From assembly GCA_018897155.1 (NCBI GenBank), contig JAHILE010000020.1:1-32036 (forward strand): 32,036 nucleotides of DNA. Direction: 5' to 3'. Positions within the stretch are counted from its first letter, which is position 1. Each line of letters begins with the position of its first letter. The DNA comes from Nanoarchaeota archaeon. GTDB taxonomy: Archaea > EX4484-52 > LFW-46. The translations under genes were made by a program, and so were the position numbers. Below the pieces are notes generated by a model that worked only from the letters and a program-made list of their open reading frames with translations, ran no database searches and was not told where the DNA came from. Positions 1 through 32,036 of the stretch are shown here, one piece after another.

Positions 1-180
1 ACCGCTTCCGAAGACCTGCACCGGCGCGGTTTTCGCGCATTGTCCCTTAAAGACGCCCATGTTCCACAAGACTGCGGCGACAATGACGATTGCTAGAATT
101 GCCCAGCCGTAAGTCATTAAGAATTCTGTTGCCGCTTGTCCTTTTTTCATCACGCTAGATTGTTTTATATTCCCTTTCAT
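1..180 (-). CDS. Type IV pilin-like protein, class III signal peptide (3' end off window)
   Basis: Sixty codons are visible before the window edge. The N-terminus reads MKGNIKQSSVMKKGQAATEF and continues with LMTYGWAILAIVIVAAVLW, a typical archaeal class III (type IV pilin) signal: a basic leader, the KKGQAATEF processing site and a hydrophobic helix. Such proteins are cut by an EppA/FlaK-like prepilin peptidase and built into a surface filament by the ATPase and TadC-like proteins encoded just upstream on the same strand. The ATG at 180 follows a GAGGTT Shine-Dalgarno sequence at 187-192 and its own TATA box near 234-244, so it may be made in excess over the assembly proteins. An internal ATG at 150 is a possible alternative start. 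The C-terminal part and final length are unknown. Confidence 0.85.
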   Translation of the reverse strand, partial: MKGNIKQSSVMKKGQAATEFLMTYGWAILAIVIVAAVLWNMGVFKGQCAKTAPVQVFGSG

Positions 181-233
181 ACGTATAACCTCTTCGAGAT
201 AGCATAGTTGTAACTATTAATATGGTTGCCTCA

Positions 234-244
234 GTTTATATACT
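234..244 (-). promoter_or_regulatory. TATA box for the pilin gene
   Basis: On the minus strand AGTATATAAAC lies about 60 bp upstream of the pilin ATG, giving a leader of roughly 35 nt that contains the GAGGTT ribosome binding site. This is a separate promoter inside the pilus operon, in the gap after the TadC-like gene. Confidence 0.5.
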
Positions 245-285
245 TTAGGTATGCTGATTATGCCAAAAAAACGCTGCGGAACTAT

Positions 286-1290
286 TCATAGTCCAAGCAT
301 TGAACCGAAAACACTCCATAGAATTGCCTTTGCTCCAAGGAAAAGCGCCATGGCGGCAGCCATTAAAATGGGGGCGTATTTTATGCCCTGTTTCGGGCTT
401 CCGGTCTGAATTATAGATATCAAAAGACCTGAAAAAAAGGTCGTTATAAGAATAGCTGCCATTGCAAAGTTCGAAAATGTCTGCGGATCCAATTCAGCAG
501 GTGATGAAATTGTCAAAAAACTGCCGCTGGATGACGTCATTTCAGATGTGTCGGGACCTCCGGCCTGCTGGCCCCACATAGAGCCTATGGCAGTCACCAT
601 ATATGTTGAAACCGCAAATAATATTGGCGCACCTATAACGCCTGCGATTATTATGAACATGACATACATTGCGACAGTGGATTTAATCTCACGCTGAAGC
701 GTCTCGCTATTCCTTATATCCAGGGCGGTTTCCTCAAGGAGCTTTGCAATAGACCCTCCGCTTTTTATGCCTTCTGCCAAAAGATCAATAACGTGTTCAA
801 GAGTATCTGATTTTATTTTTTTCATCATATTCTGCAATGAGTCTTCAACAGAATTGCCACCATATATTTTGAATGCCGCCGCTTTGAAATGGTCGGACAA
901 TATACCGAATTCGGGCCTTGCGGAGAATAATATGGCGCGATCTATCGTAAGGCCGGATTTTATATTTGCTGAGGTGAGAAGAAGTATATCTGGAAGAACG
1001 CTTTCAATTTCGCGCTTTTTTGTGTCCGCCAATGTTGTGAAAAAAAGATAAGGTGCGGAAAACAGGGAAAGTATGATAAATAGCGTTGGGATCATTGAAT
1101 ATATAAAAGTGATTCGGATTACAAAATAAAGAAATAAAAAATTAAGCGTTGCCCCTATTGCAAGAGCGCCATAAAAATACGTTATAAACTCGTCAAAGCC
1201 ATGTTCCATTCCAGCATATTTTGATTCTAATTTTAGTGTTTCAACATATGATTTTGGGAGTTTGCTGCAAATATATTTTCCGATATACAT
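286..1290 (-). CDS. TadC/FlaJ-like type II secretion F domain membrane protein
   Basis: This 334-aa protein has hydrophobic segments near residues 40-85, 205-235 and 270-330, flanking a cytoplasmic helical domain (about 95-200) with the T2SSF pattern: 'LLLTSANIKSGLTIDRAI' followed by 'LAEGIKSGGSIAKLLEETA'. T2SSF proteins form the membrane platform that couples the secretion ATPase to filament assembly. It is the third gene of the ATPase - T2SSF - T2SSF - pilin series. The ATG at 1290 is preceded by GAGGTGG about 10 nt upstream, which supports this start. Two different T2SSF proteins in tandem resemble the TadB/TadC pair. The family is clear; which filament it builds (adhesion pilus or other) is not shown by the sequence. 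Confidence 0.85.
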   Translation of the reverse strand: MYIGKYICSKLPKSYVETLKLESKYAGMEHGFDEFITYFYGALAIGATLNFLFLYFVIRITFIYSMIPTLFIILSLFSAPYLFFTTLADTKKREIESVLPDILLLTSANIKSGLTIDRAILFSARPEFGILSDHFKAAAFKIYGGNSVEDSLQNMMKKIKSDTLEHVIDLLAEGIKSGGSIAKLLEETALDIRNSETLQREIKSTVAMYVMFIIIAGVIGAPILFAVSTYMVTAIGSMWGQQAGGPDTSEMTSSSGSFLTISSPAELDPQTFSNFAMAAILITTFFSGLLISIIQTGSPKQGIKYAPILMAAAMALFLGAKAILWSVFGSMLGL

Positions 1291-1395
1291 AAATTTTATG
1301 CCACCTCATTATTATACTTCACAATAAACATCACAAATAACCGATTATCAAGTTTCTATAACAAAAAACAATCCTTAAACAATATGACTTTTTGT

Positions 1396-2262
1396 TCACA
1401 CTTTAACATTTGGTCTTTTATCCTTTATGATGTTCACGAAAAATGCCTGAAATATGGCAAGCCCGACAATAACCGCCGCCAATAACTCACTCCCTATACT
1501 GCCTCCGGCAAACATTGAAAGCACTATCAGGAAAGTTATTCCAAGTGACGGAATGATTATAGCAACCATCATATACATCAAAGTCATCGGATTAAGCTCC
1601 TGCCCGTATTTCTTTATTGAAATTAGCTGCTGCTTTATTATGTCATCGACTGTCGCTGAAAGTGAAGCGTCTATATCCGTTCCAGTTTTGAGCGAATTAA
1701 GTATTTGCCAGAAAGCCCTTCTGAAATTATATGATGGGCTCTTGAAAATACTTTCTTCTATCGCCTCGATTTCCGATTTGCCGGCGTTGATTTCCTCAAC
1801 AATATCCCTGATTTCGTCAGAGGCTGCGCCATATTTTTCCGATATCGCAACAAGCCCGTTATAAAGCGGAATACCGCTTTTGACTTCTATCAGCAAGTGC
1901 CTCAAAGCATACGGAAGCTCACGCTCTATTTCTTTCGCGCGCTTCAATCCCTTTACTTTTGGAAGATAAAGAGAAGAATAAAAGGAAAACAGGAAAAGAA
2001 CCGGAGCCATAACAATGCCGATGTAAATTATCTGCACATTATTCGACGAAATACCAACAACTGCAAGCCCCGCCCCAGCCATCATACCCATATTCGTGCC
2101 GGATGATAACGCCTCAGCAATGTGCTCTTCAAGGGCGTGCGGCGATTTTACCTGCATCAAATATATTTTAAGGTGGCTAAAAAAGGGCTTCAGCGCAACA
2201 CCTGCCTTAAGAAACATTTTCGATGCCTTTAATCTTGCGTCTTTTTCGTACATTTCACACAC
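1396..2262 (-). CDS. TadB/FlaJ-like type II secretion F domain membrane protein
   Basis: This 288-aa protein is the second T2SSF platform protein of the operon. After a basic N-terminus it has a hydrophobic pair at about residues 55-95. The cytoplasmic T2SSF domain follows, with 'ELPYALRHLLIEVKSGIPLY' and 'FWQILNSLKTGTDIDASL', and then C-terminal membrane segments at about 225-280. It sits between the ATPase gene (150 bp upstream) and the second T2SSF gene (105 bp downstream), all on the minus strand. Archaeal pilus systems often use either one double-length FlaJ-type protein or two half-size TadB/TadC-type proteins, and this locus uses two. No obvious defect is seen. Confidence 0.85.
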   Translation of the reverse strand: MCEMYEKDARLKASKMFLKAGVALKPFFSHLKIYLMQVKSPHALEEHIAEALSSGTNMGMMAGAGLAVVGISSNNVQIIYIGIVMAPVLFLFSFYSSLYLPKVKGLKRAKEIERELPYALRHLLIEVKSGIPLYNGLVAISEKYGAASDEIRDIVEEINAGKSEIEAIEESIFKSPSYNFRRAFWQILNSLKTGTDIDASLSATVDDIIKQQLISIKKYGQELNPMTLMYMMVAIIIPSLGITFLIVLSMFAGGSIGSELLAAVIVGLAIFQAFFVNIIKDKRPNVKV

Positions 2263-2310
2263 CCATATAAGAAAGTTCTGCCGAAAGCCATGGAATTATT
2301 TGTGCGTTAT

Positions 2311-2414
2311 TTTCCAGGATTCTACTGGAAATCAGCTCACACGCCGTTGCGCGTTCGAAGCTTTCCATGCTTCGCATGGAAAAAAATAGAAATTGCACAA
2401 ATTTAGGCAATTTC
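2311..2414. repeat. Three hairpins in the ATPase-TadB intergenic gap
   Basis: Three perfect inverted repeats lie in 104 bp: TTTCCAG/CTGGAAA (2311-2331, 7-nt loop), TTTCCATGC/GCATGGAAA (2362-2382, loop TTC) and GAAATTGC/GCAATTTC (2389-2414, 10-nt loop). The last begins 2 bp beyond the ATPase stop codon in the direction of minus-strand transcription. They could be RNA processing or attenuation structures within the pilus operon, or a dispersed repeat. The middle one resembles a hairpin at 16664-16682. Confidence 0.7.
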
Positions 2415-2415
2415 T

Positions 2416-4344
2416 TTATTTTTTCTCTACAGCCTGCCGCACCTCATCCATCAACTCAGCTCCCAAAATCCCTTCGGGATTTGCATCGCTTCTAGCCGCC
2501 GATATCACTGCTTTATCATTTTTATAATATTCTGCAAAAACCTTTCCGACGCTGTTGACTGTTTTTATACCATGACTGACCATCCATTTAAGGATACATT
2601 CCTTGTCTTTAAGGTTCGTCTCTATTTCAGCATCATTCATGCCAGTATACATATTTATTTCGTTGAATATTCTAAACGTTTTGTTAGCTTTTTCAAGAAC
2701 ATCCGACTTAGGATTCCAACGGTACACTATATTCAGCTTATTTTCAGTTGCGCTTACAGGAACTATTTCTCCGACTTCAAGAGTGCGCCGTATTCCAAGC
2801 CTTCTGTGCCGGTATTGCACAACAACCATATGAAGCGCATTAAGCATGGCTTCAGGAAGGCTGATTGGTGGATTCATAAGGCGCTGATATGCCTGATGTG
2901 CGTTATCCGCATGAAAAGTTGCATAGGCAGAGTGACCAGTCCTTATGGCCTCAAACATAACCTCAACCTCTTTTTCTCGCCTGATTTCACCGATTATTAT
3001 CCTATCCGGCCTCATACGAAGACAATTCATCAGCAAATCCAGCATTGAGACGCCGCCCTTGCCTTCGGGATTGGGTTCTCTTGATGAAAATGGTATCCAT
3101 TGGAGAAATTTCGGCAGGTTTATTTCTCTTGTATCTTCTATTGAAATTATTCTTTGATTCGGAGGTATAAACGGCATAAGAGTGTTCAAAAAAGAAGTCT
3201 TTCCGGATGCTGTACCTCCGACAACAAGGATATTTAGCTCGTATTGTATCGCAAGCCAGATAAGCGCTACAGCCTCAGTTGAAATAGTCTTTACTTTAGG
3301 TTCTAATAAATGTATTATAGTCCACGGCGACCTTGCGAATTTTCTGATAGTGATTGTGTTTCCAACTGTAGATATGGGAAAAAGCGTCGCATTGACACGA
3401 TCTCCGGTGTAAAGATGCGCATCCATCAAAGGATAAAGATTAGTTATCTGCCGCCCCACACGTCGGCCGATAGAACTTGAATAATTGTAAATCAATTCTT
3501 CATTTTCAAGGATAACTGTTGTCTTGAGCCAACCATGTCTTTTATGGTATACCCAAATAGGATCCTTACTGTTATTTATAACAATCTCCTCAAGCTGATT
3601 ATCCGCAAGAAGAAGCTCGATTATGCCCAGGCCGAGCATTTCATGAATGAGGTATCCCACAAGAATATTTTCGTCATTTTCCGATGTTCCGGGAAGATAT
3701 TTTTTCATCAATTCATGCGCCTTAGTGGAGAATTTTTGCTTGACAGATATTATCGCAGTAGGATCAACAAACTCTTTTGTGGAAAGATTTATAAGAGTTA
3801 TAAGCTCTTCTCTTATCGAATTTAGTATTGAATGCGTTGCAGTTGGGATCTGGGGGTATATCAAGCGATATATGGGAACGTATTCTGTCGGTGGAGAGTA
3901 GATATACACTTCTGCAGGTACGCCATCCGAGCTTACAATATATGTGTCCATGCTGCAGGTATTGAGCTTAAATGTTTCCATCTCTTTTTTCTGCAAGCTG
4001 GTTTTATCATCCGGTAAAGGTGAATGTGTGTTATTTTTTGATTTAGATGGCTGAGAAAGCAATTTATCGCCAGTGTGTGGCGGCAAAACACGCATGACTG
4101 GATTCTGCTCTTTTACGGCATTATAGGGCTCAAATGTTTTCGTTTTTTTAGGAATTCTTCGCCTGACATGCTTGCGATTGGTTACTGTGTGTTTTATTTC
4201 CTCAAGCATTTTTTTTACATCGTCGCTTACTTGTCTGATTTTTCCAGATTCAGGCTTATGCGCTACCCGGGGTTTTGCCTTTTTTTGAGAATCCTGACGG
4301 TTCACTTTTTTGTGTTTTCCCTTACCCGAAGCCGCACGAGACAT
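2416..4344 (-). CDS. TadA/FlaI-type pilus assembly ATPase with long basic N-terminal extension
   Basis: This 642-aa protein is a secretion/type IV pilus motor ATPase (VirB11/TadA/FlaI class), expected to form a hexamer under the membrane and power subunit insertion. Walker A is GGTASGKTS, with the lysine at residue 382. It is followed by 'IISIEDTREI' (acidic Walker B-like), 'LRMRPDRIIIGEIR' and 'TGHSAYATFHADNA' (His box). The N-terminal domain (about 130-370) contains 'YLIHEMLGLGIIELLLADNQLEEIVIN', typical of this family. Residues 1-125 form a Lys/Arg/His-rich, low-complexity tail absent from usual ~500-aa members, possibly a binding tail. The ATG at 4344 is about 26 bp from a TATA box, suggesting a leaderless mRNA. 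It is the first gene of the pilus operon. Confidence 0.92.
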   Translation of the reverse strand: MSRAASGKGKHKKVNRQDSQKKAKPRVAHKPESGKIRQVSDDVKKMLEEIKHTVTNRKHVRRRIPKKTKTFEPYNAVKEQNPVMRVLPPHTGDKLLSQPSKSKNNTHSPLPDDKTSLQKKEMETFKLNTCSMDTYIVSSDGVPAEVYIYSPPTEYVPIYRLIYPQIPTATHSILNSIREELITLINLSTKEFVDPTAIISVKQKFSTKAHELMKKYLPGTSENDENILVGYLIHEMLGLGIIELLLADNQLEEIVINNSKDPIWVYHKRHGWLKTTVILENEELIYNYSSSIGRRVGRQITNLYPLMDAHLYTGDRVNATLFPISTVGNTITIRKFARSPWTIIHLLEPKVKTISTEAVALIWLAIQYELNILVVGGTASGKTSFLNTLMPFIPPNQRIISIEDTREINLPKFLQWIPFSSREPNPEGKGGVSMLDLLMNCLRMRPDRIIIGEIRREKEVEVMFEAIRTGHSAYATFHADNAHQAYQRLMNPPISLPEAMLNALHMVVVQYRHRRLGIRRTLEVGEIVPVSATENKLNIVYRWNPKSDVLEKANKTFRIFNEINMYTGMNDAEIETNLKDKECILKWMVSHGIKTVNSVGKVFAEYYKNDKAVISAARSDANPEGILGAELMDEVRQAVEKK

Positions 4345-4365
4345 AATTAATAAATGTGCGCGATT

Positions 4366-4375
4366 GTATATATAC
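4366..4375 (-). promoter_or_regulatory. TATA box for the pilus ATPase operon
   Basis: GTATATATAC centred near 4370 lies about 26 bp upstream of the ATPase ATG at 4344. This is the standard archaeal TATA-to-start distance, so the transcript would begin at or beside the start codon. Confidence 0.6.
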
Positions 4376-4380
4376 CTTCA

Positions 4381-4509
4381 ATGTTTGCGGGATTTGAAAT
4401 TAAACGCAAACTTGAAGGGCTTGAAACGCCGATAACTATGAATGCGTTTCATGAAGTGCGCACTGAAGGAGGTTCTTTGAAAATGGCGCGTATCTGCAAA
4501 GAATATTAA
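4381..4509 (+). CDS. Small ORF or gene fragment, 42 aa
   Basis: An ATG-to-TAA frame of 42 codons begins MFAGFEIKRKLEGLETP and ends KMARICKEY. The composition resembles a real protein fragment (amphipathic, with balanced codons), but I recognise no family. The only TATA-like element upstream (4366-4375) is too close to the ATG to serve it and fits the opposite gene better. It may be the residual 3' end of a lost gene in the gap between the divergent ATPase and repeat-protein genes. Confidence 0.22.
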   Translation: MFAGFEIKRKLEGLETPITMNAFHEVRTEGGSLKMARICKEY

Positions 4510-4533
4510 GTAACTAGTAGGTAACAACACAAC

Positions 4534-4548
4534 CGAAAGCTTTATATA
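4534..4548 (+). promoter_or_regulatory. Distal BRE/TATA promoter of the 780-aa gene
   Basis: CGAAAGCTTTATATA has the purine-rich BRE followed by a strong archaeal TATA box. A near copy lies 68 bp downstream at 4602-4615, and a third, AAAGCTTTAAATAC on the minus strand, at 11014-11029. Confidence 0.6.
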
Positions 4549-4601
4549 CTGGCGCGACCAATAGAATACCATCGTAATTTACCTTGTGGTAGTAACTTTA
4601 C

Positions 4602-4615
4602 AAAAGCTTTATATA
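4602..4615 (+). promoter_or_regulatory. Proximal BRE/TATA promoter of the 780-aa gene
   Basis: AAAAGCTTTATATA lies about 60 bp upstream of the ATG at 4673. Transcription from about 4636 would give a leader of ~35 nt carrying the GGTGAT Shine-Dalgarno sequence at 4664-4669. Together with the distal copy this makes a tandem promoter, suggesting strong or dual control. Confidence 0.65.
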
Positions 4616-4672
4616 CAAGTTCAATACATAATATGGGTAGTTACGAGATAGGAATGATATTTTGGTGATACT

Positions 4673-7015
4673 ATGGTAAACCACTTCAACAAAGATGGTA
4701 TGGTAACAGATCTGATAGGTATGTATCTGTCTGATGCCACACTACAAACATTATCACAGGAAAAACTCATAGATGTATTTTCGAATAAAATTAAAGCTGA
4801 CTGCGATATTTATACAGATAACGCATCCGCATACTTTACAGATGCTAAAGAATCTAAATCAAGATATGATAGCATCCCTATAGACCTCACAGGATTGACT
4901 AACGTACAACAAAAAGAAAGAGCGGGTCAAAGAGAGTCTTATTGGCATGAGCTTGAACGCGCCGAAAGAATTCTGGAAGGACTTGAAACGGAAGTAAAAG
5001 AAATTTCTGAAGCAGCTACAAAAGAGGTAACTACATTAGTAAACCTTAAAAAAGAATATGCTGAATTAAATCGCCCTTCTCAAACACCAATAGCAAATAT
5101 AAACATTCTAAAAAATACGGCATTTTCATCAGCAATCAATGAAACATATCCTGAGAAGACCATGTCAGACTATAAAGATATTTTATCTAATATTGATTAT
5201 AGTAATGATCAAGAAGTCAAAGACATTCTTAATGCAACAAATGCGGTATTCGTTGGTGGTGTTAGCTCTTTAGAAGCAATATATAAAAATAAATCGACTT
5301 TTGAAAATGCTATAACTAAGCTAAAAACAAAGAAATCTTCGTTTGATACTGCTGCAGGAACTGTACTCAATACTGCAAATTTCAACACCTACAAAACAAA
5401 TCTTGAGGCTGCCGAAAAACTCTATAATGAGTTTCAAGAAGTAAATCTTACTCCTCGACCCGTAATTCCTGATCCTGATATACCTGCGTTCAAAGATGCT
5501 GCATATTTAGCCGCTATCGCACACAGATATCCGGAAAATATTATCACACTCTATAAAGATACCCTCGCAGAAAGCGATTATATCAATGATCCTACAGTCA
5601 GTACAGAACTAGCAATGTTGAACGGACTATTTTCAGCAAATTCAAATCCTTTGGAAGTCATAATTGACAATAAGTCCGAAATTGAAAAGAAAATAAACAA
5701 ACTAAAGACTAAAAAAGCATCTTTTGACACTGCATCAGGAACCGTTCTTAACACCGCAGACTTCACTACGTATAAAACCGATATAACAAATTATAACGAC
5801 AAACGCAAAGAACTGGGTAATTACACATCTGCGCCAACTGACTTAAACAGAGCATGGCTAAGTGTTGTCAAAACATTCGGAAAGAAATTTGTAAATGGTG
5901 CTGCGCTCACAGATGCTGAAAAAAAGAACAAAGACTACAAAAAAATCTCCGGAGCATATCTAAGTTCTAAAATCGACGAAGCTTATGGAACTGCAGATTT
6001 TATAGAAAATGAACTGATACGCATAAATGGTTTAGCATCCCGAAAAGATGCTCTTAAACAGCTAACAACGCTTCAGGAAGACATAGACTCAGTAAAAGAC
6101 GGCGTTCTTGAAACACTGAACGAAGAGCTCAAAGATGCCTATAAAAACGTCATCATGGGCTCAAAACTTGATGCCAAAAGCAACAATACTGGCGAATTCG
6201 ACTGGTTAATGTTCAGCAAGGATAACAAAATTGTAGAAGATCACAATGTCGGAACATATGCACAGGGTGGTATTGGAATGTTCCAGGAAATGCTTCTTGC
6301 AGATCCAGATTTAGAAACGGAATTCTTTGATCTTGAAAAGAAAGTTGTTGGCAAGCACAAGAGAGCATCGTCATGGCTCTATGGCGGATTCTTCAATAGA
6401 AAGAAAAACAACCGAATCGGTGTTGATGAAGCCCTGAAACTCGGACTCGGATATGCAGTATATCTCAATCATTCTGAAGACATAGCGGACGACTTAAACT
6501 ACACATGGAGGGATATACGAGACTTACACGCTTTTGGTGCTTCAAACAGCATTGAAGAGATTATGCATGTTTACCACGGTGCTTCAAAGCTCGGCGAAAA
6601 AATCAACGACACCACGGCTGAATGGACTACACGCGAGAGTGGTGGATATAAAGCGCTTGACAACTACATCAACGGCCGTTCAGGCTTTAGCTTTAAGTTT
6701 GTTGACACCTTGTGGGACTTCGTAGGAACAAAAATATCAGCATTCACCAAAAAAGAACATAAATACGATGTTGACATAAGTGCAATAGAATCTAAATCAC
6801 ACCCGCACATACAGTTAGCCCTTGGACTTTTAGGCGCTGGAGCGATTGTAACTGCAACAGCGGATGAAACTGCAAGAGCTTTGGGATCTGACAAGAGCCT
6901 GTCTGAAAAAGCAATTGAAGCGCTCAAGCCGATTGGAGAGCTTGGCAAAGAATACTTTGTGTCTAAAGCAGTAGTTGGAGAAGCCCTTGGAGAAGCGGCT
7001 AAACATGTAAAATAA
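4673..7015 (+). CDS. Unrecognised 780-aa protein with duplicated internal repeat
   Basis: I do not recognise a family. The protein is long, mostly helical and charged, with no N-terminal signal peptide and only one clear cysteine (about residue 44). A unit of about 95 residues occurs twice, at about 150-243 and 277-370. Both copies end in a 'KLKTKK.SFDTA.GTVLNTA.F.TYKT' block, and each is preceded by a Pro-rich linker (NRPSQTP and LTPRPVIPDP). The C-terminal half (about 500-720) is non-repetitive, with many aromatic residues and 'GGFFNRKKNNRIGVDEALKLG'. A short hydrophobic stretch (about 720-735, 'LALGLLGAGAIVTATA') lies near the end. The ATG at 4673 has a GGTGAT ribosome binding site and two strong TATA boxes upstream. 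It is divergent from the pilus operon, so a surface or pilus-related role is possible but not shown. Confidence 0.8.
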   Translation: MVNHFNKDGMVTDLIGMYLSDATLQTLSQEKLIDVFSNKIKADCDIYTDNASAYFTDAKESKSRYDSIPIDLTGLTNVQQKERAGQRESYWHELERAERILEGLETEVKEISEAATKEVTTLVNLKKEYAELNRPSQTPIANINILKNTAFSSAINETYPEKTMSDYKDILSNIDYSNDQEVKDILNATNAVFVGGVSSLEAIYKNKSTFENAITKLKTKKSSFDTAAGTVLNTANFNTYKTNLEAAEKLYNEFQEVNLTPRPVIPDPDIPAFKDAAYLAAIAHRYPENIITLYKDTLAESDYINDPTVSTELAMLNGLFSANSNPLEVIIDNKSEIEKKINKLKTKKASFDTASGTVLNTADFTTYKTDITNYNDKRKELGNYTSAPTDLNRAWLSVVKTFGKKFVNGAALTDAEKKNKDYKKISGAYLSSKIDEAYGTADFIENELIRINGLASRKDALKQLTTLQEDIDSVKDGVLETLNEELKDAYKNVIMGSKLDAKSNNTGEFDWLMFSKDNKIVEDHNVGTYAQGGIGMFQEMLLADPDLETEFFDLEKKVVGKHKRASSWLYGGFFNRKKNNRIGVDEALKLGLGYAVYLNHSEDIADDLNYTWRDIRDLHAFGASNSIEEIMHVYHGASKLGEKINDTTAEWTTRESGGYKALDNYINGRSGFSFKFVDTLWDFVGTKISAFTKKEHKYDVDISAIESKSHPHIQLALGLLGAGAIVTATADETARALGSDKSLSEKAIEALKPIGELGKEYFVSKAVVGEALGEAAKHVK

Positions 7016-7072
7016 TGTCAAGCATCAAGCTGACTAAAAACCTATAATATCATCTCAACCAAAGATTTATGC

Positions 7073-7165
7073 ATGGCGCTATCATTCGGCAACATAGGCC
7101 TCTATAACTGGTTGTTAGTGGATATTCTTCAATTAAATTCCAGCCAGATAAGCAGAATTCTGTGA
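7073..7165 (+). pseudogene. Truncated copy of the 5' end of the 8701 gene
   Basis: The frame begins MALSFGNIGLYNWLL and stops after 30 codons. The intact gene at 8701 begins MALPFDIDIYNGLLG. The 22 bp around both start codons (7059-7080 and 8687-8708) are identical except for one base, and a TATA-like element lies at the same distance upstream of each. Beyond about 15 codons the likeness fades. It looks like a gene beginning left behind after duplication or insertion of the intervening ATPase gene. A short functional leaderless peptide is the alternative. Confidence 0.5.
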
Positions 7166-7277
7166 ATACGTCGGCGTTCTATTGAATAGCTACCCTACAT
7201 ACAGTGAAACATTTCCCATAACCTTCACCATATAGATGGTAGGTATTCTCATTCAATAGCTATAACCGCATTTTTCA

Positions 7278-7303
7278 AAAGTGAACTGTGTATAGTTCAC
7301 TTT
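7278..7303. promoter_or_regulatory. Palindromic operator candidate upstream of the COG1373 ATPase
   Basis: AAAGTGAACT - 6 nt - AGTTCACTTT is a perfect 10-bp inverted repeat. A second related site, AGTGAACTGTTCATAGT, follows at 7312-7328, just ahead of the TATA box (CATTTATAAAC, about 7331-7341). The TATA box is about 27 bp from the ATG at 7363, consistent with a leaderless transcript. The pairing of two GTGAAC sites beside the promoter suggests binding of a dimeric regulator. Confidence 0.55.
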
Positions 7304-7362
7304 ATTACAATAGTGAACTGTTCATAGTAACATTTATAAACTCCGGAGTACAATAACATTGC

Positions 7363-8667
7363 ATGAGAAGCGATATAATAAAGATTCTTTCGGATTGGAA
7401 TCCTTGGTGGGAACACGGAAAAGTTCCGGAAAACCTTTGCGGAGTAAAACGAGAAAAGTCAGATGAAATAATACACCTTGAAAGCATGAAAGAGATAAAA
7501 ATAATTACGGGTGTCCGACGAAGCGGAAAATCAACTCTTCTATATCATGTAATAGACAACCTTTTGAAAAAAGGAGTTGCTCCAAAAGACATATTGCTCA
7601 TAAACTTTGAAGATGCCGGTATTGCCCATTATACACTTGATGAAATACATGAAAGATATATGTCTGAACTTAATCCCACCTATTCGTTGCATATTTTCAT
7701 AGATGAAGTACAAAAAAAAGAAGGCTGGGAACGCTGGATACGGAAAAAATATGATCTTCGGCAAGCTGCTGGTTTTTTTGTTTCCGGATCTTCATCAGCA
7801 TTATTAAAAAAAGAGTATTCGACATTGCTTACTGGAAGAAATCTTTCTTTAGAAATATTTCCTTTAGATTTTAATGAATATCTGCAATTTTCCGGAATGA
7901 AGATAGAAAACCTGAAAACAATAACTTTGGAAACTCAATCAAAAATTAGCTTTAATCTGAAAAAATATATTGAATTCGGCGGATTTCCCGAAGTATTTTT
8001 TAATGATGAGTCAAATAAAAGGCGGCTTCTAAATCAATATTTCGAGGATATTATTTACAAAGATGTAGTTGATAGATACCGAACAGATCCGGGAAAAACA
8101 AAGGAAACCGGCATATACCTTATGACGAACATATGCAATCCTCTGAGTATAAGAAATTTAAGGAATATCAGCGGACTTGGAATTCAAACAATATCCGAAT
8201 ATATTTCATTCATGGCTGAAGCATACTTGATATATCAGGTTTCTATATATTCCTCTTCGTTAAAAGTGCAATCGGCAAATCCGAAAAAGATATATTCAAT
8301 TGATACGGGATTAAGAAATGCTGTTTCGTTCAAATTTTCAGAAGATATTGGAAGGCTTGCTGAAAATGTCGTATTTATCGAGCTAAAGCGGAGAGGCAAA
8401 GAAGTATTTTACTGGAAAGATGAAACTGGCGGAGAAGTTGATTTTATTATAAAAAAAGGATTGAAACCGTCAGAAGCCATTCAAGTTTGCTGGAATCTTA
8501 AAAATGAAGGCACAATAAACCGGGAAATTAAGCCATTATGCAATGCGTTAAATAAATTTAAGCTGGACGCTGGTTTAATAATAACTGATAATTTGGAAAA
8601 AGAAGAAACAATAGATGGCAAAAAGATAGTATTCGTGCCGCTTTGGAAATGGCTGCTTTCAAAATAA
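7363..8667 (+). CDS. COG1373 AAA ATPase with C-terminal DUF4143
   Basis: This 434-aa protein has an N-terminal AAA_14-type P-loop domain. Walker A is GVRRSGKST (residues 50-58, K56) and the Walker B region is IFIDEVQ (D114-E115). The central domain contains 'GGFPEVF' and the C-terminal DUF4143 part has 'YSIDTGLRNAV' and 'GGEVDFIIKKG', the nuclease-like fold motif (E-V-D-F) seen in these proteins. Such ATPases occur in many divergent copies in archaea and bacteria and their role is mostly unknown; links to toxin-antitoxin or mobile elements have been proposed. The length fits the family. It lies between a truncated and an intact copy of the same gene start, which suggests it moved in. Confidence 0.88.
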   Translation: MRSDIIKILSDWNPWWEHGKVPENLCGVKREKSDEIIHLESMKEIKIITGVRRSGKSTLLYHVIDNLLKKGVAPKDILLINFEDAGIAHYTLDEIHERYMSELNPTYSLHIFIDEVQKKEGWERWIRKKYDLRQAAGFFVSGSSSALLKKEYSTLLTGRNLSLEIFPLDFNEYLQFSGMKIENLKTITLETQSKISFNLKKYIEFGGFPEVFFNDESNKRRLLNQYFEDIIYKDVVDRYRTDPGKTKETGIYLMTNICNPLSIRNLRNISGLGIQTISEYISFMAEAYLIYQVSIYSSSLKVQSANPKKIYSIDTGLRNAVSFKFSEDIGRLAENVVFIELKRRGKEVFYWKDETGGEVDFIIKKGLKPSEAIQVCWNLKNEGTINREIKPLCNALNKFKLDAGLIITDNLEKEETIDGKKIVFVPLWKWLLSK

Positions 8668-8678
8668 GCTATATATAC
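8668..8678 (+). promoter_or_regulatory. TATA box of the 8701 membrane protein gene
   Basis: GCTATATATAC is centred about 27 bp from the ATG at 8701, indicating a leaderless transcript. It abuts the stop codon of the upstream ATPase gene. Confidence 0.5.
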
Positions 8679-8700
8679 GCGCCCGACCAAAGATTTAGGC

Positions 8701-9453
8701 ATGGCGCTTCCGTTTGATATTGACATTTATAATGGCTTATTGGGCACTCTAGGCGTTCAACCTACTGGAGATCCTGTTGCCGATGCGGTTTATCTGGTCC
8801 TTCTGCCGATGGTAGTTATTTACCTTTTTATTGACCAAGTCATAAGGAGGTCAAGATTTGGAGAGAACACGAAAGTAAAAATAATTATGATGTTTATTAC
8901 CGCATTCACCATCATACACTATAAATATTATGGGTTGTTTGCAGCATTTTCAATGCCCCTTCTTGTATTTGTGATACTTTGGCACACACTTGGGTTCGTT
9001 TTTGGAAAAAAGGATAAAAATTCTCCACGGGGTGATGGAAAAATACGCGCGCAAGTTGGAAGCGGCGGAGGTTTTTTTGACCACGCACGCAATCTTAAGT
9101 CTTTAGCAGATCTACCTGATACAGTTAATAGAGAACTTGCTCAAATAAACGATACTATTAATAGAGATACAAAAGGAGATCGCAAAGCTGCAATAGCAAG
9201 AATAACTATATTGGATAAAAAATATGACGATTGCGATCTTGAAATAGAAGAAGCTCAAAAAGTGAGAGGAGTTACAGGTTCTGCGGGACATGTCGGCGAA
9301 CTTATGGAAAAAATTCAAGAGAGACAAACACATATTGCCAACGAAGCGATAGAGCTTATGGTAGATAATAAAATATCATCAAGTGAAATGAGAAAATATG
9401 CAGAACATATATACCCCAATAGAAGGCGCGAAATTGACCGGATAAGATATTAG
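8701..9453 (+). CDS. Unrecognised membrane protein with coiled-coil-like C-terminus
   Basis: This 250-aa protein is of unknown family. Hydrophobic segments are at about residues 28-46 and 60-100 (two or three membrane helices). A Gly-rich linker (GSGGGFF, about 120) follows, then a highly charged helical region to the C-terminus (130-250) rich in Glu, Lys and Arg. This suggests a membrane anchor with a cytoplasmic helical domain. The ATG fits a TATA box 27 bp upstream. The 5' sequence is partly duplicated at 7059-7115. It is convergent with a small membrane protein gene at 9508. A role in the same surface apparatus as the flanking genes is only inference. Confidence 0.75.
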   Translation: MALPFDIDIYNGLLGTLGVQPTGDPVADAVYLVLLPMVVIYLFIDQVIRRSRFGENTKVKIIMMFITAFTIIHYKYYGLFAAFSMPLLVFVILWHTLGFVFGKKDKNSPRGDGKIRAQVGSGGGFFDHARNLKSLADLPDTVNRELAQINDTINRDTKGDRKAAIARITILDKKYDDCDLEIEEAQKVRGVTGSAGHVGELMEKIQERQTHIANEAIELMVDNKISSSEMRKYAEHIYPNRRREIDRIRY

Positions 9454-9507
9454 TAAATTTAAGACAAATTCTGATGTGTGCTAATAACTCGTCAAAAGAA
9501 GCTAATC

Positions 9508-9957
9508 TTAACCTGCTCGCTTATAAATAATAAAAATCCCAAGAAGCGCAAACAAGAAAATCAAATTCGTCTGGTTCATTATTGATGTATCAGGCATGAA
9601 GCTTTCTCCAGCAACTGCAAGAATGATTAGAAGCGCGCCAATCAGCATTATTACGTCAGTATTCTTCTTAGACTCTCCAGCTCCCGGCTTTCCAAGAAGC
9701 TGGTAGAACAAATTTATCACAAAAAGAGCTACAAGAAGCGTGATTATCATAGGCATAAATTCGTAAAGCATTGAAACGAGCTGCGATGATGAAGTCGCCA
9801 TCAAAGCAACAACCGCTGCAATTATGTTGTTGATATGCCGTTCCTTAAAGACATTCCCGGTTCTAAGCGAACCATAGACAATCGCAAAGAAAAGCATGAA
9901 AGGAAGGATAAATTGCCCAAGAACGTTGTATTGAATCGATGCCATGTCGATAAACAT
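9508..9957 (-). CDS. Unrecognised small multi-spanning membrane protein
   Basis: This 149-aa protein has about four hydrophobic segments (residues 12-30, 62-86, 100-120 and 128-146) and a short charged loop 'KPGAGESKKNTD'. I recognise no family. The start at 9957 is about 25 bp downstream of a TATA-like GTATAAAAAG (9978-9987 on the plus strand), suggesting a leaderless transcript; an internal ATG at 9942 (MASIQYN) is possible. It lies just downstream of the HExxH protease gene on the same strand, with 41 bp between them. Confidence 0.75.
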   Translation of the reverse strand: MFIDMASIQYNVLGQFILPFMLFFAIVYGSLRTGNVFKERHINNIIAAVVALMATSSSQLVSMLYEFMPMIITLLVALFVINLFYQLLGKPGAGESKKNTDVIMLIGALLIILAVAGESFMPDTSIMNQTNLIFLFALLGIFIIYKRAG

Positions 9958-9998
9958 AAGTCTATTTGTATGAATGGGTATAAAAAGTTAGCATACAT

Positions 9999-10952
9999 TT
10001 ATGTTGTTCCAGAGAATTTTTTGTTAATTCTGTAGCTTTCAAAGAGTTTCTGATATTTGGCATCCTCAAGAAATGTTTTACCCTTTGAGCTGATGCTCTT
10101 GAAGTCATCAACAAGGTCCGTATATTTTTTCGTTACTCCGTTTTCTTCGTATGTGCCGGGGTTTTTGCTATATTCGTCAAGAAGTGATAATTGCGCTATT
10201 AATTTACCATAATTTTTAGTTACATCTGTCAAACGCTCGTCCAAAAGGTATTTGTGTATCTCCGCTTCACTGGCAGTTGGATTAACGATGTGCGCTATTT
10301 CATGTTCGCCTGTTTCTTCAGGATCCGCTAGCGTCAGTTGATCTGATATAAAAACATAATGTTTGTCGTTAACTGTTTTTAAAATGCCTCGTTCAGTTTT
10401 ATTGCTAAGCTTATTCGATATTGAAACCTTTATATTATCAGTATCTAGCCCATAAGCTTCAGCATATTTCACGGTTCGATAAATCGTTTCGGCTTGTAAA
10501 GGGCTTAAAGAAGAGCTGCCGGGATATTTGCCATGCGAATAGCGCATCTTTGATGCACTCCTTATCGCTTCGAAGTTACGATAGGTTATAGGGACTTCAT
10601 AACCGCTTACCTCAGCCCAGTTAAGCAAATTATCCAATTTCTCACGTCCCATAAGCAATTCTGCTGTTTTCGCAGTAGCAAAATCAGAATCATTGGATGC
10701 TAGATCGTATTTCTCTTTTGCGAGCTTATATGCCTCTAATTGTTCTGGGCTAAAAAAATCTTTTTCAAGAACATTTGAAGCGCCTTCAATGGCAGTAGAC
10801 ACCTTCGCAACAACCCCTATTCCTTTTCCAATACTATCCAAAATCGAGTTTGAAGGAAGTTTTATTTTCTTTCCGCTTGCCATGCCAACACCCAAAACAG
10901 CCAATACAACGCCTATGATGGATAGCGCCATAACAAGCAGAAAGTCAATCAT
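9999..10952 (-). CDS. Membrane-anchored HExxH putative metalloprotease
   Basis: This 317-aa protein starts with a single hydrophobic helix (residues 3-25, 'FLLVMALSIIGVVLAVLGVGM'), then a soluble domain. The motif GEHEIAHIVNP supplies the zinc-binding HEIAH (H217, E218, H221), with acidic candidates for a third ligand at E229, E231 or E239. The pattern matches small zincin metallopeptidases, but I do not recognise a named family. Residues 40-200 are helical and charged. The gene has a strong BRE/TATA element at 11014-11029 and a leader of about 40 nt. Its position near other uncharacterised membrane proteins suggests a surface or envelope processing role, which is inference. Confidence 0.7.
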   Translation of the reverse strand: MIDFLLVMALSIIGVVLAVLGVGMASGKKIKLPSNSILDSIGKGIGVVAKVSTAIEGASNVLEKDFFSPEQLEAYKLAKEKYDLASNDSDFATAKTAELLMGREKLDNLLNWAEVSGYEVPITYRNFEAIRSASKMRYSHGKYPGSSSLSPLQAETIYRTVKYAEAYGLDTDNIKVSISNKLSNKTERGILKTVNDKHYVFISDQLTLADPEETGEHEIAHIVNPTASEAEIHKYLLDERLTDVTKNYGKLIAQLSLLDEYSKNPGTYEENGVTKKYTDLVDDFKSISSKGKTFLEDAKYQKLFESYRINKKFSGTT

Positions 10953-11013
10953 TCATATTTATTATGCGCGCCATCTAATAAGCGTTAATTATATCATTTA
11001 TTAGTAGTTACAA

Positions 11014-11029
11014 GTATTTAAAGCTTTCA
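11014..11029 (-). promoter_or_regulatory. BRE/TATA promoter of the HExxH protein gene
   Basis: Read on the minus strand, TGAAAGCTTTAAATAC matches the AAAGCTTTAWATAC boxes at 4534-4548 and 4602-4615. It lies about 65-70 bp upstream of the ATG at 10952, leaving a leader of about 40 nt. Confidence 0.55.
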
Positions 11030-11167
11030 ACGCGTATTTTTTAGCCATAATTACTGAAAAAACACAGAATCTGATTGGCTTTCGATCATAATCAAATGAT
11101 TGGTACAAAACACACGATTATAATCGAGCAATAAGGAATTTATCGATAAAAACCAATTTTCAACAAA

Positions 11168-12415
11168 TCATTTACCGCGCGCCAATTTCCTAATAGCGCC
11201 GTCAAAAGACGCGCCCCTTTCGCGCAAAATCCGCTTAAAATCATCAAACGTCTTTACAGAACTCATGCTTTTGCTAAAATCATAAGCAGCTTCATCAATT
11301 CTTGGCTGCGTGGAATAACGCACCACTTCTGCAGCTCCAAGAATACCCTCATCTGCGGAAATCTTGTAGCGGACAATATGCAGATTTTTTGTAAGCATTG
11401 GAAGCGCGTATTTTTTCACTTCTTTTTTCAGCCTGCCGTAAACCGAATTCGGGAACCTGCTGACGCTTCCGCCCATAACAATCACTTCCGGATTGAATGC
11501 ATTAACGAGATCCGCAAGCCCTATTCCAAGATAATGTATGGCATCTGCCAACGCTTTTTTCGCTGCAGGCTCGCGCGACAAATACACTTCCCGCGCTCCG
11601 GCATTTTTGAGTTTCCCGCCAAACTCGTAATATCGCCTCGAAATGTTCTTTCCGGATGCAAGCATCTCAAGGCATCCGTACTGGCCGCAGCCGCACCGAA
11701 CACCGGAAGTTATTGTCGGATCTATCACCATATGCCCGAACTCAAGCCCGTCTTTAAACGCACCGGAATAAATCCTGCGCTCAATCACAAGCCCTCCGCC
11801 TATGCCGGTTCCCCAGATTACACCAAGAACAATATTGTGCCGCTTTCCTGCGCCGTGAACAGCTTCTGCAAGGGCAAAGCAGTTTGCGTCATTTTCGATA
11901 AAGACAGGGAATTTCACTCTTTCCTCAAGATCTTTTTTGAGATTTATGCCGACAAGCGATGTCAGCGTTCCGCCGCCAAAAATCACTTTTCCGCATTTGT
12001 CGGTAAATCCCGGCATTGAAATTCCAACGCCGGTTATGCGCAGCTCAAATGCGCGAAAGATTACATCCATGTCGCTTTTTTTCAGCTGAAGCCGCGCAAT
12101 CTCTTTTGGCATCCTGATTTGCGGCAGCTCTATGTGGCTCAAAAAATCGCTATCTGAAGGCAGCTTTAACTTTTGCTTTAATGCATCGAAATCCGCCTGC
12201 ATCTTTCTTGCCGGCGCCTCGCGCTTAGCCTTTAGCTCAGTTTCAAAGGAATCCGAAAGAAATTTTATGACTTTTGTGAGATTTGCGATAATGCGCCCGC
12301 TTCCTTTTTGGGCTTCTGTCGGGATGCGGCAGGTTGTGTAGATTTTGCCTTTGCCGTCCACTATCGCGCCCTTGATTTTTGTGCCGCCGAAATCGATTGC
12401 TATTGAATACATCAT
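11168..12415 (-). CDS. ROK-family sugar kinase or regulator-like protein with helical insertion
   Basis: This 415-aa protein has ROK motifs. They are the phosphate motif DFGGTK (residues 8-13), ENDAN with the catalytic Asp (about 176), GTGIGGG (202-208), the zinc-type 'GH' (227-228), and CGCGQYGCLE (C241, C243, C248, E250). ROK kinases phosphorylate glucose, N-acetylmannosamine or related sugars using ATP. Typical members are ~300-320 aa. Here residues about 56-125 form an extra Lys/Glu-rich helical insertion between the first two strands and the 'GVGISMPG' motif, and there is a ~40-residue C-terminal tail. No N-terminal winged helix is present, so a kinase is more likely than a repressor. 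It is divergent from the Cys-rich peptide gene, with only 34 bp between starts. Confidence 0.88.
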   Translation of the reverse strand: MMYSIAIDFGGTKIKGAIVDGKGKIYTTCRIPTEAQKGSGRIIANLTKVIKFLSDSFETELKAKREAPARKMQADFDALKQKLKLPSDSDFLSHIELPQIRMPKEIARLQLKKSDMDVIFRAFELRITGVGISMPGFTDKCGKVIFGGGTLTSLVGINLKKDLEERVKFPVFIENDANCFALAEAVHGAGKRHNIVLGVIWGTGIGGGLVIERRIYSGAFKDGLEFGHMVIDPTITSGVRCGCGQYGCLEMLASGKNISRRYYEFGGKLKNAGAREVYLSREPAAKKALADAIHYLGIGLADLVNAFNPEVIVMGGSVSRFPNSVYGRLKKEVKKYALPMLTKNLHIVRYKISADEGILGAAEVVRYSTQPRIDEAAYDFSKSMSSVKTFDDFKRILRERGASFDGAIRKLARGK

Positions 12416-12449
12416 ACCAATATATTAAGCAAAGCTGCTAATATAGTTT
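12416..12449. promoter_or_regulatory. Overlapping divergent leaderless promoters
   Basis: The 34 bp between the two divergent start codons contain two TATA-like elements. AATATATTAAG (about 12419-12429) is ~26 bp from the plus-strand ATG at 12450. The element about 12438-12446 (CTAATATAG) is ~25 bp from the minus-strand ATG at 12415. Each TATA box lies close to the other gene's start, so the two transcripts probably compete. Confidence 0.5.
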
Positions 12450-12599
12450 ATGGCTAAAAAGAAAATAATTCAGATGCCTGAAAAGAAAAAGGGCTTTCTT
12501 TCGAATTTAATGGATAAACTGGACAAGAAACTTGAAAAGAAGTCCAGGGAAAAATCCGGCTGCTGTTGCAAAGCGGGCGGCAAATCATGCTCCAAATAA
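12450..12599 (+). CDS. Cys-rich 49-aa peptide upstream of the permease
   Basis: The frame begins MAKKKIIQMPEKKKG and ends CCCKAGGKSCSK: a Lys-rich helical N-terminus and a CCC-x6-C tail that looks metal- or metalloid-binding. It is leaderless with a TATA box ~26 bp upstream. It ends 26 bp before the PF03773 permease start. Its last codons, encoding GGKSCSK, lie in a 26-bp sequence repeated at the start of the permease gene. A small thiol protein beside a metal-related permease makes sense as a carrier or sensor, but that is inference. The frame is intact and too short for standard calling. Confidence 0.6.
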   Translation: MAKKKIIQMPEKKKGFLSNLMDKLDKKLEKKSREKSGCCCKAGGKSCSK

Positions 12600-12640
12600 T
12601 TCTATTGTAATTCAGGCGGAAACTCATGCTCCAAATAATT
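12576..12640 (+). repeat. 26-bp direct repeat spanning peptide end and permease start
   Basis: 12576-12601 and 12615-12640 match at 24 of 26 positions, and both contain TCATGCTCCAAATAATT. In the first copy this encodes the peptide's end (CSK stop); in the second it gives the permease start (MLQII). The 39-bp period indicates a tandem duplication. Confidence 0.85.
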
Positions 12641-13585
12641 GTGGACCGGCTCTTGTATTCGGTTTTAGGCCTTGATGCGTCATCAGCATTAGCCCGGTCC
12701 TTGAATTTTTTCATCTACGACTCGGTTAAAATACTATTATTGCTATTTGGCATGATTTTTTTAATAGGATTCCTGAGAACCTATATTCCCCAGGATAAAA
12801 TAAAAGACTGGCTTGGCGCAAGGAAATACGGCTCAGGAAATGTTGCGGCGTCTTTATTTGGCGCAATAACCCCGTTTTGCTCATGCTCATCCATCCCTAT
12901 TTTTCTCGGGTTTCTTGAAGCAGGAGTTCCGATAGGCGCGGCTTTCTCTTTTCTCATCACATCGCCTTTGGTAAACGAGTATCTGGCTGTGCTGATGCTC
13001 GGGTATTTCGGATGGAAAATCACTGCAGCATATGTTTTAAGCGGCATAATTCTAGGCGCAATATGCGGGATGGTTCTCGGGCGCATGAATCTTGAAAAGC
13101 ACCTTGCAAAGGATTTAATCACATCACACTCAAAAGCGAGCAAATCAATCAAATATAACGGGATAAACGGCCGGCTCGCTTTCGGATTAAAAGAATCGGT
13201 TTCCATTGTCAAAAAAGTCGGGCTCTGGGTTATTGTCGGTGTCGGAATCGGCGCGTTAATCCACAACTACGTACCGTCGGAATTTATTCAGGGAATGATT
13301 GACAAAGGCGGCGTATTCACAGTGCCGATTGTAACGCTTTTGGGCATCCCTATGTACGGAAGCTGCGCGGCAATTGTCCCGATTGCTATGGTTCTTTTCC
13401 AGAAAGGCGTTCCTTTGGGCACGGCGCTGGCGTTCATGATGGCGACATCCGCATTAAGCATGCCTGAAGCAGTCATGCTGCGGCGCGCGATGAACCTGAA
13501 GCTCATAATGATATTTTTCGGCATTACTGCCCTTGGAATTATTTTCACCGGTTATTTGTTCAATATGCTGCAATATATGTTATAA
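12626..13585 (+). CDS. PF03773 (COG0701) permease, SO_0444/ArsP-like
   Basis: This 319-aa polytopic membrane protein has the family signature 'TPFCSCSSIPIFLGFLEAGVP' around residues 90-110, followed by 'SFLITSPLVNEYLAV'. A second half repeats the layout ('MYGSCAAIVPIAMVLFQKGVP ... SALSMPEAVML'), consistent with an internal duplication of the fold. PF03773 permeases are linked to export of metals or organoarsenicals. The Cys pair in CSCSS is conserved in this family and could bind soft metals. Its partner is the Cys-rich peptide just upstream. The start at 12626 lies in the duplicated segment; no other nearby ATG fits better. The substrate is unknown. Confidence 0.88.
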   Translation: MLQIIVDRLLYSVLGLDASSALARSLNFFIYDSVKILLLLFGMIFLIGFLRTYIPQDKIKDWLGARKYGSGNVAASLFGAITPFCSCSSIPIFLGFLEAGVPIGAAFSFLITSPLVNEYLAVLMLGYFGWKITAAYVLSGIILGAICGMVLGRMNLEKHLAKDLITSHSKASKSIKYNGINGRLAFGLKESVSIVKKVGLWVIVGVGIGALIHNYVPSEFIQGMIDKGGVFTVPIVTLLGIPMYGSCAAIVPIAMVLFQKGVPLGTALAFMMATSALSMPEAVMLRRAMNLKLIMIFFGITALGIIFTGYLFNMLQYML

Positions 13586-13596
13586 TCCCTTGACAG

Positions 13597-13605
13597 AAAT
13601 ATATT
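13597..13605 (+). promoter_or_regulatory. TATA box of the DUF99 gene
   Basis: AAATATATT is centred about 28 bp from the ATG at 13629, consistent with a leaderless transcript separate from the permease gene. Confidence 0.5.
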
Positions 13606-13628
13606 AACCACAGGGGTTAATAGGATTT

Positions 13629-14204
13629 ATGATTCTAAAACGCGAAGCTCGAGTCATGGGCGTTGACGACGGCCCGATAAAGCCGGGCGATAAAGACAGC
13701 ATTCTTGCAGGCGTCATTATACGCGGGCGCGAGTATGTCGACCGCATCCTGACTGCAAAGATAAAAGTTGACGGCCTTGACGCAACGGAAAAAATTCTTG
13801 AGCTTGCGCAAAAACCCAAACATAAAGGGCAATTGCGCGCCATATTCCTTAACGGCATATCTTTTGCAGGATTCAATCTTGCAGACATCAAAAAGATTTC
13901 ACAGGTTACGAACCTCCCTGTAATCGCTGCGATGAAAAATCCGGATGCTTCGCGCTTTAAGGCAGTCGCGTCAAAATTTCCCGACAAAGATGCGCGCATG
14001 AAAATCATAGAAAATGCCGGAAAGATTCACGCGCTAAAAATCGGGAATTGCACGACCTATTTCCAATGCGCGGGAATATCGCCAAAAGACGCCGAAATTC
14101 TTCTCCGAAATTCAACAGTCCGCGCCACAGTGCCTGAAGCTGTCAGAATCGCCCATCTTGTTGCAGGCGCGCTTGTTGACGGAGAGAGCAGAGGACGTGT
14201 TTAA
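13629..14204 (+). CDS. DUF99 (UPF0215) family protein, endonuclease V-like fold
   Basis: This 191-aa protein matches the archaeal DUF99 pattern closely. It has 'ARVMGVDDGP' (about residues 7-16), 'ILAGVIIRG', 'VDGLDATEKI', 'RAIFLNGISFAGFNLADI', 'LPVIAAM' and a C-terminal 'VPEAVRIAHLVAGALVDGESRGR'. DUF99 proteins share the RNase H/endonuclease V fold, and the acidic DD in GVDDGP is a likely metal site, but no activity is established. The length is normal and it starts with a leaderless TATA arrangement. There is no operon partner. The family assignment is firm; the function is unknown. Confidence 0.92.
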   Translation: MILKREARVMGVDDGPIKPGDKDSILAGVIIRGREYVDRILTAKIKVDGLDATEKILELAQKPKHKGQLRAIFLNGISFAGFNLADIKKISQVTNLPVIAAMKNPDASRFKAVASKFPDKDARMKIIENAGKIHALKIGNCTTYFQCAGISPKDAEILLRNSTVRATVPEAVRIAHLVAGALVDGESRGRV

Positions 14205-14270
14205 AACGTATTTTGAAAACAGAAAATATCAACTATTGGGCGCGTACCTGAACCGGTTAGGATTTGTTCC

Positions 14271-14322
14271 TGTGAAATTGCTTTCACCGATGACTATGTG
14301 AAATTGCTTTCACCGATGACTA
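14271..14322. repeat. Exact 26-bp tandem duplication at the end of the broken DUF457 gene
   Basis: The unit TGTGAAATTGCTTTCACCGA plus TGACTA occurs twice without change, at 14271-14296 and 14297-14322. The stop codon of the minus-strand frame (14294-14296) is created at the junction, so the duplication probably changed the C-terminus. Confidence 0.95.
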
Positions 14323-15024
14323 ATTTATTGAAGCTATCAAATTCATACAGCGTTCCGGCAGTTCTATCCACCACGCGCCATTCAAAAGGGCTTGTAAAAG
14401 ACGGAAAAATATTTTCCCGTGAAATATTGAAATAATCGCTTGTAACGTTTTTTTCATAATACCTTAGTCCCGATAAAAAAACAATGGCTAAAAGAAGCAC
14501 GACAAACATCTTTGAATAATGCCCATTCATTCTCGAAGACGAATCTTGAAGCGTGTGCGGCTTGTTGTATTTATGAGAATTATTTTTTCGATTATCACTT
14601 ATGAAAAGCACCAGATTTCTTCTCTTAAAAAGAGTATAGCCTAAAAGCGCCGCGCTTATGAGCATAAGAGTAAGATTAATATAGAAAAATAGCTCTGCTG
14701 AAGACCTTGCTTGGCTGAACGGATAAAGAAGCGCGAGCCCGAAAGTCGTAAGCCAGTCAAAAAGCCAAAAATAAATGTGTGCGTGATTCCGCGATGATAA
14801 AACAACAGTAAAGTATTGAAGAAAAGCGGTATCCAAGAGAGAAATATGTCTATATCCTGGGCAAGGCCTCCAAGAAGCAAGGCTGCACATTTTTCACGGT
14901 TTCTTTTGAAATATTTTCTCGCAAGAAAAGGGAATAATGCATGTGTTACGCCGTCCATAAAAACACAACACAATTCAGTAATACAATCATATGATGATAC
15001 AGGTATATTAATTTTGATTTTCAT
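14294..15024 (-). pseudogene. DUF457 (YdjM-like) membrane hydrolase, frameshifted with internal deletion
   Basis: The 5' part (from ATG at 15024) reads 'MDGVTHALFPFLARKY...LLGGLAQDIDIFLSWIP...FYHRGITHTF', the start of a DUF457/YdjM-type membrane-bound metal-dependent hydrolase with its typical D-x-D and HRG-x-TH motifs. The matching continuation 'LFDWLTTFGLALLYPFSQARSS' is in another frame (from about 14765 on). In the family roughly 40-60 residues with a membrane helix separate these two motifs; here they are almost adjacent. So the gene appears to have lost an internal piece and shifted frame near 14760-14780. The later part keeps two hydrophobic segments and ends in the 26-bp duplication. 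A sequencing error could explain the shift but not the missing segment. Confidence 0.6.
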
Positions 15025-15072
15025 TCCGGATAAATTATGTTCTCAGTTGAATCATTCCGGATAATTACCTAA

Positions 15073-15285
15073 TCATTTGCGAAAATTATTTGTGGCATTG
15101 ATTATCCAGTCAAAATGCAAAACAATATGAGCTAAAATAAGGAATGTAAACAACACTCCTGAAATATCATGAATTTCGCGTAACGATCTTTCGGAATACA
15201 ATTTCAATATTCCTGTAATAATTACAACCGCCCCGGAAATCAAGAGCCCGGTATCAATCAGATAATTCAATTTAAATCGATTCAT
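15073..15285 (-). CDS. Small DUF4405-like membrane protein, possible heme-binding
   Basis: About 70 aa with two hydrophobic segments (LIDTGLLISGAVVIITGILKL and VLFTFLILAHIVLH). The H-x14-H arrangement, 'IHDISG...LAHIVLHFDWI', matches DUF4405-type cytochrome b-like membrane proteins, where paired His residues may hold heme between helices. The ATG at 15285 (MNRFK) is preceded by TTGAGGAC 8-10 nt upstream, better than the longer start at 15297. It is downstream of the ABC permease gene on the same strand but separated by 48 bp, so co-transcription is possible. Its redox partner is unknown. Confidence 0.7.
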   Translation of the reverse strand: MNRFKLNYLIDTGLLISGAVVIITGILKLYSERSLREIHDISGVLFTFLILAHIVLHFDWIINATNNFRK

Positions 15286-15333
15286 GTCAGTCCTCAAAGC
15301 GCATAATTCAATTCAAAAGATATTCAAAAAAAA

Positions 15334-16584
15334 TCACTCATACCTCAGCGCATCCACGGGCTTAAGCTTTGAAGCCTGATAGGCAGGAACCATTCCCGCA
15401 ATTATCCCTGCGCCTGATGAGACTGAAAGTGCCATGATTACTGAATTCAATGAAACTATCGAAATCGCGCCGCCCCTTGTCATTGGAATGTCGCCAATGA
15501 GCGACGCCATTGAACTTGAAAGCACTGCACCCAGGGCAACGCCAAGTATGCCTCCGATAAGCCCGATAAGCCCTGCATTAATGAGAAATATCGTCAGAAT
15601 ATCTCGGTTTCTTGCCCCGATCGCTTTCATAATCCCTATCTCTTTTGTCTTTTCAAGGACTGATGTAAACATAGTGTTCGCTACGCCAATAGCCCCGACA
15701 ATCAGTGAGACTGCCGCTATTGCCGCAAGAAACGCAGTCATAGAGCTCATTGTTGATGCCATTGTCTGCTGCATCTGCTGGTTTGATGAGACTGAAAAAT
15801 CCATGGTTTTTTGCGACACATGCCGCACTGCCATAAGTTTCGTCTCAATGTTGGTTATTGATTCGTTCAGCTGATTTTGGTCTCTTACCTTAACGACAAT
15901 GGTGTCATAAACATCAGTTGTCTTGTCCGGTATAACCTGAAATGCCATCTGAATGGGCATGTAAATATTCGTGCTTGTGTCGTCAAGAATACCCACAATG
16001 CGAAATGCGTTGCCGCCTATAGAAATCATTTTATTTATTCCAAGAGGCTGGCTAAAATATGATGACGCGAGCCTGCCTCCGATAACAACGACATTCTGGT
16101 CAGCAGAATCAAGCATTCTGCCCTGACTTATTTTACTCGCAGTTATCTGCGACCAGACCCGCTGATCCACTCCTGTCATAGACACCCTGCCGGATTTTCC
16201 AAGATATGACACATTCACAGTTCCCCGAATATTTGTATCAATTAGCGCTATGCTCGGCAATCCTCTTAACGCCTGAACATCAGCCCTGCCTAATATTGTT
16301 TCTTTTGTTGATGCCTGGGCGCCACTAGAACTGCCGCCAAAACTTCCTCCGCCGCGCTGCACAAACATATCTCCTCCGCGGGATGCTCCGGGAGTTATAG
16401 TTATTATATCCGCTCCAAGCCCGGTCAGCCGGGAGTTCACCGATTGCTGCATGCCTTCCCCAAGCGACACTATGGCAATTACCGCAGCGACTCCTATCAC
16501 TATGCCGATTATGGTAAGCCAGCTTCGAAGTTTGCTGTGGCGCACCATATTGAATGCATGCTTGAAGGATTTGGTTATTTTCAT
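15334..16584 (-). CDS. MacB-like ABC transporter permease (cassette 1)
   Basis: About 416 aa with the MacB/FtsX layout. There is an N-terminal membrane helix ('KLRSWLTIIGIVIGVAAVIAI') and a large extracytoplasmic MacB_PCD-type domain (about 50-280). Three C-terminal helices follow, including 'LIVGAIGVANTMFTSVLEKTKEIGIMKAIGA', and the protein ends 'LKPVDALRYE'. Such permeases move lipoproteins, peptides or drugs, or transduce mechanical force, with an ATPase partner. I prefer the ATG at 16584, which follows GGTGAT by 6 nt; an ATG at 16599 adds five codons. The periplasmic domain has a Gly/Ser/Gln-rich insertion 'GASRGGDMFVQRGGGSFGG'. It follows the ATPase and COG1361 genes of the same cassette. 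Confidence 0.92.
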   Translation of the reverse strand: MKITKSFKHAFNMVRHSKLRSWLTIIGIVIGVAAVIAIVSLGEGMQQSVNSRLTGLGADIITITPGASRGGDMFVQRGGGSFGGSSSGAQASTKETILGRADVQALRGLPSIALIDTNIRGTVNVSYLGKSGRVSMTGVDQRVWSQITASKISQGRMLDSADQNVVVIGGRLASSYFSQPLGINKMISIGGNAFRIVGILDDTSTNIYMPIQMAFQVIPDKTTDVYDTIVVKVRDQNQLNESITNIETKLMAVRHVSQKTMDFSVSSNQQMQQTMASTMSSMTAFLAAIAAVSLIVGAIGVANTMFTSVLEKTKEIGIMKAIGARNRDILTIFLINAGLIGLIGGILGVALGAVLSSSMASLIGDIPMTRGGAISIVSLNSVIMALSVSSGAGIIAGMVPAYQASKLKPVDALRYE

Positions 16585-16616
16585 TTTTAAATCACCCATG
16601 CTTTGATAAAAATGAA

Positions 16617-16690
16617 AAGCCTTGAACGAGCAAAGCGATTTTTAGGCGAAGCCTCAAAAGCTTGGAAATTCGAAGAATTTCCATGAAGTA
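16617..16690. repeat. Dispersed hairpin repeat between COG1361 and permease genes
   Basis: The block starts AAAGCCTTGAACGAGCAAAG and ends in the perfect hairpin GGAAATTC-GAA-GAATTTCC (16664-16682), flanked by AAAAGCTT and ATGAAG. A related block lies at 27448-27535: it begins AAAGCCTTGAGCGAAACGAA and later has AGCTTGGAAAC...TCTCCATGA. A looser match (AAAAAGCTCAT plus hairpin) is at 21530-21560. Confidence 0.6.
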
Positions 16691-16716
16691 AAAGGAGTTT
16701 CATTACAGACCACTGC

Positions 16717-18099
16717 TTAGTATTTTTGTGGATGCGCACCTAAACGCGGGCTGGATAATGTATTTTTTCGCTTCTTATATTCCCTGTAAGCGAAAGCCAG
16801 AGCAACCAGCACCGCTATTGCAATAATATAGTTGGTGTATGGCGATGATGTACTGCTTGGCGCGCTTCTTGCACTGCCTTGTAAAAACGCACTGCCGCTT
16901 GCAGTCAAATTGCTTTGGGCACCCAAAGTAACGCTCTTTTCGAGAACGTGCCTTGCTCCCATAGTATCTGTATACGCGACTTGAATCGCAATCGCGCCTG
17001 CCGAGCTATTAGCCGACATTTGCGCGAACCTGTCCTGCGTTGCATTGAATGTCGCATTAGCTATCGCAGCGCGCCTGTTCTGAAAAGCCATATTGCCGGT
17101 TGAAGTCGAATTGCTCCTTGAAGACTGCAGTTTGAAGCTTGCAACAGTGTAATCTCCTTTATTCAGGTTTCCTATCATAACTGAATTTGAGCCGCTAACA
17201 CTCCAGCCCATTTGTGGAGGTACACTTACTGAAACTGAGTTTGCAGGCGTGCTCCCTACATTTGCAATGCTGAATGATGTCGAGCCGCTTGAGCTGTCTG
17301 AAAAAGCCACATCAAAATCGGTTTCTCCGCCGACATAAACACCGGCAATTGTTGAAATTGTTTTTGCCGAACTGTTCCCTGACTGTGCGTAGGTTAAGCG
17401 CAGATTTAACTGGTACAATCCAAGAACTGCATTTGTATCCGCAATTACCTGATATTCGACCTCGGCGCTGTCGCCGATACCTATATACTTAATGTATTTT
17501 GTATTATCGCTTCCAACAGGAAGAATTATTTTATCCGGATTCTCCCAGCTGAATGTCAGGTCGCTCAAAGGAGAGTTTCCGACATTGTTGATTGTAAATT
17601 TTATGCGGGTCTGTTTTCCCGGAACAAGCAATGTCTGATCGATGTGAATTATTTCCGCGCTCTCTTTGGCCCGGACTGCGATGGCCAGCTTCTTGTAAAC
17701 TACAATATTTGAATCAGCCTCATAATATTTTAGGTTCAATTCATAGGTTCCTGCAAAGGCGTTCTTATCAACATTAACACGGTATTTTGCTATTCTTAGA
17801 TTTTGGCTGCCCATTTGGTATGCATTGATAGTTCCCAGATTTTGAGCCGGATCATCTCCAGGAACAAGTGCAAACGGATATTTGGGTTCAAGTTCGAGCA
17901 TAAAGTTATTTGCAGAAGTGCTTCCGGTATTCTCCACACCCAAACGCAAATCCATAATATTTCCTGCAATAGCCGGATCAGGGTCCTGATTCACAAGACT
18001 GATGGAAATCGCACTATAGTCTTCCGCGCCGGCATAAGATGACGGAATGCACACCGCCACTGCCAACAATATCAAAGCAATAATTTTTTTAATTTTCAT
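16717..18099 (-). CDS. COG1361 secreted/surface-anchored protein (cassette 1)
   Basis: This 460-aa protein has an N-terminal signal peptide (MKIKKIIALILLAVAV, cleavage probably after SYA). Tandem Ig-like/CARDB-type beta domains span about 30-380: 'LRLGVENTGSTSANNFMLEL', 'IKFTINNVGNSPLSDLTFSW' and 'FSIANVGSTPANSVSV'. A C-terminal membrane helix (about 420-440) ends in a basic tail, so the bulk of the protein faces outside. COG1361 proteins are archaeal envelope proteins without a known reaction. Its gene overlaps the ATPase gene by 11 bp and has an AGGTTGAT ribosome binding site inside the ATPase's end. By position it may replace the periplasmic adaptor (MacA/HlyD) of bacterial MacB systems. 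Confidence 0.88.
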   Translation of the reverse strand: MKIKKIIALILLAVAVCIPSSYAGAEDYSAISISLVNQDPDPAIAGNIMDLRLGVENTGSTSANNFMLELEPKYPFALVPGDDPAQNLGTINAYQMGSQNLRIAKYRVNVDKNAFAGTYELNLKYYEADSNIVVYKKLAIAVRAKESAEIIHIDQTLLVPGKQTRIKFTINNVGNSPLSDLTFSWENPDKIILPVGSDNTKYIKYIGIGDSAEVEYQVIADTNAVLGLYQLNLRLTYAQSGNSSAKTISTIAGVYVGGETDFDVAFSDSSSGSTSFSIANVGSTPANSVSVSVPPQMGWSVSGSNSVMIGNLNKGDYTVASFKLQSSRSNSTSTGNMAFQNRRAAIANATFNATQDRFAQMSANSSAGAIAIQVAYTDTMGARHVLEKSVTLGAQSNLTASGSAFLQGSARSAPSSTSSPYTNYIIAIAVLVALAFAYREYKKRKNTLSSPRLGAHPQKY

Positions 18100-18847
18100 T
18101 TTTTATCAACCTATTACAGCCTATTGATTCGTTTTCAGTTATTTTTATTATCTGCCCGTCTTTCAGCTCAACAATCACTCGCGCGTATTTTGCAAGTGCG
18201 AGCTCGTGCGTTATCATTATAATTGTCTTTCCCTCTTCTATCCAAAGCCTGCAAAGAAGCTCCATGATTTTTTTGCCCGTTACGCTATCCAAAGCCCCGG
18301 AAGGCTCGTCAGCAAGAAGTATTTCTGGATTTCCTGCAAGGCTCCTTGCAACAGATACTCTTTGCTGCTGGCCTCCGGAAAGTTCAGTAGGGCGATGATG
18401 CATCCTATCGCCAAGGCCCACAACATGCAGAATATCTTTCGCCCGCCTCGCCGCATCCTCATCACTGTATTCTAAAAATTCTAATGGAAGCAAAACATTT
18501 TCAAATGCGGACATCGACGGTATCAGATTATATTGCTGAAAAACAAAGCCGATTGTACTGCCCCTAAAAGACGCCAAATCAGACTCAGTTAGTGTACTGA
18601 TATCCTGCGTTTTTAGATATATGTGCCCGCGTGACGGCGTATCAAGGCATCCCATTAAATTCATCAGTGTCGACTTGCCGCTGCCTGATGCACCGGTTAT
18701 CGCTACAAAATCACCTTGCTTTATATCAAGGCTTATGCCTCTTAAAGCAGGGACTTCCACAGCCCCCATTTTGTATATCTTCCAAACATTTTCAAGGCGG
18801 AGTATTACCTTTTCTGAGGATTTTTGTGCTTTCACTTGCGTTTTCAT
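18089..18847 (-). CDS. MacB/LolD-type ABC transporter ATPase (cassette 1)
   Basis: This 252-aa protein has a complete ABC ATPase domain: Walker A GASGSGKST (about residues 54-62), Q-loop 'FVFQQYNLIPSMSAFENVLLPLEF', signature LSGGQQQR, Walker B ILLADEPSGALDSVTG, and the switch His in 'MITHELALA'. The subfamily features match MacB/LolD-type exporters. It starts the operon ATPase - COG1361 - permease. The N-terminal 15 residues are Lys-rich, and a C-terminal extension 'GCNRLIKNEN' overlaps the next gene. The paralogue at 21591 belongs to the mirror cassette. Confidence 0.93.
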   Translation of the reverse strand: MKTQVKAQKSSEKVILRLENVWKIYKMGAVEVPALRGISLDIKQGDFVAITGASGSGKSTLMNLMGCLDTPSRGHIYLKTQDISTLTESDLASFRGSTIGFVFQQYNLIPSMSAFENVLLPLEFLEYSDEDAARRAKDILHVVGLGDRMHHRPTELSGGQQQRVSVARSLAGNPEILLADEPSGALDSVTGKKIMELLCRLWIEEGKTIIMITHELALAKYARVIVELKDGQIIKITENESIGCNRLIKNEN

Positions 18848-18885
18848 AAAATTGCCAAAGATACTAATATCAAAAATTGCTTAAA

Positions 18886-19020
18886 TTATCCAACCAATGC
18901 GACATGCACAAATACAGTAATTATTGCGAGCCATACGAACCATTTGTGCGACTCGCACAGTTTGATAACTATGCGTTCACTTATTTTTGTTTTTATTAGC
19001 TTTACAAAATTTCTGTTCAT
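18886..19020 (-). CDS. Possible 44-aa membrane protein upstream of the ABC operon
   Basis: The frame from ATG 19020 begins MNRNFVKLIKTKISERIV and ends in a hydrophobic helix, 'SHKWFVWLAIITVFVHVALVG'. The H-x12-H spacing resembles helices of small cytochrome-like proteins such as the DUF4405 protein at 15073. It would be the first gene before the ABC ATPase (39 bp downstream). No clear TATA box or ribosome binding site was found, and an upstream ATG at 19068 gives 60 aa. Chance is a real possibility. Confidence 0.35.
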   Translation of the reverse strand: MNRNFVKLIKTKISERIVIKLCESHKWFVWLAIITVFVHVALVG

Positions 19021-19049
19021 ACATGTGCATGTGACGAGCATAGTGGGGA

Positions 19050-19102
19050 TGCAAACAATGCGAGCCATCCGGTCAATATCATTAATCTAATCATTGTTTG
19101 CA
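19050..19102. repeat. 11-bp inverted repeat in intergenic region
   Basis: TGCAAACAATG (19050-19060) and CATTGTTTGCA (19092-19102) are perfect complements with a 31-nt loop. It could form an RNA hairpin or be the ends of a short element. No coding frame explains it. Confidence 0.6.
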
Positions 19103-19174
19103 CCAAATTCTATTTTATTTCTTCAACGTTTAAAATTGAATTCAAATAATGGTGTCTTTGTAAAAATAAATGCG

Positions 19175-19236
19175 GTTATGGGGAACATAATTTTGCTTAA
19201 GTATATTAATTATTTTAATAAATAAGTCCCCATAAC
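19175..19236. repeat. 10-bp inverted repeat with AT-rich loop downstream of the secreted protein gene
   Basis: GTTATGGGGA (19175-19184) and TCCCCATAAC (19227-19236) pair perfectly across a 42-nt loop that is almost entirely A/T. It lies 14 bp beyond the stop of the minus-strand gene at 19250, so it might be a terminator-like or mRNA-end structure, or a miniature element. Confidence 0.6.
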
Positions 19237-19249
19237 AGCTGTGTTTTTC

Positions 19250-19696
19250 TTATTGTCCGCGCATGCAATTTCCGCCAAATCCGCCTTTGTGGCCGAATCG
19301 CCCTCCAAAGCCCTGTTCAGTAGATCCATTCGCAACGGCATTGAATTCTTCCGCAGTCATTGCGTTGTTTGAATTCGCAAGATTTGCCGCGGCCAACTGA
19401 TATGCGGCATAGTCCTTGTCCACAATGGCCTGCCTCACTGCTTTTGTCAATTCCATTCTATCAAACATTTTATTGTGCCGTTCGGCAATCCGGTTAAAGT
19501 TTTCCTGAGTCATAGTTTCAGACATCGCAGTTTTCCAAGACGCAAAATCCTTGTTTTCGATTGCCTGCCTTACTGCGGTTCTTTGCTGTTCGTCTGCAAA
19601 ACCAAATCCGAAGGCAGATACAAGTCCTGCAGCCCCCAGTATTCCGATCAATGCCAAAGCCACCACATATATTGTTGTCTTTTTCATATTTTTCAT
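19250..19696 (-). CDS. Small secreted protein with two AVRQAI repeats and Gly-rich tail
   Basis: About 148 aa from the ATG at 19696, which follows a GGTGA site 6-8 nt upstream; the longer frame to 19807 lacks this. A signal peptide, MKNMKKTTIYVVALALIGIL, ends near LVSA. The mature part has two repeats: 'AVRQAIENKDFASWKTAM' and 'AVRQAIVDKDYAAYQLAA', each followed by a 'T.E.FN..A' segment. The tail 'GFGGRFGHKGGFGG' is Gly-rich with one Cys. The repeat type occurs in secreted proteins of small archaea; its role is unknown to me. The promoter (TATA ATTTATATAC near 19762) is overlapped by GTTTCA/TGAAAC sites, suggesting control by the divergent regulator at 19914. Confidence 0.75.
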   Translation of the reverse strand: MKNMKKTTIYVVALALIGILGAAGLVSAFGFGFADEQQRTAVRQAIENKDFASWKTAMSETMTQENFNRIAERHNKMFDRMELTKAVRQAIVDKDYAAYQLAAANLANSNNAMTAEEFNAVANGSTEQGFGGRFGHKGGFGGNCMRGQ

Positions 19697-19737
19697 ATCG
19701 TTCACCACATTATTTGAATTCCATACGTGAATTCTTA

Positions 19738-19755
19738 GTTTCATATGAATGAAAC
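19738..19755. promoter_or_regulatory. Operator candidate GTTTCAT-N4-ATGAAAC
   Basis: GTTTCATATGAATGAAAC is a perfect 7-bp inverted repeat. It lies right after the TATA box of the secreted protein gene (19757-19766), around its expected transcription start. A related site is at 19832-19849, and a half site TGAAAC at 19773-19778. Confidence 0.6.
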
Positions 19756-19780
19756 CGTATATAAATGTTTGCTGAAACCA

Positions 19781-19800
19781 TTTACAACTTCGGTTGTAAA
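19781..19800. promoter_or_regulatory. Inverted repeat TTTACAAC-TTCG-GTTGTAAA
   Basis: A perfect 8-bp repeat around TTCG sits just upstream of the TATA box of the minus-strand gene, between two divergent promoters. As DNA it looks like a regulator site upstream of BRE. As RNA it would be a UUCG-capped hairpin, but this position is not expected to be transcribed from either start. Confidence 0.6.
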
Positions 19801-19831
19801 ACTTCAAATGATAATGAGAGGATAAAACAAC

Positions 19832-19849
19832 GTTTCATTATTTTGAAAC
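19832..19849. promoter_or_regulatory. Operator candidate GTTTCA-N6-TGAAAC
   Basis: GTTTCATTATTTTGAAAC is an inverted repeat with the same arms as the site at 19738-19755. It lies about 35-50 bp upstream of the TATA box (about 19882-19892) of the membrane-anchored regulator gene, so one protein could bind at both promoters. Confidence 0.55.
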
Positions 19850-19913
19850 CCTGACAAATAGTTAAAATAGTTAATTTCAAAAGTTTATAAAGTTCATTTC
19901 GCTAACTATTGGT

Positions 19914-20558
19914 ATGAACATCAAAAATAATCGAACACTGTTAATTATTTCCGCAGTAGCGATAATCATGTTTTTGATTGTTTTCTTTTCCAACGTATTT
20001 GAAGTTCGGGAATATGAACGAGCACCCAGATGCAAGATGAATGCATCGGATTCTTTTAGTATGAATTTTAGTATGAATGATACGTTCAGAAATGCGGGAT
20101 CGCGCAATTCCATCCCTCTTTCTTACAGGTTGCTAATATCTCCCGCTCTATTAATGATTGCGGCAGTTTTAGCAACATATTATTTTATCTCGCGCCGCCT
20201 TGAGGAAAAGCTGGAAAAGAATATGGCTATTATATCCAAGCTTATTGATAAAAATAATAATTCAAATAATTCACTTTCGAAAGAAAGTGCTCTAAAAGAA
20301 AGTACGGGAAAAATGGATAATGCGGCAGTTTTGAAGTTCTTTAATTCAAACGAGCGCAAAATCCTCGAAGAGCTTATTGAAAAAAACGGCTCGGTTTTAC
20401 AGTCGGAAATAAGCCGGATGAATGGAATGAACAAGTTAAGAACCCACAGAACATTGAAGGATCTTGAAAGAAAAGGCATAATAAAAACAGAAAGCCACGG
20501 CAAGACCAACCGAGTCATAATGGCAGACGATATCAAAGAAATCCTTCTAAAAAAATGA
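19914..20558 (+). CDS. Membrane-anchored winged-helix transcriptional regulator (COG2512-like)
   Basis: This 214-aa protein has two membrane helices (about residues 10-30 and 70-90) flanking a short extracytoplasmic loop, and a cytoplasmic linker rich in Asn/Ser/Lys. A C-terminal winged helix-turn-helix (about 140-214) reads 'ILEELIEKNGSVLQSEISRM ... HRTLKDLERKGII ... GKTNRVIM'. It resembles archaeal COG2512-type membrane-associated regulators with MarR-like HTH, which may sense envelope state directly. The ATG is about 28 bp after a TATA box (GTTTATAAAG), so the mRNA is probably leaderless. It is divergent from the secreted repeat protein, and their shared gap carries GTTTCA/TGAAAC sites, suggesting self-control and control of that neighbour. 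Confidence 0.85.
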   Translation: MNIKNNRTLLIISAVAIIMFLIVFFSNVFEVREYERAPRCKMNASDSFSMNFSMNDTFRNAGSRNSIPLSYRLLISPALLMIAAVLATYYFISRRLEEKLEKNMAIISKLIDKNNNSNNSLSKESALKESTGKMDNAAVLKFFNSNERKILEELIEKNGSVLQSEISRMNGMNKLRTHRTLKDLERKGIIKTESHGKTNRVIMADDIKEILLKK

Positions 20559-20618
20559 ATGTGGGGTGTTGATTTTTAAAAATTTGTGCCGTTCTTTAAA
20601 TGTCTGGTTAGTTCTTTT

Positions 20619-20649
20619 CCGAACGGTTCGGTTCCGAAACATTTATAAG
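20619..20649 (+). promoter_or_regulatory. Overlapping CCGAAC/TTCGG operator and TATA box of the padR gene
   Basis: CCGAAC-G-GTTCGG (20619-20631) overlaps TTCGG-TT-CCGAA (20628-20639). It is directly followed by the TATA box (CATTTATAAG, 20640-20649), about 27 bp from the ATG at 20672. A dimeric regulator bound here would cover the BRE. PadR proteins commonly control their own promoters. Confidence 0.55.
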
Positions 20650-20671
20650 TTTGGCGAGGCAATACCGATAT

Positions 20672-21166
20672 ATGATTGGCCTCTGGAACACATCCGGCAA
20701 AAAGAAATGCGGAAGCATTCTTACAATTTATGTTCTTCAATCTCTTGACAAAAAGCCAAAATCAGGATATGAATTGCTTTCTGAAATCCGGGAAAAAACC
20801 GGCGGCAAGTGGGCTCCAAGCAAAGGAACGCTATATCCAATACTTGGGCAGCTGCAAAAACAAAAGCTGATTGAAATAAGCAAAACCGGAAAGCGCGCAA
20901 AAAACATTTTCAGAGTTACTTCTGCGGGCAAAACGTCTCTGTCAGAACTCGGAAAGAAAAGAAAAGAATGGCGCGAAAATTTCCTCAAATTCAGAAATCT
21001 GTTCGCAGATATTTTAGGCGAGGAGCGCGCGGAAGTTTCAAGCCTAATTTTCGAAATAAAGGATGCTGCGCTCAGGCTCTCGGAAGAAAAGAAAAAAGAA
21101 GTTGCTGCCAGGGCGCTTGAAAAATGCCTGCTGGAATTAAAGAATCTGGAAGGGAAAAACTTATGA
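20672..21166 (+). CDS. PadR-family transcriptional regulator
   Basis: About 164 aa from ATG 20672, which is 27 bp after a TATA box; a TTG at 20651 would add seven codons. The N-terminal winged helix has the PadR pattern 'GYELLSEIREKTGGKWAPSKGTLYPILGQLQKQKLIE' (about residues 35-75), followed by 'RVTSAGKTSLSE'. The C-terminal half is a long charged helix for dimer contact. PadR proteins respond to drugs or envelope signals and often sit beside the ABC transporter they control. The stop overlaps the start of the next gene (ATGA), which is a truncated ABC ATPase. It may now act on other targets, such as the cassette at 21591. Confidence 0.88.
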   Translation: MIGLWNTSGKKKCGSILTIYVLQSLDKKPKSGYELLSEIREKTGGKWAPSKGTLYPILGQLQKQKLIEISKTGKRAKNIFRVTSAGKTSLSELGKKRKEWRENFLKFRNLFADILGEERAEVSSLIFEIKDAALRLSEEKKKEVAARALEKCLLELKNLEGKNL

Positions 21167-21477
21167 TTAAGGGGACGATTAAAGAAAATAAGGAAGTGTA
21201 TGCAATTGAATGCAAAAATCTCACCAAGAAGTTCGGCAATTTCACAGCAGTAGATTCATCAAACCTAAAAATCAAAAAAGGCGAGCTTTTCGGATTTCTT
21301 GTGCCCAACGGCGCGGGAAAAACAACGACAATAAAAATTCTGACAGGACAGATAAAGCCGGATTCCGGAGCAGTAAAAGTGCTTGGCGCAGATGTTCTTC
21401 GCGAGCCGATAAAGGTAAGGGAACTTGCCGGAATAATTCCGGAACAAAAAACCCCGAGCTTTTTTAGTCAATTGTAA
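21163..21477 (+). pseudogene. Truncated ABC-2-type (drug/antibiotic export) ATPase
   Basis: The 104-aa frame overlaps the padR stop (ATGA) and begins like an ABC-2 transporter ATPase: 'LTKKFGNFTAVDSSNLKIKKGELFGFLVPNGAGKTTTIKILTGQIKPDSGAVKVLG'. Walker A (PNGAGKTT) is intact, but the frame stops at 'PEQKTPSFFSQL' just before the Q-loop. The signature, Walker B and switch His are all missing, as is any ABC-2 permease downstream. The following 110 bp show no continuation in other frames. So the ancestral padR - ATPase - permease operon lost its 3' half. A short nucleotide-binding remnant with a role cannot be excluded. Confidence 0.8.
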
Positions 21478-21539
21478 AATAGCGTTTATTAGATTTATTA
21501 GCAATCGCGCATAATTAAACACATGCCCAAAAAGCTCAT

Positions 21540-21558
21540 GAAAATCTCTGAGATTTTC
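21540..21558. repeat. Hairpin GAAAATC-TCTGA-GATTTTC before the cassette-2 ATPase
   Basis: A perfect 7-bp stem with a 5-nt loop lies in the gap after the truncated ABC gene, preceded by AAAAAGCTCAT. Placement and flanks recall the hairpin at 16664-16682. It sits about 30 bp before the TTG start at 21591. Confidence 0.5.
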
Positions 21559-21590
21559 AAGTCTTTCAACCCAAGTATCGAGGTGATTGG

Positions 21591-22286
21591 TTGAAACTCA
21601 TCGAGGTCAAAGACGTCTGGAAAATATATGATATGGACGGCGCGGAAGGGGAGGACTGCACAAAGGTGACTGCGCTTAGCGGCCTTAATGTCACGGTGAA
21701 CAAAGGCGACTTTCTGATAATTATGGGGCCTTCAGGCTCCGGAAAATCTACTGCAATGAATATGGTGGGCTGCCTTGACCGGCCAAGCAAAGGCCAGATT
21801 CTGCTTGACGGAGAGGATATCGCAAAAATGTCTGAAAGCGAGCTTGCAAAAGTGCGAGGCAAAAAAATCGGATTTGTCTTCCAGAAATTCAACCTTATCA
21901 ACAGCTTGAGCGCGACAGAAAATGTAGCGCTTCCGCTTGTTTTTCAAGGCGTGCCGGAAGATGAAAGAGAGGCGCGCGCAAAAATGCTGCTTGAAATGGT
22001 AAATCTCGGCCACCGCCTAAATCATCGGCCGTCGCAGATGTCCGGAGGAGAGCAGCAGAGGGTTGCGATTGCAAGGGCGCTTGCAAACGATCCAGAGATA
22101 CTCTTGGCTGATGAACCTACCGGAAACCTTGATTCAAAAACAGGCGCGCAAATCATGGCGATGCTGCGCGAGCTTCATGAAACAGAGAAAAAAACAATTG
22201 TCCTTATAACGCACGACATAACTTTAAAATTGGATCATGAAAAAGTGGTTTACCTCAAGGACGGAAAAAACGTCGCGAAATTATAA
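21591..22286 (+). CDS. MacB/LolD-type ABC transporter ATPase (cassette 2)
   Basis: This 231-aa protein starts with TTG at 21591, supported by the AGGTGATT ribosome binding site at 21581-21588; the first residues MKLIEVKDVWKIY align with family N-termini. It has Walker A GPSGSGKST, 'FVFQKFNLINSLSATENVALPLVF', signature MSGGEQQR, Walker B ILLADEPTGNLDSKTG and the switch His 'LITHD'. It is the first gene of the plus-strand cassette ATPase - COG1361 - permease, a paralogue of the minus-strand set at 15334-18847. It contains a short acidic insertion 'MDGAEGEDCTK' after the first strand, as in some MacB homologues. Confidence 0.93.
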   Translation: MKLIEVKDVWKIYDMDGAEGEDCTKVTALSGLNVTVNKGDFLIIMGPSGSGKSTAMNMVGCLDRPSKGQILLDGEDIAKMSESELAKVRGKKIGFVFQKFNLINSLSATENVALPLVFQGVPEDEREARAKMLLEMVNLGHRLNHRPSQMSGGEQQRVAIARALANDPEILLADEPTGNLDSKTGAQIMAMLRELHETEKKTIVLITHDITLKLDHEKVVYLKDGKNVAKL

Positions 22287-22309
22287 ATAACTGTCGAACA
22301 GCTTTAAGC

Positions 22310-22320
22310 TTTTATAAGCA
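22310..22320 (+). promoter_or_regulatory. TATA-like element before the cassette-2 COG1361 gene
   Basis: TTTTATAAGC follows AGCTTTAAGC in the gap after the ATPase gene and is ~60 bp upstream of the ATG at 22375, which has its own GGTGG ribosome binding site. It may allow extra transcription of the COG1361 and permease genes. Confidence 0.35.
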
Positions 22321-22374
22321 TTAATTCAAATAATTTGATAGATCGTATAATAATTTTTACTATATGGTGGTTTT

Positions 22375-23604
22375 ATGAAAAACAAATGTTTTGTTTTGTC
22401 GGTGCTGGTTTTATCAATAATGCTTGTTTCGGAAATCTCTTTTGCAGCTTCCGGAACATCTTCAATATATGTTTCTGTTGCAAAGTACGAGCCATTTCCT
22501 GCTGAAGCAGGGCAGTATCTTGATATTTGGTTTAAATTGGAAAATACGGGCACCGAATTATCAGATGGTGTGATTATAGAACTCTTGCCTGCATTTCCAT
22601 TCTCGCTTGAAACAGGTGATGCTGTAAAATCACTGGGCACAGTTCCTTCAGGAAGTACTGAGCTTGTCAAGTACCGCATAAAGGTCGCTGAAAAAGCAAC
22701 ATCAGGAGACAATATACTTCAAGTAAGATACAAATCAAGCACACTTAGTGAATGGGTTACAAAAGACGCGGATATTTCAATACAGGTGCATGATGCGGTG
22801 CTATCGGTTTCCAGCATTTCTTCTGCAGAAATGGCTCCCGGAAATGCCAGAACTGTAACAATATCTCTTGAAAACATGGCAGACACTTATCTGAAGGACA
22901 TTTCAGCAGTATTTGACTTCTCTTCAGCAACACTTCCTTTTGCAACACTGGACTCCATAAACGAAAAAAGAATTGTCAGCATGCCTGCAAAAGGAAAAGC
23001 AGAGGTTTCTTTTGAAATAATAACTTCGCCGGATGCGGCATCGGGCGTCTACAAAGCCCCCCTAACATTAAGCTATTCTGATACAACAAATAAAAAATAC
23101 ACGAGAGAATACACTATCGGATTTGTTGTAAATTCAAGGCCGGATTTCCAAATAGGCCTGCAGAAATACGACGCAATGACCGAGGGCTCGACAGGAACGG
23201 TAACAATAAGCGTGTCAAACACAGGGCCGGGCACAATAAAATTCATGTCAATGGATCTTCTTCCGTCTGTTGGATATGAGATATTCGGGGAAAAAAGCAT
23301 ATATCTTGGAAACCTGAACTCTGACGACTACCAGACGGGGTCGTTCAAAATATATGTGAAGCCGGGTGTGCTTGGCGAATCAAAAACCCTGCCTCTTGAA
23401 ATCTCGCTGAAATACAGGGACGGCCTGAACAATGTTTATTCAAAAGATGTTTCACTTGATTTGCGCGTCTATACGCAGTCCGAAATCAAATCATACGGCC
23501 TTGCGCCGGCCAGCGGAAGCAGCACAACTATTTATGTGATAATTGCGCTTGCTGTAATTTATTACGCTTACAAGAAATTTTTCAAAAAGAAGGCAAAAAT
23601 CTAA
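22375..23604 (+). CDS. COG1361 secreted/surface-anchored protein (cassette 2)
   Basis: This 409-aa protein has a signal peptide (MKNKCFVLSVLVLSIMLV, cleaved near SFA). It has three Ig/CARDB-like beta domains with 'LDIWFKLENTGTELSDGVII', 'ARTVTISLENMADTYLKDIS' and 'GTVTISVSNTGPGTIKFMSM', and a C-terminal membrane helix 'TIYVIIALAVIYYAYKKFF' followed by a Lys-rich tail. The domain order matches the protein at 16717. The gene is 88 bp downstream of its ATPase and 24 bp before its permease. An exterior beta-rich subunit with one anchor is what one would expect of an adaptor or sensor for the MacB-like pair; that role is inferred. Confidence 0.88.
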   Translation: MKNKCFVLSVLVLSIMLVSEISFAASGTSSIYVSVAKYEPFPAEAGQYLDIWFKLENTGTELSDGVIIELLPAFPFSLETGDAVKSLGTVPSGSTELVKYRIKVAEKATSGDNILQVRYKSSTLSEWVTKDADISIQVHDAVLSVSSISSAEMAPGNARTVTISLENMADTYLKDISAVFDFSSATLPFATLDSINEKRIVSMPAKGKAEVSFEIITSPDAASGVYKAPLTLSYSDTTNKKYTREYTIGFVVNSRPDFQIGLQKYDAMTEGSTGTVTISVSNTGPGTIKFMSMDLLPSVGYEIFGEKSIYLGNLNSDDYQTGSFKIYVKPGVLGESKTLPLEISLKYRDGLNNVYSKDVSLDLRVYTQSEIKSYGLAPASGSSTTIYVIIALAVIYYAYKKFFKKKAKI

Positions 23605-23628
23605 TAGGGGTTATCTGAGGTAAATTAT

Positions 23629-24810
23629 ATGCTTCTCGAATATTTTCGCCTCACGCTGAAAAACATAAGGCACAGGAAAATGCGAAGCTGGCTGACGATT
23701 CTTGGAATCATAATCGGCGTCGCATCCGTAGTCTCGCTGATATCGATAGGCCAGGGGCTCGAGAATGCGATTAACGCGCAGTTTGAACAGATGGGGACTC
23801 AGGTAATCATGGTAATGCCGAAAGGGCTGCAGACCGGATTTGCAAGCGGGCTCACAGACGATGATGTAAAAACAATAGAAAATCTCCCATATTTTGATTT
23901 TGTCACGCCGCTGGTCGTCAGCACGGCAGAGGTTGAATACAAGAGGGAAAAAAAGTTTGTAATGGTTAACGGCTTTCCGACAAAAGGCGCGGAAGACAGA
24001 TTCTCCGGCATGGATTTTACTATCGGGGAAGGCAGATATTTTAACCCGAATGAAAAATATGGCATTATTCTTGGCTACAATGTCGCAAAAGATATGTTTG
24101 ACAAGGAAATTCCGATACGTTCGCGCATAAAACTTAACGGAATTGATTTTACTGTAGTTGGAGTTTTCGAACAGCTCGGGCGGCCTGATGATGACCGCGC
24201 GATTTACGTGCCCCTTGATACAGCGCGCATTCTTTTCAACAAGCCCGATGAAGTAAATTTCATAATGCTGCGCGTCAAGCAGGGAACAGAAATCGCGCCT
24301 GTTGCCGAAACCCTGAAAAAAGAGCTGAAGCGCTCGCGCGGAAACGAGAATTTTGACGTATTCACCCCGGACCAGATACTGAAGCAAGCGGGGCAGATTC
24401 TTGGCGTGGTGCAATTGATTCTTGTCGGAATTGCTGCGATTTCCCTTGTTGTCGGAGGCATCGGCATAATGAATACGATGTACACTTCAGTTCTTGAGCG
24501 GACCAAAGAAATCGGAATAATGAAGGCGATAGGCGCTACAAATTATGATATCGCAGCAATATTTCTTACAGAATCGGGAATTCTCGGATTAATCGGCGGA
24601 TTAGTGGGAATCATTCTTGGCTCAGCTGTTGCGCAAATTGTCGGAGTGGTTGCAAAAGCTCAAGGGTTCGGTCTGCTTTTGATAATCATCGATCCCGTAG
24701 TTGTCGGCGGCGCGCTTATGTTTGCATTTGTTGTTGGCGCGCTTTCGGGGCTTTTGCCTGCAAGGCATGCCGCATCGCTTCAGCCAGTGGATGCGCTGAG
24801 GTATGAGTAA
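23629..24810 (+). CDS. MacB-like ABC transporter permease (cassette 2)
   Basis: This 393-aa protein has the MacB/FtsX layout: N-terminal helix 'MRSWLTILGIIIGVASVVSLI', an extracytoplasmic domain (about 45-260), then C-terminal helices with 'SLVVGGIGIMNTMYTSVLERTKEIGIMKAIGA', ending 'LQPVDALRYE'. It shares these signatures with the permease at 15334, but its outer domain lacks the Gly/Ser-rich insertion of that paralogue. The ATG is preceded by GAGGTAA. It completes the second cassette; substrate and direction are not shown by the sequence, though MacB homologues export. Confidence 0.93.
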   Translation: MLLEYFRLTLKNIRHRKMRSWLTILGIIIGVASVVSLISIGQGLENAINAQFEQMGTQVIMVMPKGLQTGFASGLTDDDVKTIENLPYFDFVTPLVVSTAEVEYKREKKFVMVNGFPTKGAEDRFSGMDFTIGEGRYFNPNEKYGIILGYNVAKDMFDKEIPIRSRIKLNGIDFTVVGVFEQLGRPDDDRAIYVPLDTARILFNKPDEVNFIMLRVKQGTEIAPVAETLKKELKRSRGNENFDVFTPDQILKQAGQILGVVQLILVGIAAISLVVGGIGIMNTMYTSVLERTKEIGIMKAIGATNYDIAAIFLTESGILGLIGGLVGIILGSAVAQIVGVVAKAQGFGLLLIIIDPVVVGGALMFAFVVGALSGLLPARHAASLQPVDALRYE

Positions 24811-24818
24811 ATCAACAG

Positions 24819-24829
24819 ATATATAAATA
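24819..24829 (+). promoter_or_regulatory. TATA box of the HAD gene
   Basis: GATATATAAAT is about 50 bp upstream of the ATG at 24873. The leader would carry GAGGAG at 24862-24867 as the ribosome binding site. Confidence 0.5.
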
Positions 24830-24872
24830 CCGGAAGTCCTAATTCTGAAGGGAAATCACCCGAGGAGTATTT

Positions 24873-25638
24873 ATGGAAAAAATAGTGGCTCTTGATTTTG
24901 ACAGGTTTCTTGTACCCGGCAACACAAAGGAAGAATTTGCAGGCATGATTTTTGAAAATGCCGTAAAGGATTTGGATGTTGCCAAAATAAGCAAGCTTAT
25001 TTACAACGGCCTGTATACGAAGCATTACCTGAACGAATTCAACAAATATGCAAATGCCGGAAATATGCCTGATGCTGAAATATCTATAATAAACGCATAT
25101 GACACTTACGACAAAATAATAAAAGGCATTCCAGAATCGCTGCTTCATGAATTCTCAAAAGGATATGCGCCGGAGTTTTCAAAAGATGGAAAAGAGGTTC
25201 TAAAGAAACTAAATGACCGCGAGTGGAACCTGTATCTTGTCAGCGGCGCGATGCAACCGTGTGTTAAAATCATTCTTGAAAAAAATGGCGTAGATGACCT
25301 TTTCAAAGGAATTTACTGCAATACGCTTAAAGTTTGATAATGGAATAATTCAAGGGCTTGAAAAAGAAATAATGATGCTCGGTGACAAAGTTATCCGGAT
25401 GACGAAAGAAAAACCGTATCAGAATATTTCAAGAGATGTTATTGCAATTGGGCACGATTTATTTGACCTGGGGCTTCTGAATGCAGCAAACTTGGCAATA
25501 ATTCTTGACACTGTTGAAAACCCTGCCGATCCAAAAGTAAAAGAAATGGGAGATGCACGAAGAAAAGAAGGCAGAAAAACAAGGATAATATACCATCTTT
25601 ATGAGCTTCCGGAACGCTGGACCAGATGGAACACATAA
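24873..25638 (+). pseudogene. HAD-superfamily phosphatase (phosphoserine phosphatase-like), frameshifted
   Basis: The frame from ATG 24873 encodes 'VALDFDRFLVP' (HAD motif I, D-x-D) and 'NLYLVSGAMQPCVKII' (motif II), then stops after 'GIYCNTLKV'. The +1 frame continues directly with 'KFDNGIIQG ... KPYQNI ... VIAIGHDLFDLGLLNAANLAIIL' (motifs III and IV). Removing one G near 25332 (CTT AAA G TTT GAT) restores a single ~255-aa protein. So the gene is a HAD phosphatase with a single-base insertion, a sequencing error or a recoding site. The residue after D-x-D is Arg-Phe rather than the usual x-Thr, and motif IV is GHDLFD, so catalysis may be altered even without the shift. Confidence 0.7.
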
Positions 25639-25657
25639 TGCGAAGGCAATAGCCATC

Positions 25658-25753
25658 CTATTGCTGGCTGTTATTGTAAAGGGTTATGGCAAGAAGCAGC
25701 GCAAACAATATGAATGTTGCAAGAAGCGCATAATCCGTAAATGAATATCCCAT
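25658..25753 (-). CDS. Possible 31-aa single-span membrane microprotein
   Basis: The frame begins MGYSFTDYALLATFILFALLL and ends AITLYNNSQQ: one hydrophobic helix with short polar ends. It lies antisense between the HAD and pyrG genes. The TATA-like CATATATTAAT (25784-25794) that fits pyrG could also serve this strand with a leader of about 10 nt. There is no family match to judge by, and short hydrophobic frames arise by chance. Confidence 0.35.
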   Translation of the reverse strand: MGYSFTDYALLATFILFALLLAITLYNNSQQ

Positions 25754-25783
25754 AAAGAGTCGCTATTAATAACTCGCTCCAAA

Positions 25784-25794
25784 CATATATTAAT
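25784..25794 (+). promoter_or_regulatory. TATA box of pyrG
   Basis: CATATATTAAT is centred about 27 bp from the ATG at 25815, indicating a leaderless pyrG transcript. Confidence 0.6.
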
Positions 25795-25814
25795 CTTTCC
25801 CTACATAGTTTATT

Positions 25815-27437
25815 ATGCGCACAAGTTCTTCGGAATGGAGTTCAAAAAAATCGAATTGTAAGTGGATAATAATAACAGGCGGCGTTCTTTCAGGTCTTGG
25901 CAAAGGCATAGTTTCTGCAAGCATCGGCAGGCTTTTGAATACTGCTGCGAAAGTAGTTCCGATAAAATGCGACGGGTATCTGAATGTCGATCCGGGCACG
26001 ATAAATCCTTATGAGCACGGCGAAGTTTTTGTTCTTGAAGACGGCGGCGAGGTCGATATGGACTTCGGCCACTACGAACGATTTATGAACATCAATGCAA
26101 AGTTTTCATGGAATCTCACTTCAGGCAAGATATTCAAGTCAGTAATTGATAGGGAGCGCAAAGGCGATTTTCTCGGCAAAACCGTGCAGATGATTCCGCA
26201 GGTAACTGATGAAATAAAGCAGACGTTCAAAAAAATCGCTCTTGAGGAAAATGCGGATGTTGTAATAATAGAAATCGGCGGCACTGTAGGAGATATCGAG
26301 AATATGCTGTTCCTTGAGGCTGTAAGGCAAATGCGCGTGGATGTCGGGCGCGAAAACATCATGTATGTCCATCTTTCGCTGGTTCCTGAAGCAAACGGAG
26401 AGCAGAAGACAAAGCCCACACAGCAGAGTATAAAGATTCTGCAGGGAATCGGGATACAGCCGGATATCATAGTCGGAAGGTCGGCGCAAAAGCTCACGGA
26501 TAAATCAAAGGAAAGAATCGCGCTTTTCTGCAATGTCGAGAAAAAAGAAGTCATAAGCGACCCTGATTCTTCAACGATTTATGAGATACCCGTCATTTTT
26601 GAGGAAGAGGGTCTTCTTAATCTGATAAATGATAAATTCGATATTGGCGCGAAACAGGATATGAAAAACTGGCGCGCAATTGTCGAAAAAATAAAGGCGT
26701 CGAAAAAAGAGGCCACTATCGCAGTCTGCGGAAAATACACGGATTTGCACGACGCCTACGCAAGCATAATTGAAGCTTTAAAGCACGCCGGTGCGAGACT
26801 TGGAGTCCTGCCGAAAATCGCATGGATTGAGACCACTGAAATCGAGAAGGGAAAAAAGAGCGTTTCGGATGCTCTAAGTGGCGTTGACGGAATCATAGTC
26901 CCGGGAGGTTGGGGCGCACGCGGAACTGAAGGCAAGATGCAAGTGATTAAGTTTGCACGCGAAAATAACATTCCATTCCTTGGGCTTTGCTACGGATTGC
27001 AGCTGGCGCTTATCGAATTTGCGCGCAATGTCTGCGGGCTTGACAGGGCAAATTCAATGGAAATTGACAAGGATACAAAGCATCCGGTGGTAAAAATATT
27101 ACCCGGGCAGAACCTCAACAAAATGGGCGGAACATCGCGGCTTGGCGCGTATGAGGCGGATATCCTGAAGGGGTCGCGCGTGGAAAAAATTTATGGTTCG
27201 TTGAAAGTGTCGGAAAGGCACAGGCACCGCTATGAAGTCAATCCCGAATACCACGATTGCTTCAAAAAGAACGGCATGGTTCTTTCAGGCACTTCGGAAA
27301 ACGGAAAGCTTGTGGAATTCATCGAGCTTCCGAATCACAAATTCTTTGTCGCAACGCAGGCGCATCCGGAGTTTAAGTCGCGTCTCGAAAAGCCTGCGCC
27401 GATGTTTTTGGAGTTTCTGAGAGCCAGTTCAACGTGA
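25815..27437 (+). CDS. pyrG: CTP synthase
   Basis: This 540-aa protein amidates UTP to CTP using glutamine and ATP. The synthetase domain starts with 'IIITGGVLSGLGKGIVSASIG' (P-loop) and 'KCDGYLNVDPGTINPYEHGEVFVLEDGGEVDMDFGHYERF', and continues with 'EIGGTVGDIE'. The glutamine amidotransferase domain has 'GIIVPGGWGARG', the nucleophile Cys392 in GLCYG, and His517/Glu519 in HPEF. The length is typical. About 15 extra residues (MRTSSSEWSSKKSNC) precede the family's usual MKYI-like start; the ATG fits the TATA box 27 bp upstream. This is a single-copy housekeeping gene and the most GC-rich, native-looking stretch of the right half of the window. Confidence 0.98.
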   Translation: MRTSSSEWSSKKSNCKWIIITGGVLSGLGKGIVSASIGRLLNTAAKVVPIKCDGYLNVDPGTINPYEHGEVFVLEDGGEVDMDFGHYERFMNINAKFSWNLTSGKIFKSVIDRERKGDFLGKTVQMIPQVTDEIKQTFKKIALEENADVVIIEIGGTVGDIENMLFLEAVRQMRVDVGRENIMYVHLSLVPEANGEQKTKPTQQSIKILQGIGIQPDIIVGRSAQKLTDKSKERIALFCNVEKKEVISDPDSSTIYEIPVIFEEEGLLNLINDKFDIGAKQDMKNWRAIVEKIKASKKEATIAVCGKYTDLHDAYASIIEALKHAGARLGVLPKIAWIETTEIEKGKKSVSDALSGVDGIIVPGGWGARGTEGKMQVIKFARENNIPFLGLCYGLQLALIEFARNVCGLDRANSMEIDKDTKHPVVKILPGQNLNKMGGTSRLGAYEADILKGSRVEKIYGSLKVSERHRHRYEVNPEYHDCFKKNGMVLSGTSENGKLVEFIELPNHKFFVATQAHPEFKSRLEKPAPMFLEFLRASST

Positions 27438-27447
27438 TTTGGCTCTT

Positions 27448-27535
27448 AAAAAGCCTTGAGCGAAACGAAAGGATTTCTTAAAGCGGCATCACAGTAAACG
27501 CTTTAAGATAGCTTGGAAACCGCAGTCTCCATGAT
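27448..27535 (+). repeat. Second copy of the dispersed AAAGCCTTGARCGA...CCATGA block
   Basis: Downstream of pyrG, AAAGCCTTGAGCGAAACGAA, GGATTTCTTAAAGC and later AGCTTGGAAAC...GTCTCCATGA follow the same order as in 16617-16690. The terminal stem here is imperfect (GGAAAC/GTCTCC). The remaining gap to 27662 shows no gene. Confidence 0.5.
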
Positions 27536-27662
27536 TTAGGAACTGCATCACTCACAATAATTCGCCATACCAATACTTGAATATGTAGGGGGGTCAAAAG
27601 TTTTTCTTGTTAGAATAATGTAAATAAGAGTAATAAACACAATAGGTCATAGTATAATACAT

Positions 27663-30386
27663 ATGGATGAAGAACAAACCCGAGAGCAAATAATCGATAA
27701 CCAGTTAAAATCCGTTGGTTGGATTAAAAAATACGTAAAAGAAGAAGTTAATTCTGTTAGATCAATTTTTAAGAATAAGGAATATGTCTTATCTGAAGGT
27801 CCGAAGGATAATTCTGGACGATTTATTGATTATTTGCTGCTAGCTGAAGATAATGCTCCTCTTACAATAATAGAAGCAAAAAAGTTCTCCGTATCCGAAG
27901 ATAATGGAAGATCACAGGCTAGAACTTACTCAAAAGATATTGAATCGCAGACAAATGAGAAACTCCCCATATTCTTGACTAATGGAGATAAATGGCTCTT
28001 AATAGATCAAGATGGTATAGAACGACATGTTAGCGGTCCGTTTTCACAAGAGGATTTGAAAAGGAGATCAGAATTATATCGTAAACGAAGAGATCCAACG
28101 GAAATAAATATAGGAAAGATTGTTACTCGGGATAGAAGTATTCTTATTGTTAAACAGATGATGGAACACATTCAAAAAGGGCACAGATCTGCCCTTATTT
28201 CGATGGCGACCGGGACTGGAAAAACCAGGGTTGCCATGGCCATGATTGATGTTCTTTTGAGAGCAAATGTTGTAAGAAATGTTTTATTTATTGCAGACCG
28301 GATTGCATTAACTAATCAAGCAAAATCTGCCGGATTCAAGGAATTTTTTAGTGGTGAAGCAGTAATTGATTTAAGGGATAATCCAAAAAGCTTTCCACCT
28401 GGGATGTATGTTTCAACAGTTCAAACACTTAGGGGTGGAAGACAAAACAAATTTTATAAAAAATTCAGTCCGGGTTTTTTTGATATGATTATCTTTGATG
28501 AGGCCCACCGGTCAATTTATGATCCGAATAGGGAAATTCATCAGTATTTTGATGCTATACGAATTGGTCTTACTGCAACACCATCAACTGCTGAAAGCAG
28601 AAACACGTTTGAATTATTTGATTGTGCGGACAATAAACCAACAGTCGAATATTCCTATGATGAAGCTTTAAGACCACCTCCTGTTTTAGTTCCTTTTCGA
28701 GCAGAAATTATTGATACTAAAGTTCTTTCTTTAGGAATTGAAGGAGCGAAATTGACGAAACAGCTTAAAGACCAGTTGAGAAAACAAGAGGAAGATCCGA
28801 GATATATGCTTCTTCCCGGTTCCTCCTTTGCAAAGGTGTTCATGGACGATAAAACCAACGAAGTTGTAATAAGGGAGTTTGTTAATCGGTGTTATAAGTC
28901 TGATGAAGGAAAGCCGGCAAAAACCATCTTTTTTTGTGCGAATGTAAATCATGCAAAGCACATCAAACGTATATTCAACAAGCTTTTCCCAAAACTAAGT
29001 AATGATGTTCAGATAATTGTTTCTGAAATTTATCGATATACTGATGAAATTTCCCGGTTTAAATTAGATTCTGAGCCAAGAATTGCGTTATCTGTCGGTG
29101 TTTTAGACACCGGCGTTGATATTCCGGAAGTATGTAACCTTGTATTTGTAAAACCAGTTTTTTCAAAGATACGTTTCTGGCAGATGCTTGGCAGGGGAAC
29201 AAGAAACTGGGAATCATGTAAACACAAAGAATGGCTTCCAAACAGGGAGAAAAATGATTTTCTTATACTGGATTTTACAATCGGCGGGCATTCAAATGTC
29301 AAATATCATAATCTTAAAGAAGCTAAAGAAAGAAAAACAGGAACAGACGCTCTTACTCGCATATTTTTGAACCGTGTGGAATTATTGAAGAAAAAAATGG
29401 ACGCCAAGCAAAAGCTATTATTGGAGGACAAAATCATAAAAGAAGTTGAGTCCCTAGACAAAGATTCGTTTATTGTCAGAGAAAAGCTTCCAATAATCAG
29501 AAAAGTTGTTTCCAGAAAATTTGACTTAAAAGAGTATGTTTCTGAATTGAAAAATGACATTGCTCCAATGATTTCATTAAATCCGGGCAAAAACCCTATG
29601 GTTTCTTCATTTATTTTGTCAGTTGAAAAATTGTTTAAGTACATCCTAGATGGGAACCGAGAGGAAATAATAGGCATCAAAGAATATGTTGAAGAAAAAA
29701 TGGAAAACATTCTGCAGAAAGACAATCTAGAGCACGTTCAAGAGAAGCGAGAAGATATATTAAAGGTTCTTCAGGAAACATTCTGGGACGAAATTACATT
29801 TGAGGATGTGGAGTTTATTATTACTGAGCTTGCCCCTTTAATGGTGTATTATGAAAAGAAGGATCCAAAACGGATGCTTCAGGTGGATGCTCCAGACATG
29901 CTAATAAGAGAAGAAATTGCACATTACGGAGTTAAAGAGGATGAAGAACTCAAAAAATTCTTAGAAGCGAACTTACTTGCCAGAAAAATAACTGATGGCA
30001 GCGGTATAACGCCGGCAGAGCTTCTTGAACTGGAAAGCCAATTAAGAGCATTAAGGCCGGGAATGACTATTGAAAATGTGCAAAAGATCCAAAAGATAGA
30101 TTTCCTGCTTTTCTTAAGAAAAATTCTTGGCCTAAAACGGGAGTACGATCCTCAGGTTCTGATAGAACAGGAATTTGACAAGCACATTATCGATAAAAAT
30201 CAAGATTACACATCAGAACAGATAAAGTTTTTGAATGTCTTAAAAAAAGTATTTGCCCGCACAAAGCACATTGAATTAAAGGATTTTACAGTCCCGCCGT
30301 TATCAAATGAGCGGCCTTTAGACAAATTCCAGACATCTGAACTGCAAAAGATTGTTCTTGAGTGCAATAAGATTAAGATGCGTTGA
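27663..30386 (+). CDS. hsdR: Type I restriction endonuclease R subunit (HsdR, EcoEI-like)
   Basis: This 907-aa protein is the motor and nuclease subunit of a type I restriction system. The N-terminal nuclease domain has the PD-(D/E)xK core D56 ... E71-A-K73 in 'FIDYLLLAEDNAPLTIIEAKK'. The SF2 helicase follows with Walker A ATGTGKT (about 182-188), DEAH at 279-282, 'LTATP', and motif VI-like 'QMLGRGTRN'. The C-terminal region (about 600-907) is helical and resembles the EcoEI R C-terminal domain. Nearby HsdS begins at 32003, but no methylase gene is within view. Codons are visibly more A/T-rich than in pyrG, consistent with transfer. It ends 1 bp from the convergent gene at 30388. Confidence 0.9.
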   Translation: MDEEQTREQIIDNQLKSVGWIKKYVKEEVNSVRSIFKNKEYVLSEGPKDNSGRFIDYLLLAEDNAPLTIIEAKKFSVSEDNGRSQARTYSKDIESQTNEKLPIFLTNGDKWLLIDQDGIERHVSGPFSQEDLKRRSELYRKRRDPTEINIGKIVTRDRSILIVKQMMEHIQKGHRSALISMATGTGKTRVAMAMIDVLLRANVVRNVLFIADRIALTNQAKSAGFKEFFSGEAVIDLRDNPKSFPPGMYVSTVQTLRGGRQNKFYKKFSPGFFDMIIFDEAHRSIYDPNREIHQYFDAIRIGLTATPSTAESRNTFELFDCADNKPTVEYSYDEALRPPPVLVPFRAEIIDTKVLSLGIEGAKLTKQLKDQLRKQEEDPRYMLLPGSSFAKVFMDDKTNEVVIREFVNRCYKSDEGKPAKTIFFCANVNHAKHIKRIFNKLFPKLSNDVQIIVSEIYRYTDEISRFKLDSEPRIALSVGVLDTGVDIPEVCNLVFVKPVFSKIRFWQMLGRGTRNWESCKHKEWLPNREKNDFLILDFTIGGHSNVKYHNLKEAKERKTGTDALTRIFLNRVELLKKKMDAKQKLLLEDKIIKEVESLDKDSFIVREKLPIIRKVVSRKFDLKEYVSELKNDIAPMISLNPGKNPMVSSFILSVEKLFKYILDGNREEIIGIKEYVEEKMENILQKDNLEHVQEKREDILKVLQETFWDEITFEDVEFIITELAPLMVYYEKKDPKRMLQVDAPDMLIREEIAHYGVKEDEELKKFLEANLLARKITDGSGITPAELLELESQLRALRPGMTIENVQKIQKIDFLLFLRKILGLKREYDPQVLIEQEFDKHIIDKNQDYTSEQIKFLNVLKKVFARTKHIELKDFTVPPLSNERPLDKFQTSELQKIVLECNKIKMR

Positions 30387-30387
30387 T

Positions 30388-31200
30388 TTAAGATGTTTTA
30401 ATGTCTTTCATTCGTATTTCTAGAATTTGGGCTTTTAATCCGCTCGGAGCCGTAAATTTATTGTCTTTTATCGAATATGTTTTGTCGATATTTAATTTTT
30501 CGATTACATGCTCTATTTTTTCAATGTTAGTTTTACCAATTGCATGCATTCTTACAAAAGGTATATCTTTTAATTGAAGTCTGGACTTTAGCTCTTCTTC
30601 GATCATTTCTTCTGTTTTATTATTCCCTACGAAAACAGCTAAAGGGAAAAAATGTATTGTGTTGTTAAAGAATTCCCTGTATTTTTGGGCATATTCGTTT
30701 CCATATTCTGTTTTATAAATTTCCATAAATGGAATTAGCATTTCATCAAAATAGCCGCCGCCAATCAAATTAAATATTCTCGACCCCTTTTCAGGATAGT
30801 TTAAGATAAGCTCCTTATGAAGTGCTTTGGCGTTAGAATTATTTTTATCAAAGGCCCGATTTACACGCCGTGCCATTATGATGCACCGTATATCTTCAAG
30901 TGGAAGAAGTTCTTTAAGTTTGTTAATATTCGAATTTTGCTCAATGGATAAGTCTTCATATTCAAAGTAGCTGTCTTCTAGATCCTTATGCACAACCTGA
31001 ACTGGCAAGCTTTCTTGATCCTTATATTCTTCAAGTTTAACAAGAATTTTGTCAACAATTTTCGGATCCGTTATTGTCTGATTTCCAATAACGACAGACT
31101 TTGAATTTATGATGATTTTTCGGTTGTCTATTTTTATGTTTATTAATTTCTCCGGGATAATCCCTTTCAAGAAGTCAAGAAGCCCCATATTAATTCCCAT
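30388..31200 (-). CDS. Unrecognised 270-aa protein in the restriction locus
   Basis: I do not recognise a family. The protein starts with an amphipathic 'MGLLDFLKGIIPEKLINIKI', followed by a region rich in Ile, Lys and Asn. The central part (about 100-200) is helical ('IRCIIMARRVNRAFD', 'GSRIFNLIGGGYFDEMLIPFMEIYKTEYG') and the C-terminus mixes strands and helices. There is no signal peptide or clear membrane helix, so it is probably cytoplasmic. The start at 31200 overlaps the upstream small gene by 11 bp; an in-frame ATG at 31188 is an alternative. It is convergent with hsdR, 1 bp apart, inside an R-to-S interval. It could be a defence accessory, a second antiphage component or unrelated cargo. 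Confidence 0.75.
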   Translation of the reverse strand: MGINMGLLDFLKGIIPEKLINIKIDNRKIIINSKSVVIGNQTITDPKIVDKILVKLEEYKDQESLPVQVVHKDLEDSYFEYEDLSIEQNSNINKLKELLPLEDIRCIIMARRVNRAFDKNNSNAKALHKELILNYPEKGSRIFNLIGGGYFDEMLIPFMEIYKTEYGNEYAQKYREFFNNTIHFFPLAVFVGNNKTEEMIEEELKSRLQLKDIPFVRMHAIGKTNIEKIEHVIEKLNIDKTYSIKDNKFTAPSGLKAQILEIRMKDIKTS

Positions 31201-31435
31201 TGCGTATAAAATACCCGACTAATTCAGATTCTTTATTTTTTAATGGAATTTTTGAGCCTATCAAAACACCCGCGAACTCAGAATCAGAAATGCTTTCAAA
31301 ATTCTGTGATGTAATTGTTTTTCCTTCAGAATCGACTAATTCTGATTTTTTGTTTTTTGCATATCCCAGTGCTTTTATAATTCTTTCTTTTACAGAATTG
31401 TCGAATATAATAACTGGAGCAGTTGAATTACTCAT
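31190..31435 (-). CDS. Unrecognised 81-aa protein upstream of the 270-aa gene
   Basis: This small protein begins MSNSTAPVIIFDNSVKERII and ends SELVGYFIRNGN. It is rich in Ser, Lys and Glu, has no membrane helix and matches no family I know. The ATG at 31435 follows CGAGGTT by about 5 nt, and a TATA-like GTTTATTTATAAC (31466-31478) lies ~35 bp upstream, so it is the first gene of a two-gene operon. The overlap with the next gene suggests translational coupling. Such a small-plus-large pair could be a toxin-antitoxin-like or accessory module, which is inference. Confidence 0.65.
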   Translation of the reverse strand: MSNSTAPVIIFDNSVKERIIKALGYAKNKKSELVDSEGKTITSQNFESISDSEFAGVLIGSKIPLKNKESELVGYFIRNGN

Positions 31436-31551
31436 AAAATAACCTCGAACTAACTTATTATGGGCGTTTATTTATAACTCTTTAATGTTTTGCCAATAGT
31501 TTCGTTAATTGTCTTTGTAATACATATATGATCTGTACAAGTATATATTAT

Positions 31552-31600
31552 TACATATAACTTAATTATGTAGACTATGGTTTACATAAAAGTATATAAA
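31552..31600 (+). promoter_or_regulatory. TACATA half-sites and TATA box upstream of the RHH-like gene
   Basis: TACATA (31552), TATGTA (31567) and TACATAA (31583) alternate in orientation every 15-16 bp. The last is next to the TATA box AGTATATAAA (31591-31600). Another TACATA lies at 31521. Evenly spaced half-sites before the promoter suit cooperative binding by a ribbon-helix-helix protein, possibly the product of the gene itself. Confidence 0.5.
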
Positions 31601-31628
31601 TCTTTGCGCTCAAATATTGAGTGATACT

Positions 31629-32006
31629 ATGGAGTTTAAGACTATTTCTGCAAAGATGCCTATAGATGAGGTGCTTCTCTTTAAGGATTTCTGCAAGAAA
31701 AAGGGCGTATCTCCTGCTGCATTAATACGAGAACTTATATTACAGGAGTTGGATGTTCCCATACCGCATACTGTTTCTGGAAAAAATAAGATTGCATATA
31801 ACCAAGAAACTGATAGGTTTATCTGGTCTGTAGAACTTGATAACGGCCAGACAATTGAGGTTTTGAATTATGTTTCTTCAAAGTTTTTAGAAAACCTTCT
31901 GGAGATTATAGAAAAAGGCTTAAATGAGCGCGCATCGTTCATAGGCAAAACGGAAAACGATTCGGTTCCTGTGCCAAGCGGTATTTTGAGGAGGAAAAAG
32001 CTATGA
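31629..32006 (+). CDS. Ribbon-helix-helix-like protein upstream of hsdS
   Basis: About 125 aa from the ATG at 31629, which follows GAGTGAT; a TTG at 31617 adds four codons. Residues about 3-40, 'FKTISAKMPIDEVLLFKDFCKKKGVSPAALIRELIL', look like a ribbon-helix-helix (CopG/Arc) DNA-binding fold: a short strand then two helices. The remainder has 'KIAYNQETDRFIWSVELDNGQTIEVLNYVSSKFLENLLEIIEKG', a strand-rich domain ending in a helix that may bind a partner. The stop overlaps the next ATG (ATGA), so it is translationally coupled to the probable hsdS. It may regulate the restriction genes. Confidence 0.65.
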   Translation: MEFKTISAKMPIDEVLLFKDFCKKKGVSPAALIRELILQELDVPIPHTVSGKNKIAYNQETDRFIWSVELDNGQTIEVLNYVSSKFLENLLEIIEKGLNERASFIGKTENDSVPVPSGILRRKKL

Positions 32007-32036
32007 CAAAACTGCCAGACGGATGGAAGGAAGTTG
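32003..32036 (+). CDS. hsdS: Probable type I restriction specificity subunit, N-terminus only
   Basis: Eleven codons are visible, reading MTKLPDGWKEV. The 'LPDGWKEVKL' opening is characteristic of HsdS target-recognition domains, and an AGGAGG ribosome binding site precedes it at about 31990-31995. It overlaps the RHH-like gene by ATGA. The rest lies beyond the window. Confidence 0.55.
   Translation, partial: MTKLPDGWKEV

Follow-up and report, generated by a model that had tools for sequence, protein, structure and literature searches.

The described systems that come closest to the gene pair analysed here do so in different respects. Type II toxin-antitoxin (TA) modules such as VapBC, HicAB and HEPN-MNT also consist of coupled adjacent genes with the small one first, and are likewise patchy, multi-copy, mobile and autonomous. 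The present pair differs from them by having no known toxin or antitoxin domain, by protein sizes of 80 and 260 aa, and by a small protein that is more conserved than the large one. The large protein may resemble the Alba superfamily (Alba, SpoVS, Rpp20/25) in its C-terminus, modelled as beta-alpha-beta-alpha-beta-beta and aligning with structures of Alba and SpoVS at Z 8-9.7, but it has an extra N-terminal part of ~180 residues and an obligate small partner, and gives no significant sequence or profile match to that superfamily. Archaeal zinc-ribbon/TRASH-like small proteins may be comparable to the small family through the CxxC and CxxxxC motifs of two small members (from loci L020 and L162), whereas the other members seen, including the one studied here, lack the full cysteine set. 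Finally, like phage morons, the pair is found as two-gene cargo among the virion genes of two related viruses, at a different place in each, although it resides mostly in cellular chromosomes, among housekeeping genes.

Literature searches yielded no title that names the family, which may stand under an arCOG number. The pair was not found in the available portions of two papers on archaeal dark matter (PMC4158269, PMC6393860), of a survey of Alba proteins (PMC11621453) or of a survey of archaeal immunity (PMC12988326). The last of these, in the portion available, describes small-genome archaea as poor in known restriction-modification (RM) and CRISPR-Cas systems. Our analysis starts from a stretch of 32,036 nucleotides (the window), which makes up the whole of C20, one of 62 contigs in a genome of 1.43 Mb. 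Its relevant features are collected in Table 1.

Table 1. Features of the gene pair and of its surroundings in the window.
Feature	Position	Strand	Evidence
hsdR	27663-30386	plus	Pfam and PADLOC
Large gene, 270 aa (ATG at 31200) or 266 aa (conserved ATG at 31188)	30388..31200	minus	ORF, 77% identical homologue, junction statistics
Predicted Alba/SpoVS-like C-terminal domain, residues 185-266 (270-aa numbering)	30403..30648	minus	AlphaFold2 and VIA-align
Small gene, 81 aa, first of the pair	31190..31435	minus	ORF, 78% identical homologue (L002), HMM family
Putative Shine-Dalgarno-like GAGGTTA	31440..31446	minus	Before the small gene, by eye
Putative TATA-like box TTATAAAT	31470..31477	minus	Upstream of the 81-aa gene, by eye
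129-aa gene	31617-32006	plus	ORF; labelled RHH in the preliminary description

The two genes form one unit

A preliminary description of this DNA had pointed to two coupled genes sharing 11 bp. Both reading frames are indeed present with that overlap, although the start used by the closest relative, the second in-frame ATG, would leave a 1-nt gap instead. Among 37 pairs the junction ranges from -23 to +33 nt with peaks at -11 (8 pairs) and +1 (7 pairs); in the window an ATG is present for either spacing. Short junctions of this kind between two co-oriented adjacent genes (37 pairs measured; adjacency in 44 of 46 loci) are as in type II TA modules. The closest relatives of both proteins stand together as a pair, at 77-78% identity, in an Aenigmatarchaeota metagenome-assembled genome (MAG; L002), and about 45 further pairs are conserved, so the two frames are not there by chance; judged by this conservation, both are real genes that code for conserved proteins. 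An 80-aa ORF runs antisense to the small gene (31200-31442, plus strand), the conserved frame being the sense one. The Aenigmatarchaeota contig also carries a RuBisCO large-subunit-like gene, named by eye (1093-2310, minus strand).

The linkage is nearly complete. A small-protein HMM, which had no role in finding the loci with large matches, placed a small gene immediately upstream and on the same strand in 41 of the 43 sources that carry a large match; with L145, L161 and L162, which also have one, the total comes to 44 of 46 loci. The remaining two loci are L060, which has just a C-terminal remnant, and L122, where the gene is truncated by the end of its contig. Reciprocally, a large gene or a remnant of it adjoins all 28 small matches, found in 27 of 306 genomes. 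The distances among small and among large proteins are correlated (r 0.837), with none of 2000 permutations as high; one copy 100% identical to another (L155/L118, to L154/L117) had been removed before alignments and counts. The two genes are a single unit: they keep the same order, are coupled and diverge together.

The small protein was the more conserved one in all 67 comparisons in which the large proteins share 25-45% identity, and an intact small gene stands beside a broken large one at four loci (L059, L150, L160 and L161). At L059 a transposase-like ORF (1941-2276, minus strand) breaks the large gene and leaves the small one intact, with HicB/HicA-like genes nearby.

Distribution in archaea and tailed viruses

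The arrangement of a small gene (~80 aa) followed by the large one was found at about 45 archaeal loci from at least three phyla. The earlier statement that the proteins belong to no known family holds: Pfam, NCBIfam, PADLOC and PHROGs gave nothing above chance for either protein, nor a known toxin or antitoxin domain in either partner, and PDB sequences gave no match above chance for either. Single weak matches to VanZ (0.097), RTX_C (0.06), FapA (0.092) and a FakA-like family (0.0037) were dismissed as chance, as was one to ClpP by profile (0.0096), no catalytic-looking residue being conserved.

Iterated profile searches, run on genomes of three phyla, gave large-protein matches in 2/34, 3/23 and 1/19 of them; matches also came from 33 of 380 genomes (roughly 9%) of a wider archaeal sample, from which the weak matches G613:C115 and G632:C39 were left out of the examined loci, and from 14 of 296 of another, where some matches are weak; the samples overlap and their thresholds differ, and these tallies are not additive. 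Many of the genomes are MAGs. Bacterial genomes were covered by one close-relative scan, whose sole match was the Aenigmatarchaeota pair. G030, the single genome of the same genus in the search, lacked the protein, while single genomes elsewhere carry divergent copies, three in G083 and two in G223. For 6 of 36 alignment rows, two of which are paralogues of one genome, the nearest large relative came from a host of the same family; a same-family candidate existed for 20 of the 36 (counted by hand). Such a patchy, mobile and multi-copy distribution is again that of type II TA modules. Plasmid records, searched with three large queries, and phage records, searched with one, gave no match.

With small proteins of one subfamily as queries, the pair was found in two IMG/VR contigs of tailed viruses, L229 and L230. 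In both it lies between a portal-like gene and genes resembling prohead protease, decoration and capsid genes (names given by eye), and the L230 terminase matches large terminases, best among the matches listed being that of Halogranum tailed virus 1 (E 1e-39). Between L229 and L230, identity is 74-81% for virion genes, 67% for the small protein and 37% for the large one. Besides, the pair sits on opposite sides of a conserved gene of ~105 aa (59% identical), and each viral large protein is nearer to the cellular copy L119 (46 and 40%) than to the other viral one. The simplest reading of these sequences is that the related viruses would have acquired a mobile cassette separately. Taken together, the patchiness, the divergent copies within one genome and the presence as cargo of virion gene clusters show, at the level of sequence comparison, that the pair is mobile.

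Cargo in a virion cluster that a relative lacks or carries elsewhere is what characterizes virus morons, and applies here to L229 and L230. One could then imagine a virus-borne moron for superinfection exclusion or counter-defence that became domesticated in hosts, the large protein binding the nucleic acid of competitors or blocking host defence. We consider this origin unlikely, since only one of eight viral scans was positive, the seven with other queries, like the phage and plasmid records, giving no pair, and among the matches listed no virion gene adjoins a cellular copy.

Restriction genes and other neighbours

The preliminary description had placed the pair inside a type I restriction locus, between hsdR and genes for an RHH protein and hsdS. 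The hsdR gene is confirmed by Pfam and PADLOC, but no RHH match was found for the 129-aa gene, and just 34 bases of the supposed hsdS precede the contig end at 32036; both of these labels are conjectural. Matches to N6_Mtase (10) occur on other contigs of the same genome. Elsewhere in the window (24873-25638, plus strand), overlapping ORFs of 154 and 114 aa look like parts of a single HAD/SerB-like phosphatase that a frameshift, either real or a sequencing error, has divided.

From this setting the pair had been proposed as an accessory of restriction systems, and some loci do look that way: the large gene of the window is convergent with hsdR, which ends 2 bp from its stop, the pair of the nearest relative comes after a type IIG-like enzyme, and RM-like genes lie near L151 and L154. 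We compared all genes within 2.6 kb of 44 pairs (275 genes; L059 and L060 are outside this set) with 257 genes in 38 stretches of the same genomes, picked blind to content (40 were requested, two contigs being too short). By PADLOC, RM or Abi genes stand near 6 of the 44 pairs (the window, L002, L151, L154, L158 and L159) and near 2 of 38 controls (p 0.19 by Fisher's test), where the alignment mode names no matching member and assignment to loci was partly by eye. For RM alone the figures are 4/44 and 1/38 (p 0.23). Adding MNT/HEPN, HicAB and AbiEi gives 11/44 and 5/38 (p 0.14), with TA seeds that came from the case loci and a control count that treats a nicking-endonuclease locus as separate. 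MNT/HEPN, HicAB, HsdR-like and similar names of neighbours were in part given by eye.

The modest excess of defence and TA neighbours around the pairs is not significant, and most pairs are located among housekeeping genes, the very context that the preliminary description had said would refute its proposal. Because the RM/Abi excess over controls is not significant and relatives of the window's own subfamily (L132, L133, L140 and L141) have no adjoining RM genes, a restriction context is not characteristic of the family. A role as accessory of type I or other RM systems is therefore very improbable, and the restriction genes of the window are probably neighbours of the pair and not its partners.

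Certain surroundings recur. At L154, in a distant subfamily, a 963-aa HsdR-like protein (5107-7995, plus strand; by eye) is convergent with the large gene, in the same layout as the window. Pairs of different subfamilies share core-gene neighbourhoods (L032 and L134, L021 and L141, L140 and L144, L143 and L153), with genes such as RNA polymerase rpoH/rpoB, S8e (by eye), RNase J/PCNA and purF, hinting at preferred insertion neighbourhoods.

Protein folds and a possible role in conflict

The small proteins have 75-93 aa and a C-terminal segment in which PGS or xGS is almost always kept; across the 36 aligned rows its G and S do not vary. The two with zinc-ribbon-like cysteines are encoded on the minus strand of L020 (6340-6585) and L162 (~8736-8990). 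A lone Cys within a CP(Y/I)T-like motif is found in several others, and none in that of the window. Pfam gave no zinc-ribbon match to the small proteins. The motifs of the two divergent members from L020 and L162 suggest a zinc ribbon as the origin of the family, with the metal site mostly lost since. A fold assignment for the small protein was abandoned, the model having a pLDDT of 60 and its Foldseek matches being meaningless.

The large proteins (220-285 aa) have a variable N-terminus and, as predicted by an AlphaFold2 model, a helical middle and an alpha/beta C-terminus; this model comes from a two-sequence alignment and has a mean pLDDT of 59. The modelled C-terminal domain, at that pLDDT of 59, aligns by VIA-align with Alba structures at Z values that reach 9.7 (80 residues, rmsd 2.1) and with SpoVS at Z 9.2, above the 6.7 for IF3-C. 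Pfam gave no Alba match to the large proteins. Against 17 archaeal Albas, hhalign scored a 14-member profile at 18.2, above all of 40 shuffles, and a 36-member profile at 14.35. Since 10 of 200 shuffles reach this second score, Alba membership by sequence was dropped and the fold-level statement alone is kept: the model suggests an Alba/SpoVS-like fold for the C-terminus, not membership of the Alba family.

Such a fold could belong to a two-subunit nucleic-acid-binding regulator, non-toxic and with a cellular role, in which a chromatin or RNA-binding protein of Alba/SpoVS-like type has the small protein as partner. The weak Pfam SpoVS match of one of the 36 large proteins (E 0.014) fits this, as does the position of most copies among core information-processing genes. 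The large proteins, moreover, have no conserved catalytic-looking residue, and just K124 and three glycines exceed 60% conservation in the 36. However, patchiness, exchange across host families and carriage by viruses are unlike a housekeeping regulator, and we find this role doubtful.

The reading that we favour, tentatively and at somewhat less than even confidence, is a stand-alone, mobile and virus-exchanged conflict module of two proteins, TA-like and with a nucleic-acid-binding effector. The small and large proteins would form a complex, in which the large one would be the effector and bind DNA, RNA or RNP through its predicted Alba/SpoVS-like C-terminal domain. The small protein, usually a cysteine-less descendant of a zinc ribbon, would be made first and would restrain or position the large one. 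The module would probably serve viruses, hosts and competing elements in their conflicts with each other. The TA-like character seen in the preliminary description is thus retained in organisation, coupling, patchiness and mobility, although no toxin or antitoxin family was matched.

The loci with an intact small gene beside a broken large one are expected if the large protein is the harmful part, a pattern that could also come from MAG errors or from size bias, as some three quarters of the target belong to the large gene. In TA systems the antitoxin is expected to evolve faster than the toxin, and a small protein that is the more conserved partner is unlike a textbook antitoxin. The roles might then be reversed, with the small protein as toxin and the large one as nucleic-acid-binding antitoxin; the small protein is of the usual toxin size as well as the more conserved partner. 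Nevertheless, the same four loci have kept the small gene intact where the large one is broken, and we regard this reversal as very improbable.

It is also possible, with less confidence than the conflict module as such commands, that the pair is an undescribed archaeal virus-host conflict system, that is, an obligate module shuttling between tailed viruses and small-genome archaea, whose small protein, derived from a zinc ribbon, would control an Alba/SpoVS-like nucleic-acid-binding effector. Both proteins are short, and complex formation, toxicity and nucleic-acid binding are directly testable predictions. Present in roughly 9% of the 380 genomes and also in tailed viruses, the pair is a concrete candidate for the hidden conflict systems of small-genome archaea.
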